Assembly (NCBI GenBank): GCA_913020155.1
Contig: CAJWBA010000011.1
Location: forward strand, 1 to 52,681
Direction: 5' to 3'
Length of the DNA stretch: 52,681 nt
Source: an uncultured Flavobacteriales bacterium
GTDB taxonomy: Bacteria; Bacteroidota; Bacteroidia; Flavobacteriales; Flavobacteriaceae
Shown: in pieces, positions 1 through 52,681 of the stretch
How the letters are laid out: every line of letters begins with the position of its first letter
Numbering within the stretch: the first letter of the stretch is position 1
Program-made: the position numbers and the translations under genes
Notes under the pieces: model-generated
Databases searched by the model: none
Seen by the model: the letters and a program-made list of their open reading frames with translations, nothing else
Told to the model about the DNA's origin: nothing

Positions 1-506
1 AAATCCTTTATCATACTCAGTAACTGCTGATGCATCCGTTGTTGCTAATTTCATTAGTTCCAATTATAGTTTTAATGTTCAATCTAGTGGTCAGGGTTCT
101 GTTCCAAGAACTTAAAGAACTACTCCCACTAGGTCTAAATAAATCCACTTTCCTTTTTGGGAGTGCTTCGCTATATGGGTATATTATCCAACTGAAGAAG
201 ATATGCCTAATCTGGACAAGTTCCCCATGATCCATTAGACCATCCTGAAAAAACATATTCTGAATTAGCAGTAGCTGAGAAATAGAGACAACTTTTCCAG
301 ATTAATAAGAACTCCCAGATGAACTTACTGAACCTCCTTCTCTTGAACTAACAGATAGAGTCTAATTTGATGTTGGAGTAATTACTCCCTCAGGACTGTC
401 TGAAGAAGCCAAATAGATTGCTGAAATTAACGGAAAAAAAAGTTTATCATGGAGAGTTTTGTACATTGTATTTAAAAATCAGATCTTAAGAACCTTAAGT
501 CAATAA
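1..506 (+). pseudogene. Remnant of a secreted protein with an InlB-type repeat, multiply frameshifted
   Basis: No open frame spans this stretch, but coding-like pieces occur in all three forward frames. Frame 2 begins with NPLSYSVTADASVVANF and then NVQSSGQGSV, which resembles the junction between two divergent InlB B-repeats. From about 200 to 300 frame 1 reads VPHDPLDHPEKTYSELAVAE. From 294 to 506 frame 3 is coding-like (ELPDELTEPPSLELTDRV, then FDVGVITPSGLSEEAK) with in-frame stops at TAA, TAA, TAA and TAG before a final TAA at 504-506, three bases before the next gene. I see at least two frame changes. The original product cannot be named beyond the repeat fragment, and its 5' end lies outside the window. 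Confidence 0.45.
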
Positions 507-508
507 AC

Positions 509-1513
509 ATGAAAAAAGATAGACGCAAATTCATTCAAAAATCTCTATTGGCCTCATTGGGAATACCCTTAATAAGTCAAAGTCTGTGGTCTAATTCACG
601 ACCTTTAAATAAAAAAATCAAACTCTCCATACAATGCTTTTCTTTCGCAGATGCGTTATTGGAAGGGAGAATGTCGATTTTGGAGTTTCCCAGTATAGTT
701 AGAGAGGATTTTGATATTGAAGGTGCTGAATATTGGAATATACCTTTAATAAAAAACAAACGGAACTCCAAATTCATAAAAGAAATAAATAAAAGGACAT
801 CTGATTACGGTCTTAAAAATACTCTTATGTTGGTTGATTTATTTGATTTAGAAACACGTGAATCAAGAAGTATTTGTGATTTAGATAAAAAAAGAAGAAA
901 TAAAGCCATAGAAGAACATAAAGAATGGATTGATGTAGCCAAAGCGATTGGGTGTAACTCAATTCGCCTTAATCTTTGGTCTGAAGGAATTAGCGCATTG
1001 GAAGCAAAAAAAATTAGTGAGGATAGTTTAAATAAACTTCTCGAGTATAGCAGTAGGCTTGACGTGTCAATTGTTATTGAAAATCATGGGGGGTACACCT
1101 CAGATGCACAATGGTTAGTAGATTTAATGAAAAGTGTAAATCATTTAAATTTAGGGACTTTACCTGATTTTGGAACAGCTAATTTTTGCATCGAAAAAGC
1201 CCCATCAAAAAAAGGAGAATTTTTTGGATCAGATTGTATTAAGCAATATGATAAATATAAAGGAGTTGAGGAGATGCTTCCCTATGCCAAGGGAATTTCT
1301 GCTAAATCTAGTGTTTTTGACAGTACTGGAGGGGAGATAAACACAGATTTTGAAAGAATGATAAATCTTATTAAATCTTCCTCTTTTGAAGGATATATTG
1401 CCATTGAATATGAGGGGGCAATAATGAATATGTACGGAGGTAATCCATCAGAATATTTACCTTCTCATGAGGGGATATTGGCAACAAAAAAACTAATCGA
1501 AAAGTATATTTAG
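509..1513 (+). CDS. Secreted sugar-phosphate isomerase/epimerase family protein (xylose isomerase-like TIM barrel)
   Basis: This intact 334-residue protein starts with DRRKFIQKSLLAS, a Tat-type or otherwise cleavable export signal. The rest resembles the xylose-isomerase-like TIM-barrel (AP endonuclease family 2) superfamily. Likely metal-binding acidic residues sit in VIENHGG, LPDFGT and the C-terminal IAIEYEG. Members of this family act as epimerases, isomerases or lyases on sugars or cyclitols, and exported Bacteroidota members are common near sugar-use genes. No sugar-use neighbours are visible here, so the substrate is unknown. The ATG at 509 is preferred because it sets up the signal peptide. 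It ends in TAG. It is one of the few full-length genes in the first 10 kb. Confidence 0.75.
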   Translation: MKKDRRKFIQKSLLASLGIPLISQSLWSNSRPLNKKIKLSIQCFSFADALLEGRMSILEFPSIVREDFDIEGAEYWNIPLIKNKRNSKFIKEINKRTSDYGLKNTLMLVDLFDLETRESRSICDLDKKRRNKAIEEHKEWIDVAKAIGCNSIRLNLWSEGISALEAKKISEDSLNKLLEYSSRLDVSIVIENHGGYTSDAQWLVDLMKSVNHLNLGTLPDFGTANFCIEKAPSKKGEFFGSDCIKQYDKYKGVEEMLPYAKGISAKSSVFDSTGGEINTDFERMINLIKSSSFEGYIAIEYEGAIMNMYGGNPSEYLPSHEGILATKKLIEKYI

Positions 1514-1667
1514 AGTTGAAATTAATATCACAGGGGAGTTATATTAATATTGAAAGATTATTAAAAATAAAAACAATAAATCGTAATTTATTTAAAATAT
1601 TAAGTTCTGAAATTTAGAAGAGTTCACTGGTAAGGGAAAAGTTATCTGAAGTCATAATAACCCTCCC

Positions 1668-2078
1668 CTAAAAATGAGATGATGTAAAAGACTTAATAAA
1701 TACACATGAGAAAAAAACAAAGAAGAGCAAATCATTTACACCATATGTGACATAGAAAACCCCTGCCATCAAATCTTTACTGTACACAGTAGAAATGTCA
1801 TTTTTCGATATCCAATTAATCCAATTAAATACATAAATTAATTTTTCGATTGCAAATACTCCAACAAGCCAATTCAATTGTTCATATTTCTGAGAGACTG
1901 ATAAAAACACTAGCCCCCAAACAATAATCATTAGTAAACCAAAGTTAGACATTACAACAGGGTCAGCCTGAGGGATATTTTCATTTGTAAAAAACCTTGA
2001 AAAAATCAAAGTCCCTGCAATATTAGTTATTCCAGAAAGAATAAATCCTTTTGTAATTAATCCTTTAATAATTTTCAT
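1668..2078 (-). CDS. Small four-helix membrane protein of unknown function
   Basis: This 136-residue protein is mostly hydrophobic. Four likely membrane segments lie at about residues 8-28, 45-63, 70-90 and 105-130, with an Asn/Trp-rich loop (YVFNWINWISKND) before the last. I do not recognise the family. It is convergent with the upstream sugar isomerase-like gene, with about 155 bp between them that shows no gene. The ATG at 2078 has no earlier in-frame alternative. It is intact, unlike many of its neighbours. Confidence 0.55.
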   Translation of the reverse strand: MKIIKGLITKGFILSGITNIAGTLIFSRFFTNENIPQADPVVMSNFGLLMIIVWGLVFLSVSQKYEQLNWLVGVFAIEKLIYVFNWINWISKNDISTVYSKDLMAGVFYVTYGVNDLLFFVFFSCVFIKSFTSSHF

Positions 2079-2126
2079 AAAGCTTATTTAAGTTGAAATT
2101 AATGTAAGTAAATATAAAAAACCCAT

Positions 2127-2180
2127 ACTAAAGCAATAGCACTATTGAGGGTTATTAAGCATCATTACCACATGATCTTT
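2127..2180. repeat. Imperfect direct repeat, copy 1, upstream of the InlB-repeat lipoprotein
   Basis: This 54-base unit matches 2625-2678 at 41 of 54 positions without gaps. It begins ACTAAAGCA and contains ATTACCAC. Inside it is a perfect palindrome, CAATAG-CA-CTATTG (2134-2147). It ends where the promoter of the lipoprotein gene begins. Confidence 0.6.
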
Positions 2181-2205
2181 GTTTGCTAATTTTAAAATAG
2201 TTTTG
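2178..2205 (+). promoter_or_regulatory. Bacteroidota-type promoter of the InlB-repeat lipoprotein
   Basis: TTTG (2178-2181) is followed after 16 bases by TAGTTTTG (2198-2205), fitting the Bacteroidota sigma-A pattern TTTG ... TAnnTTTG with a slightly short spacer. It lies about 30 bases before the chosen start codon at 2235. Confidence 0.45.
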
Positions 2206-2234
2206 TAAATTAGATTTAAAATGCAATGATTAAA

Positions 2235-2579
2235 ATGAAAAGAGCTTCCATATTCATTCTTCTACTACTTTTAGCCTGTTCAAAAGATGCTCCAGTTCCA
2301 GAAGAACCGGCTCCTACTGAATATACCCTGACTGTTTCTGTTTCAGAAGGAGGGTTCGTATCGCCAGATGCTAATGGAACTTATGATACAGGAGCTCAAT
2401 TAACATTGTCGGCAATTCCAGATTATGGATATTCGTTTTGTAGATGGTTAGGAACGGATAATGATAATTTAGTTTGTAAAAAAAATGTACTACAAGGAGC
2501 TCGAGGGAAATCTCGCTGTATTATAAAAATGGATTCCAACAGATATGTTGAAGCTTTTTTTCAACCTATTTCAGAATAA
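2235..2579 (+). CDS. Lipoprotein with one divergent InlB B-repeat
   Basis: This 114-residue protein has a lipoprotein signal ending LLLLACSKD, so Cys is expected to be lipidated after signal peptidase II cleavage. A Pro-rich spacer (PVPEEPAP) follows, then one InlB-type repeat at about residues 33-105 (YTLTVSVSEGGFVSPDANG ... GYSFCRWLG). Such repeats form small beta domains in surface proteins of Bacteroidota. An ATG at 2226 is possible, but the ATG at 2235 gives the same N-terminus as the broken paralogue at 6851 (MKRASIF versus MRKVSIF). The C-terminal DSNRYVEAFF is the typical repeat ending. Its role is unknown, probably on the cell surface or in the periplasm. Confidence 0.7.
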   Translation: MKRASIFILLLLLACSKDAPVPEEPAPTEYTLTVSVSEGGFVSPDANGTYDTGAQLTLSAIPDYGYSFCRWLGTDNDNLVCKKNVLQGARGKSRCIIKMDSNRYVEAFFQPISE

Positions 2580-2624
2580 GTTTACCCTATTACTACGATT
2601 AAGTAACTAAACATAAAAATCTCC

Positions 2625-2678
2625 ACTAAAGCATCATCAAGAGTGAGGGCTGTAAAGTATAATTACCACTTGACCTTT
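2625..2678. repeat. Imperfect direct repeat, copy 2, downstream of the InlB-repeat lipoprotein
   Basis: This is the partner of 2127-2180, offset by 498 bases with 41 of 54 positions identical. Just after it the sequence AAGTTTTG (2687-2694) resembles the promoter element that follows copy 1. No gene on the + strand follows, so this may be the leftover upstream region of a lost tandem copy. Confidence 0.55.
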
Positions 2679-2728
2679 ACATAAAAGTTTTGAGGAAAAA
2701 TTATGGTAAAAAATAAACTTCCGATTAT

Positions 2729-3454
2729 TTATTCAGAACCATTAACATATTTTACTTGCTCCCAGATGACTCTTAAACGAAATCCATCAGGGTCATATTC
2801 ATTCATTTTAGATCCCTTAGGTGGAGTCCATTCACTCAAATCTAATATTTTCAGAGCATCTTCTATTGAACTAAAACCATCCCATGTCATAACTGTAGAC
2901 TCATTAATTCCAGCTGGATATATTTTTGTTCCAATTCCCCAGTTTTTCATTGGATTTGATTTGGATTTGATATTTTTTTCATGCAAGGGACTCCAGATAA
3001 TTTTATTTTCAGATAAAAATCCACTCAGATTTTTTGGTTTTGCATAATTCCATATCCATACTTTTGCATCATTATTTCCAAGAATTTGATCTTGAATTTT
3101 ATAATGATGTATTTCATAAACTTCGTAATCTGTACCAATATTATTGGGGTTAATTCCCAATTTCTTTGCAGAATTTAACCATCCGGGATTTAATAGATCT
3201 GCAATTGTTTTGTGTGCATTTATAAATGCATAATTAACATCGTTATTTCCAGCAGTACCAAACTTTCGCATAAGTGCCCATCCCAATTGCTTTCCGTTTT
3301 TTATATTTTGATTTGCGATTTTTGACCAGTAATTATTTTCCAGTCTTTCAAACTCACTTATTTTTTCTGGACTAACTTTAATATATGTAATTGAGTAATA
3401 CTGAGATTGAACAGCAAAACTTGTCATTAACAACAATAATATTAGATTTTTCAT
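2729..3454 (-). CDS. Secreted protein of unknown function, paralogue of the broken gene at 9307
   Basis: This 241-residue protein has a Sec signal (MKNLILLLLMTSFAVQSQ). The mature part has two related halves with spaced Trp and Tyr residues (WALMRKFG; WIWNYAKPKNL; VMTWDGF), which could be a pair of ferredoxin-like or ABM-like units. The segment NGKQLGWALMRKF aligns with NGSIT-stop-WLVWKR in the broken gene at 9307-10068, so the two are probably paralogues. I cannot name the family. It is monocistronic and convergent with the repeat at 2625. The start at 3454 is supported by the signal peptide. Confidence 0.55.
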   Translation of the reverse strand: MKNLILLLLMTSFAVQSQYYSITYIKVSPEKISEFERLENNYWSKIANQNIKNGKQLGWALMRKFGTAGNNDVNYAFINAHKTIADLLNPGWLNSAKKLGINPNNIGTDYEVYEIHHYKIQDQILGNNDAKVWIWNYAKPKNLSGFLSENKIIWSPLHEKNIKSKSNPMKNWGIGTKIYPAGINESTVMTWDGFSSIEDALKILDLSEWTPPKGSKMNEYDPDGFRLRVIWEQVKYVNGSE

Positions 3455-3521
3455 AATTATTTTTTTAAATTTTGAATTAAATATATAAAATAAATTGCAA
3501 AAAACAATTAATTCACCTGTC

Positions 3522-3878
3522 TCATTCAGAGTATAAGCGCAATAATGCTAAAGATGCATATTGTAATGTCTTTTCGTGGGTTGCTTCTAAAATAATATTC
3601 GGAGCCTTACCCACTTTTTCAGCTTCTAACCAACGTGAAATACACAAACACCATTTATCTCCGGATTTTAACCCAGGAAATTGCCACTGAGGTAGGGGAG
3701 TTATTAAATCATTGCCCCTTGAGGAGGAGTAGTCTAAAAATTCTTGCGTAACTAATGCGCAAACAGTATGTGTTCCGGTATCCTGAGAAATTGTTCTGCA
3801 AAAACCATCTCTAAAATAACCCGTGTTCGGGTTTTTACAGCATGTTATAAGCGGTAATCCTAAAACATTTCGTTCCAT
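3522..3878 (-). CDS. DUF2237 family protein
   Basis: This protein of about 118 residues matches the conserved DUF2237 pattern: NVLGLPLITC, then TGYFRDGFC, then GTHTVCALVTQEFL, SRGNDLITP, FPGLKSGDKWCLC, and EATHEKTLQYASL near the end. The family is small, cytosolic and rich in conserved Cys, and its function is unknown. An upstream ATG at 3893 would add five residues, but MERNVLG at 3878 matches the usual start of the family. It ends in TGA. It appears intact, and its length equals the family norm. Confidence 0.8.
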   Translation of the reverse strand: MERNVLGLPLITCCKNPNTGYFRDGFCRTISQDTGTHTVCALVTQEFLDYSSSRGNDLITPLPQWQFPGLKSGDKWCLCISRWLEAEKVGKAPNIILEATHEKTLQYASLALLRLYSE

Positions 3879-4168
3879 AATTAAAGATACCATAACTTCA
3901 ACCGTTTTTGAGCATAAAACATTAAGTTATTAAAACTACGCAAAATAACAAGTGAATTAAAAAGTAAACTTCAACACTTACCAGATAATAACCAAAGAAT
4001 TAATATGCTACAGATAGTAATACAATTCACCTTACCTAAGTTGAAATAGGAATTAAACAAGGTTAAAGACCTGCCTTTATTTGTGTCAAGCAATCATTTG
4101 AGTTTTCATTAAGGTTGGTTTTGCAATTTATCATGTATTTTAGATTAATTAATTAAAATTACATTAAA

Positions 4169-4918
4169 ATGAAAACAATAATTATTAGCCCTTTTATAGT
4201 TGCACTAACTTTGATCTTTTCATCCTGTAAATCAACTTCGGATTCAAGTAAAATTGCAACTTTAGCTGAAAATTGGGTTGCTTCAAACTATGAGAGCAAA
4301 GATGCTGCATTAAATATGGTTACAGAAAATATGAGTGATAAGGGATATAACATTGGCGCTCGATATATTGGGTTTGGATTTAATTTCAATGCTGATGCAA
4401 CGGAAACAGATGGAATGGTAGTTACCAATGTGATACAAGGCGGTCCAGCATCATCTGTACTTCAACTTGGAGACAAGTTCCTTTCAGTAAATGATGTTTT
4501 AGTGACACAAGAATCAATGGATAATGGTAGCCTTTCTTTTAAAGGAACTCCTGGTGTTCCTGTAAACGCATCAATTTTTAGACAAGGTGAAAAAATTTCA
4601 ATTACTGTTAAAAGAGGAATCGTAGAGCCAACATATTCCAAAGAACAAATATTACAAAACATCTCTAATGCTGATGCAGATAGTTGGGGGGAAAATTTAC
4701 TTGGATATGAAATCCGAGAGGCTGTTGCAGACGCTAATCAAAGAATTGTTTATGTAAAGACTTGGGATAAGTTTTTGGATGATATTTCAGGTCTTGAGGC
4801 TTAGGCTATCACACTAACTAGATTTGAATTTGATCAAAATGGTAAAGTTTTAAATGTAGGTAATATGACAGAAAATGAATTAGTTCTTCGTCAAACGGGA
4901 TGGTCGATTACTAAATAA
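4169..4918 (+). pseudogene. PDZ-domain lipoprotein interrupted by an in-frame TAG
   Basis: The protein begins with a lipoprotein signal (LTLIFSSCKS), followed by about 40 residues and then a PDZ domain at about residues 60-150 (MVVTNVIQGGPASSVLQLGD, typical of PDZ carboxylate-loop and beta-strand spacing). TAG at 4802-4804 stops it after 211 residues. The same frame stays open as AITLTRFEFD ... LVLRQTGWSITK to TAA at 4916, a natural-looking ending. A CAG (Gln) to TAG change would explain the break. The shorter 211-residue product would keep the PDZ domain, so partial function is possible. PDZ lipoproteins of this kind usually act in the periplasm; the partner is unknown. Confidence 0.65.
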
Positions 4919-4942
4919 ATTCATCTTTTTGAAATAGTTATT

Positions 4943-5374
4943 TTTCTTTTACTGTTAATATACTTAACGTTATCTTGTTCCAAAGATGGTTCAAATACTG
5001 ACCCACATCTCGAAGATTTTATTTGTAATGTAGATTATGTTGAATTAAAAGATAATTCCTCTGCAAAAATCAAGTTCGACATTTCGTATGATGGCGAAGA
5101 AGAGAGTTTCATTGTTAATGAAAACTATAAATTTTCTAATCACACCTGTTCTGTTGGGGATGAATTAGTAAATATTGATTACTTTATAATTAATGGAAAT
5201 CAAGCAACGTTCAATTTCTATTAGGGCTCAAATCTTGGATATTTTTGTTAAAATATATTTAACGCTATACCCCCTTAAAATCAAGACCCTTTTGGAGCAG
5301 AAGCAGAGAAAACAGAATCAGATAAGGGTGTTGGATGTTGGAAAATCATAAAGAAAACACTAATATCAAATTAA
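4943..5374 (+). pseudogene. Broken lipoprotein gene with no start codon and three in-frame stops
   Basis: Read in the same frame as the PDZ gene, this stretch gives a hydrophobic signal ending LIYLTLSCSKDG, a good lipobox. A coherent acidic mature region follows (VDYVELKDNSSAKIKFDISY, then CSVGDELVNIDYF) and runs to TAA at 5372-5374. There is no in-frame ATG. The frame is broken by TAG at 5222 and TAA at 5249 and 5276, each of which fits a former Gln codon (FNFY-stop-GSNLGYFC-stop-NIFNAIPP-stop-NQDPF). I do not recognise the family. The start given is approximate. Substitutions without frameshift suggest recent decay. Confidence 0.5.
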
Positions 5375-6344
5375 TTAAAAGCAACAGCAAAACGGAGGGT
5401 TCTAAAGTATCAACTAATCCTGTAACACACTTCAATCTTTTCTAAACTGAGAATACCCCTAATAAAGAGATTTAGCACTATACTTGGTTGAGTCAATTAA
5501 TTATCTTTTCCAAGTTCCACCATACTTGTAGTGGGAGCTCTTTATTTTGACACTTAATTAACACTGTTTACAAGCAAACACCCAGTCTGAACCTTACTTA
5601 TACTTCACAAGATACATTGTCTTACAGTCCTTATTATAGAGAGTACAAAGCTTTTGTCTCATCAAAAAATATTTTAAATTATAACTAAAGTTAAGATTGC
5701 TTTTTTCTTTTATCTATTATAAATGATACATTCCAAAAAATTATTGATATGTATAGAGCATACTCTAAATATTCAACCACTGAATCACTTAAAAAATATT
5801 TGTATTCATTGATAAAAAAACAGCAGTGATTATTACAAATAAATAAACTAAAATCACCATTCTATTAAAATATTTCTCTTTTTTAGATTCTATTTTTTAT
5901 TTGATTTTAATTATACCTATACTTACAAATGGAATAGACAAAAATCAAATTCCTCTTAAACTTTATCAAAAGGGTCATCTTAGAATTAATTAATTATTTA
6001 GCCGAATCTATTAAAAATATAAAAACCAATAAACGTATCTCTGTCTTTGAGGGATAAATCAAAACACCAAAATGGGTTTGAGTATAATTCGGTACGTCTA
6101 AATTAGACCCCCAAAATCTATTATAACGTTTGAATATGTAAACCCTCAAAAAAAATGAAACCCAAAAGGTTCTCAAATGGAACCAGGGGGTTCCATAAAC
6201 ATTTTCAATATGTAAATATAGAGTAAGTTATGGGGTTGGCTATAAAGTGGCACCACCAAAAAAGAACCTTAACTCAATTAAAATTTGATAGTTGAAATTT
6301 TCTTCTGTTAAATAACAGATACTAACAATCGAGTATTTGCAAGT
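5375..6344. other. Gene-poor AT-rich interval of about 970 bp
   Basis: I see no convincing gene, tRNA or repeat here. A 60-codon reverse ORF at 5994-6176 has no recognisable features. A startless forward stretch near 5860-5993 is hydrophobic and then polar (IPILTNGIDKNQIPLKLYQ), and could be the eroded end of a membrane protein. The interval probably holds decayed genes between two runs of pseudogenes. Confidence 0.4.
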
Positions 6345-6683
6345 TTACTCCTTAAATCGATATAGAATTTTCGTTTTTACACCATCAAAATGGTTAACTT
6401 TGTCGTTCTTTAAAATTTCGAAATATTGCTGTTCTTTATTAGTACCGATGATCCTCCAAAATATTTTTTTGTTTTCACGATCATGTTTCAAGATTTCTAC
6501 TCCTGAGATATACCCTCCTTCTGGGATTTCAAACATTAAGAGTCCATTTTGAAAAATTAAATCAAAACACTCTTCCTTATCTTTCTGACACCACGTTCCA
6601 TCTAAAAACTCTTCGGCTTCAAATTCTTGTGAATAATAATAGCCTGAAAATAATGTGATAATTATCGTAAAAAATATTTTCAT
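6345..6683 (-). CDS. Small secreted protein of unknown function
   Basis: This 112-residue protein has a Sec signal (MKIFFTIIITLFSGYYYSQ). The mature domain of about 90 residues is beta-rich and contains FLDGTWCQKD, an opening often seen in small lipocalin-like proteins of Bacteroidota. Later come IFWRIIGT and a C-terminal KTKILYRFKE. The family cannot be named with confidence. It is intact, transcribed opposite to the next gene, and ends about 970 bp from the previous recognisable coding sequence. Confidence 0.5.
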   Translation of the reverse strand: MKIFFTIIITLFSGYYYSQEFEAEEFLDGTWCQKDKEECFDLIFQNGLLMFEIPEGGYISGVEILKHDRENKKIFWRIIGTNKEQQYFEILKNDKVNHFDGVKTKILYRFKE

Positions 6684-6850
6684 AGGTTGGTCTTAATTAA
6701 AGTTAAATATAGCAAATAAGTTGTCGTTTACAATATTTTATTGTTCTCATCAATTCTTTTTGAATAATTGGTTTTTCTAATTTTATCAGGCTTTTTAAAA
6801 AGTTGTGATTTAAAATTAAATTTCTAAACTATAGAAGATTTAAACATAAA

Positions 6851-7177
6851 ATGAGAAAAGTTTCCATATTTATTCTTTGTCTGCTTTTATCTTGTTCAAA
6901 GGATGTTCCAGCTCCAGAAGAACCAGTTCCTACTCAGTATACCTTGACTATTGCCGCTGGAGAAGGAGGGTCAGTATCTCCAGATGCTAATGGAACATAT
7001 GATGAGGGAACAACAATAACAATTTCATCAACTCCAGATAATGGGTATGTATTAGATCGTTGGTTAGGTAGTGACTTTGATAATAACGGATGTGCCTTTG
7101 CCCGCTAATGCCTTACTGCTATAACAATGAATTCTAACAGAGATGTCCAAGCTTTTTTTAAAATTAACTCAGAATAA
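6851..7177 (+). pseudogene. InlB-repeat lipoprotein, paralogue of 2235, interrupted by TAA
   Basis: The signal ends LLLSCSKD, followed by a PAPEEPVP spacer and an InlB-type repeat (YTLTIAAGEGGSVSPDANG ... GYVLDRWLG). TAA at 7106-7108 stops translation after 85 residues. The same frame continues with CLTAITMNSNRDVQAFF to TAA at 7175, matching the paralogue's ending DSNRYVEAFF. The lesion therefore removes the last strand of the repeat. It fits CAA to TAA by one C-to-T change. The signal, spacer and repeat are clearly homologous to the intact gene at 2235, but the flanking sequence is not. Confidence 0.7.
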
Positions 7178-7258
7178 GTTTTATTATTACTTTAACTTTA
7201 AACTTTTAAAGACTAAAAATCAATTCAACTAAAAATCAAAACTATTTTTAAAATCAAT

Positions 7259-7635
7259 ATGGTAATTTTCTTTTTACAGGTTTTACCATTAATTATTTCA
7301 TTGTTTTCTCCAGAATTTAAAATGATTCTTATGTCAGACGGATTTGATGGAGATATTTCTCACGATACTGTTGTAATGTTTGAACAATTTGCATTGGTTT
7401 TGGGATTGACCGTGATAGGAATAATTACTTTTATTTATGGAGTATTATCATTTAACGACCTTGATCTTCTATAAAGGTTATTCTTTTTATTCTTTGCCCT
7501 AGCAGGTTTATTTGCTTTACTCGCGATCTAATGAACGTTTTTAAAGGACAACCAACAGCTTTACTTTCTGAAATTGTTATTGGATTGGTGACTTTAGGGT
7601 TATTTTATTACAGCTCCAAAAAAGGAACCATTTAA
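7259..7635 (+). pseudogene. Broken small membrane protein gene
   Basis: Translation from ATG 7259 gives a membrane segment, a loop containing SDGFDGDISHD, and a second membrane segment (LVLGLTVIGIITFIYGVL). It stops at TAA 7472-7474. The frame then encodes a third hydrophobic stretch (LFFLFFALAGLFALLAI) up to TAA at 7529. A one-base-overlapping frame starting at ATG 7531 encodes the fourth (LLSEIVIGLVTLGLFYYSS) to 7635. Together these look like one four-helix protein with one nonsense codon and one frame change. The family is unknown. Alternatively, two or three tiny membrane proteins could be made. Confidence 0.5.
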
Positions 7636-7786
7636 GAAGAAAAAGACAGATTTCGCTCAACACAAACCTTGTCTTCTAAAACCCTTCTTCAATTAAATGA
7701 TACAGGCAATAGTTCTTCTACATGCGTATGTTTTTTGAGGGTTAAAATTAGGAGATTAGTCAAAAAAAGAGTAAATTCTGATAAAA

Positions 7787-7975
7787 ATGAAATTTTTAGA
7801 AAAATACTACCCTGTTCTTCTTGTATTTTTTAGTTTTTTATATTCAGTATATTTATGGTTTTCTGGAAGTCAGCTTGAAGGTGTTTATGTAGGTTTATGG
7901 CCAGTTACTATTTTGGTTTTTGCCTTAGTGATAAGACAAAAAGAAACGACGATAAAAACTCACGGTTATGAATAA
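7787..7975 (+). CDS. Small two-helix membrane protein
   Basis: This 62-residue protein has two likely membrane segments (residues 8-25 and 33-50) and a short polar tail. It overlaps the next small gene by eight bases, so the two are probably translated together. I do not recognise the family. Confidence 0.5.
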   Translation: MKFLEKYYPVLLVFFSFLYSVYLWFSGSQLEGVYVGLWPVTILVFALVIRQKETTIKTHGYE

Positions 7976-8165
7976 AAATCAAGTAATGTTTATCGCTGGG
8001 TCAATCATATTTGTCATTTACATTTATTTTTATTTCACAATAATATTGAGGCAACACAGTGGAATGCGTGACGATAATCTCAAATCGCACGATTCAAATG
8101 ATTTTGATGGAATGGGAAATCAAGGAAGAATACCAGATAAGAAGCCCAAAAACAGAGCGATGTAA
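7968..8165 (+). CDS. Small single-helix membrane protein
   Basis: This 65-residue protein has one N-terminal membrane segment (VMFIAGSIIFVIYIYFYF) and a polar, Asp/Asn-rich tail of about 40 residues that ends DKKPKNRAM. It overlaps the preceding small membrane protein by eight bases. No family could be assigned. The pair may form one small membrane complex, but that is only inference from the overlap. Confidence 0.45.
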   Translation: MNKNQVMFIAGSIIFVIYIYFYFTIILRQHSGMRDDNLKSHDSNDFDGMGNQGRIPDKKPKNRAM

Positions 8166-8271
8166 GTCTGCTTCTTATGCGGAGCCATTTTTTATGATTG
8201 TAAGATCGTTAGAAAAGTTAATTTTTTAATGGAGCTTCTGTGTACACAAAGTTCATCTAAAGAATCTGTTC

Positions 8272-8325
8272 TAGGCTATTGTAGCCTAAAATTTGTGTAA
8301 TACTCAAAAAGTTGCAATTTGCAAC
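8272..8325. promoter_or_regulatory. Two short perfect inverted repeats upstream of the SnoaL-like gene
   Basis: TAGGCTA-TTG-TAGCCTA lies at 8272-8288, and GTTGCA-ATT-TGCAAC at 8311-8325. They sit 40-95 bases before the next start codon. Neither is followed by a T-run, so operator sites or RNA hairpins are more likely than terminators. Confidence 0.4.
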
Positions 8326-8365
8326 TATGGTTTTGATTTTGTATATTAATTATTATTAAATAAAA

Positions 8366-9289
8366 ATGAAATACACACTCTTATTATTACTTGTATTTGT
8401 CGCTACTGGACTAACAGCACAAAAAAATTTAAATGGTAAAATTTATGACAAACACCCAACCATAGAAATCGTAAACAAGTTTACGGAGGCCTATGTTTCG
8501 GGTGATGTTGCTACCATTAAAAGTTTGGTAACGGATGATTTTATCATGTACAATACAATGGACAACAATCCTAATTACAAAGGTGGAGATGTATCCAACC
8601 TAATTGGGCAAACCAACTTCATTAAAAACAATATGATCGGTGTAACTCTAAAAGACCGTGGAGCTTCTTATTAAGATGCTCTTGAGTTCAAAAATGGATC
8701 TATATATGTGTACACCTACCAAATATTTACAGCATATGACAAAAGCAATGGATTCAAAATTAAAACCCCAAGAAACAGCACTTTTATTTTCGATAAAACC
8801 AATAAGAAAATAAGGCGCTTGTTGTGGGCAGATAACACTGCAGCATGGGATAAGTGGAGACTATCGAATCAAACCATCAAGAATGGAACTATTTATAAAG
8901 ACCATCCTTTGATTGCAAAAGTAAGAATGGTTTATTACAACCTTGTAAATGGGGACGTAGAGGAAACTTTCAAAGACTTTATTCCAAATGCAAGAATCTA
9001 TGACAGTAATCTAACCGACAAAAAGTACATTAGCTTGGAAGAACAAAAAGAAAATGTAAGTAAAGTTTTGAAAAATTTTGAAATGGTTTCAATTGATGAA
9101 GTAGGCTACCCCGATTATCTAGATTATGAAGGCAATGGAGGAGTTGCACTTTCTTGGTGGGAATTTACCCTGAAAAATAGAAAATCTGGTGAAATTAAGA
9201 AGTTGAGTGTACACAGCCAAATGTGGTTCAACAAAAAAGGTCTTATCGGAAGAGAGGACGTTTATTACAATCCGAATTTACTACAATAA
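8366..9289 (+). pseudogene. Secreted tandem SnoaL/NTF2-like protein interrupted by TAA
   Basis: A Sec signal (LLLLLVFVATGLTAQ) precedes two related halves of about 140 residues. Both open alike: KHPTIEIVNKFTEAYVSGDV and KDHPLIAKVRMVYYNLVNGD. Both look like NTF2-like (SnoaL) alpha+beta cone folds, a family used for ligand binding or isomerase chemistry. TAA at 8672-8674 stops the first half after 102 residues. The frame remains open as DALEFKNGSIYV and through the whole second half to TAA at 9287. A GTG at 8708 could give a 193-residue fragment without a signal, but the full fold needs both sides of the stop. Confidence 0.65.
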
Positions 9290-9306
9290 CCACTTAAAAG
9301 CATAAA

Positions 9307-10068
9307 ATGAAAAAATTATTATTCGTCCTCTTATTATTAACATCCATTTATTCTTTTAGCCAATCAACAACCATGTTGGCAATGCTCTTAGAAGGTGGAA
9401 AAGAAGAAAGCTACCTAAAGATGCAGGAGAAGTGGAAAAAAGTTAATGAAGCTTTTGTTGCTAATGGATCCATTACCTAATGGTTGGTTTGGAAAAGAAC
9501 CCCAAGGGAGGGAGATGAAAATTGGGCTCAATATTATGTTTTGATCCGAAGAAATGCAAAACAAGACAAATTACAAAATGACAATTGGAAAGATGTAGCA
9601 TACAGTGCTTTCAAAGGAAAAAGTAAAAAAGTAGTAGATAAAATGTTGTCTACAGAAGGGATTGTAAAGGAAATCAGAAGCAGAACCTACAAAGTAGTCG
9701 CATCAACCGGGTGGAGAGGTTTGGAATGGGAAATTGGTGATAAAGCTTATTTCCATTACATGACTCAAAAAAATAATGATTTTGTTGCTTATGAGAATGC
9801 TGTTTGGAAACCTATTGCACAACAACGAATCTTAGATGGATACCTAAAGTATTGGGGTCTTAGTGAACTTCTTGATTCCAATGATGTAACCAAAGTGCTT
9901 GATTCAAAAGCAACCCATGTAGCAATTAACTTTCCTGCCAAAAAGAAAAACGAAATTCAATGGAAACAACCCGAAGGTTTTTTGAATCAAAAAGCATTTG
10001 AGGGACTTTTAGAGTCAAGAGAGATGTTGGATGCTGAAGAGCTTACCTTGGTTTACTCCACTTTTTAG
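9307..10068 (+). pseudogene. Secreted protein, paralogue of 2729-3454, interrupted by TAA
   Basis: A signal (KKLLFVLLLLTSIYSFSQ) begins at ATG 9307. After 57 residues (ANGSIT) the TAA at 9478-9480 breaks a frame that otherwise continues as WLVWKRTPREGDENWAQYYV through about 195 residues to TAG at 10066. The pattern NG-four residues-W with a following Arg matches the intact paralogue at 2729-3454. It follows the SnoaL-like gene by 17 bases and may have shared its transcript. The function is unknown. A downstream TTG could start a fragment lacking the signal. Confidence 0.6.
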
Positions 10069-10100
10069 GTTTTTAGTTCTCAAAAGAATTCATTCCAAAA

Positions 10101-10127
10101 AGCCTTCGCTATTGTGAAGGCTTTTTT
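10101..10127 (+). terminator. Intrinsic terminator after the broken gene at 9307
   Basis: AGCCTTC (10101-10107) pairs with GAAGGCT (10116-10122) around an eight-base loop and is followed by a run of Ts. Confidence 0.75.
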
Positions 10128-10381
10128 ATCAAAATTTATAGAACGATCCTATTAAAGATTTGATTAGTTTGTATAAGAAAAACAAGGATCAATAAAGTAA
10201 CCAATGCAGTAAAAAAAGGAGATTCAAAAAACTGTAAATCAATAACTTATTGGAATTTTATTTAAAAGAAGCTTAATAAAAATTTAATTTAAACCGCATA
10301 ATAATTAAGGAGCATCAAATCTATTAACTGCCTAATTCACAGAATCTCTGCAAAAGTAAAGGTAAAGTGGATTTTAATACC
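10128..10381. other. Intergenic region upstream of the cold-shock gene
   Basis: About 250 AT-rich bases lie between a terminator and the cold-shock promoter. I see no gene, tRNA or repeat in it. Confidence 0.5.
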
Positions 10382-10389
10382 TATCTTTG
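10382..10389 (+). promoter_or_regulatory. -7 element of the cold-shock gene
   Basis: TATCTTTG matches the Bacteroidota TAnnTTTG element and lies 22 bases before the ATG at 10412. No clear TTTG partner was seen at the expected upstream spacing. It argues against the earlier in-frame start at 10367. Confidence 0.5.
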
Positions 10390-10411
10390 CAATCAATTAA
10401 AAAAATTTATT

Positions 10412-10609
10412 ATGAGTAATCACAACGGAACTGTAAAGTTCTTTAACAACGCAAAAGGATTCGGATTCATTACAAATGAAAATGGAGAAGATATTTTTGT
10501 ACACGTAAACAACACCCAAGACGAGATAACTGAAGGAGACAAAGTTAGCTATGACGTTGAGGAAACTCCAAAAGGTCTTAGCGCTATTAACGTTAGTTTA
10601 GAAAACTAA
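10412..10609 (+). CDS. cspA: Cold-shock domain protein
   Basis: This 65-residue protein is a complete cold-shock domain. It carries the RNP1 motif KGFGFI and the RNP2-like DIFVHV, opens with GTVKFFNNA and closes with the beta-strand GLSAINVSLEN. Such proteins bind single-stranded RNA or DNA and melt secondary structure, and are often abundant at all temperatures in marine bacteria. The ATG at 10412 is preferred over 10367, because it gives the exact family N-terminus and lies just after the -7 element. A strong terminator follows at once, so the gene is transcribed alone. Confidence 0.92.
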   Translation: MSNHNGTVKFFNNAKGFGFITNENGEDIFVHVNNTQDEITEGDKVSYDVEETPKGLSAINVSLEN

Positions 10610-10630
10610 CTTGGATAAATTACAGTGTAA

Positions 10631-10660
10631 AGCTCTGCCGTTTGGCAGGGCTTTTTTTTT
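10631..10660 (+). terminator. Intrinsic terminator of the cold-shock gene
   Basis: AGCTCTGCC (10631-10639) and GGCAGGGCT (10644-10652) form a nine-pair stem with one G-T pair and a GTTT loop, followed by nine Ts. Confidence 0.92.
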
Positions 10661-10686
10661 GCAAAATTTTCTGCTGTTCCACAACT

Positions 10687-12423
10687 TTACATGCGTGTTT
10701 GATAGGTGTAAAGCTCGTAATATCTTCCTCTGGAATCAATCAGATCCTGATGTTTGCCTCGTTCAACAATATCCCCCTCTTCCACAACCAAAATTTGATC
10801 TGCTTTTTGAATTGTACTCAGTCGATGTGCAATTACAATGGTCGTTCGATTTTTCATCAGTACTTCCAAACTCTTTTGAATGTATGCTTCGCTTTGTGTA
10901 TCTAGGTTTGAAGTGGCCTCGTCTAAAACCACGATTTTTGGTTTTGCCAACAATGCTCGAGCAATAGAAATACGTTGCTTCTGCCCACCGGACAATTTTA
11001 CTCCACGTTCTCCAATTAAGGTATCCAGTCCATTTTTGAACCGATCTGTAAATTCTTTGATATAAGCCCCATTCACTGCTACCAAAAGATCTTCTTCGCT
11101 AGCATCTGGACGAGGAAAAAGAATGTTCTCTCGAATAGTACCTTCATACAAAAAATCGTCTTGGAGTACCACACCCAATTGATTTCTATAAGTTTTTAAA
11201 TCTACCTTTGACAGATCAATACCATCGATCAATATCTGTCCAGAATTTGGGTTCAAAAAAGCAATAGCTAGTCCAGCAATGGTAGATTTCCCAGAACCGG
11301 AAGATCCTACTAAAGCGGTTACACTCCCATTGGGTGCTTCAAAAGAAATATCGTGCAGTACCTCGGTCTTATCGTTATAACTGAAAGAAATATTGTTAAA
11401 AGAAATATTTCCTTCGATTTGATTCAGAAAAACGGTTCTTTTTTTGGGATCGTTTTCTTCGGGAAGTTTCATGAGTTCTTGCGTTCTGTCCAAACCTGCA
11501 AAGGCCTCGGTAAGCTGACTTCCGATATTACTCATTTGAACAATGGGAGCAATCATAAAACCAAGGAAAAGGGTAAAGGAAACAAATTCTCCATAGGTCA
11601 AGGTGTTTTTCATTATGAAATATCCACCCATTCCCATAATACCAGCGGAAGCTAGTCCAAGTAAAAAAGTAGAAGAACTCGTCATAAAGGCAGTTGCAGT
11701 CAAACTCTTTTTTACGTTTTGAAACAAATCGTTAACCCCTTTTTCAAAAATGAGTTGTTCTTGAGCCTCAGCATTGAAACCTTTGATTACCCGAATACCG
11801 TTTAGGGTTTCGGTCAAACGACCGGTAACCGTGGCATTTATTTTGCTGCGAGCTCGAAATATTGGACGAATGTACCCAAATGCTTTCAATGCAATCAGTG
11901 CAAAAACAGCAATCGGAACCAAAACAAACAAGGTCATCTGTGCATTTATTTTAATCAAGATTACCAAAGAAATAATAGCAGTTATGCTCCCACCGATCAA
12001 CTGCACCAAGCCTGTTCCAACCAAGTTTCTTACTCCTTCAACATCAGTCATTACTCTAGAAACAAGCGCTCCAGATTTGTTGTTATCAAAAAAACTAATG
12101 GGTAAGGTCAACAGTTTTTCTTGAACTTTAACCCGAAGAATTGAAATTAAATGCTGTGCCTCGACACTCAAAATTCGAGTAAGCGAAAACGAGCTTATCG
12201 ATTGAAATAAGAGTGCAGTACATACGGTGATCAATAAAATTGTCAGCGCTTCTGTGTCTTTTGAGGGGATAACCTCATCGATTAAGTTTTTACTCGCATA
12301 AGGAAGCACCAAGCCCGATAAACTTCTAAGTATTATTAAGAACAATCCGAAAGAAACAATTTTTCTTCTCGGCCAAATAAATTCTTTGAATGCCCAACTA
12401 AAGGAAACATTATTTTTACTCAT
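10687..12423 (-). CDS. ABC exporter, MsbA/multidrug type (fused membrane and ATPase domains)
   Basis: This 578-residue half-transporter has an N-terminal six-helix domain (about residues 15-310) and an ATPase domain (about 335-570). It shows Walker A GSSGSGKST, the Q-loop QDDFLYEG, the signature LSGGQKQR, Walker B IVVLDEATSNLD and the switch His in IVIAHRLST. Length and order match MsbA-like homodimeric exporters, which flip lipids or export drugs. The substrate cannot be told from sequence. It ends convergently with the cold-shock gene and is divergent from the small membrane protein at 12503. All key motifs are intact. Confidence 0.88.
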   Translation of the reverse strand: MSKNNVSFSWAFKEFIWPRRKIVSFGLFLIILRSLSGLVLPYASKNLIDEVIPSKDTEALTILLITVCTALLFQSISSFSLTRILSVEAQHLISILRVKVQEKLLTLPISFFDNNKSGALVSRVMTDVEGVRNLVGTGLVQLIGGSITAIISLVILIKINAQMTLFVLVPIAVFALIALKAFGYIRPIFRARSKINATVTGRLTETLNGIRVIKGFNAEAQEQLIFEKGVNDLFQNVKKSLTATAFMTSSSTFLLGLASAGIMGMGGYFIMKNTLTYGEFVSFTLFLGFMIAPIVQMSNIGSQLTEAFAGLDRTQELMKLPEENDPKKRTVFLNQIEGNISFNNISFSYNDKTEVLHDISFEAPNGSVTALVGSSGSGKSTIAGLAIAFLNPNSGQILIDGIDLSKVDLKTYRNQLGVVLQDDFLYEGTIRENILFPRPDASEEDLLVAVNGAYIKEFTDRFKNGLDTLIGERGVKLSGGQKQRISIARALLAKPKIVVLDEATSNLDTQSEAYIQKSLEVLMKNRTTIVIAHRLSTIQKADQILVVEEGDIVERGKHQDLIDSRGRYYELYTYQTRM

Positions 12424-12502
12424 ATCTTTGTTTAAATGATAAAACTAGGTTAAATTTTAGAATTGGATTCTTTTGACCCGAATAGTTTCAAATAGTATGT
12501 TT

Positions 12503-12697
12503 ATGAACGATGATTTATTCTTGTTTCCCCCATCAGTTTACTTAGCAATTGGTGTTTTTTTTGGTGCAGTTGGTGCTTACTTAGCAGAGCAAAGGGGAAG
12601 AAAGCACTACAAAGGATTTTTGATTGGATTTTTTTTTGGTTTTTTGGGTATTTTGGCCATGATTTTTTTCTTGAAGAATAAGAAAAAGCTCGATTAA
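12503..12697 (+). CDS. Small DUF1294-like membrane protein with two helices
   Basis: This protein of about 64 residues has two membrane segments (VYLAIGVFFGAVGAYLAEQ and FLIGFFFGFLGILAMIFF) joined by the basic turn RGRKHYKG. Such short GAVGAYLAEQRGRK-type proteins recur in Bacteroidota; the DUF1294-like label is tentative. Starts at 12497 (MFMNDD) or 12473 (TTG) are also possible. The ATG at 12503 gives the most natural N-terminus. Its 3' end overlaps the eroded tail of the reverse-strand PepSY pseudogene. Confidence 0.5.
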   Translation: MNDDLFLFPPSVYLAIGVFFGAVGAYLAEQRGRKHYKGFLIGFFFGFLGILAMIFFLKNKKKLD

Positions 12698-13405
12698 TAA
12701 ATTAACTTTTTGAGTTTTTTTTCTTCTTTTACTCGAGGTAACAAATGCCAAAGCAAAACCACTCAATACGGTAATCAAACCGAGGAGTGAAAAAACACGA
12801 AGAATTAGAGTATTGAAATTATCCCTTCCTTCATAATCCATTGTGTGGGTCATTCACAAAAAATCGAACCACTTCTACTGAAGATCTCTGATTTTTTGAA
12901 AACTACCATCCTTCATACTCATATAAGCAATATGATTCCCTTTTCCACTGAGCCAAACCTTGAAAGCCGGAAGGGATTTCCCTCGACATACATAATGATT
13001 TGAAACAGAGTAGATACGTTCGATTTTCGTAATAGAATACAAATCAAGCACATTGCCTCCTATAACTTCGGCAGCTTATTTTTTTGAAATAAAGTCAAGT
13101 TTGTTTCCCGTTTTCGTATGAAACAAAAAATAGTTGTTGATCCAGAAATAGGGGTGACTACCAATGGATTTTAGCTCCAATGTTTCAATAGAAAATTCAG
13201 ATCTATTCTCAATTGAATCGATGGCAATTAAAGAATCAAAAGTCTTTTTTTTAGACTTTTGATATAATGATCTCCGTGAATTTCATCGAGATTGGTCCAG
13301 CTAAAGTAAAGCCCCGATAGGGTCTAGAATAAAAATTGAATCCCGATAAAAAACACCCAGAAAGCGATGTGCTTTTCTGAACTTATTAATTACATGAAAG
13401 TTCAT
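12581..13405 (-). pseudogene. PepSY-associated membrane protein gene, wrecked by frameshifts and nonsense codons
   Basis: The N-terminus reads NKFRKAHRFLG. In a shifted frame it continues FIGIQFLF-stop-TLSGLYFSW and TNLDEIHGDHY, a typical PepSY_TM membrane-helix start. After another shift at an A8 run it continues SLIAIDSIENRSEFSIE and NYFLFHTKTGNKLDF. The final part, HTMDYEGRDNFN plus a last helix, closes the family pattern. TAG at 13324-13326 and TGA at 12854-12856 replace expected Trp (TGG) codons. TAA at 13076-13078 and TAG at 12875-12877 are further stops. These proteins often accompany iron-siderophore uptake. The exact 3' end is uncertain. Confidence 0.7.
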
Positions 13406-13411
13406 AAACAT

Positions 13412-13834
13412 TTATTTTTTAAGTAAGACTTTGACGCCCTCATAAAACAAAACTCCTACTGGACCCATCATAAAAGTAGCCAGTAACGGCAGTACAATAA
13501 AAAGGTGTTTGATTTGTTTTTGTTTAGCTTCTCTTAGAATCCAGCAACCAACCCAAAAGTCAAAGGCAAGATAGTGAAGCCAACCAGCAGCGATAAGTTC
13601 AGGAGTGCTGTTTTCGTATAAAGCCATAATACCTTCTAGTGATGTAAAATCTACTCTTCCAATACCCCCATTTACAAAGATGAAGTAGAGATAAAAAAGA
13701 CTCAATACAAGTGGTACATAGGGTCGTTCAGAGATGAGCATAGTAAACTTCCATTTTGGCGCTAAAAGGAGTAAGCCCCAAGCTACTAGAATATTGGTGT
13801 TGCAGATTGTAAATAACATTTCAGTAGTTGTCAT
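13412..13834 (-). CDS. ABA4-like membrane protein (DUF4281)
   Basis: This 140-residue, four-helix protein matches the ABA4-like family: FTICNTNILVAWGLLLLAPKW at the start (split here between helix and loop), SLEGIMALYENS in the middle, AGWLHYLAFDFWVG as the hallmark motif and FMMGPVGVLFY near the end. The plant member is needed for neoxanthin formation. Bacterial members are uncharacterised and are often found near carotenoid or membrane genes. It starts four bases after the oxygenase gene, so both are probably on one transcript, and the PepSY pseudogene follows six bases later. Confidence 0.75.
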   Translation of the reverse strand: MTTTEMLFTICNTNILVAWGLLLLAPKWKFTMLISERPYVPLVLSLFYLYFIFVNGGIGRVDFTSLEGIMALYENSTPELIAAGWLHYLAFDFWVGCWILREAKQKQIKHLFIVLPLLATFMMGPVGVLFYEGVKVLLKK

Positions 13835-13838
13835 TGTT

Positions 13839-14780
13839 TTATTTTTTGAAGAGTCCTAATTCAATTAATCTTTGATTTAAAAAAGCGCCAGCTGTTATAT
13901 CTTCATATTTTTTTGGTTTTTTATCCGAAAAGCAGTTTGGCAAACAGTTCAGCGACATTTCTGCTTCTGGATGCATAAAGAAGGGAATGGAATAGCGAGA
14001 ACTGCTCCAAGAGAATTTTGGAGGATTGACCACTTGGTGCAGCGTTGATTTAAGTTTATTATTGGTTAGCCTCGACATCATATCGCCCATATTAATAATG
14101 AGCTCATTGGGTTCAGCAATAGCATCAATCCAATCTCCTTGATTGGTCATCACTTGTAATCCCTTTCCTTGAGCACCCATCAACAAAGTAATTAGGTTGA
14201 TATCCCCGTGAGCAGAAGCCCGGACAGCATTCTTCGGTTCTTCAAGGATTGGGGGATAATGGATTGCCCTGAGAATAGAGTTCCCATTGGAGGTGTATGA
14301 ATCAAAAAACTGTTCATCCAATTCGAGATGAAGAGCAATTGCTCGCAACACATGTAGTGCAGTTTTTTCCAAAAGTTTGTAGGTTTCTTTACCTAGTTCA
14401 TTGAATTTTGGAAGTTCATTTACAGTTATGTTTTCAGGGTATTTTTTTATTGTAGATTTTTCGTATTGACCAAAATGCCAAAACTCTTTGAGGTCTCCCT
14501 CCTTTTTGTTTTTGGCGTGTTCTTTTCCAAAAGAGGTGTATCCTCGTTGACCTCCACCCCCTTCTATTTCGTAGGATTTTTTTTGCTCTACCCCCAGATT
14601 AAAAAAGCTTTTGATTTCCAAATACAGGTCATTCATGAGTTTAGGTGAAAGAAAATGACCTTTTAGTGCAACAAAACCAATCTCTTCAAAAGCGGCACCC
14701 AATTCAGACACGAATTGTATTTTTAGTTTGAGATCAGAACTTAGAAAATGAGATAAATCTACTTTTGGAATGTGTTGCAC
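13839..14780 (-). CDS. 2-oxoglutarate/Fe(II)-dependent oxygenase, isopenicillin N synthase-like
   Basis: This 313-residue protein has the N-terminal DIOX_N region (about residues 3-110, including EIGFVALKGH and QRGYTSFG) and the catalytic jelly roll (about 160-290). The iron ligands are H191 and D193 in SAHGDINL and H248 in STLHQVV. R262 and S264 in SRYSIPFF bind 2-oxoglutarate. Bacterial relatives hydroxylate or desaturate small molecules, and the substrate here is unknown. It begins an operon with the ABA4-like gene and the PepSY remnant. A small RNA-like unit with its own terminator lies just upstream. Confidence 0.85.
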   Translation of the reverse strand: MQHIPKVDLSHFLSSDLKLKIQFVSELGAAFEEIGFVALKGHFLSPKLMNDLYLEIKSFFNLGVEQKKSYEIEGGGGQRGYTSFGKEHAKNKKEGDLKEFWHFGQYEKSTIKKYPENITVNELPKFNELGKETYKLLEKTALHVLRAIALHLELDEQFFDSYTSNGNSILRAIHYPPILEEPKNAVRASAHGDINLITLLMGAQGKGLQVMTNQGDWIDAIAEPNELIINMGDMMSRLTNNKLKSTLHQVVNPPKFSWSSSRYSIPFFMHPEAEMSLNCLPNCFSDKKPKKYEDITAGAFLNQRLIELGLFKK

Positions 14781-14825
14781 AGAGAATAGAATTAGAATTG
14801 AAAAATAAGGATTAAAAGTAAAACT

Positions 14826-14851
14826 AAAAAAAGCAGATCCATCGACCTGCT
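14826..14851 (-). terminator. Intrinsic terminator of the small leader-like transcript
   Basis: On the reverse strand AGCAGGTC pairs with GATCTGCT around a GATG loop and is followed by seven Ts. The stop codon of the small ORF lies eight bases before the stem. An A-run on the other side could make it act in both directions. Confidence 0.85.
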
Positions 14852-14858
14852 TTTGTTT

Positions 14859-14939
14859 TTATAAAAAAGGAATGGCATAAAACTGAAAGCTCAAAGGCAT
14901 CAGCAGCCGATTTCTCTTCAAATAATTATTATACGACAT
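14859..14939 (-). CDS. 26-residue small protein or leader peptide with a strong Shine-Dalgarno sequence
   Basis: The ORF starts MSYNNYLKRNRLL and ends FQFYAIPFL. It is basic in the first half and hydrophobic at the end. AAAGGAGG lies six bases before the ATG, an almost perfect anti-SD match. This is unusual because Bacteroidota ribosomes normally hide the anti-SD and genes here lack such sites. The ORF sits between its own promoter (15002-15030) and terminator (14826-14851), about 80 bases before the oxygenase gene. I do not recognise the peptide. It may be a small protein, or a leader peptide controlling the terminator before the oxygenase gene. Confidence 0.55.
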   Translation of the reverse strand: MSYNNYLKRNRLLMPLSFQFYAIPFL

Positions 14940-14973
14940 ACGACACCTCCTTTCTGCATTTAGTTCGACTTTG

Positions 14974-14987
14974 CTATTGTCATAGCA
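14974..14987 (-). ncRNA. Short RNA hairpin in the leader of the small ORF
   Basis: On the reverse strand GCTAT-GACA-ATAGC forms a perfect five-pair hairpin between the predicted transcription start and the Shine-Dalgarno sequence. It suggests a structured leader, but I recognise no known riboswitch class. Confidence 0.4.
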
Positions 14988-15001
14988 TTAACTACTCCAT
15001 C

Positions 15002-15030
15002 CAAAGATAAAAAATAGAATGATTTTCAAA
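15002..15030 (-). promoter_or_regulatory. Bacteroidota-type promoter of the small transcript
   Basis: On the reverse strand TTTG (15030-15027), a 17-base spacer and TATCTTTG (15009-15002) form a full consensus promoter. The predicted start near 14995 gives a transcript of about 170 bases to the terminator. Confidence 0.65.
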
Positions 15031-15032
15031 AA

Positions 15033-16301
15033 CTATTTTACAATCTTTTTGAGGGTCATTCCTTGAACTAAAATAGTAAACAGGACAACGGTGTACGTTA
15101 AAAATAAAATAAGGTTTTTACCTTCTCCAATTTGGTCGGGCAGATTCAAAGCTAGAGCAATACTCAAGCCTCCTCGGAGTCCACCCCAAGTGATGATTAG
15201 AGCAGTGTTTTTTTCAAAAGTCTTGAAAAATGAAAGAAATTTAATTGGAGTCCAAACTCCGATTCCTCTGGAAACAACTACTAAAATTATCGTCATCAGA
15301 GCGATCAAAAGATAATTAGAATCAAAACTTTGAAGTATTGGAATTATCTCTAGCCCAATGAGAATAAATAAAATGGCATTGAGCGTTTCATCTAGTAAAT
15401 GCCAAAATTTATAAACATAATCGCCCATTGCTTTCTGAACACCTTCTTTTTTTTGGTTGACATCAATATTCTGGTTTAAAAATAACCCCATAACAACAAC
15501 TCCCAAGACTCCTGAAAAGTGAAATTGTTTTGATACTATCGATACCAGCAGCACCAACGAAAGTGTTATCAGAACTTCCAGTTCTACGTGGTCATTTTCG
15601 ATGTATTTTACAAGCTTTAGTCCCAAGAAACCGATCAATGCACCAAGCGCAATTCCTCCAACAACTTCAGTTGCAAATAAAGAACCAACACTCCCGGCAT
15701 TTACATTTTCGATGCCTAGTTCTTTGATGTTAAAAAGAGTTAAGAAAATGACAACTCCAATTCCATCATTGAATAAAGATTCTCCCGAGATGCGGGTTTC
15801 AGTAATTACGGATAGGTTCATTTTCTTGACCATTGCAAGCACAGCAATTGGGTCTGTTGGAGCTATTAAGGCTCCAAAAAGCAAACAATCTACATAACTC
15901 AACCCAAGAGTTTTTAGGTTGAAAAAAGGGAGTTCAACCAGCCAATAAAGTCCGGTTCCAACCACAAATGTTGAGAATAAAACACCAAAAGTAGCCAAAA
16001 GAAGAATGGTAACTTTATCCTTTAACAACTCATGGACATTAACACTAATGGCCCCTGCAAAAAGCAAAAAAGGGAGCATGATTTCTATCAATAATATTTC
16101 AAAATCAAAGCTTTTAACAATAGCAGAAACGGAGTCTAAAATTGAAGGGAAAACAAATCCTATGGCTAAAATAAAGAAGGATAACGCTATTGCCAAGATC
16201 ATCAGTCCTATTGTTTGAGGTAACTTTAGGATACGTAAATTAATTATTGAAAAAAAAGAGGCTAACAATAGCAAGACAGTTAATAATTCTAATACTTCCA
16301 T
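15033..16301 (-). CDS. Na+/H+ antiporter, CPA1 (NhaP/NHE) family
   Basis: This 422-residue inner-membrane protein has about 12 helices. It carries the CPA1 hallmarks GALIAPTDPIAVLAMVKKM and GESLFNDGIGVVIF, which contain the Asp residues of the ion site, plus the Arg-bearing WGGLRGGLSIALAL. It exchanges sodium or potassium for protons to keep cytoplasmic pH and salt balance, as expected for a marine bacterium. It lacks a long cytoplasmic regulatory tail, as in short NhaP-type members. It is upstream of the small transcript and probably transcribed alone. All motifs are intact. Confidence 0.88.
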   Translation of the reverse strand: MEVLELLTVLLLLASFFSIINLRILKLPQTIGLMILAIALSFFILAIGFVFPSILDSVSAIVKSFDFEILLIEIMLPFLLFAGAISVNVHELLKDKVTILLLATFGVLFSTFVVGTGLYWLVELPFFNLKTLGLSYVDCLLFGALIAPTDPIAVLAMVKKMNLSVITETRISGESLFNDGIGVVIFLTLFNIKELGIENVNAGSVGSLFATEVVGGIALGALIGFLGLKLVKYIENDHVELEVLITLSLVLLVSIVSKQFHFSGVLGVVVMGLFLNQNIDVNQKKEGVQKAMGDYVYKFWHLLDETLNAILFILIGLEIIPILQSFDSNYLLIALMTIILVVVSRGIGVWTPIKFLSFFKTFEKNTALIITWGGLRGGLSIALALNLPDQIGEGKNLILFLTYTVVLFTILVQGMTLKKIVK

Positions 16302-16346
16302 AGATAAATAGTTTTATCGAATTTACAAATTTGTTTGGATGTTGCC

Positions 16347-16940
16347 TTAATCTTGATTTAATAGTTGCATTTTAGCAATGTATTTACCTACGATATCAAA
16401 TTCCAAATTTACTGCTGTTCCCAATTCAAATTGATGGAAGTTAGTATGCTCGTAGGTATAAGGGATAATTGCTACCGAGAAGTTTGAAACCCCAGAGTCT
16501 ATTACTGTCAAACTTACACCGTTGATGGTAATAGATCCTTTTTCAATGGTCATGTTTTTATTAGCAGTTTTGTACTTAAATTTAAAATACCAACTGCCAT
16601 CTGTTTCTTTAATTTGGGTGCATTTCCCTGTTTGATCAACATGACCTTGTACAATATGTCCATCCAGTCGAGCTCCCAATTTCATAGCGCGCTCCAAATT
16701 AACTTTAGAACCAACACTTAAATCGTTGAGGTTGGTTTTGTCTAAACTCTCTTTTATTGCCGTAACGGTGTATTGATTTTCTTCTATCCCAACAACCGTA
16801 AGGCATACTCCGTTATGAGCAACACTTTGGTCTATTTTCAATTCAGTTGTAAGATCACTCTCCATGGTAATGTGAAGGTTGTTGTTTTCTTGAACTAATT
16901 TTTTTACTTCCCCAAAACCTTCTATGATTCCTGTAAACAT
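16347..16940 (-). CDS. ribE: Riboflavin synthase alpha chain
   Basis: This 197-residue protein opens with MFTGIIEGFGEVKK and consists of two lumazine-binding barrel halves of about 95 residues each. The first contains VNLERAMKLGARLDGHIVQG, and the second contains GSITINGVSLTV. The enzyme dismutates two 6,7-dimethyl-8-ribityllumazine molecules to riboflavin, the last step of the pathway in the cytosol. It is divergent from pdxA with 56 bases between them. Length and motifs match the family. I saw no FMN riboswitch upstream. Confidence 0.95.
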   Translation of the reverse strand: MFTGIIEGFGEVKKLVQENNNLHITMESDLTTELKIDQSVAHNGVCLTVVGIEENQYTVTAIKESLDKTNLNDLSVGSKVNLERAMKLGARLDGHIVQGHVDQTGKCTQIKETDGSWYFKFKYKTANKNMTIEKGSITINGVSLTVIDSGVSNFSVAIIPYTYEHTNFHQFELGTAVNLEFDIVGKYIAKMQLLNQD

Positions 16941-16958
16941 CCCTTAGATTTTATTGAT

Positions 16959-16966
16959 TAACTTTG
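16959..16966 (+). promoter_or_regulatory. -7 element of pdxA
   Basis: TAACTTTG fits TAnnTTTG and lies 31 bases before the pdxA ATG. A matching TTTG upstream is not obvious. Confidence 0.4.
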
Positions 16967-16996
16967 TCTCAAAATTACTAATAAATCAAGGAATTG

Positions 16997-18013
16997 ATGG
17001 AACAAGTCCGAAAAATTAAAGTAGGGATATCAATTGGTGACCCCAATGGAATAGGCATAGAGGTAATTTTAAAAATCTTTCAAGAAAAGGAAATTTTCGA
17101 TTTCTTTACTCCAATACTTTACGGAAATATGAAATTGATTAACTTTCAAAAAAGACATTTAAATCTAAAAACCTCTCTAACCCCTCACAGAGAAGGAGGT
17201 AAATTGATTCCAAATCAGGTTAATGTTGTAGATGTTTGGACCAATTTGTTTACAACCGATTTCGGTAAATCAACTGAAGATGGAGGTGAACATGCTCTAA
17301 AATCACTTAAAGCAGCCACAAAAGCACTTAAAGAAAACAAAGTTGACGTTTTGGTTACGGCTCCTATTGACAAGTATAATATTCAATCAGAATCGTTCAA
17401 GTTTCCAGGACATACCGATTACTTAAGCAAAGAGCTCGGAGGTAAAAGCCTAATGTTTATGATTACAGAGGAACTAAAAGTAGGCTTACTTACAGATCAT
17501 GTTCCTGTCAGTCAAGTAGCTCAGTTGATAACTCCCGAGCTAATTGAACAAAAAGTAAGTTTAATGATGGAGTCTCTTAAAAAAGATTTTGGGATTTCAA
17601 AACCTAAAATAGGCGTATTGGGAGTCAATCCACATACAGGAGACCAAGGTATTATTGGGAAAGAAGATGATGAAGTGCTCCGCCCAACCCTAAAAAAGTT
17701 GTACGAAAAAGGACATATTGTCCTGGGGCCCTATGCAGCAGATAGTTTTTTTGGCGCCCAAACGCATACCCAGTTCGATGCAATCTTAGCAGTTTATCAC
17801 GACCAAGGTTTGATTCCCTTTAAAACCTTGTCTTTTGGGAAAGGAGTCAATTATACCGCTGGTTTATCAAAGATTCGGACCTCCCCAGATCATGGTACAG
17901 CTTTCGAAATAGCAGGAAAAGATCAGGCACGAACAGACTCGTTTAAAGAAGCACTTTTTACTGCGAGGGACATTTATTTTGAACGAAGAGAAAACGAAAA
18001 TCTAAGGGACTAA
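16997..18013 (+). CDS. pdxA: 4-hydroxythreonine-4-phosphate dehydrogenase
   Basis: This 338-residue enzyme oxidises 4-phosphohydroxy-L-threonine to an intermediate that feeds pyridoxine 5'-phosphate synthesis (DXP-dependent vitamin B6 route). Key motifs are GISIGDPNGIGIEV at the N-terminus, VTAPIDK, FPGHTDYL with a metal-binding His, and VYHDQGLIPFK followed by IRTSPDHGTAFEIAG at the C-terminus. A TTG three bases earlier is possible, but the ATG at 16997 fits better. DUF177 follows after about 80 bases with its own -7 element, so pdxA is probably transcribed separately. Confidence 0.95.
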   Translation: MEQVRKIKVGISIGDPNGIGIEVILKIFQEKEIFDFFTPILYGNMKLINFQKRHLNLKTSLTPHREGGKLIPNQVNVVDVWTNLFTTDFGKSTEDGGEHALKSLKAATKALKENKVDVLVTAPIDKYNIQSESFKFPGHTDYLSKELGGKSLMFMITEELKVGLLTDHVPVSQVAQLITPELIEQKVSLMMESLKKDFGISKPKIGVLGVNPHTGDQGIIGKEDDEVLRPTLKKLYEKGHIVLGPYAADSFFGAQTHTQFDAILAVYHDQGLIPFKTLSFGKGVNYTAGLSKIRTSPDHGTAFEIAGKDQARTDSFKEALFTARDIYFERRENENLRD

Positions 18014-18067
18014 CACTTTGTATTTGACAATTTCTGAGGTAAAGCTTTATGATTGGTATTTTTTTGT

Positions 18068-18075
18068 TAAATTTG
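18068..18075 (+). promoter_or_regulatory. -7 element upstream of the DUF177-rpmF operon
   Basis: TAAATTTG matches TAnnTTTG and lies 19 bases before the DUF177 start codon. The upstream partner is unclear. Confidence 0.4.
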
Positions 18076-18094
18076 CAAGCTCAATAGTGATTTA

Positions 18095-18622
18095 ATGGAA
18101 CGCACATCCAAATTTATGTTGCCCTTCGTTGGACTTAAAGAAGGTGTTCACCATTTCAAATATGAGATTGAGAATACGTTCTTTAAATCATATAATTTTA
18201 ATGACTTCTTCGATGCTAAGGTAAAAGTAGAGTTGACTTTCGATAAAAAAGCAACCCTTATGTACCTGAACTTTAAAGCGGTTGGAAGTGTTGAAGTTGC
18301 ATGTGATGTTACCAACGAGTATTTCGATTTTCCAATAAACACATATTACGATTGGATCATCAAATTTGGAGACGTTTACAACAACGATAACGATGAAATC
18401 CTGATTATTCCACATGGAACCTATCAAATTGATGTGGGTCAACCCATTTACGAAATGGTTGTTTTGGCAGTTCCCCTGAAAATTATTCATCCAGGAATCG
18501 AAAATGGAACATTAGAATCAGAAATATTAAATAAATTAGAAGAATTAAAACCCAAAGAGCGTTCGATTTCAGAACAAGAAGGCGACCCTAGATGGAATAA
18601 ATTAAAAGATTTACTACAATAA
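18095..18622 (+). CDS. DUF177 (YceD-like) protein
   Basis: This 175-residue cytosolic protein belongs to the DUF177/YceD family, which almost always precedes rpmF. Typical features are the N-terminal LPFVGLKEGVHHFKYEIE, the core VEVACDVTNEYFDFPI and the C-terminal DPRWNKLKDLL. Family members have been linked to 23S rRNA expression or ribosome assembly, but the exact role is not settled. It starts the operon DUF177-rpmF, with rpmF 17 bases downstream. The ORF is intact and of normal length. Confidence 0.88.
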   Translation: MERTSKFMLPFVGLKEGVHHFKYEIENTFFKSYNFNDFFDAKVKVELTFDKKATLMYLNFKAVGSVEVACDVTNEYFDFPINTYYDWIIKFGDVYNNDNDEILIIPHGTYQIDVGQPIYEMVVLAVPLKIIHPGIENGTLESEILNKLEELKPKERSISEQEGDPRWNKLKDLLQ

Positions 18623-18639
18623 TCAATTAAAGGAACAAA

Positions 18640-18837
18640 ATGGCACATCCTAAGAGAAAAATATCCAAAACTAGAAGAGATAAAAGAAGAACGCATTTCA
18701 AAGCAACACCTTCTCAAATTGCAGTAGACTCTTCAACAGGTGAAGCCCACTTGTATCACCGTGCTCACTGGTATGAGGGTAAATTGTATTACAAAGGAAA
18801 AGTCCTTATTGACAATACTGAAGTTGCAAAAGCTTAG
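18640..18837 (+). CDS. rpmF: 50S ribosomal protein bL32
   Basis: This 65-residue protein is bL32. It opens with [18 protein letters not shown] and later has [17 protein letters not shown]. It lacks the Cys zinc ribbon found in some bL32 proteins, as is normal in many bacteria. It sits after DUF177 and is followed by a terminator and then fabH, the usual neighbours of rpmF. Confidence 0.95.
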
Positions 18838-18863
18838 AAAGTTCAACAAGTTATTAAAAAGAT

Positions 18864-18889
18864 GCTCTCATTATTGGGAGCTTTTTTTT
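18864..18889 (+). terminator. Intrinsic terminator after rpmF
   Basis: GCTCTC (18864-18869) pairs with GGGAGC (18876-18881), including one T-G pair, and is followed by eight Ts. It separates rpmF from fabH. Confidence 0.8.
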
Positions 18890-18965
18890 GTAAAAAAAAA
18901 GATCTTATCGATTAAAATCTAGTATATTCACTTTTCGAATGCTAGATTATTAAGCAAGCATTTTA

Positions 18966-19982
18966 ATGAAAAGTATCAATTCAAAAGGTATTAAGGCTGC
19001 CATTACTGCTGTAAGCGGTTATCTCCCCTCAGAAGTTTTATCCAATAGTGATTTGGAAAAAATGGTTGACACAAGTGACGAGTGGATAGTTGCTAGAACG
19101 GGAATAAAAGAGCGTCGGATTGCTCGAAACCCTTTAGAGCCAACATCTTTTCTCGCAATTCAAGCTGCAAATCAACTTATTCAAAAAAACAATATTGATC
19201 CAAGTACAATTGATTTGGTAATAGTAGCAACGGTGACTCCAGACATGCCTGTTGCAGCGACTGCGCCCTATGTAGCCACAAAAATTGGCGCTCATAATGC
19301 ATTCGGTTTTGATCTTCAGGCAGCATGCTCGGGTTTTTTGTATGGGATGTCTTCAGCAGCAAATTACATTGAATCAGGACGTTACCAAAAAGTCCTTTTG
19401 ATTGGAGCAGATAAAATGTCATCGATTGTCGATTACACGGATCGTTCAACCTGTATCATATTTGGTGATGGCGCAGGAGCAGTTCTATTTGAACCTTCTT
19501 TAAATGATTTTGGATGGGAAGACTCTTACTTTAGAAGCGATGGCTCAGGGAGAGAATTTTTAAATATCAAATCAGGTGGATCTTTGCATCCTTTCAATGT
19601 AAACACCTATGCAGAGGGTGGACACAATATTATGCAAGTGGGTCAAATGGTTTTTAAAAATGCAGTAAAAAACATGGCTGATGCTGCCGAAAAAGTAATG
19701 ATTCAAAATCAACTCAAGGGAAGCGACATCGCATATTTACTGCCCCATCAAGCTAATAAAAGAATTATCGATGCGACTGCAAGGAGAATGAATCTTTCGG
19801 AAGAGCGTGTTCTGATGAACATAGAAAAGTACGGAAATACTACCGCAGCAACTTTACCTTTATTACTTTCGGACTATGAATCTGAGTTTTCTAAAGGAGA
19901 TAAATTGATTTTCGCCGCATTTGGAGGAGGTTTTACTTGGGGAGCTGCCTACTTAACATGGAATTACGACAATAACAATTAA
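18966..19982 (+). CDS. fabH: 3-oxoacyl-[acyl-carrier-protein] synthase III
   Basis: This 338-residue enzyme condenses an acyl-CoA with malonyl-ACP to start fatty acid synthesis. The catalytic triad is visible: Cys in QAACSGFLYG, His in LPHQANKRI and Asn in EKYGNTTAATLP. The N-terminal GIKERRIA and the closing FAAFGGGFTWGA are family signatures. It is followed 11 bases later by accB, forming a unit that makes and uses malonyl units. Flavobacterial FabH often takes branched acyl-CoA primers, but that preference cannot be read here. Confidence 0.95.
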   Translation: MKSINSKGIKAAITAVSGYLPSEVLSNSDLEKMVDTSDEWIVARTGIKERRIARNPLEPTSFLAIQAANQLIQKNNIDPSTIDLVIVATVTPDMPVAATAPYVATKIGAHNAFGFDLQAACSGFLYGMSSAANYIESGRYQKVLLIGADKMSSIVDYTDRSTCIIFGDGAGAVLFEPSLNDFGWEDSYFRSDGSGREFLNIKSGGSLHPFNVNTYAEGGHNIMQVGQMVFKNAVKNMADAAEKVMIQNQLKGSDIAYLLPHQANKRIIDATARRMNLSEERVLMNIEKYGNTTAATLPLLLSDYESEFSKGDKLIFAAFGGGFTWGAAYLTWNYDNNN

Positions 19983-19993
19983 ATATTTAGCAA

Positions 19994-20476
19994 ATGAATA
20001 TTAAAGAAATTCAAAATCTCATCAAATTTGTGGCGAAATCAGGCACATCTGAGGTTAAACTCGAAATGGACGACATCAAAATCACAATTAAAACAGGTGG
20101 ATATGAACGTGTTGAGCCAACGACAATTGTACAACAAGTACCAAGTCTTTCGCCTACTGCACCAGCAGCTTTAGCTCCAGTATCATCAGCTATTCCAGAC
20201 GTACTAGCTACCCCAGCTGTAGTTGAAAACGATAAATTTATCACTATAAAATCACCTATTATTGGAACTTTTTACAGAAAACCATCTCCAGATAAACCAA
20301 CTTTTGTAGAAGTTGGCCAAGAAATTAATGAAGGTGATGTTCTTTGTGTAGTTGAAGCTATGAAATTATTCAATGAGATTGAATCTGAGGTTCGCGGAAA
20401 AATCGTTAAAATATTAGTAGACGAATCTACACCCGTAGAATTTGATCAACCCCTATTTTTGGTTGACCCCTCCTAA
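19994..20476 (+). CDS. accB: Biotin carboxyl carrier protein of acetyl-CoA carboxylase
   Basis: This 160-residue protein has an N-terminal part of about 45 residues, an Ala/Pro-rich linker (about 50-75) and a C-terminal biotinyl domain. The biotin is attached to the Lys of [12 protein letters not shown]. It carries carboxybiotin between AccC and the carboxyltransferase. It lies between fabH and accC, with short gaps of 11 and 23 bases, and is probably co-transcribed with both. It ends in TAA. Confidence 0.95.
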
Positions 20477-20499
20477 GAAGTTTCATAAAAAAGATATTT

Positions 20500-21837
20500 A
20501 TGTTTAAAAAAATATTAATAGCCAATCGTGGAGAGATAGCCCTCAGGGTTATTCGAACCTGTAAAGAAATGGGAATTAAATCTGTAGCAGTCTATTCTAA
20601 AGCAGATGAGGAAAGTTTACATGTAAAGTTTGCAGACGAAGCGGTTTGTATCGGTCCTGCTGCAAGTTCAGAGTCCTACCTAAAAATGTCTAATATTCTT
20701 GCGGCAGCAGAAATTACCAATGCAGATGCAATTCATCCGGGATATGGATTTTTATCGGAGAATTCAAAGTTTTCCAAAATGTGTGAAGAGCACCAGATCA
20801 AATTTATTGGAGCATCTTGTGACATGATCAACCAAATGGGAGATAAGGCATCTGCTAAAGCAACCATGAAAGCTGCTGGAGTTCCCATCATTCTGGGTTC
20901 AGAAGGGATATTAAATGATTTTGAAGAAACTCAAAAACTAGCCTCCGAAATGGGTTATCCTGTAATGCTCAAAGCTACCGCTGGAGGTGGAGGTAAAGGA
21001 ATGCGAGCAGTTTGGAAAGAAGAAGATCTTCAAAAAGCTTGGGACAGTGCTCGACAAGAAGCTACAGCAGCTTTTGGAAACGATGGTATGTACATGGAGA
21101 AACTTATCGAAGAGCCACGTCATATTGAAATTCAAATTGTTGGAGACAGTTTTGGAAAAGCCTGTCATTTGTCGGAACGTGATTGTTCGATTCAAAGGCG
21201 TCATCAAAAGCTAACAGAAGAAACCCCCTCTCCATTTATGACCGATGAGCTTCGAGATAAAATGGGAAAAGCAGCCGTTTTAGCAGCAGAGTACATTAAA
21301 TATGAAGGAGCAGGAACGGTTGAGTTTTTGGTTGATAAGCATCGTAATTTTTATTTTATGGAAATGAATACGAGAATTCAAGTAGAGCACCCCATTACCG
21401 AACAAGTAATTGATTTTGATTTGATCAGAGAGCAAATCTTTGTTGCAGCAAAAATCCCAATTTCTGGAAAGCATTATTTACCAAAACTTCATTCGATAGA
21501 GTGTCGGATAAATGCCGAAGACCCTTCCAATGATTTTCGCCCTTCACCAGGTAAAATCACCAACCTCAATATTCCAGGTGGGCATGGAATACGTTTAGAC
21601 ACCCATGTTTACTCAGGATACATTATCCCACCTTTTTATGATTCTATGATTGCAAAATTGATTACTACTGCTCAAACCCGAGAAGAAGCAATCAATAAAA
21701 TGAAAAGAGCGCTACAAGAATTTGTGATTGAAGGGGTAAAAACAACCATTCCTTTCCATTTACAATTGATGGACCATCCCGATTATCTGTCTGGGAATTA
21801 CACCACTAAATTTATGGAAGAGTTTGAAATGAAATAA
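20500..21837 (+). CDS. accC: Biotin carboxylase subunit of acetyl-CoA carboxylase
   Basis: This 445-residue enzyme carboxylates biotin on AccB with ATP and bicarbonate, the first half of malonyl-CoA formation. It has the N-terminal domain ([20 protein letters not shown]), the ATP-grasp Gly-rich loop ([13 protein letters not shown]), the catalytic [15 protein letters not shown] and the C-terminal domain ending near the [11 protein letters not shown] tail. Length equals the family norm. It ends 16 bases from the convergent asd gene. Confidence 0.96.
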
Positions 21838-21853
21838 TTTTTATTTTAATGAA

Positions 21854-22843
21854 TTAAACCCAACCTTGAGCTACCAAATATTCAGCAATTTGAATGGTAT
21901 TGGTTGCTGCACCTTTTCTGAGATTATCCGATACAATCCATAGATTAAAGGTGTTTTCTTGAGAGAAATCTTTTCTGATTCGCCCTACAAAAACATCATT
22001 TTTACCCTCAGCATAGATGGGCATTGGATAGGTATTGGTGTCGGGATTATCTTGAACAATTACTCCTGGACTTTGGTTCAACAAAGTTTGTATTTCTTGT
22101 ACAGAAGCTTCTTTTTTTAAATGTACGTTGACAGACTCACTGTGGCCTCCTACAACTGGGATTCGGATTGCTGTTGCAGTTACCCCTATACTGTTATCAC
22201 TCAAAATTTTATGGGTTTCTTTCACCAATTTCATTTCTTCTTTGGTGTATCCGTTTTCTTGAAAATTATCACAATGAGGAATTGCATTTCGATGAATGGG
22301 GTAAGGATAAGCCATTTCTCCTTGTTTACCTTCATATTCGTTTTCTAATTGTTGAACCGCTTTAACCCCCGTCCCTGTTATGGACTGGTAGGTCGAGATA
22401 ACTAATCGTTTGATCCCATAATTGTCTTGTAAAGGAGCAAGTGCAACCAACATTTGAATGGTAGAACAGTTTGGGTTTGCAATAATTTTATCTTCGGGTG
22501 TGAGTTGATCTGCATTGATTTCTGGAATCACCAATTTTTTTGTAGAGTCCATTCTCCAAGCAGAGGAATTATCTATTATTGTGGTTCCAGCGGCAGCAAA
22601 CTTTGGTGCCCACTCCAAAGAAGTTTCTCCACCAGTAGAAAATAAAGCAACATCAGCTTTCATTTTCAATGCAGTGGACAGTCCAACAACAGTGTAAGAT
22701 TTTTCTTGAAACATTATTTTTTTTCCGACTGAGCGTTCGGATGCAACGGGAATTAATTCTGTTAATGGGAAATTTCTTTCAGCGAGTACTTTTAACATGA
22801 CTTGGCCTACCATTCCAGTAACTCCAACTAAGGCAACTTTCAT
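21854..22843 (-). CDS. asd: Aspartate-semialdehyde dehydrogenase
   Basis: This 329-residue enzyme reduces aspartyl phosphate to aspartate semialdehyde with NADPH, a branch point for lysine, diaminopimelate, threonine and methionine. It has the NADP-binding start VALVGVTGMVGQVMLKVL, the catalytic Cys in IANPNCSTIQM and the His in IPVVGGHSESV. A full promoter lies 26-56 bases upstream (22869-22899). The gene is transcribed alone and is convergent with accC. Confidence 0.95.
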   Translation of the reverse strand: MKVALVGVTGMVGQVMLKVLAERNFPLTELIPVASERSVGKKIMFQEKSYTVVGLSTALKMKADVALFSTGGETSLEWAPKFAAAGTTIIDNSSAWRMDSTKKLVIPEINADQLTPEDKIIANPNCSTIQMLVALAPLQDNYGIKRLVISTYQSITGTGVKAVQQLENEYEGKQGEMAYPYPIHRNAIPHCDNFQENGYTKEEMKLVKETHKILSDNSIGVTATAIRIPVVGGHSESVNVHLKKEASVQEIQTLLNQSPGVIVQDNPDTNTYPMPIYAEGKNDVFVGRIRKDFSQENTFNLWIVSDNLRKGAATNTIQIAEYLVAQGWV

Positions 22844-22868
22844 CTGCTGTTTTTTTGATTAATGACCG

Positions 22869-22899
22869 CAAAAGTAATGATAATATTTATGGCTTCAAA
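22869..22899 (-). promoter_or_regulatory. Promoter of asd
   Basis: On the reverse strand TTTG (22899-22896), a 19-base spacer and TACTTTTG (22876-22869) form a textbook Bacteroidota promoter. The ATG lies 25 bases downstream at 22843. Confidence 0.75.
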
Positions 22900-22952
22900 C
22901 GAAAGCTCTAGAAATATCAAATTCAAAACAATTTGTTTTAAATACAACAACC

Positions 22953-24047
22953 CTAAATGTAAACCCTTTGAATTCTTGGGCTAAGGCTTGTTAGAATTTC
23001 GTATGAAATCGTATTTGCTGATGCTGTAAAATCTGAAGCAGTGAATTTTTGATCGAAAATAATAGCCTCTGTTCCAAGGGGACAGTCGACTGATGTCAAG
23101 TCTATCATGAGCATATCCATACATACATTCCCAATGATGGTAACAGTTTGACCTAAAACATTTACTTTCCCAACGCTGTTTCCGTATTGTCTTCCAATTC
23201 CATCAGCATGACCAAGTGGAATGATGCCGATTCGACTTTCTTTTGTAGCAATCCATCCTTGATTGTAACCAACACTTTCCCCTTTTTTGATAAAATGTAT
23301 TTGACAAATTGGGGCACTGAGTTTTGCTATTGGTCTAAGTGATTTGTTCCATTCGGGATTATTTGCAAAACCATAGAGCGCAATTCCTATTCGAACTGCA
23401 TCCAATTGGTGTTCAGGATAATTAAAAACACCTGAACTGTTTAGGATATGGAATTTTGGAGGGGAAGTGCAAAGTTCTTTAACCCTTGATTTTATTAATT
23501 CAAAAGTATCGAACTGCTTTTTTGTAAAAGCACAAGGTTTTGGGTTTTCGGAGAATCCTAAATGAGAATAAACACTTTTAATATGAATTAAAGGAGTATT
23601 CACTTTTTTAAAAAAAGAGTCTAAATTTTCTAAAGAAAAGCCAATACGGTTTAGGCCTGTATTACATTTAATATGTACCGGATAGTTTTTAATATTTTTT
23701 TCTTTCAATAAAGAAATAAATGCATTGCTGATTTCCAAATTGTAAAGAACAGGTTCTAATAGGTATTCGATTATTTGCTCCAATTGTTCCAATTGAGGAT
23801 AAAAAACCATAAGTGGATTTTTGATACCAGCCTCGCGAAGTATTTTACCTTCTTTAGCATAAGCTACTGCAAAATAAGTAGCTCCAAGTTTAGAAAGTTC
23901 TTGAGCAATTCGGGCTCCATCATTTCCGTATCCATTGGCTTTAACTACAGCAATAAGGGTTGTATCTGGATTTATTTTTGATCGGAGGGTGTTGTAGTTA
24001 TGTGCTAAAGAATCCATGTTAATGGTCAGACGCGCTTCTTTGATCAT
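22953..24047 (-). CDS. alr: Alanine racemase
   Basis: This 364-residue PLP enzyme interconverts L- and D-alanine for peptidoglycan. The PLP lysine lies in [10 protein letters not shown] near residue 35, and the catalytic Tyr in [10 protein letters not shown] in the C-terminal barrel. Other family features are the barrel segments [13 protein letters not shown] and GIALYG and the C-terminal [10 protein letters not shown]. It overlaps the tdk stop by four bases (ATGA), so the two genes are translationally coupled. Length is typical. Confidence 0.93.
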
Positions 24048-24667
24048 GAATTATTTTTAGGCTTTCTTTTTCTATTTTTTTGAAGTGATTCTTCCTTGCG
24101 GGCCTTGTAAAAAGCAGCTCTACTCAAAGGTTCATAAGCTTCCCTTTCACCCAAAACAACAAGTCCATCTTCTTGAGATATTCGATGACTGTATTGTGCT
24201 AAATTCCCAGTTTGGGTACAAACAGCGTGTACTTTGGTAACATATTCGGCTTTAGCCATAAGCGCAGGCATTGGTCCAAAGGGGTTTCCTTTGAAATCCA
24301 TATCCAAACCTGCAACGATCACACGAATCCCTTGATTAGCAAGATTATTGCACACTTGAACTATTTCTGAATCAAAAAATTGTGCTTCATCTATGCCTAC
24401 TACATCGCAGTCTGAAGCTAAAATTGGAATATTTGCTGCTGCTGGCACGGGTGTTGAACGGATTATGTTTTGATCATGCGAGGTAACTAAGTCGTCCTCA
24501 TAACGATTGTCAATACTAGGCTTAAATATTTCAATTCGTTGTTTGGCAAATTGCGCGCGTTTGAGCCTTCTAATTAATTCTTCAGTTTTCCCAGAAAACA
24601 TGGAACCACAGATTACCTCGATCCACCCGAATTGTTCATTTTGATTTACAGTGTTTTCTAAAAACAT
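24044..24667 (-). CDS. tdk: Thymidine kinase
   Basis: This 207-residue enzyme phosphorylates thymidine for salvage. It carries the P-loop [14 protein letters not shown], the catalytic GIDEAQFFD and the lasso region [14 protein letters not shown]. One zinc Cys pair is changed in that region (CTQT), which is common among Bacteroidota. The ATG at 24667 (MFLENTVNQ) is preferred over 24685, because it gives the family N-terminus. A promoter-like CAAAAGTA element (TACTTTTG on this strand, 24705-24712) lies about 38 bases upstream. Confidence 0.93.
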
Positions 24668-24744
24668 TTTTGTAATTTTCAACAACGCTTTTAACTAGCC
24701 TCAACAAAAGTATTAAAACTAATTGTTCAAAAGAGTCAAATTTA

Positions 24745-25350
24745 ATGATTAATATACTTCTTTCAGAATTAAAACAAATAGCGCAGTCTATTTTAGATCA
24801 AGAGGATAGTGTAAATTTAGCTGAACTTGAATTACAGCTTCGAGTGTTGCAGAAGCAGATTACAATCTTGGAACACGAACAGCAAAGGAGTTTAACAGAA
24901 AACCAAAGTAAAGTTGAACCCATAGAGTTTGAAAACTCAAAGCAAATTATTCAAGAACCAGCCCCCTCTGAGCTTGCTCCCCAAGAAGACGTCACTTCAT
25001 CACTTGAAAGTTTGTTCGCTAACTCAATAAGCGATCCTGTTTTTGTGAAAAAAGAGAATCCAATTTCAACAACTTCAGATTCAGTTCAGGAGATTTCTAA
25101 AAATCTCAACGACATTTTAGGAAAAGGGTTAAAAGTGGGGTTGAATGATCGACTGGCTTTCATAAAAAATTTATTCAATGGAAGCGTTGAGGAATATCAA
25201 AGAGTTGTCTCTCAAATTCAAACATATGATGACCCAGAAGAAGCACAGAACTTTATCGAAAACCTTGTTAAACCAGACTACAATCATTGGGAAGGTAAAG
25301 AATCTTTTGAGTTAAGGTTTATCAAGATAATTGAACAAAATTTTAACTAA
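24745..25350 (+). CDS. Conserved protein of unknown function with an N-terminal coiled coil
   Basis: This 201-residue cytosolic protein has a likely coiled coil at about residues 15-55 (LAELELQLRVLQKQITILEH) and a low-complexity Pro/Ser/Glu linker. The conserved C-terminal domain spans about 120-200 (KGLKVGLNDRLAFIKNLFNG ... PDYNHWEGK). The C-terminal pattern is common in flavobacteria next to tdk and rsmI, but I know no function. It is divergent from tdk and is the first gene of a run that continues with a broken DoxX-like gene, rsmI and recJ. Confidence 0.7.
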   Translation: MINILLSELKQIAQSILDQEDSVNLAELELQLRVLQKQITILEHEQQRSLTENQSKVEPIEFENSKQIIQEPAPSELAPQEDVTSSLESLFANSISDPVFVKKENPISTTSDSVQEISKNLNDILGKGLKVGLNDRLAFIKNLFNGSVEEYQRVVSQIQTYDDPEEAQNFIENLVKPDYNHWEGKESFELRFIKIIEQNFN

Positions 25351-25361
25351 ATCTGACCCCT

Positions 25362-25715
25362 ATGAACCTACAAAAAATTCTTTATTGGACAGCTACTGTT
25401 ATTCTTTCACTTATGACCTCAGTAAGTGGTGTCATGTACTTTATTCGTTCAGAAGAAATCTAAATGGAATTTTTATCTCTAGGTTATCCAACACACATTA
25501 TTTTTCCTTTGGGAGTAGCTAAAATATTAGCTGTAATTACCATACTAAGAAACAGTGGACAAAAGCTTGTAGAATGGGCTTATGCAGGCTTGTTTTATGA
25601 TTTTGTATTATCTGCAATTACTCATTGGAAAGCTCAGGATGGAAATATTAGAGGAGCTTTATCTGCCTTAGTTGTTCTGTTGCCGTCTTATTATTACAAA
25701 AACAAAGTTAGATAA
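25362..25715 (+). pseudogene. DoxX-like membrane protein gene split by TAA immediately followed by ATG
   Basis: ATG at 25362 starts one helix (WTATVILSLMTSVSGVMYF), and the frame stops at TAA 25461-25463 after 33 residues. The next codon is ATG and the same frame continues as EFLSLGYPTHIIFPLGVAK with three more helices to 25715. LGYPTHIIFPLGVAKILAV and WAYAGLFYDF are typical of the DoxX-like family, whose members normally have four helices. The stop removes the covalent link between helix 1 and helices 2-4. TAAATG could allow reinitiation, so a split but functional protein cannot be ruled out. Confidence 0.7.
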
Positions 25716-25719
25716 AGGC

Positions 25720-26397
25720 ATGGGGAAATTATATTTGGTACCAACACCGATCGGGAATCTAAAAGACATAACCTTTAGAGCAATAGAAGTGCTTTCACAA
25801 GTAGATTTGATCCTAGCAGAAGATACTCGAACGAGTAGTAAACTTTTAAAACATTACAACATTTCAGTTTCATTACAGAGTCATCATATGCACAACGAAC
25901 ACATTATGTTGTCGTCCATTATTTCAAAATTGAAACAAGGAAAAAAGATTGCTTTAATCTCTGATGCTGGTACTCCAGCAATTTCAGATCCCGGATTTTT
26001 ATTGGTTCGGGAAGCGATTACGAACAACATCGATACCGAGTGTTTACCGGGAGCCACTGCTTTCATTCCGGCATTGCTTCAAAGTGGTTTGCCGAATGAT
26101 CGGTTTATTTTTGAGGGATTTCTACCTCCAAAAAAGGGAAGACAAACCCGTTTAAAACAATTAGCCGAAGAAAATAGAACGGTCATCATTTATGAATCAC
26201 CTCACAAAGTTTTAAAAACAGTGACTCAGTTTGTCGATTTTTTTGGAGGTGAACGTCAAATGAGTTTTTCTAGAGAATTAACTAAACTTCATGAAGAAAC
26301 TTTTAGAGGAACAATACTTGAAGTTAAAAAATACTTGGAACAAAAGCCCCATAAGGGTGAATTTGTTTTAACTATTGCTGGTAAACCAAAGAAATAA
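25720..26397 (+). CDS. rsmI: 16S rRNA (cytidine-2'-O)-methyltransferase RsmI
   Basis: This 225-residue SAM enzyme methylates the 2'-OH of C1402 in 16S rRNA, tuning the decoding centre. Family motifs are LYLVPTPIGNLKDITFRA at the N-terminus, LAEDTRTS, ISDAGTPAISDPGFLLV and GLPNDRFIFEGFLP. The ATG at 25720 is chosen because it gives the exact family start; longer in-frame extension upstream overlaps the DoxX-like gene. recJ begins one base after its stop. Confidence 0.93.
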   Translation: MGKLYLVPTPIGNLKDITFRAIEVLSQVDLILAEDTRTSSKLLKHYNISVSLQSHHMHNEHIMLSSIISKLKQGKKIALISDAGTPAISDPGFLLVREAITNNIDTECLPGATAFIPALLQSGLPNDRFIFEGFLPPKKGRQTRLKQLAEENRTVIIYESPHKVLKTVTQFVDFFGGERQMSFSRELTKLHEETFRGTILEVKKYLEQKPHKGEFVLTIAGKPKK

Positions 26398-26398
26398 A

Positions 26399-28084
26399 AT
26401 GCGCTGGGAATCTAAACCAACTCCAGACCCTAAAAAGGTAAAAGAGATACAGGAAGCTTTGCAAATTCCTGAAACCATAGCGATGCTTTTAATTCAAAGA
26501 GAAATCGAAGATTTTGACAGCGCTAAAGCTTTTTTTAGACCTCAGTTAACCGATTTACATGACCCTTTTTTGATGCAAGATATGCAGGCTGCTGTTGAAC
26601 GAATCGATCAATGCTGTCGCGATCAAGGTGCTCTTATGATTTATGGAGATTATGACGTTGATGGAACCACTTCGGTTTCTTTGGTTTATTCTTTTCTTGA
26701 ACCTTACTTCCAAAAAATAGTTCCCTACATACCCGATCGGTATTCCGAGGGTTATGGAATTTCATTTGAAGGAATTGATGTTGCGGCCGAAAAAGGTGTG
26801 CAATTAATTGTTGCATTAGATTGTGGTATCAAGGCCATTGAAAAAGTGAAATATGCTCAATCGAAAGGGATTGATTTCATTATTTGTGATCACCACTTAC
26901 CTGCTGATAAAATTCCTGATGCAGTTGCTGTTTTGGATCCAAAACGCTCCGATTGTAACTATCCTTACAAAGAGTTATGTGGTTGTGGTATTGGTTTTAA
27001 ATTAATACAGGCGCTTACAATTTTTTGGAAAGAAGATCCAAAAGAGCTTTCTTCTTATTTGGATTTGGTAGCTACCGCAATTGCAGCTGATATTGTTCCC
27101 ATTACAGGAGAAAATAGAATTCTAGCCTTTCACGGGATCGAACAACTTAGGAGGCATCCGAGGATTGGATTGAAACCCTTGATTTCCCAGCTTAAAAAAC
27201 CCGTAAGTGTAACTGATTTGGTTTTTATTATTGCTCCTCGAATTAATGCAGCTGGACGGATGGGAAGTGCTCTGACTGCGGTAAAATTACTTATCGAAAA
27301 AGAGCCCAATGCGGCTCAACAATTAGTTACAACAATTGAGGCTTTAAATTCTGAAAGACGAATAATAGATGAACGTATTACCAAAGAGGCACTTACTTTG
27401 ATTGAAAATCTAAACGAGAAAGAACGATACAGTACTGTAGTCTACGGGGAGGAATGGCACAAGGGAGTTATTGGAATTGTAGCCTCTCGTCTTATCGAAA
27501 CTCATTACCGTCCAACAGTAGTTTTTTCGGTTGTTGATGACACTATGGTAGGATCTGTTCGATCTGTTAAAGGATTTAATGTTTATAAGGCCTTAGAAGC
27601 TTGTAAGGATCATATCATTCAATTTGGAGGACATAAATACGCAGCTGGGTTGACGATAAAAAAAGATCGATATACAGCTTTTAAAAAAGCTTTTGAGCAA
27701 GTAGTTCAAGATCGAATTTTACCAGAACAACGTATCCCGACGGTTGTTTATGATTTAGAAGTGCCCCTCTCAGAATTAACTCCAAAGCTTTTTAGAATTT
27801 TGGATAAATTAGGCCCTTTTGGTCCACAAAATATGCGCCCCGTTTTTAGAACTAATAATGCTTTAGATTCTGGACATTCAAAAGCAGTAGGAAAAGATGG
27901 CTCGCACCTGCGTTTATCGATTCAAACAGAAAAAAAGCCAATGATTGGAATTGCCTTTAGTCAAGCAAAATTTTTAACTCATACTCAATCAAAAAAACCT
28001 TTTGATCTCGTTTACACCTTAGACGAAAACGAATGGAATGGTCGTACTTCTCTACAATTGAAAGTTAAAGATCTAATGACCTAA
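26399..28084 (+). CDS. recJ: Single-stranded-DNA-specific exonuclease RecJ
   Basis: This 561-residue exonuclease degrades single-stranded DNA 5' to 3' in recombination and mismatch repair. It has the DHH-family metal motifs [15 protein letters not shown] and ICDHHLP, the later RINAAGRMG, and the DHHA1 nucleotide-binding motif [14 protein letters not shown]-terminal OB domain follows (about 455-560). The ATG at 26399 follows the rsmI stop by one base, so the two genes are coupled. It converges with pgi, and their stop codons overlap. Confidence 0.93.
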
Positions 28085-29718
28085 GCATCCAGATGGTTTA
28101 ATAACCCTTGAGTTGACTGATCATGTTGATTTTTGGTTTCCTTGGTAATGTCTGTTAAAATTACGGAAGCGAGTTGTTTTCCCAATTCAACGCCCCATTG
28201 ATCGTAGCTAAAGATATTCCAAATCACTCCTTGTACAAAAATTTTGTGCTCATACATAGAAACTAATTTCCCCAAGCTTTCAGGAGTTAATGCATCGATA
28301 ATTAACGTGTTGGTGGGTTGATTTCCCTTAAAAATTTTGAAAGGTAATAAAACTTCTATTTCTTCGGGAGATTTATTGGCCTTAACCAATTCCTCGTTAA
28401 CTGTTTCCTTATTTTTCCCTTGCATTAAGGCTTCGGTTTGAGCCAAGAAGTTCGCCATTAATTTTTGATGATGATCAACTTCTCCATGAAGAGGTTTTTT
28501 AAATCCAATGAAGTCGGCAGGAATTAATTTGGTTCCTTGATGTATTAGCTGAAAAAAGGCATGTTGTGCATTGGTTCCGGAGCCTCCCCAAATGATAGTC
28601 CCTGTTTGATAGGTTATTTTTTTTCCATTTCGATCAACACTTTTACCGTTGCTTTCCATGACACCTTGTTGTAGGTATGCAGGAAGGTTTTGGAGATATT
28701 GAGTGTATGGAATTATGGCTTCACTTTCGGCACCCCAAAAATTGTTGTACCAAATACTAATTAGTGCCAATACCACAGGAATATTTTTTTCGAAAGGTTG
28801 CTTTTTAAAATGTTTATCCATTGCATTTGCGCCTTTTAGAAGGGCTTCAAAATTTTCTGATCCAACAGCTAAAGCAATACTTAAACCAACAGAAGACCAT
28901 AAAGAAAAACGTCCTCCAACCCAATCTTTCATCGGGAATACATTGTCTGGATGAATTCCAAATTTCTCAATTTTTTCTAGGTTTGTAGAGACCGCCACAA
29001 AATGTTTTGCAATAGCCTCTTCCGAGGCTTGTTTTAAGAACCATTTGCGAATCGTATTGGCATTAGTTAGTGTTTCTTGGGTTGTAAAGGTTTTAGAAAC
29101 AATCAAAAATAAGGTGGTTTCGGGATCTAGTTTTCTGAGAATTTCGTGAACATGATCTCCTTCAACGTTTGAAACAAAATGAGTATTGAGATGATTTTTA
29201 TAATATTCTAGACCTTCTACAATCATTGCTGGACCCAAATCTGAACCACCAATACCAATATTTACAATATCGGTAATTGCCTTACCTGTAAAACCTTTAT
29301 GAGTTCCGGAGATAATTGATGAAGTGAATTCACTTATTTTTTCTTTTACACCAAAAACTTCGGGAATAACATTCAATCCATCAACAAAAACTTGATCATT
29401 TTCTTGAGATCTTAGAGCCGTATGGAGTACGGCTCTATTTTCGGTTTGATTGATTGCTTCTCCTTTAAAGTATGCATCAATAGCAGTATTTAGGCCACAT
29501 TCTTCTGCCAATTCCATAAGTAAATCCAGGGTTTCCTTACTTATCCTATTTTTTGAATAATCAACTAAAAAACCCTCCCAATGAATGGATAAATCGTTGA
29601 AACGATTTTTTTCATTTTGGAATATATCTTGAAGTTTAATGTTTTTTTGTGATTCAAAATGTTTATCAAGTTTTTTCCAAGCTTTCGTTTTGGTTGGATC
29701 TATGTTTTGTAATGCCAT
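28081..29718 (-). CDS. pgi: Glucose-6-phosphate isomerase
   Basis: This 545-residue enzyme interconverts glucose 6-phosphate and fructose 6-phosphate in glycolysis and gluconeogenesis. Motifs include [33 protein letters not shown], the catalytic region ESNGKSVDR and [14 protein letters not shown]. The length matches the long PGI form. It begins four bases after the M23 peptidase stop, so both may share a transcript. The final C-terminal tail ends LLNHLDA. Confidence 0.95.
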
Positions 29719-29722
29719 AATT

Positions 29723-31024
29723 TTAATTCAATACTAAAGTTAGGTTTGCTTTTTTTTCTTCAAAAGACAAACAATTCAATTGTGTTTGTAATGGTTGAAT
29801 GTGGGTTAGAAATTGTTTTTTTAATTCACTTGAAATGGGTTTTGCTTCTGGGAGTTTTTGCCTGAAAGGATCAACTTGCCTCCCATTTTTCCAAAAGCGG
29901 TAACATACATGTGGTCCTGATGTATTTCCTGTCATTCCTACCCAACCAATTACATCTCCTTGATTTACAAACTGGCCTACAAGTACTTTTCTTCGTTTCA
30001 TATGGAGGTATTGTGTTGAGTAAGTGTTGTTGTGCCTGATTTTTATATAGTTACCGTTTCCTCGAGCGTAACTTGATTTTATAACGGTTCCTTTTGCAGT
30101 AGCCATAATTGGAGTACCTACTGGAGCAGCATAATCGGTTCCTTTATGGGGTTTAACTCTTCCGTAATATGCGATTCGTCTTTTAAGGTTGTATCGTGAA
30201 GAGATCCTACTAAAATTAACTGGAGCCTTAAGAAATGCCCGACGTAAGTTCTTGGCTTCTCCATCGAAATAGTCTATGATCCCTTTGATGCTATCGGTTT
30301 GAAATTCGTAGGCATAAAGGGGTTTGTTTCGATGCTCAAAATAAGCTGCTTTAATTTTTTCAATACCAATAGAAATACTATCATCAACAAAACGTTCTGT
30401 GTAGATTACTTTGAATCTGTCCCCTTTGTCAAGCCTTGTAAAGTCGATTGTCCATGCGTAAACATCTGCTAAATAATAAGTCAAATTACTGTTGTATCCG
30501 CTGGAGTTCATCGTGTCATACAAGGAAGTCTCAATAACGCCAGTTGCTTCGAGTTCAACTACACGAGTCGTTTTTTTAATTTTTTCGGCAAAAAGACTGT
30601 CTTTTAGTTGAACCACATCATAATTCTCAATACCGGGGTGATAAATAAAGGCATGAGGTTCCGAAACGCTGTCCTTTTGAAACAGAAGGGTATAGTGTTT
30701 CCCTATGTCTAATTTTCGAATATTAACTTCAGATTTTTTTATCACTTGTAAAATCTTGTAGACTTCTGGATAATCAATGCCATTTTGTTCTAAAATTGCT
30801 CCAAAGGTATCCCCGCGTTTAATTTTTAATTTTTTTTCATCGTAGAGGTTTAAATCATACCCATACTTCATATTGGGTTCAATTTTTAGTTCCGTTTCAA
30901 CAAGGGGGTCACTTTTTTTCGAGGTACTGTTTCCACAAAACATAAAAATTACTGCTACCATCAAGGCCATTAAAAGGCTAAATAAGGTTTTAAAATAAAT
31001 AAATTTGCGCTTCATAATTTGCAT
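29723..31024 (-). CDS. M23-family cell-wall peptidase with a Cys in place of a zinc-ligand His
   Basis: This 433-residue envelope protein has an N-terminal helix ending [11 protein letters not shown], which could be a lipobox. An OapA/LysM-like N-terminal region follows, and the LytM (M23) domain lies at about residues 290-395. The first zinc motif HKGTD is intact, as is the His of TQYLHM. The usual HxH motif reads GPHVCYRF, so the second His, normally a zinc ligand, is Cys. Cys can bind zinc, so activity may remain. Such proteins cut peptidoglycan cross-links during growth or division. It is followed by pgi; DUF3108 lies upstream with a 57-base gap. Confidence 0.85.
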
Positions 31025-31081
31025 AAATTTCGGAATATTTGGGGATCAAATCCTTTTTTTGTTCAAAATTTAACAACAATT

Positions 31082-31897
31082 TTATATTTTTATTTTAAAA
31101 GGATGTTTGAGGTTTTTAAAGTTTTCAAGGTCACATTTTATTGACCCAACTGCAATGTCTGCTTGAAGACGAATAGGAATCTTATTTTCATCATTACTTA
31201 CCCATAGGGTAACACTTTCTTCCTCTGTGAACACACGCCCACTTTGTACATAAGGGATGTATTTTCTGCAAGTTATTTTTCCAAATTTCGTATCGAGTGT
31301 TTCTAGTCCTAAAAACTTGAGTTTGAAAAGATAATTTTCAGAATCGAAGAACATGTTGATTGATACACTTTCTCCAGGCTTCATTGAAGAGGTGTTTTTA
31401 ATATTTCTCAAGTAGTAAAAAGCCGAAATAAGATCATGAGCATTTGGGTTTACTTTAATCTCTTGACACTTTTTTTCTTTTTTATTATATATCTTGGCAA
31501 TTTCATTTTCGTGATTAAAGCGGATTTCTAGGTCTTTAGTGTAACCACCTTCATAGATGTTTCTGATAAACCATATCGGCAAACCCGTTTCTTGACTGAA
31601 ATAACTGTCATAATAGTCCTCTACTTTGAATAAAATTCTAGCTAACCCCGTTGTTGCTCCATATCCTTTGGCATGAAAAACAGGAGTACTATCAATGGTG
31701 TCATTCTCTAACTCAAGGGTCACATAACTCGCATTAAAAATTCCATAGTGGATTCGGAATTCAAACCATTCTCCGGTTTTAAAAGCATTTTGTTTTTTCT
31801 CAAAGGGATTTTTGATAGAATCAATACTTTGTTGACCCCACGTGAAACTGGAAACCAAAAAAAAGCTTAATAGAAATAGATTGACTGGTTTTACCAC
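31082..31897 (-). CDS. DUF3108 family periplasmic protein
   Basis: This 271-residue protein has a Sec signal (MVKPVNLFLLSFFLVSSFTWG). The mature part matches DUF3108: GEWFEFRIHYGIFNASYVTL at the start, the conserved FHAKGYGATTGLARILFKV, and DLISAFYYLRN in the middle. It is a beta-rich family of unknown function exported to the periplasm. It lies upstream of the M23 peptidase in the same direction, which suggests an envelope role. It ends LKHPFKIKI and is of normal length. Confidence 0.85.
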   Translation of the reverse strand: MVKPVNLFLLSFFLVSSFTWGQQSIDSIKNPFEKKQNAFKTGEWFEFRIHYGIFNASYVTLELENDTIDSTPVFHAKGYGATTGLARILFKVEDYYDSYFSQETGLPIWFIRNIYEGGYTKDLEIRFNHENEIAKIYNKKEKKCQEIKVNPNAHDLISAFYYLRNIKNTSSMKPGESVSINMFFDSENYLFKLKFLGLETLDTKFGKITCRKYIPYVQSGRVFTEEESVTLWVSNDENKIPIRLQADIAVGSIKCDLENFKNLKHPFKIKI

Positions 31898-31968
31898 TTT
31901 TTTTATTAATTCATTTGCAAGATATACAAAATAGATAAAAATAAAAGCTCAAAAATGTCAAGAAAATC

Positions 31969-33774
31969 TTATTTTTTTCTAGAATTTTCTTGGAGTTGAT
32001 TGAAAAGTAGAGTCCCCTTGGAGTTTCCAATAACTTGAATTAAATCATCTTTATTGACTTCTTTTATTCTTTTGAAAGACTTGAATTTTTTCAATAGAGT
32101 TTCTTTGGTTTTGGGACCAATTCCAGGGAAAACATCCAAGCCAGACTGAATCGCTTTTTTACTTCTTTTATTTCGATGTAATGTAATTCCAAAACGATGG
32201 GCTTCATTCCTAAGAAATTGAATTACTTTAAGGCTTTCTGATTTTTTGTCCAGATAAAGTGGTAATGGGTCTTCGGGAAAATAAATTTCTTCCAATCTTT
32301 TTGCAATCCCAATAATCGCAATTTTGCCTCTTAATCCTAAACGATCAATGCTTTTCAACGCGGATGACAATTGTCCTTTACCGCCATCAACAATTATGAG
32401 TTGAGGTAGGGATTGTTTTTCATCTAACAAACGTTTATATCTCCGAAAAACAACTTCTTCCATCGAAGCAAAATCATCTGGACCTTCTACGGTTTTAATA
32501 TTGTAATGTCGATATTCTTTTTTGGCTGGCTTTCCATTTTTAAAAACAACACAAGCCGCTACAGGATTTGATCCTTGAAGGTTAGAGTTGTCAAAGCATT
32601 CTATATGTCTAGGTTCTGAGGAAAGGCGAATATCATTTTTCATTTGACTCATCAATCGATTGGTATGACGATCAGGGTCAACAATTTTGATTTGCTTAAA
32701 CTGCTCCATTCGGAAATACTTAGCATTTCGTTCGGAGAGTTCTAGGATCTTTTTTTTATCTCCAAGTTGAGGCACGGTAACTCGAATTGATTTTCCAAAA
32801 TTTAAATGAAATGGAAGGTAAATCTCGGGAGATTGGGAATTGAATCGCTGACGAATTTCTATTATAGCAAGAGATAAAATTTCTTCTGGGGTTTCTTCTA
32901 ATTTTTTTTTAATCTCAAGGGTATTAGAACGAATGATAGATCCAAAGGAGAGCTGCAAAAAATTCACATAGCCATACTGATCGTCTGTGACTATCGAAAA
33001 AACATCAACATTATTAATTTTTGGATTAACAATAGTTGATTTGGACTGGTAGTTTTCTAAGACTTCTAACTTTTCTTTAATTTTTTGAGCCTCTTCATAC
33101 TCCATGCTCAGAGCGTGTTCTTCCATTTGGGTTTTAAAACCCTGTAAGGATTCTTTGAAATTTCCTTTGAGTATGGAATGAATTGCTTTAATATTTTGAT
33201 TGTATTGTTGTTCGGTCATTTTGTTTTCACATGGAGCTAAACAGTTACCCATGTGGTATTCCAAACAAACTTTATATTTTTTGGCAGCTACTTTTTCTTC
33301 GGATAAATCGAAAGTACAATTACGAATGGGGTATAATCCACGAATCAAATCCAATAAAATGTAAACCATTTTTTTATTGGTATAAGGGCCATAATAATCG
33401 GATCCATCTTTGATTACTCTTCGGGTAGAAAAAATTCTAGGAAAGCGCTCTTTTTTGATGCAAATCCACGGATAGGTTTTATCGTCTTTTAATAGGATGT
33501 TGTATCGAGGCTTGTGTTTTTTGATGAGGTTATTTTCAAGTAAAAGAGCATCCATTTCACTTTTAACCACAATGTGCTCGATTCGAACAATATTTTTTAC
33601 TAACAATCTTGTTTTGTTACTGTCTTGGTTTTTGTTGAAATAGGAACTTACACGGCGCTTCAAATTAATTGCCTTTCCAATATAAATGATCAAATCATTT
33701 TTATCAAAATATTGATATACTCCAGGTTCTCGTGGTAAAGTTTGAATTTGTATGGTTAATGTCGAGCTCTTCAT
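31969..33774 (-). CDS. uvrC: UvrABC excinuclease subunit C
   Basis: This 601-residue nuclease makes both incisions in nucleotide excision repair. It has the GIY-YIG domain (GVYQYFDKNDLIIYIGKA), a UvrB-binding UVR motif near residues 205-240 (EEAQKIKEKLEVLENY), the RNase H-like nuclease domain with ECFDNSNLQG and IVDGGKGQLSSA, and C-terminal helix-hairpin-helix motifs (FPGIGPKTKETLLKKF). Length is typical. It is divergent from the 5-formyl-THF cyclo-ligase gene. Confidence 0.95.
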   Translation of the reverse strand: MKSSTLTIQIQTLPREPGVYQYFDKNDLIIYIGKAINLKRRVSSYFNKNQDSNKTRLLVKNIVRIEHIVVKSEMDALLLENNLIKKHKPRYNILLKDDKTYPWICIKKERFPRIFSTRRVIKDGSDYYGPYTNKKMVYILLDLIRGLYPIRNCTFDLSEEKVAAKKYKVCLEYHMGNCLAPCENKMTEQQYNQNIKAIHSILKGNFKESLQGFKTQMEEHALSMEYEEAQKIKEKLEVLENYQSKSTIVNPKINNVDVFSIVTDDQYGYVNFLQLSFGSIIRSNTLEIKKKLEETPEEILSLAIIEIRQRFNSQSPEIYLPFHLNFGKSIRVTVPQLGDKKKILELSERNAKYFRMEQFKQIKIVDPDRHTNRLMSQMKNDIRLSSEPRHIECFDNSNLQGSNPVAACVVFKNGKPAKKEYRHYNIKTVEGPDDFASMEEVVFRRYKRLLDEKQSLPQLIIVDGGKGQLSSALKSIDRLGLRGKIAIIGIAKRLEEIYFPEDPLPLYLDKKSESLKVIQFLRNEAHRFGITLHRNKRSKKAIQSGLDVFPGIGPKTKETLLKKFKSFKRIKEVNKDDLIQVIGNSKGTLLFNQLQENSRKK

Positions 33775-33857
33775 TTATTTTTAAGAGAATTTTGTTTCTA
33801 AAACACATAGGTTCAATAACGAAAATAATTATTTTCTTTGTGAGTACAATTTTAACA

Positions 33858-34421
33858 ATGGATAAATCTCAAATAAGAAAGCAATATAAAAGCCTTCGAG
33901 AAGGGCTTTCGAAAACACAGATTGAAAATAGAAGTATTTTAATTGCAAACCGTTGTCTCGAACTTCCTATTTGGAATAAGAAAATTATGCACCTCTTTTT
34001 GTCCATTGAAAATCAAAAAGAAGTAGACACTTCTTTTTTACGTACTCTTTTGCAAGGAAAAGATAAAGAAATTGTTACTTCTAAGATTATTGATTCAGCC
34101 AGGTTACAGCATTTTTTAATGACAGATCAGACTCTCTTCAAAAAAAATTATTTGGGAATCCCTGAACCTGTTTCTGGAATAGAAATTAAATCTTCTGATA
34201 TTGACGTTATTTTTATTCCTCTTTTAAGTTTTGATTCTAAAGGAAATAGAGTAGGGTATGGAAAAGGATATTACGATCGTTTCTTGTTGAATTGTAAAGA
34301 GGACTGCATAAAAATAGGGTTGTCTTTTTTTGAAGAAGAACAAAGTATTTTTGATGTTGAAGACACCGATATTCCCTTGAATTTTTGTGTTACTCCCAAA
34401 CAGATTTATCAATATACTTGA
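33858..34421 (+). CDS. 5-formyltetrahydrofolate cyclo-ligase
   Basis: This 187-residue enzyme converts 5-formyl-THF to 5,10-methenyl-THF with ATP and so returns folate to the active pool. Motifs are IRKQYKSLREGLS at the N-terminus and the hallmark GYGKGYYDRFL. The ATG at 33858 is chosen over upstream in-frame starts, because those extend into uvrC's 5' end and add a non-family hydrophobic stretch. It converges with lspA with three bases between stops. Confidence 0.9.
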   Translation: MDKSQIRKQYKSLREGLSKTQIENRSILIANRCLELPIWNKKIMHLFLSIENQKEVDTSFLRTLLQGKDKEIVTSKIIDSARLQHFLMTDQTLFKKNYLGIPEPVSGIEIKSSDIDVIFIPLLSFDSKGNRVGYGKGYYDRFLLNCKEDCIKIGLSFFEEEQSIFDVEDTDIPLNFCVTPKQIYQYT

Positions 34422-34423
34422 AC

Positions 34424-35077
34424 TTAGTCAGAGATTCGTTTGTTGAAGAATAAAAGAATTCCAACCCCGCAGCTGATGGAAAAATCAGCTACGTTAAAAA
34501 CATATTCAAAAAAGGTGTAGTTTTTCCCACCAATGAATGGCAACCACTCAGGCCAAACCCATGACGCTATCGGAAATTGAAGCATATCTACTACATGACC
34601 ATAAAACAAAGGAGCATAACCTTCTTTGAGCACAAATTCAGCTACTTGTCCATAACTGTTGGAAAACCAAACCCCATAAAAAACCGAATCAATAATATTT
34701 CCAATGGCTCCTGCAAGAATAAGGCATAAAGCAAATCTTAATAGTTGAGAGCTTTCCGAGCGAAGAACCTTCCACAACCATCGTCCAAGAAAAGTAATCA
34801 TTACCAATCGAAATAGGGTTAGAATCAGTTTACCAATTTCTTCACTAATAAAGGGAAATATGTCACTAATTTTAGTTCCCCAAGCCATCCCCTTATTTTC
34901 GATCATTAAAAGTTTGAAAAACCCCCAGTCCACTATCGCTGGTTCTCCATACATAGAAAGTGGGTAGTGGAGTTTGATGTATATTTTAGATGCTTGATCG
35001 AGAAATAACACAAAAAAGATTATGAGTATGGCTGTTTTATGATTAACCTCACAAATGGAACGTTTAAATAATTTCAT
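34424..35077 (-). CDS. lspA: Lipoprotein signal peptidase
   Basis: This 217-residue, four-helix membrane protease cleaves prolipoprotein signals after lipidation. The two catalytic Asp residues are in GNIIDSVFYGVWF and FNVADFSISCG. N-terminal features are FFVLFLDQASKIYIK, and the loop IENKGMAWG matches the family. It closes the ileS-dksA/traR-unknown-lspA operon, 18 bases after the preceding gene. It processes proteins such as the InlB-repeat, PDZ and DUF4270 lipoproteins in this window. Confidence 0.94.
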   Translation of the reverse strand: MKLFKRSICEVNHKTAILIIFFVLFLDQASKIYIKLHYPLSMYGEPAIVDWGFFKLLMIENKGMAWGTKISDIFPFISEEIGKLILTLFRLVMITFLGRWLWKVLRSESSQLLRFALCLILAGAIGNIIDSVFYGVWFSNSYGQVAEFVLKEGYAPLFYGHVVDMLQFPIASWVWPEWLPFIGGKNYTFFEYVFNVADFSISCGVGILLFFNKRISD

Positions 35078-35095
35078 AACAAAAAAATAAGTAAT

Positions 35096-35656
35096 TTAAT
35101 TGGGGTGTACTTCGATGTTTCCTCTAGCTGAACTTACTAAAAGAGTTTTTGGAAGTTGATCGAGGTGGAGCCCATAAAAATGTAGATCTGCAGACAAGGA
35201 TTGGATGATTTCTTTGGGCTCATAAATTTTCAGTGTTGCCTTACCGTGTTCTAACACAAGATTAATTTTCTCAAAAACCCCAGAGCAATCTAATTGTGTT
35301 TCTTTGGCAGTTAAATGAAGATTTAAATTTTTAGGAATTTTTATCACTAACATGTTTGCAAAATCTTTATGTACACTCAATTTATTAACCGGTTTTATGT
35401 AATTTGGAGACTGATATTCTTTAAGATAAAAGCGTTTGCCATTGATTTTTTCCCGGAGTATATGTAAATATTGATACTTACCTTCTTTTTGATAATTTAT
35501 TTCAATTGTAGGTTTTGTGTGTGTTGAAATTCTAATTGAACTGGCCCAAGCACAATTAATGTCTATATCTTTTAAACCTGAAGCATCCCACCTTTTTGTT
35601 TTTTGAATTTGTCCAAGACAAATACAAGATAAAAATAGAAAAGACAGTCGAAGCAT
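35096..35656 (-). CDS. Secreted beta-rich protein, possibly DUF4097-like
   Basis: This 186-residue protein has a short Sec signal (MLRLSFLFLSCICLG), whose Cys could also make it a lipoprotein. The rest is a repeated beta pattern of the putative-adhesin/DUF4097 kind, ending with SSARGNIEVHPN. The family match is tentative. It lies inside the ileS-to-lspA operon, three bases after dksA/traR, a position where flavobacteria often carry such a protein. Function is unknown. Confidence 0.6.
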   Translation of the reverse strand: MLRLSFLFLSCICLGQIQKTKRWDASGLKDIDINCAWASSIRISTHTKPTIEINYQKEGKYQYLHILREKINGKRFYLKEYQSPNYIKPVNKLSVHKDFANMLVIKIPKNLNLHLTAKETQLDCSGVFEKINLVLEHGKATLKIYEPKEIIQSLSADLHFYGLHLDQLPKTLLVSSARGNIEVHPN

Positions 35657-35659
35657 CTT

Positions 35660-36043
35660 CTATTTCTGCATGTTTTTGGCTTCAATACTCAGGGTAGCAT
35701 GTGGAACCAAAACCAATCGTTCTTTTCTGATTAATTTACTAGTGACACGGCAAACTCCATAGGTTTTGTTTTCTATGCGGATTAAAGCATTTCTTAAGTC
35801 ACGAATGAATTTTTCTTGACGAATAGCCAATTGAGTATTGGCTTCTTTGGACATGGTTTCTGAACCTTCTTCAAAAGCTTTGAAAGTTGGAGAAGTATCG
35901 TCTGTACCATTGTCTCCATCATTCATGTAAGTACTTTTAAGAAGACTCAAATCTTCCTTTGCTTTCCCTATTTTTTCATCGATTAGCTTTTTAAATTCTG
36001 CTAATTCTTTATCTGAATATTTGTTTTTTACTTTAGCCGACAT
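35660..36043 (-). CDS. DksA/TraR-family protein
   Basis: This 127-residue protein has an N-terminal coiled coil (about residues 10-50, KEFKKLIDEKIGKAKEDL-like) and a C-terminal zinc-finger-derived part (KTYGVCRVTSKLIRKERL, PHATLSIEAK). Only one Cys remains, so the finger probably does not bind zinc. DksA proteins bind the RNA polymerase secondary channel and tune transcription, often with ppGpp. It starts two bases after the ileS stop and sits in the ileS-lspA operon, a usual Bacteroidota arrangement. Confidence 0.85.
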   Translation of the reverse strand: MSAKVKNKYSDKELAEFKKLIDEKIGKAKEDLSLLKSTYMNDGDNGTDDTSPTFKAFEEGSETMSKEANTQLAIRQEKFIRDLRNALIRIENKTYGVCRVTSKLIRKERLVLVPHATLSIEAKNMQK

Positions 36044-36045
36044 AT

Positions 36046-39000
36046 CTATTGTTCTTTAATTAATATATAGGTTTGTACATCATCAAACTCAACTAAAACT
36101 CCTTCGTTAACCTCATCTTGGATATAAATTTTTTCTGTGAGGGTTTCTGTTTTTATGTACTCTAAATTACTGTTTACAGCATTGTTTAGTGATTTGTGAG
36201 GTGTCAAATATAAAATAATTTTATCAGTAACCTCTAAACCAACATCTTTTCTCAAATTTTGAATGCGATTTATTAGCTCTCGAGCAATTCCTTCTTCAAT
36301 TAATTTTTCATTCAGTTGTATGTCTAGAGCTACAGTAATTCCATTTCCGTTTGCAACCAACCAGCCTTCAATGTCTTTTGATTGAATGTCTACATCTGCA
36401 TCAGTAAGGGTTACATTTTCGCCCTCAATATTTATTTCAATTATTTCTTGGGCTTCAAGACGTTTAAGTTGTTTCTCATCCAAATTTTGAATTGCATTTA
36501 CCACAAATCGCATGTTTTTCCCAAATCGTGGTCCAAGGGTTTTGAAGTTTGGTTTTACTTCTTTAACTAGAATATCACTTGCATCATCTAATAATTCGAG
36601 TTGCTTAACGTTTATTTCAGAAAGAATTAAACCCTCTACTGCTTTTATGGCCTCTTTTTCAGCCTGATTTCGAACAGGGATAATGATTTTTTGAAGAGGC
36701 TGGCGGACCTTAATTTGTTCTTTTTTGCGGAGTGATAGGGCCAATGAGGCAACGGTTCTGGCCTTACTCATTCGCTCTTCCAAAAGGATGTTTCGAAAAT
36801 TAATATCAACTGATGGAAACTTTGCTAAATGGACAGAAAGCTCTTTTTCAAAACCTGTTGCTTTACATAGGTCTAAATACAGACAATCTGCATAAAATGG
36901 TGCTACAGGGGCCATCAATTTACTCATGGTTAGCAGAGATTCGAACAAGGTTTGATATGCAGATATTTTATCTTTTTGATATTCTCCTTTCCAGAACCTT
37001 CTTCTTGAGAGGCGAACATACCAATTACTTAAAATTTCTTGAACAAATTCTGAGATAGCACGTGTTGCTTTTGTGGGTTCGTAGTCGTTGTAAGAATCAT
37101 CTACTTTAGCAATGAGTTTGTGAAGTTCTGATAAAATCCACTGATCAATTTCTGAGCGTTCCAATGCTGGAATGGTTTTTTCTTTGTAACTGAAGCCGTC
37201 AATATTGGCGTATAAACTGAAAAAAGCATAGGTGTTTTGTAAAGTTCCAAAGAATTTTCTTGATACTTCGGCAATTCCTTCAAGATCAAATTTTAGATTA
37301 TCCCAGGGGTTTGCATTTGAAATCATGTACCAACGCGTTGCGTCAGGACCATAAGTTTCTAGGGTCTTAAAAGGATCCACTGCGTTACCCAAACGCTTGG
37401 ACATTTTCTGTCCGTTTTTATCTAAAACTAATCCATTGGAAACTACATTTTTGTATACGACAGAATCAAAAACAAGAGTTCCAATAGCGTGTAGGGTGTA
37501 GAACCATCCTCTAGTCTGATCAACTCCTTCGGCAATGTAGTCTGCAGGGAAGGCCTTATTTTGATCAATCTTTTCTTTGTTTTCAAAAGGGTAATGCCAC
37601 TGGGCATAGGGCATTGAACCAGAGTCAAACCATACGTCGATAAGATCAGCTTCCCGGGTCATTGCTTTACCCGAAGGGCTACAAAGGGTTATTTTATCTA
37701 CAGTATTTTTATGTAAATCAATAAGATCATAATTGTCTTCGGACATATTACCAACCTCAAAGTTTGCAAATGGATTTTCTTTCATCAAGCCAGCCTTAAT
37801 GGCTTTTAGTATCTCTTGAATGAGTTTTTCCATAGAACCAATTAGAATGGTTTCTTGCCCATCTTCTGTCCTCCAAATGGGTAGTGGAATTCCCCAAAAT
37901 CGGGAACGAGAAAGATTCCAGTCATTGGCATTGGCAAGCCAATTTCCAAAACGCCCTTCGCCTGTTGATTTGGGCTTCCAGTTGATTTGTTGATTCAAGG
38001 TCACCATACGGTCTCTTTCCGAGGAAACCTTAACAAACCATGAGTTTAAAGGGTAATATAAAATAGGTTTATCTGTTCTCCAACAATTTGGATAGGAGTG
38101 TACATATTTTTCAACTTTGAAAGCTCGATTTTCTTCTTTTAGACGGATGGCAATTTCAACATCCACAGATCGTTCGGGAGCGGTTCCAGCTGGATAATAT
38201 TCATTTTTGACATATTTCCCTCCGAGTTCTCCCAATACGGGGTGGAATTTTCCTTGAAGGGTAACCAGAGGTTCTTCATTTCCATACTCATCTTGGACCA
38301 ACAAAGGGGGAATCGGAGGAGATGCTTCTTTAGCCGCCTGAGCATCGTCAGCACCAAAAGTAGGAGCAGTATGAACAATTCCAGTACCATCTTCTGTTGT
38401 AACAAAGTTACCCAAGATCACTCGGAAAGCATCCTCTGCGTTTTTAAGAGGGAGTGGAGCATCTTTCCAAAGTTGCTTGTATCGAATTCCAACCAGATCT
38501 TTTCCTATGATTTCATTGGTAATGCAATAAGGAATTTTTTTATCTCCAGCAGCATAAGTTTTTAAGTCTTTAGAAGTTTCTACCGAAATATACTTACCTG
38601 AAAATTGTTTAGCCACTAAAGCTTGAGCTAAAAGTACGCGAATTGGAAAATGAGTGTATTGGTTGTAGGTTTCAACGACAACGTATTTTATTTTTCCCCC
38701 AATAGTTAAAGCTGTGTTCGAAGGAAGAGTCCAAGGAGTAGTGGTCCATGCCAAAATGTAAAGTTCTTCTTCAGCTTGTAAAGCAGTTGGAAGAGTTTTT
38801 TTGATTGTTTCGAATTGAGCTGTAATTGTAGTGTCGGTAACGTCTTGATAGGTTCCCGGTTGATTGAGCTCATGCGAGCTTAAACCTGTTCCAGCTTTAG
38901 GAGAGTATGGCTGAATGGTGTAGCCTTTGTACAAAAGATTTTTATCATAAATCTGTTTGAGTAGCCACCAAACGGATTCAATGTATTTTGATTTATAGGT

Positions 39001-39447
39001 TACGTATGGATTTTCCATATCAACCCAATACCCCATTTGCTTGGTAAGCCGATTCCATACATCAGTGTAGCGCATTACCGCACTTTTACAAGCTTCATTA
39101 TATTCTTTAATACTGATGCTTTTTCCGATAGCATCTTTAGTAATACCCAGTTCTTTTTCTACTCTAAGTTCAACAGGAAGACCGTGGGTATCCCATCCAG
39201 CTTTTCGTTTTACTTGAAAACCTTTTTGAGTTTTATAACGACAAAAGATGTCTTTTATGGCTCTAGCCATTACGTGATGTATCCCAGGCATTCCATTGGC
39301 AGAAGGAGGTCCTTCAAAGAAAACATAGGGGGTTTGACCCTCTCGTGATGTTATACTTTTTTCGAAAATTGATTCTTTTTCCCAATAAGATAAAATCTCT
39401 TGAGATATCGCAGAAAGCTTAAATTGTTTGTGTTCTTTAAAACCCAT
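36046..39447 (-). CDS. ileS: Isoleucyl-tRNA synthetase
   Basis: This 1133-residue enzyme charges tRNA-Ile. It shows the class I signature near residue 58 (PPSANGMPGIHHV, the HIGH-like site), the KMSKR loop (NGQKMSKRLGN), the editing domain (about 200-420) and the anticodon-binding domain toward the end. The Bacteroidota form lacks a C-terminal zinc finger, as seen here. The ATG at 39447 is preferred over 39498, because the -7 element TAATTTTG lies at 39465-39472 on this strand, downstream of the longer start. Confidence 0.95.
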   Translation of the reverse strand: MGFKEHKQFKLSAISQEILSYWEKESIFEKSITSREGQTPYVFFEGPPSANGMPGIHHVMARAIKDIFCRYKTQKGFQVKRKAGWDTHGLPVELRVEKELGITKDAIGKSISIKEYNEACKSAVMRYTDVWNRLTKQMGYWVDMENPYVTYKSKYIESVWWLLKQIYDKNLLYKGYTIQPYSPKAGTGLSSHELNQPGTYQDVTDTTITAQFETIKKTLPTALQAEEELYILAWTTTPWTLPSNTALTIGGKIKYVVVETYNQYTHFPIRVLLAQALVAKQFSGKYISVETSKDLKTYAAGDKKIPYCITNEIIGKDLVGIRYKQLWKDAPLPLKNAEDAFRVILGNFVTTEDGTGIVHTAPTFGADDAQAAKEASPPIPPLLVQDEYGNEEPLVTLQGKFHPVLGELGGKYVKNEYYPAGTAPERSVDVEIAIRLKEENRAFKVEKYVHSYPNCWRTDKPILYYPLNSWFVKVSSERDRMVTLNQQINWKPKSTGEGRFGNWLANANDWNLSRSRFWGIPLPIWRTEDGQETILIGSMEKLIQEILKAIKAGLMKENPFANFEVGNMSEDNYDLIDLHKNTVDKITLCSPSGKAMTREADLIDVWFDSGSMPYAQWHYPFENKEKIDQNKAFPADYIAEGVDQTRGWFYTLHAIGTLVFDSVVYKNVVSNGLVLDKNGQKMSKRLGNAVDPFKTLETYGPDATRWYMISNANPWDNLKFDLEGIAEVSRKFFGTLQNTYAFFSLYANIDGFSYKEKTIPALERSEIDQWILSELHKLIAKVDDSYNDYEPTKATRAISEFVQEILSNWYVRLSRRRFWKGEYQKDKISAYQTLFESLLTMSKLMAPVAPFYADCLYLDLCKATGFEKELSVHLAKFPSVDINFRNILLEERMSKARTVASLALSLRKKEQIKVRQPLQKIIIPVRNQAEKEAIKAVEGLILSEINVKQLELLDDASDILVKEVKPNFKTLGPRFGKNMRFVVNAIQNLDEKQLKRLEAQEIIEINIEGENVTLTDADVDIQSKDIEGWLVANGNGITVALDIQLNEKLIEEGIARELINRIQNLRKDVGLEVTDKIILYLTPHKSLNNAVNSNLEYIKTETLTEKIYIQDEVNEGVLVEFDDVQTYILIKEQ

Positions 39448-39464
39448 TGGGAATATGTAAGATG

Positions 39465-39498
39465 CAAAATTAAGGAATTTTATACATTTATACTTCAA
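39465..39498 (-). promoter_or_regulatory. Promoter of the ileS operon
   Basis: On the reverse strand TTG (39498-39496), a 23-base spacer and TAATTTTG (39472-39465) fit the Bacteroidota pattern, with a long spacer. It supports the ileS start at 39447. Confidence 0.45.
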
Positions 39499-39523
39499 TT
39501 AATCTGTAAGCTCAAATAAATCT

Positions 39524-40117
39524 ATAAAATTTGATTTTAATAAGACTTTAACATTTGAAAATGATTATGTATTACTGCGTTGTTTGGAACAAAATGATTT
39601 TGAAAAACTCCTTCCTTTTTCAGAAAATGAACCTCAGCTGTGGGATTTTTTTTTAGTTTCTGCATCGGGAGTAAAAAACTTAAAAAATTATATTGATAAG
39701 GCTTTGGAAAGCAGAGTAAAAAAAGAGGCTTATCCTTTTGTTGTAATTGATAAGAAAAAGGGACTTATTAGGGGTTGTTCGCATTTTTATGGAATTGATT
39801 TACAACATGATATTTTGAGTTTGGGATACACTTGGTATGGAAAAGAATTTTAACGAACAGGTTTAAATCGGAATTGTAAGTACTTGCTATTAACCTATGC
39901 TTTTGAAACTTTTAAGTGTGAACGAGTAGAATTTAGAGCAGATTCACAGAATAAAAAAAGTATTGAAGCGATGAAAAGCATTGGATGTACTGTTGAGGGT
40001 GTTCTCCGAAATAATTGTATGGCTGCTCATGGAAGAAGAGACAGTACGATGTAGAGTATTTTAAGAAATTAATTGGAGCAAAAGGTAAAGAGAGAGCTCG
40101 AATGCAAGTTGTATTAG
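39524..40117 (+). pseudogene. GNAT acetyltransferase (RimL-like) gene with a lost start and three in-frame stops
   Basis: Frame 39524 onward reads KFDFNKTLTFENDYVLLRCL and continues through a RimJ/RimL-type GNAT domain. Near the end it has FETFKCERVEFRADSQNKKS and IEAMKSIGCTVEGVLRNNC, the family's acetyl-CoA-binding and closing motifs. The expected start is ATA (39524-39526) rather than ATG. TAA at 39851 sits where Gln or Arg is usual (WYGKEF-stop-RTGLN). TAG at 40052 and TAA at 40070 follow, before the last TAG at 40115-40117. No frameshift is seen. The original enzyme would acetylate an amino group on a protein or small molecule. Confidence 0.8.
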
Positions 40118-42609
40118 AGCTCTATGCCAATCCCCAAAATTAAGCTTCTTCCAGGTGCTGAAATTCCAGAAGCGAATTCTCGATAATGCGTATCAAAAAT
40201 ATTTTCGATTCCTGTTCTGAAAAGTATTTTATCGCTCCAATCATAACTACCAGAAAGGTTGAGAATAGACCAACTCGGGGATCCCAAATATTCTTTTTCA
40301 AAAGATGTAATTTGAACGGGAGTTTCTTCTAAACCATCTTCACCACCTAAACTGAAGTCATTGGGATTTTTTGAACTACTAAAACGATTCCTGATTTGTA
40401 TGGAAAGTTTTTGGTTTTTGTATTCAAATATCAGCGAACCATAAAAAGGGAGTATGGATGGAAGAGGACCAAAGCCTTCTAAAAACTCTGCGTTTGTATA
40501 GGTCATGTCAGAGGAAAAAGTAAAATGTGAATTGAAACTCCAACTTCCTTCAAAAGAAGCACCATGAATCAAAGCATTTCCGATATTAGCATTAAATTGA
40601 GTTTCAACAATATCATCGTTGAAATTAAAAGTAATAATTTTATCTGTTAGCGGATCCTTGTAATTGGGAGAATATTTCCTTCCGATGTAATCTGTAATAA
40701 AAGTACTGTAAAGTCTTAAAGCAAATTTTCCTTTTTTATCAGGAGTTCTGAAAGAAACACCAAGATCAAGATTATTGGCATATTCTGGCTTAAGCAGTAG
40801 ATTTGGAATTATGAGTGTCCCTTTGCTTTCCCTAATTTTACCTAAATCATCAATATTTGGTGATCTAAATCCACTGGAAACAAGAAAATTTAATTGAAGG
40901 TTAGCAGAAGGCCTGTTAGTTATGGATAAGCTTCCCGTTAAAGCATAGTTTTTGACATCAATTTTTGATAAGTTAAAATTGGGAGAGTTGAGTAACCATG
41001 TTGGATAAATTCCTTTGCTTGTATTCCATTGTGCTTTCAATTGAGTATGAGTAAATCGACCACCAATAGTCAGAGTTGTTTTTGGGTTTATATTCCATTT
41101 GAAGTTATTGTAAAGTGCAGCAGAATTATAATGCCCTCCTGCATTGGGATATCGGGTTGGAATAAGTTTTGGATTAGATAGTTGCAAAACAGTATTACCA
41201 TCTAAGAGTAACTTTCTAGAGAAAGCATAGGAATCTACTTTATTATTTATCCATTCAAAACCATATGCAAAACTTGTCGGACCTGTTTTAGCCGTTTCAA
41301 AATCACCATTAAAACTCCAAACTTGTAAATGTTCTTGTTGATATCTCCGATCAAGTTGATCAAATTTTCGGCTGATTCGTGACTCTTTGATGTTTTGATA
41401 AGCCAAGGTTAAATATCCCTTATAAAAAAACTTTTTTTTGGGAAACAATTTTAGTTGAGGAGAAATTAAAAAACGATTCTGAGGACCATAATACCACTCT
41501 GAATATAAAAGTTCTCCATTTTTGTATTCATTCAGTTTATCAAACCTTGGAATATTTGAAGAGTTAGAGAGTTGAATATTTAGAGATAATAATTTTTCTT
41601 TGGAAAGTTTAACAATAAATTTTTGTAGCAAATCTACCTGATCATAACCTGAGTTGTTTTGGATATTAGGATTGTTATTTATCGTGGGGTTTAGACGATA
41701 TGCCTTGTCCGTGTTTTCGGAGTAAAATGGGACCAAGCCCCAATTTTCAAAACCATGACTTCTATTTTTTCCCATTCGGATGTCACCAAAACTCGAAAAA
41801 CTTATGCTGCTGTAACTTCCCCAATTTTTAAAACTTAATTCAGTGTCAAAATGATTAACAAAAGAGGTGTTACCAGAATTAAAATTACTTGAAAAATTGC
41901 TTTTAAATGATTCGTTGCTATTAATCCTAGGCGTTTTGGTGAAGTAATGAACGACACCTCCTAATGCATCAGAACCATAGCCTACAGAAGATGAACCGTA
42001 AACGACCTCTACACGCTCAATAGTATTAGGGTCAATGGTTATTGCATTTTGTAGGTGTCCCGAACGATAAATAGCATTATTCATCCGAATCCCATCAACA
42101 ACCAACAAAACTCGATTTGCCTCAAAACCTCTGAGAACAGGACTACCTCCACCACCTTGAGATTTTTGAAGGCGAACACCTGGAGCTAATAAAAGAAGAT
42201 CAGCGCCTGTTTGGGGCTGTTTTTTTTTAATTTCAAGGGCGTTAATTATGGATACTTTTTCTGCGATTTGGGTTTTTTTTGAGGCTGTTCTGGCAACTGA
42301 AAGGATTACTTCTGAAAGTTTTTTAAGATCTGTTTTAAGGGCAATTACGTAGTTAATTCTTTCAAGGTCTTTCTTGAAAAGACTCTGAGTTTCATAACCC
42401 ATAAATTGAAACGAAATTTTTTCATTATCATTAAAAATAGAAATGAAACATCTCCCGTTTTTATCGGTAGTGGTATTCCGGTTTTTGGATTGATTGTATA
42501 AGCTAACGTTTGGTATTGGCTTAGAATTTAAAGCATCAATAACAGTTACTTCTTGCGCTTGAATTAGACCAACAAAAAGGGTAAAAAGCACTGCTATTTT
42601 GTTACACAT
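40114..42609 (-). CDS. TonB-dependent outer-membrane receptor, hemin/hemoglobin-like type
   Basis: This protein of about 831 residues has a signal peptide (NKIAVLFTLFVGLIQAQ), a carboxypeptidase-like N-terminal domain (about 20-105), a plug domain (about 120-240) and a 22-strand barrel ending ILGIGIEL. The plug motif RVLLVVDGIRMNNAIYRSG followed by LQNAITIDPNTIERVEVVYG is close to hemoglobin, hemin and transferrin receptors of Bacteroidota. The ligand is therefore probably a heme or iron source, but this is inference. The start at 42609 (MCNK) overlaps recO by eight bases; 42624 is also possible. It is the third gene of a gdhA-recO operon. Confidence 0.85.
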   Translation of the reverse strand: MCNKIAVLFTLFVGLIQAQEVTVIDALNSKPIPNVSLYNQSKNRNTTTDKNGRCFISIFNDNEKISFQFMGYETQSLFKKDLERINYVIALKTDLKKLSEVILSVARTASKKTQIAEKVSIINALEIKKKQPQTGADLLLLAPGVRLQKSQGGGGSPVLRGFEANRVLLVVDGIRMNNAIYRSGHLQNAITIDPNTIERVEVVYGSSSVGYGSDALGGVVHYFTKTPRINSNESFKSNFSSNFNSGNTSFVNHFDTELSFKNWGSYSSISFSSFGDIRMGKNRSHGFENWGLVPFYSENTDKAYRLNPTINNNPNIQNNSGYDQVDLLQKFIVKLSKEKLLSLNIQLSNSSNIPRFDKLNEYKNGELLYSEWYYGPQNRFLISPQLKLFPKKKFFYKGYLTLAYQNIKESRISRKFDQLDRRYQQEHLQVWSFNGDFETAKTGPTSFAYGFEWINNKVDSYAFSRKLLLDGNTVLQLSNPKLIPTRYPNAGGHYNSAALYNNFKWNINPKTTLTIGGRFTHTQLKAQWNTSKGIYPTWLLNSPNFNLSKIDVKNYALTGSLSITNRPSANLQLNFLVSSGFRSPNIDDLGKIRESKGTLIIPNLLLKPEYANNLDLGVSFRTPDKKGKFALRLYSTFITDYIGRKYSPNYKDPLTDKIITFNFNDDIVETQFNANIGNALIHGASFEGSWSFNSHFTFSSDMTYTNAEFLEGFGPLPSILPFYGSLIFEYKNQKLSIQIRNRFSSSKNPNDFSLGGEDGLEETPVQITSFEKEYLGSPSWSILNLSGSYDWSDKILFRTGIENIFDTHYREFASGISAPGRSLILGIGIEL

Positions 42610-43327
42610 CGTCAAATATTTCATTGAGAATTTGCAATGATTTTGGTTTTGAAAAGCCGAGCAAATGTAACTCAAAATATCGTATTAGAGTTTCCAATAG
42701 TTCGCGTCTTTTCATCCGATTTAATTTAAAACTAAGAATATCACCAAAATTCATGCCTAATAATTCTCTGAATACTGGAATTTGGTCTCCATCAATGTAT
42801 TGTTCTCGGGGTAAAAGGGCTTCAAAACACCCTGCTTCTAGGTTGAAATAGAGTGCGTCTTGGGGTTCGTTATTTGGGAAAATCCCCAGATATTTGGTTA
42901 AGTTGATTAAAAAAATTAAGTGAAAATCACTGATTTCGTCATTTGAGTCGAGCCAATGGAGTGCAGTTTCAAGGAAAACATAAAGAGAAGGATTGGCTTC
43001 TTCTTCAAGGATTACATTTTTAAGAATTTCAGCCAGAAATTGTGCCATTGTATTTTTTTCGATACGATTGGGAATCGTCTGATAAGGATGAATTACTTTA
43101 ACTTCTTTGAGAAATTGAAGATTTCCATTGTTTTTGTAATCAAAAAGAATTTCGAGCTGGGTTAAAACTTGGAATTGTGATTTTCGAATTGTTCCCCTTT
43201 TTGCGGTCAAAATCCCTTTTAAAATAAAAGACTGTTTCCCAAGGGTCTGGGTGTAGCAATGTCCAATGAGACTGCTATCGCTATACTTTATGGTATGCAA
43301 TACGATTGCCTTAGTTTTAACGAGCAT
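42602..43327 (-). CDS. recO: DNA repair protein RecO
   Basis: This 241-residue protein has the N-terminal OB fold (LVKTKAIVLHTIKYSDSS and LGKQSFILKG) and a helical C-terminal domain (FLAEILKNVILEEEANPSLY). RecO helps RecA load onto gapped DNA bound by SSB. The zinc Cys residues found in some RecO proteins are missing; only the Cys in EAGCFEALLP is present. It begins three bases after gdhA and overlaps the TonB receptor start. Confidence 0.88.
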   Translation of the reverse strand: MLVKTKAIVLHTIKYSDSSLIGHCYTQTLGKQSFILKGILTAKRGTIRKSQFQVLTQLEILFDYKNNGNLQFLKEVKVIHPYQTIPNRIEKNTMAQFLAEILKNVILEEEANPSLYVFLETALHWLDSNDEISDFHLIFLINLTKYLGIFPNNEPQDALYFNLEAGCFEALLPREQYIDGDQIPVFRELLGMNFGDILSFKLNRMKRRELLETLIRYFELHLLGFSKPKSLQILNEIFDDV

Positions 43328-43330
43328 AAA

Positions 43331-44671
43331 TCAAACGACCCCTTGAGCCAACATTGCATCTGCTACTTTCACAAAACCAGCGATATTGGCACCTTTAACA
43401 TAATTAACAAACCCATCCTCTTGACCGTATTCAAAACATGATTCATGGATTTCACTCATGATATTTTTTAATCGGCTATCAACTTCTTCGCGCGTCCAAT
43501 TATAACGTAAAGAATTTTGAGCCATTTCAAGGCCAGAAACAGCAACTCCTCCAGCATTGGAAGCTTTTCCGGGAGCAAACAGTACTTTATTTTTGGCAAA
43601 GGTTTGGATTGCTTCGGGAGTTGAAGGCATGTTGGCTCCCTCAACTACGCAGACACATCCGTTTTTAACTAAAAAAACAGCATCTTTTTTGTGTAATTCG
43701 TTTTGAGTAGCACAAGGTAGAGCTACATCACAAGGAACTTCCCAGGGGGTTTTGCCCGCAAAAAATTTTGCATTTGGATAGCGTTCAATGTATTTTTGAA
43801 TTCGTCCTCTTTGAACGCTTTTGAGGTTCATGACGTGATCTAATTTTTCAGAATCAATGCCTTCTTCGTCGTAAATGTACCCTCCAGAATCAGAAAGGGT
43901 GGAGACGGTTCCGCCCAGTTGAATTACTTTTTCAGCTGCAAATTGAGCAACGTTTCCGGAGCCAGAAATGACTACTTTTTTTTCTTCTAAACTTGTGCCA
44001 ATATTTTCCAGCATTTTTTGTGTAAAATAAACTACACCATACCCTGTTGCCTCAGGGCGAATCAAAGAACCTCCCCAGCTAACACCTTTTCCTGTGAGTA
44101 CACCAGTGAACTCATTTTTCAAACGTTTGTATTGACCAAAAAGATATCCGATTTCCCTTCCACCTACTCCAATATCACCAGCAGGAATGTCACGATTGGG
44201 TCCAATGTGACGAAATAATTCGGTCATAAAACTTTGACAAAAGCGCATTACCTCATTGTCACTTTTTCCTTTCGGATCAAAATCTGAACCTCCTTTACCA
44301 CCTCCCATGGGAAGTGTGGTAAGACTGTTTTTGAAAACTTGTTCAAAGGCCAAAAACTTGAGTACACTTAAGTTTACACTCGGGTGAAAGCGCAATCCAC
44401 CTTTGTAGGGACCAATTGCTGAATTCATTTCAATTCTATATCCACGGTTTACTTGAATTTCATTTTGGTCATCGATCCAAGAAACTCTAAAGAATACTAC
44501 ACGTTCTGGTTCAACCATACGGAGTAAAATATTTTGCCCGTAATAAATATCATTTTCAACAATGTAAGGAATCACATTTTCAGCAACTTCAGTAACAGCC
44601 TGCATAAATTCAGGCTCATTTTGGTTTCTTTCTTGTACTTGAGCCAAAAAATTATCGATTATTTTTTTCAT
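43331..44671 (-). CDS. gdhA: Glutamate dehydrogenase, hexameric NADP type
   Basis: This 446-residue enzyme makes glutamate from 2-oxoglutarate and ammonium, the main assimilation route when nitrogen is ample. Signature motifs are TLPMGGGKGGSDFDPKGKS with the catalytic Lys, VGGREIGYLFGQY, and the nucleotide-binding VVISGSGNVAQFAAEK. The ATG at 44671 (MKKIIDN) is chosen over 44704, which adds a non-family tail. recO follows three bases later. Length is normal. Confidence 0.95.
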   Translation of the reverse strand: MKKIIDNFLAQVQERNQNEPEFMQAVTEVAENVIPYIVENDIYYGQNILLRMVEPERVVFFRVSWIDDQNEIQVNRGYRIEMNSAIGPYKGGLRFHPSVNLSVLKFLAFEQVFKNSLTTLPMGGGKGGSDFDPKGKSDNEVMRFCQSFMTELFRHIGPNRDIPAGDIGVGGREIGYLFGQYKRLKNEFTGVLTGKGVSWGGSLIRPEATGYGVVYFTQKMLENIGTSLEEKKVVISGSGNVAQFAAEKVIQLGGTVSTLSDSGGYIYDEEGIDSEKLDHVMNLKSVQRGRIQKYIERYPNAKFFAGKTPWEVPCDVALPCATQNELHKKDAVFLVKNGCVCVVEGANMPSTPEAIQTFAKNKVLFAPGKASNAGGVAVSGLEMAQNSLRYNWTREEVDSRLKNIMSEIHESCFEYGQEDGFVNYVKGANIAGFVKVADAMLAQGVV

Positions 44672-44742
44672 TTTAACTGGTTTTTTAAAAGCAGTAATTA
44701 GCAAAAATTATTTGATAACGAATGTAGTTTTTTTGTTCCTTT

Positions 44743-46104
44743 TTATGCAAATAAAAGCGCAACAACTTCTTCTATTTTAGTTAAAGCTAAAAAATTGATT
44801 CCTGTGTTATTGGATTCATTTTTACCTCCTTTAGATGTAACTATGGTTTCGAACCCAAGTTTTTGGGATTCCGAAATTCGTTGATCCAATTTGGATACCG
44901 GTCGCAATTCTCCAGAAAGTCCAATTTCGGCTGAAAAACAAATTTCTTTTGGGAGTGCTATGTCGTGATAACTCGATAAAACAGCTGCAACCACTGCAAG
45001 ATCAATTGCAGGATCTTCGCTGCTTATTCCGCCAGTAATGTTTAAGAAAACATCTTTACTTCCTAATTGAAACCCTGCCCTTTTTTCGAGTACTGCCAAC
45101 AACATATTGAGCCTTTTGGCATTAAATCCTGTAGTACTTCGTTGAGGTGTTCCATAAACTGCGGTACTTACCAAAGCTTGAACTTCTATCATAAGAGGGC
45201 GAACACCTTCAATTGTAGCTGCAATTGCATGACCACTCATTTCTCGATCGGTTTGAGAAATCAATAGTTCACTTGGGTTTGTAACAATACGGAGTCCAGT
45301 GGATAACATTTCATAGATTCCGATTTCATCGGTGGATCCAAAGCGATTTTTTTGAACTCTTATGATTCTGTAAATATGATTTCGGTCTCCTTCAAAATGA
45401 AGAACCGTATCAACCATATGCTCTAAAACTTTTGGCCCAGCAATGGTTCCATCTTTTGTTATATGACCTACTAAGATAACAGGAGTATGGGTTTTTTTAG
45501 CAAACTGAATTAGCTCTGAGGCACATTCTTTGATCTGAGAAACACTTCCAGAACTACTTTCGATGTATTGGGTTTGTAGGGTTTGAATTGAGTCAATAAT
45601 TACAATATTTGGTTCAAGTAACTCGATCTGTTTGAATATTTTTTGTGTTTGAGTTTCACTTAAAACATAACAATTTCCGTTTTGTGAATCGATCCGCTCT
45701 GCTCTTAATTTGATCTGTTTTTGACTTTCCTCTCCAGAAACATACAGTACCCTTCCATCAATTTGAAGTGAAATTTGAAGTAATAAAGTAGATTTTCCAA
45801 TTCCCGGTTCACCTCCTAAAAGTGTTATTGATCCTGGGACAAGCCCCCCTCCCATAACTCTGTTTAATTCAAAATCATTGGTCGAAATCCGAGGTTCTTT
45901 ATCGGTGTCGATTTCTTGGATTCTAATGGGACGAGTTCCTTTTCCATTAGTGAATTTAGGTTCTACCCAGCCTTTTTTTTCCTTTTTTTCTACAACTTCC
46001 TCTAAAAGGGTATTCCACTCTTTACATCCGTTACACTGACCTTGCCATTTGGGGTGAGGAGTTCCGCACTTTTGACAAAAAAAAGTTGTTCTTACTTTAT
46101 TCAT
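44743..46104 (-). CDS. radA: DNA repair protein RadA
   Basis: This 453-residue ATPase promotes branch migration during recombination. It has an N-terminal C4 zinc finger (FFCQKCGTPHPKWQGQCNGC), Walker A GEPGIGKST, the RadA-specific KNRFG motif, Walker B (IVIIDSIQTL) and a C-terminal Lon-like domain (about 275-450, with FLNITGGISSEDPAIDLAVV). It is the last gene of the panC operon and begins nine bases after the esterase-like gene. Confidence 0.95.
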   Translation of the reverse strand: MNKVRTTFFCQKCGTPHPKWQGQCNGCKEWNTLLEEVVEKKEKKGWVEPKFTNGKGTRPIRIQEIDTDKEPRISTNDFELNRVMGGGLVPGSITLLGGEPGIGKSTLLLQISLQIDGRVLYVSGEESQKQIKLRAERIDSQNGNCYVLSETQTQKIFKQIELLEPNIVIIDSIQTLQTQYIESSSGSVSQIKECASELIQFAKKTHTPVILVGHITKDGTIAGPKVLEHMVDTVLHFEGDRNHIYRIIRVQKNRFGSTDEIGIYEMLSTGLRIVTNPSELLISQTDREMSGHAIAATIEGVRPLMIEVQALVSTAVYGTPQRSTTGFNAKRLNMLLAVLEKRAGFQLGSKDVFLNITGGISSEDPAIDLAVVAAVLSSYHDIALPKEICFSAEIGLSGELRPVSKLDQRISESQKLGFETIVTSKGGKNESNNTGINFLALTKIEEVVALLFA

Positions 46105-46113
46105 TCAAAAGAA

Positions 46114-47247
46114 TTATTTAAGTGTTTCAATTTTAGTTAAAATCATTTCTTTTGTAATAAAGTCAATTGGTTCAAGGGTGTAAGCGCGTTCATAATTTTT
46201 AAGGGCTTTTTTGTAGTCTTCCAAAAATTCATACCCCAAACCATTAAAGTAGTGACCCATCATGGTTGTTGGATAATCTTGAATTGCTAATTCTCCGAGA
46301 ACAAAAAGCGTTTCTGCATCAGTTTTTTTTTGAGCCGCAGCAAAAACAGCCATAACATCATTTAAAATATATTTTTTTTGGATTCCTAACTCACGGAATA
46401 TTCTTTGATATTTATTTACCAGAAAGGTGTGTGGTGGTGAGCTGTCTCTTAAAATCTTTTCTTTGTACACTTTTGGGCTTATGGGTTGGTAAACTCTAAA
46501 AATATTTTCCAATGCAATAGGAATAGAATACATAGAGGAGGAGAATTCGTCTGGATTAGCAAACATATCATTGGTTAGATGAAACTTTGGATTTTTTATA
46601 TTTTTTAATTCATCACTCAAAATAGAGGTATTGGTTCTTTGTCTTTTTGGAAGGTTCTCCGAATTAGAAAGATAATAACTAATATCCTTTTTGACTGATG
46701 TTGTTTTTGCAATTATCGGGTCAATTATTGAACCTGTAACTTCAGGTGTAATGGCAATGTATGCTGAAAATATTGGATTATTGTCTAATAAAAAGAAGTT
46801 TATAAAATTCCCAAATTTATTTTTCCCTATAATTACTTTTAAGTTGGAGATATTGTATTTAGCTTGAAGACGTTGTACGATATCAGAAATAATAAATTGT
46901 TTAAAATTTGCTCCACGTGAGCTCAGTTGACCTGAACTTCTATTGATTTCGGAATCCCTATTTACTTGTCCAGAGCCCTCTTGGCGTATTCCAACTACAA
47001 TTGATTTTGGCATGTAGCCAATTTTAGATAAAAACTCAACATTACTTACCGTAAGGCTAAATAAATCGTTACCCTCTAAGACTACAATTAGGGGCAGAGG
47101 GTCAATGGAATCACTTTCAATTTTTGGCACATACAAGTCAATTGTTCTTACTTTTCCAAGAACAGAAGATTCAATGTTTTCCTTTGTGATTTGGGCTCCG
47201 AGATCAAAACAGAATAAGACGGTCAGAATTAACAATAAATTTTTCAT
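46114..47247 (-). CDS. Secreted alpha/beta-hydrolase-like protein lacking the catalytic Ser, with a TPR tail
   Basis: This 377-residue protein has a Sec signal (MKNLLLILTVLFCFDLGAQ), an esterase D-like alpha/beta hydrolase domain (about 30-250) and a TPR-like C-terminal part (about 300-375, GHYFNGLGYEFLEDYKKALK). The nucleophile elbow expected as GHSxG reads IIGKNKFGNF, with no Ser. It is probably a non-enzymatic relative. It lies in the panC-panD-UPF0104-radA operon, where flavobacteria usually carry a related gene. Function is unknown. Confidence 0.75.
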   Translation of the reverse strand: MKNLLLILTVLFCFDLGAQITKENIESSVLGKVRTIDLYVPKIESDSIDPLPLIVVLEGNDLFSLTVSNVEFLSKIGYMPKSIVVGIRQEGSGQVNRDSEINRSSGQLSSRGANFKQFIISDIVQRLQAKYNISNLKVIIGKNKFGNFINFFLLDNNPIFSAYIAITPEVTGSIIDPIIAKTTSVKKDISYYLSNSENLPKRQRTNTSILSDELKNIKNPKFHLTNDMFANPDEFSSSMYSIPIALENIFRVYQPISPKVYKEKILRDSSPPHTFLVNKYQRIFRELGIQKKYILNDVMAVFAAAQKKTDAETLFVLGELAIQDYPTTMMGHYFNGLGYEFLEDYKKALKNYERAYTLEPIDFITKEMILTKIETLK

Positions 47248-47282
47248 AAAAAAGTAGTAATAATCAGTGTACGGTAAGATAC

Positions 47283-48254
47283 TTACTTTTTTCTATTTAT
47301 GAGAGGTAAAATGAAAAATGAAAGACTTCCAAAAACGATAGCCGTTACCGTTTGTGAGGTCCACATAATCCATCCGAAAGCAAGACTAGACTCTTTTGAA
47401 ATCCCATAACTTATTAGAACCAGAGAAACTGAAAAAGGGTAAATGCCTATTCCACCGTTTGTTACTGAAATGGTAATAGCCCCTACAATAAATCCAATCA
47501 ATAAGGCTTCAAAAGGAAGATCAAAGGTTTCAGGTAAGGCTAATTTAACAACATAAAACATGAAGACATAAAGCCACCAGATTAAAATTGTATGGAATAA
47601 ATAAGCCCATTTTTTTGGCATTTTTACTAGGGTTAAAATCCCTTCGGTAAGACCTTTAATTATACCAAGGATTTTTTTAGCTAAAACAGAACTGGATTTT
47701 TTTAGCTGTTTAATCAAAATCCAGAGGGAACAACCCAAGAGTACTAGAGAAATAATTAAAGAAACTGGATTGAAGTGTTGCTTTTCTAGAAACGAGATAA
47801 TAAATTCAAACTGCAGTAATAATGCAATTCCGATGACTAGAAATAACATGATTATATCCACCATACGTTCAGCAATAATGGTACCAAAGCTCTTTTCAAA
47901 GGGAATATTTTCATAGGTTTTCATTACTGTCGCTCTAAAAAACTCTCCTGATCTTGGGACACCAAGATTGGCAATGTAGACAATGAAAATTGATAAAATA
48001 TTATTAATTAGCTTAGGGCGATATCCCATGGGATGCAACATAAAATTCCATCGATATGCTCTAGAAAAATGACTTAATAAACCCATGCAAAGAGATAAAA
48101 ACACAAAACGATAATCTGCATTTTTTACTGCTTTATAAATTATTTCTCGATCCGATTCGGTTGTTTCTTTGATCGAAAGGTAGATGAAAAAAATACCAAT
48201 TAATAATGGTAAAAGGATTTTGAAAAATTTTATCAGTTTCTTTCTTTTCAACAC
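47283..48254 (-). CDS. Lysylphosphatidylglycerol synthase-like flippase domain protein (UPF0104)
   Basis: This 323-residue protein has about eight membrane helices. It matches the UPF0104/LPG_synthase_TM family, with FRATVMKTYENIPFEKSFGT and VGAITISVTNGGIGIYPFSV as typical conserved stretches. In MprF the related domain moves charged lipids across the membrane; here the soluble synthase domain is absent. Its start overlaps the panD stop by one base, and the esterase-like gene follows about 35 bases later. The substrate is unknown. Confidence 0.85.
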   Translation of the reverse strand: MLKRKKLIKFFKILLPLLIGIFFIYLSIKETTESDREIIYKAVKNADYRFVFLSLCMGLLSHFSRAYRWNFMLHPMGYRPKLINNILSIFIVYIANLGVPRSGEFFRATVMKTYENIPFEKSFGTIIAERMVDIIMLFLVIGIALLLQFEFIISFLEKQHFNPVSLIISLVLLGCSLWILIKQLKKSSSVLAKKILGIIKGLTEGILTLVKMPKKWAYLFHTILIWWLYVFMFYVVKLALPETFDLPFEALLIGFIVGAITISVTNGGIGIYPFSVSLVLISYGISKESSLAFGWIMWTSQTVTAIVFGSLSFFILPLINRKK

Positions 48255-48604
48255 TACTGTAATAAGTTGGTTTTTTCGTTTGGAAAAAGAATTGTTGGAG
48301 TGTATTCTTTTGCTTTTTCTATAGGGACAAGACAGTAGCTAATGATAATTATTACATCTCCCTTTTGAACTTTTCGAGCAGCTGGACCATTCAAAGTAAT
48401 TTCACCGGTATTTTTTTCACCCTCAATCACATAGGTTTCTAGACGCTCACCATTATTGATGTTTACGATTTGTACTTTTTCGCCTGGGACAAGTTTAGCA
48501 GCCTCAATAAGTGTACTATCAAGAGTAATACTTCCAATGTAATTTAGATTAGCACCAGTAACAGTTACTCGATGGATTTTAGATTTTAAAATTTCTATTT
48601 GCAT
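48254..48604 (-). CDS. panD: Aspartate 1-decarboxylase
   Basis: This 116-residue proenzyme makes beta-alanine for pantothenate. It cleaves itself at the Gly-Ser bond in NYIGSITLD (Ser25), and the Ser becomes the pyruvoyl group. The conserved LNGPAARKVQKGDVIIIISY follows. It lies between panC and the UPF0104 gene in one operon, with 12 bases after panC and a one-base overlap downstream. Confidence 0.95.
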   Translation of the reverse strand: MQIEILKSKIHRVTVTGANLNYIGSITLDSTLIEAAKLVPGEKVQIVNINNGERLETYVIEGEKNTGEITLNGPAARKVQKGDVIIIISYCLVPIEKAKEYTPTILFPNEKTNLLQ

Positions 48605-48616
48605 TCCGCAAAGATA

Positions 48617-49453
48617 TTAAAATTTAACGTTGTCGATTAAACGGACATGACCTAATTTGACTGCGATAAAAGCTCGGTTTTTTGTACCATTTAGGATGCT
48701 TGTTTTTTGAAGTGATTCAGCGTCTGCAATTGTAAAATACTCCAATTCAAATTCTGGATGGAGTTCAAAAAAATCTATAACCCACGATTCAATTTGAACA
48801 GGGCTGTGTTTTTCTTTTAGAGCTGAGGCTTTTTGAAGCGTTTCATAAATTATGGGAGCCATTGCTCGATGTTTTGGGTTTAAGAGTTTATTTCTCGAAC
48901 TCATGGCCAATCCGTCAGAATGTCTAATAATTGGACAAGGAATTATTTTAACAGGAATTTTTTCTTGATTTACTAGTGCAATCACAATTTTTAATTGTTG
49001 AAAATCTTTTTCTCCAAAATAAGCTGAAGTAGGTTCTAGCACTTCAAAAAGTTTTTGTACAATGGTAGCGACTCCTTGAAAATGATCTTTTCTATTTGCT
49101 CCTTCCATTGTTGATTCAAGAGAGCCAAAATAAAAGAGTTTAGCTGTTATGGGTTCTGAGTAAAGATCAGAGGCTTTGGGAGCATACACCCATATGTTTC
49201 CTTTTAACTTTTTAAGTTTTTGAAGGTCTGATTCAAAGTTTTTGGGGTAATTTTTTAGATCTTCAGGATTGTCAAATTGAGTAGGGTTTATAAAAATTGA
49301 AACCAAAACAAGTTCATTGTCTTCAAGAGCTCTTTTTACGAGCATAATATGACCTTTATGAAGAGCCCCCATTGTTGGAACTAAACCAATAGATTTTGCT
49401 AGAATCTTATTTTTTGAAGCATTAAGTTCACTTTTTTGGTAAAAAACCCTCAT
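48617..49453 (-). CDS. panC: Pantothenate synthetase
   Basis: This 278-residue enzyme joins pantoate and beta-alanine using ATP, directly after PanD in the pathway. Motifs are the HIGH-like VPTMGALHKGHIMLV, SIFINPTQF, the pantoate loop YFGEKDFQQL and the KMSKS-like SSRNKLL. It is the first gene of the panC-panD-UPF0104-esterase-radA operon and is divergent from the glgA-like gene. Confidence 0.95.
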   Translation of the reverse strand: MRVFYQKSELNASKNKILAKSIGLVPTMGALHKGHIMLVKRALEDNELVLVSIFINPTQFDNPEDLKNYPKNFESDLQKLKKLKGNIWVYAPKASDLYSEPITAKLFYFGSLESTMEGANRKDHFQGVATIVQKLFEVLEPTSAYFGEKDFQQLKIVIALVNQEKIPVKIIPCPIIRHSDGLAMSSRNKLLNPKHRAMAPIIYETLQKASALKEKHSPVQIESWVIDFFELHPEFELEYFTIADAESLQKTSILNGTKNRAFIAVKLGHVRLIDNVKF

Positions 49454-49493
49454 TTACGAAAAGATTTACAAGCTAAAAGTACTGTTTTTTCTA

Positions 49494-49520
49494 TTGAACG
49501 GAAGAAATTTTGTAATTTTG
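49494..49520 (+). promoter_or_regulatory. Promoter of the glgA-like/DUF4270 operon
   Basis: TTG (49494-49496), a 16-base spacer and TAATTTTG (49513-49520) resemble the Bacteroidota promoter, with a short spacer. The ATG at 49556 lies 35 bases further. Confidence 0.45.
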
Positions 49521-49555
49521 CTAAACTTTATATCATAGGAAGCTAAAATCGTTTT

Positions 49556-50359
49556 ATGCAAAACAAGAAAGTATTAATAATTTCTTCAGAAGTTACTCCA
49601 TATTTACCTCAGACAGATCAGGCAGTTAATTCCTTTCAAATTCCCAAAACCATTAACGACGCAGGGGGTCAAATCAGAATATTTATGCCCCGCTACGGGA
49701 TGATAAATGAACGTAGGCATCAGTTGCACGAAGTCATTCGATTGTCAGGCATGAATATGGTTATTAACGACATGGACATGCCCTTGATTATTAAAGTCGC
49801 TTCCATTCCCAAAGAACGAATGCAAGTGTATTTCATAGACAACGAGGAATATTTCAAAAGAAAAGCTATGCTCAAGGATGAAAATGGAAATTTATTTTCT
49901 GATAATGATGAGCGAATGATTTTCTTTACCAAAGGAGTTGTCGAGACCGTTAAAAAATTAAACTGGTCTCCTGATATTATTCATTTACACGGATGGTTCA
50001 CTTCATTGTTTCCATTGTACATGAAAACTTACTTTGCAGAGGATCCCATATTTGAATCTAGTAAAATCATTACATCAATATATCCAAAGGATTTTGAAGG
50101 TGAAGTTTCTTCAGATTTTGAAAATAAAGTTGCTTTTGATGATGTTGGTGAAATAGAAAGAAATCCATTAAAGAAATCAACCTATGAAAACTTAATCGAC
50201 TTAGCGGTTAATTTTTCGGATGGAGTTGTTCTTTCAGGAGAGTCAATCCCTGAAAGTATTTTATTAAATATTGACACGAACAAGGTTCCTACTTTAACGT
50301 TCGAAGACAGTTTAAAAGAAAATGCGTATTTAGATTTTTTTAACAATAAAATTATTTAA
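49556..50359 (+). CDS. Glycogen/starch synthase-like protein, catalytic N-terminal domain only (GT5)
   Basis: This 267-residue protein carries the N-terminal Rossmann domain of GT5 glycogen synthases: VLIISSEVTPYLPQTDQ, GGQIRIFMPRYGMINERRHQ and PDIIHLHGWFTSLF. The C-terminal GT1 domain, which holds most sugar-nucleotide contacts, is absent. The acceptor-site loop usually written KTGGL reads TDQAV here. Such short proteins next to DUF4270 are common in flavobacteria and their role is unknown. The DUF4270 gene begins five bases later, so they share a transcript. Confidence 0.8.
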   Translation: MQNKKVLIISSEVTPYLPQTDQAVNSFQIPKTINDAGGQIRIFMPRYGMINERRHQLHEVIRLSGMNMVINDMDMPLIIKVASIPKERMQVYFIDNEEYFKRKAMLKDENGNLFSDNDERMIFFTKGVVETVKKLNWSPDIIHLHGWFTSLFPLYMKTYFAEDPIFESSKIITSIYPKDFEGEVSSDFENKVAFDDVGEIERNPLKKSTYENLIDLAVNFSDGVVLSGESIPESILLNIDTNKVPTLTFEDSLKENAYLDFFNNKII

Positions 50360-50364
50360 CTCCC

Positions 50365-52209
50365 ATGAAGTTTAAGGCGTCCAAACTGAGGAATTATTTT
50401 TTCATTCTCGTACTTTCAATTGTTTTTCATTCTTGTAACGAAGACTATAATACAGTAGGATACGATTTGATCTCTACAAATGCTTTTGAAACAGACCGGA
50501 TAAAACTACCTGTTTTTTCTTATCAAAAAGAATCTCTTACAGATATTCAAACAAATGGCTTAGTTGTTCAACAACTGGGAACGATTGACGTTCCAAATGT
50601 TGGAAGGTCATCGGCTTACATTATCTCTCAGCTTAATATGCCCACTACAAATTTTTTTGGTCTCTACAGCCCCTCAGATGAACTAGGAGTTGAAGACAAC
50701 GCAAGGGCAATAGCAGAAAATGAGCAAGTAACATCAGCTTACTTAGAAATACCTTTCCTTAATAATGTGCGTGATCAAGATGGTGATGGTGTAATTGACA
50801 GTTTAGATGAAGACCCCTTATCAATAACAAGTGATAGCGATGGAGACAGCATATCGGATGCTTTAGAAACTCAAAATGGCACAAATCCTCTAAGTAAAGA
50901 TTCAGATGGTGACGGGATTCTTGATTTTGAAGACACTGATAATTCAGGGTATCAAGCAGAAAACAGAGAATACGATGTCGACTCTATTTTTGGAAACAGA
51001 AATGCAAGTTTCAATTTAAAGGTTGAAGAACTTACTTATTTTCTTAACACATTGAATCCTGAAGAAAATTTTGAATCTATTCAATCGTATTACACTTCTC
51101 GCGATTTTTATGAAGAAGATTTTGTTGGAGAAATTTTGTATGATGATATTTATCAACTAGATTTAAATGAATTACGAATAAATTATAAAGAAGATGATCC
51201 CGAAACGGATGTCGATGAGACTTCGCAGGTAGAAACAAGACGCTCACCCCGTATTCGAGTTCCTTTGGATATTGATTTTTTTCAAAGACGTTTCATTGAT
51301 ATTGAGGGTTCAGATTCTCTTGCTTCAACCAGTCAGTTTAAAGAATACATGCGTGGAATTTACATCCGAGCAGAAAGTACTTCTGATGATTTATACATGC
51401 TACTCAATTTTTCGCTGGCCAATATTGTAGTAAATTATGAATATGATATATACAACGATAATGATACTCCAAACGACACTTCGGATTTTTCAATCGACAG
51501 AGATGAACGTAATTTTTTTTTAACACCAGGCATAACAATAAATCATTTAAAAAACTCACAATTTAATCCCGAGATAAGCCAAGTCGTAAATCAAACAGAG
51601 GGTTCTAGTAAAATATTTTCTAAGGGTGGAATAGGACTTCTTTCATCTATTGAATTGTTTGGGAAACACTCTGACGGTTCTGCAGATGCTAAACTTCAAG
51701 AACTTCGTGAAAACAATTGGTTAGTAAATGAAGCTAGTTTAGTATTTTATGTTGATCCTGAATCTGTTAGCAATTGGTCGTCTAACAATCCGATTGCAAA
51801 TCGATTGTACCTATACAACAAAAGGGATACAGCCCCTTTATTGGATTACTTCTCCGACTTAACTTTTGATAACACCAAAACCAATGCTGGGAAATTTAAT
51901 CATGGCGGAATATTAGAATACAGTGATGACGGCACACCTTATCGTTATAAATTTAGAATAACACAACATATTAATAATCTTTTGCGGAAAGATTCTACTA
52001 ATGTAGCTTTAGGATTGGTTGTTGCAGCAAATATTAATGATTATAGCACCATAAAGGCACGATCTACAGATGAAACCAAAGAGATTTTATATCCTACAAC
52101 ATCTGTTTTAAACCCATTAAGTTCCGTTTTAGTAGGCTCTCATCCAGCCGAAGGTCTGGAGGAGTTTAAAATAGAATTAGAATTGATTTATACTGATTAT
52201 TCAAACTAA
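50365..52209 (+). CDS. DUF4270 lipoprotein carrying thrombospondin type 3-like calcium repeats
   Basis: This 614-residue outer-membrane or periplasmic lipoprotein has the lipobox VFHSCNED. The DUF4270 body spans most of the length, with conserved segments such as NEDYNTVGYDLI and the C-terminal beta region ending ELELIYTDYSN. At about residues 130-195 it contains DQDGDGVIDSLDEDP, DSDGDSISDALETQNGTNP and DSDGDGILDFEDTD. These are Asp-rich calcium-binding thrombospondin type 3 repeats, not part of the DUF4270 core as I know it. The gene lies five bases after the glgA-like gene and 12 bases before the glmS remnant. Confidence 0.85.
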   Translation: MKFKASKLRNYFFILVLSIVFHSCNEDYNTVGYDLISTNAFETDRIKLPVFSYQKESLTDIQTNGLVVQQLGTIDVPNVGRSSAYIISQLNMPTTNFFGLYSPSDELGVEDNARAIAENEQVTSAYLEIPFLNNVRDQDGDGVIDSLDEDPLSITSDSDGDSISDALETQNGTNPLSKDSDGDGILDFEDTDNSGYQAENREYDVDSIFGNRNASFNLKVEELTYFLNTLNPEENFESIQSYYTSRDFYEEDFVGEILYDDIYQLDLNELRINYKEDDPETDVDETSQVETRRSPRIRVPLDIDFFQRRFIDIEGSDSLASTSQFKEYMRGIYIRAESTSDDLYMLLNFSLANIVVNYEYDIYNDNDTPNDTSDFSIDRDERNFFLTPGITINHLKNSQFNPEISQVVNQTEGSSKIFSKGGIGLLSSIELFGKHSDGSADAKLQELRENNWLVNEASLVFYVDPESVSNWSSNNPIANRLYLYNKRDTAPLLDYFSDLTFDNTKTNAGKFNHGGILEYSDDGTPYRYKFRITQHINNLLRKDSTNVALGLVVAANINDYSTIKARSTDETKEILYPTTSVLNPLSSVLVGSHPAEGLEEFKIELELIYTDYSN

Positions 52210-52221
52210 CGTTCACTATTT

Positions 52222-52341
52222 ATGTGTGGAATAGTAGCTTACATTGGCCAACAACAGGCCACTCCAATTATTATTAAAGGATTAGACAAAATTGAGAAAC
52301 CGAAGGTTGTTTCAATTAGATTAATTAAGACTGAAGTATAG
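52222..52341 (+). pseudogene. glmS: 5' fragment of glucosamine-fructose-6-phosphate aminotransferase
   Basis: The first 25 residues, MCGIVAYIGQQQATPIIIKG followed by LDKIE, are the start of GlmS, with Cys2 as the amidotransferase nucleophile. The expected YRGYDSAG never appears. Instead the frame reads KPKVVSIRLIKTEV and ends at TAG 52339-52341 after 39 residues. Similarity is lost at about 52297, and no GlmS continuation is seen before the window end in any frame. The gene lies where intact glmS normally follows DUF4270 in flavobacteria. This suggests a rearrangement or misassembly. A full copy elsewhere is expected, because glmS is usually essential. Confidence 0.75.
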
Positions 52342-52397
52342 AATATGATATTACATTCCCTACCATAACAAAACTTTATCCGGTTCACTCCCAAGTC

Positions 52398-52616
52398 CTA
52401 AAAAATACTTAATTTCTTTTTTATGATGTATTGTTCAATAATTAAACCTGAGGAATACATAAAAAGAATTATACAAAATTGAAATAAAAAACTTTCAATA
52501 TTATAATGTCCAAAATATAAATATGTTAAAAAGGGTATTCCAACTACTAAAAATAGTCCCCAATATATTCTTGGTTTCCAATCAGTGACAATACTATTCA
52601 ATTTTATTTTGAACAA
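52398..52616 (-). CDS. Small membrane protein of unknown function
   Basis: This 72-residue ORF has two likely membrane segments (residues 17-33 and 42-60) and a basic C-terminus (IIKKKLSIF). It lies on the far side of the probable glmS breakpoint, on the reverse strand. It has no recognisable family. Its AT-rich composition and uncertain start make it a weak call. Confidence 0.35.
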   Translation of the reverse strand: MFKIKLNSIVTDWKPRIYWGLFLVVGIPFLTYLYFGHYNIESFLFQFCIILFMYSSGLIIEQYIIKKKLSIF

Positions 52617-52681
52617 GTTAAAATTAAAGATATCACTTAAAACTTTTAAAGTATAAGAACTTGGAAAAACTTCATTGTTTT

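Follow-up and report, generated by a model that had tools for sequence, protein, structure and literature searches.

A conserved small gene with an extended Shine–Dalgarno sequence and a predicted pseudoknot across its micro-ORF in small-genome flavobacteria

A small gene of ~170 bases lies complete at positions 15009–14829 on the minus strand of the window (the whole stretch of 52,681 nucleotides analyzed here). Its upstream neighbor encodes a Na+/H+ exchanger (PF00999, 3.9e-58), and its downstream neighbor a 2OG-Fe(II) oxygenase (PF03171, 2.1e-18; PF14226, 2.3e-22). The gene begins with a putative –7 promoter box of the TAnnTTTG type, TATCTTTG (15009–15002), recognized from its sequence and its conserved place in relatives. 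This is followed by a 5΄ hairpin, GCTAT-GACA-ATAGC (14986–14973), an extended Shine–Dalgarno (SD) sequence, AGAAAGGAGGTGT (14943–14955), a micro-ORF of 26 codons with its ATG at 14939 (14859–14939), and an intrinsic terminator with a CGATGG loop (14854–14829). The motif AAAGGAGG, which ends in GGAGG, is separated from the ATG by exactly 6 nt. The original prediction had listed a promoter box, a hairpin, an SD sequence, an ORF and a terminator without stating the strand; all of them were found, on the minus strand.

A blastn search detected the element in 16 of the 18 other genomes of the genus. The remaining two (G010 and G013) yielded no element by blastn or by a covariance model with laxer filters, and in both of them something else follows the exchanger. 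Weak blastn matches in the genus (L018–L022) were short and did not represent the element. With model R1, the element was found at E ≤ 9.1e-8 in 17 of 397 genomes of the family, belonging to 9 of 237 genera, all of them assemblies of 1.3–2.2 Mb. The weaker R1 matches that were assigned a locus, L046–L058, were rejected, since they lack AAAGGAGG before an ATG (in L054 the motif is present but lies inside its terminator). Of other weak model matches, L100–L102 lack AAAGGAGG and L186 and L187 lack CTGTGACAACAG, though L187 has GGAGG; all these loci were taken for terminators or chance matches. Among 38 genomes of genus g156, model R2 recovered the element in 34, and the four misses (56–82% complete) were still negative on re-search. 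In samples of the order and the class (395 genomes each, with stricter filters), only the window's own genome gave a true match. A pattern scan of named genomes, a collection that may omit records close to the window's genome, added one further copy, on MED-G20 contig L060 (1387–1557). A match in SZUA-178 (L059) lacks the rest of the element, a pattern match in a viral contig (L111) lacks a suitably placed ATG and is regarded as a chance match, and blastn against a phage collection gave no match to the element. Lack of conservation in close relatives had been named in advance as one half of what would refute the original prediction; on that half, conservation was found instead. Judged from these genomes, the element is a self-contained conserved gene in small-genome flavobacteria.

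The evidence for a promoter and a terminator comes from this conservation, since the signals in the single sequence are at chance level. A consensus scan of positions 13300–16400 returned 9 sigma-70-like sites compared with 9.6 expected, and 2 terminator-like sites compared with 2.4 expected, so that neither signal alone is above chance. Across the relatives, however, 59 of 60 loci carried a TAnnTTT[GA] box within a 36-nt interval where the element begins, compared with 170 of 2891 control intervals, and in 57 of 60 loci it stood at one place within 2 nt. A TTG at 15029–15027, 17 nt 5΄ of the –7 box, may be the –33 element. The terminator stem was paired in 99.6% of alignment cells, with changes on both sides at 6 of its 9 pairs, and its CGATGG loop was conserved in 58 of 60 loci. 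TAnnTTTG is given as the consensus of the –7 box of Flavobacterium psychrophilum in the relevant passages of a published study (PMC9723704).

We evaluated the SD sequence against the 16S rRNA tail GGAACACCUCCUUUCU, which was legible in 6 of 34 genomes: five belong to the genus and one to g85, and the window's own is not among them. The near-perfect SD sequence of the original prediction was borne out as an exceptionally strong one: 13 nt of the SD sequence in the window are complementary to this tail from relatives, and the predicted duplex energy was –21.9 kcal/mol, compared with –20.1 kcal/mol for rpsU of the same genome (ViennaRNA). Across the 60 loci, the duplex computed in the same way ranged from –14.7 to –22.0 kcal/mol, the contiguous complement measured 9–14 nt in 59 loci (7 nt in one g72 copy), and the distance from AAAGGAGG to the ATG was 6 nt in 45 loci and 5 nt in 15. 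A value of –13 kcal/mol is described, in the pertinent sections of PMC9976891, as the limit characteristic of rpsU SD pairing. All 60 loci lie below this limit, which came from a different program than the one used here.

Such sequences are rare in the window's own genome. In its assembly (1.70 Mb, 80% complete), AGAAAGGAGGT occurs once and the reversed control pattern does not occur, and GAAAGGAGGTG followed by ATG after 3–8 nt occurs at two sites, rpsU and the micro-ORF (control, 0). The latter pattern was present in 83 of 397 genomes of the family, and we inspected 46 of its loci (L139–L184), 16 of which were chosen by hand. They comprised 23 rpsU genes, 1 copy of the element (G014) and 22 other ORFs, many of them very short. 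For example, L180 (G361:C37) carries a 41-residue basic ORF (MAKDSEGRKYNR...) behind GAAAGGAGGTGTAAAATATG, a candidate for an extended-SD small gene besides rpsU; the same 20-nt start string also occurs in G183:C1. L160 and L183 carry ORFs that start behind an extended SD sequence and may be mobile or phage genes that carry signals of a foreign style; we take them to resemble GIY-YIG endonucleases.

The strong SD sequences of rpsU and of the element do not always occur together, because among the 20 element-bearing genomes with an rpsU stretch, 16 had an rpsU SD stronger than –13 kcal/mol and four (G122, G330, G106 and G093) did not. All four retain a strong SD sequence at the micro-ORF. The extended SD of rpsU is lost in L065, L073 and L087 (G122 and G330) and in L081 (G106), and it is weaker in L069 (G093). 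The bS21 proteins of G122, of one G330 copy and of G106 have H where the other bS21 sequences examined have Y54. In addition, the rpsU leaders L076 (G391) and L062 (G366) contain GCCCTCC just 5΄ of the SD sequence, which could fold back onto it.

The 26 codons reported in the original prediction hold for the window copy, but not as the typical size, as this length is shared only with two near relatives. Over the 60 loci, the ORF had 20 codons in 44, 21 in 11, 26 in 3 and 19 in 2, and it ended in TAA in 42, TAG in 15 and TGA in 3. Gaps within the ORF were multiples of three (alignment A4). For codons 2–20, pN/pS was 0.53 in frame compared with 0.77 and 1.39 in the other frames for g156 (24 distinct copies), 0.73 compared with 0.84 and 1.00 for one subclade of the genus, and 0.64 compared with 1.62 and 0.86 for the other two subclades together. 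Values for short stretches ranged from 0.32 to 2.62; codons 2–6 in g156 gave 2.62, and some other stretches also exceeded 1. The in-frame values thus speak modestly for translation, with some confounding by the RNA fold; in codon 2 (Ser or Phe), for example, the middle base covaries with its pairing partner (columns 67:98). Given this weak coding constraint, the peptide sequence may matter little.

The peptides of the window and of two relatives had no match in Pfam, NCBIfam or PHROGs. Profile searches likewise did not identify the micro-ORF product as bS21, and its similarity to the bS21 C-terminal tail was inconsistent. The peptide MSYDNHLRN shares the spacing of Y54-I-Q-H-L-R-D in bS21, and mimicry of this tail was considered and rejected: shuffled bS21 reached the score in 11 to 1239 of 3000 trials, depending on the genome (ten tested), another site scored best in two of the ten, one of 183 chunks of window proteins scored 10.3 compared with the best bS21 score of 10.5, and the L-R codons fall in a stem of the predicted RNA structure (stem 2, below).

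When 17 loci of the genus were folded with RNAalifold, three features emerged: the 5΄ hairpin, the terminator, and a stem that joins the SD/start region to codons 11–16. For 33 loci RNAalifold gave the hairpin and the terminator, with codons 7–10 paired to the segment after the stop codon instead of the SD/start stem. These two stems are compatible as an H-type pseudoknot. Stem 1 joins the 3΄ part of the SD sequence and the spacer (14941–14951) to a strand inside the ORF (14892–14902); both strands were assigned from the alignment fold and from the strand swaps described below. An inner stem joins the G of the start codon and codon 2 (14934–14937) to 14906–14909, a partner assigned from the pairing count over loci, and was paired in 97.9% of cells, 2 of its 4 pairs having changed on both sides. 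Stem 2 joins codons 7–10 (14912–14920) to 14866–14874, which corresponds to the 3΄ UTR in most relatives and lies within the longer ORF of the window copy. It is weak in that copy (–4.7 kcal/mol). Because of its longer ORF and weak stem 2, the window copy is atypical and may be drifting or differently tuned. The 5΄ hairpin was paired in 99.3% of cells over the 60 loci, both partners had changed at 3 of its 5 pairs, and its sequence was conserved in 55 of 60. Testing for covariation, as the original prediction had proposed, thus confirmed the hairpin and also revealed the pseudoknot over part of the SD sequence and the start codon.

We compared the alignment of the 60 loci (59 distinct) with shuffled controls. 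Over 38 base pairs, 91.8% of 2207 cells were paired; 18 pairs showed changes on both sides (shuffled mean, 11.1), 163 cells carried such double changes (50.0), and the covariation score was 0.303 (0.194), and in none of these four measures did any of 500 shuffles reach the observed value. The number of further pair types was 51 compared with 46.8 and was matched by 13 of 500 shuffles. When partners were slid by 1–3 columns, pairing fell to 41–48%. The alignment used (A5) was fitted to a model with stem 1, the hairpin and the terminator but without stem 2, and stem 2 is accordingly the more independent test. Stem 2 alone was paired in 86.5% of cells and had 29 double-change cells compared with 13.1 (0 of 500 shuffles); its both-side-changed pairs were matched by 46 and its further pair types by 174 of 500 shuffles. 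For stem 1 with the inner stem, the corresponding values were 87.7% and 27 compared with 7.5 (0 of 500), with matches in 130 and 131 of 500 shuffles, respectively. Since these shuffles ignore relatedness, we also swapped strands between clades, using the first locus of each of 13 clades and 5000 permutations. Cognate strands paired more strongly than swapped ones in stem 2 (mean –9.57 compared with –6.88 kcal/mol; 1 of 5000 permutations as good) and in stem 1 (–16.52 compared with –14.72 kcal/mol; 8 of 5000). Pairing of the SD sequence with the 3΄ UTR, a possible alternative fold, was weakly cognate (239 of 5000). Within stem 1, GGUGUCU is mostly paired and AGGA is often unpaired, which indicates that the 5΄ half of the SD sequence is less constrained by pairing. 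The single window sequence folds with modest stability (z = –1.88; 6 of 200 shuffles as good).

The SD sequence and start codon are thus sequestered in a covarying structure, as in the leaders of ribosomal protein genes. In Rfam 15, the window matched no family at the gathering threshold (best, L20_leader with 19.9 of 58.7 bits, E = 0.1); L008 reached 21.9 bits with L20_leader (E = 0.034, below threshold), and L033 had nothing better than E = 0.18. The predicted cost of opening the SD sequence, for secondary structure only and with the pseudoknot energy excluded, was 3.8–6.4 kcal/mol as clade means, compared with 3.5–11.2 kcal/mol for rpsU of 10 genomes (the 11.2 kcal/mol being that of G391). 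As these costs lie within the rpsU range, the fold is no demonstrably tighter lock, and a switch, as discussed below, stays a proposal.

The neighboring genes suggest two ways in which the element might belong to another gene. The oxygenase follows directly in 50 of 60 loci, and a leader or attenuator of this gene had been considered in the original prediction. However, the constant association that a cis-acting leader implies was not found: in the other 10 loci the downstream gene varies in identity and strand and includes genes on the opposite strand (some of them, as we read them, glycosyltransferase-like or DUF4281-like), and the conserved terminator hairpin between the two belongs to the element. 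We regard this reading as hardly credible; the varied downstream genes and the fixed promoter box argue for an independent gene. No ribosomal protein gene was recognizable downstream in nine of the ten non-oxygenase loci (L127 excluded). In 56 of 60 loci the exchanger gene immediately precedes the element on the same strand, usually 34–39 nt before the model start, and in the genus members G010 and G013, which lack the element, something else comes after the exchanger, as would suit a 3΄ element of the exchanger gene, functionally linked to it in an ion or pH response. Yet the element has its own promoter box between the two; no exchanger stands upstream of L013 and L138, and another gene does so in L060 (L116, one of the four loci without the exchanger, has only 15 upstream bases); and the exchanger occurs without the element in G010, G013 and G022. 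Because the oxygenase side is syntenic too, plain gene-order conservation may suffice, and a link to the exchanger appears very unlikely.

Two further readings concern an RNA that acts by itself. The RNA itself could be the product: it would act as a decoy, capturing the 16S tail of incomplete 30S subunits, and the ORF would serve solely to clear the ribosome. This would fit a pairing more constrained than the peptide, the very strong SD sequence, and the 3΄ segment TCCTTATCTA (47 of 60 copies), which resembles the 16S tail CCTCCTTTCTA; in L060 the segment is CTCCTTTCTA, which is identical to the tail over 10 nt and one base shorter than TCCTTATCTA. It fits poorly with an ORF kept at 19–21 codons in 57 of 60 loci, with its frame-preserving gaps and with the lower in-frame pN/pS of g156, and we consider a decoy unlikely, though worth bearing in mind. 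Alternatively, a dual-function, trans-acting sRNA might pair with mRNAs through the terminator loop, the 5΄ loop or free segments, the micro-ORF being secondary. Its own promoter box and terminator and the conserved CGATGG loop and hairpin sequence are what such an RNA would show, but TCGAT-type loops also occur in unrelated terminators that the model matched (L048, L057 and L102), so that the loop may be generic; a trans-acting role seems distinctly improbable to us.

The reading we favor, to which we give an even chance, is that the element forms a gene of its own, giving rise to a short structured mRNA that is translated by ribosomes whose anti-SD is exposed, for example those without bS21. 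In the predicted fold, the 3΄ half of the SD sequence, the G of the start codon and codon 2 would pair with codons 11–16, and codons 7–10 with the segment just 3΄ of the stop codon, forming an H-type pseudoknot over the full length of the ORF. Pairing constrains the 5΄ half of the SD sequence, UAGAAAGGA, least, and this half could serve as a landing site, although this segment is itself predicted to be partly paired, at 2.3–4.5 kcal/mol to open (pseudoknot energy excluded). A 30S subunit whose anti-SD tail lies outside the bS21/bS18/bS6 pocket, above all one without bS21, might pair with this site, displace the stem and free the start codon, so that the ORF of ~20 codons would be translated; the pseudoknot would then be opened by the ribosome in the course of translation. 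On this view, ribosomes whose anti-SD is exposed would have two targets, rpsU and the micro-ORF. According to the relevant sections of PMC9976891, Flavobacterium johnsoniae ribosomes without bS21 initiate better on mRNA with an extended SD, and wild-type ribosomes give little product from such mRNA in vitro. By analogy, these results would carry over to the micro-mRNA. The sensing of ribosome composition by the micro-ORF, which the original prediction had raised, is plausible. We further propose, tentatively and with rather less than even confidence, that the element is a natural RNA switch triggered by the exposed 16S 3΄ tail, and that the ~20-residue peptide is made only when 30S subunits with a free anti-SD (e.g. 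without bS21) accumulate. As a guess, the peptide might be a signal or effector produced when 30S subunits are incomplete.

Parts of this arrangement are known from other systems. In the rpsO/S15 and alpha operon/S4 leaders, a pseudoknot forms around the SD sequence and start codon of the mRNA itself, as predicted for the micro-gene; unlike those leaders, the element is not followed by a ribosomal protein gene, and its pseudoknot extends across the complete micro-ORF, with a terminator behind it. Synthetic toehold switches hold the start codon and the SD side in a stem with a landing segment, to which the start-codon stem and the possible landing segment of the micro-mRNA are comparable, although the proposed trigger here would be the ribosome's own 16S tail and displacement of the stem by it is hypothetical. 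A parallel in sequence signals is the autoregulation of rpsU (bS21) in F. johnsoniae, described in sections of PMC9976891, with an extended SD, pairing below –13 kcal/mol where SD sequences are otherwise avoided, and a short transcript of its own, which is also predicted for the micro-gene. Unlike rpsU, the micro-gene does not encode bS21, its ORF has ~20 codons, its SD and start codon lie in a covarying pseudoknot, the spacing from GGAGG to ATG is 6 nt compared with 9 nt in rpsU of the same genome, and its SD is kept where that of rpsU can be absent. Rfp18, a conserved sRNA of the genus Flavobacterium that is reported to affect protease mRNAs, is likewise an independent structured small transcript in Flavobacteriaceae, as the micro-gene is predicted to be; the pertinent part of PMC9723704 mentions no micro-ORF in it.

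No prior report of the element was found in the open-access literature at the level of titles and abstracts. From the present comparison, 60 members of a structured RNA could be aligned; the three tested (window, L008 and L033) lie outside the Rfam 15 families. Bacteroidota ribosomes hide the anti-SD, and a genome scan, as presented in sections of PMC9976891, limited SD-dependent control in Flavobacteriales to rpsU; an unannotated ORF of 20 codons would presumably escape a scan of annotated genes. A second gene, found in at least nine genera and with an SD sequence about as strong as that of rpsU and a predicted fold surrounding it, makes the idea of specialized ribosomes lacking bS21 testable beyond autoregulation. 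If the favored reading is true, the micro-gene would be a second gene under specialized-ribosome control in Flavobacteriales, in which rpsU has been thought to stand alone.
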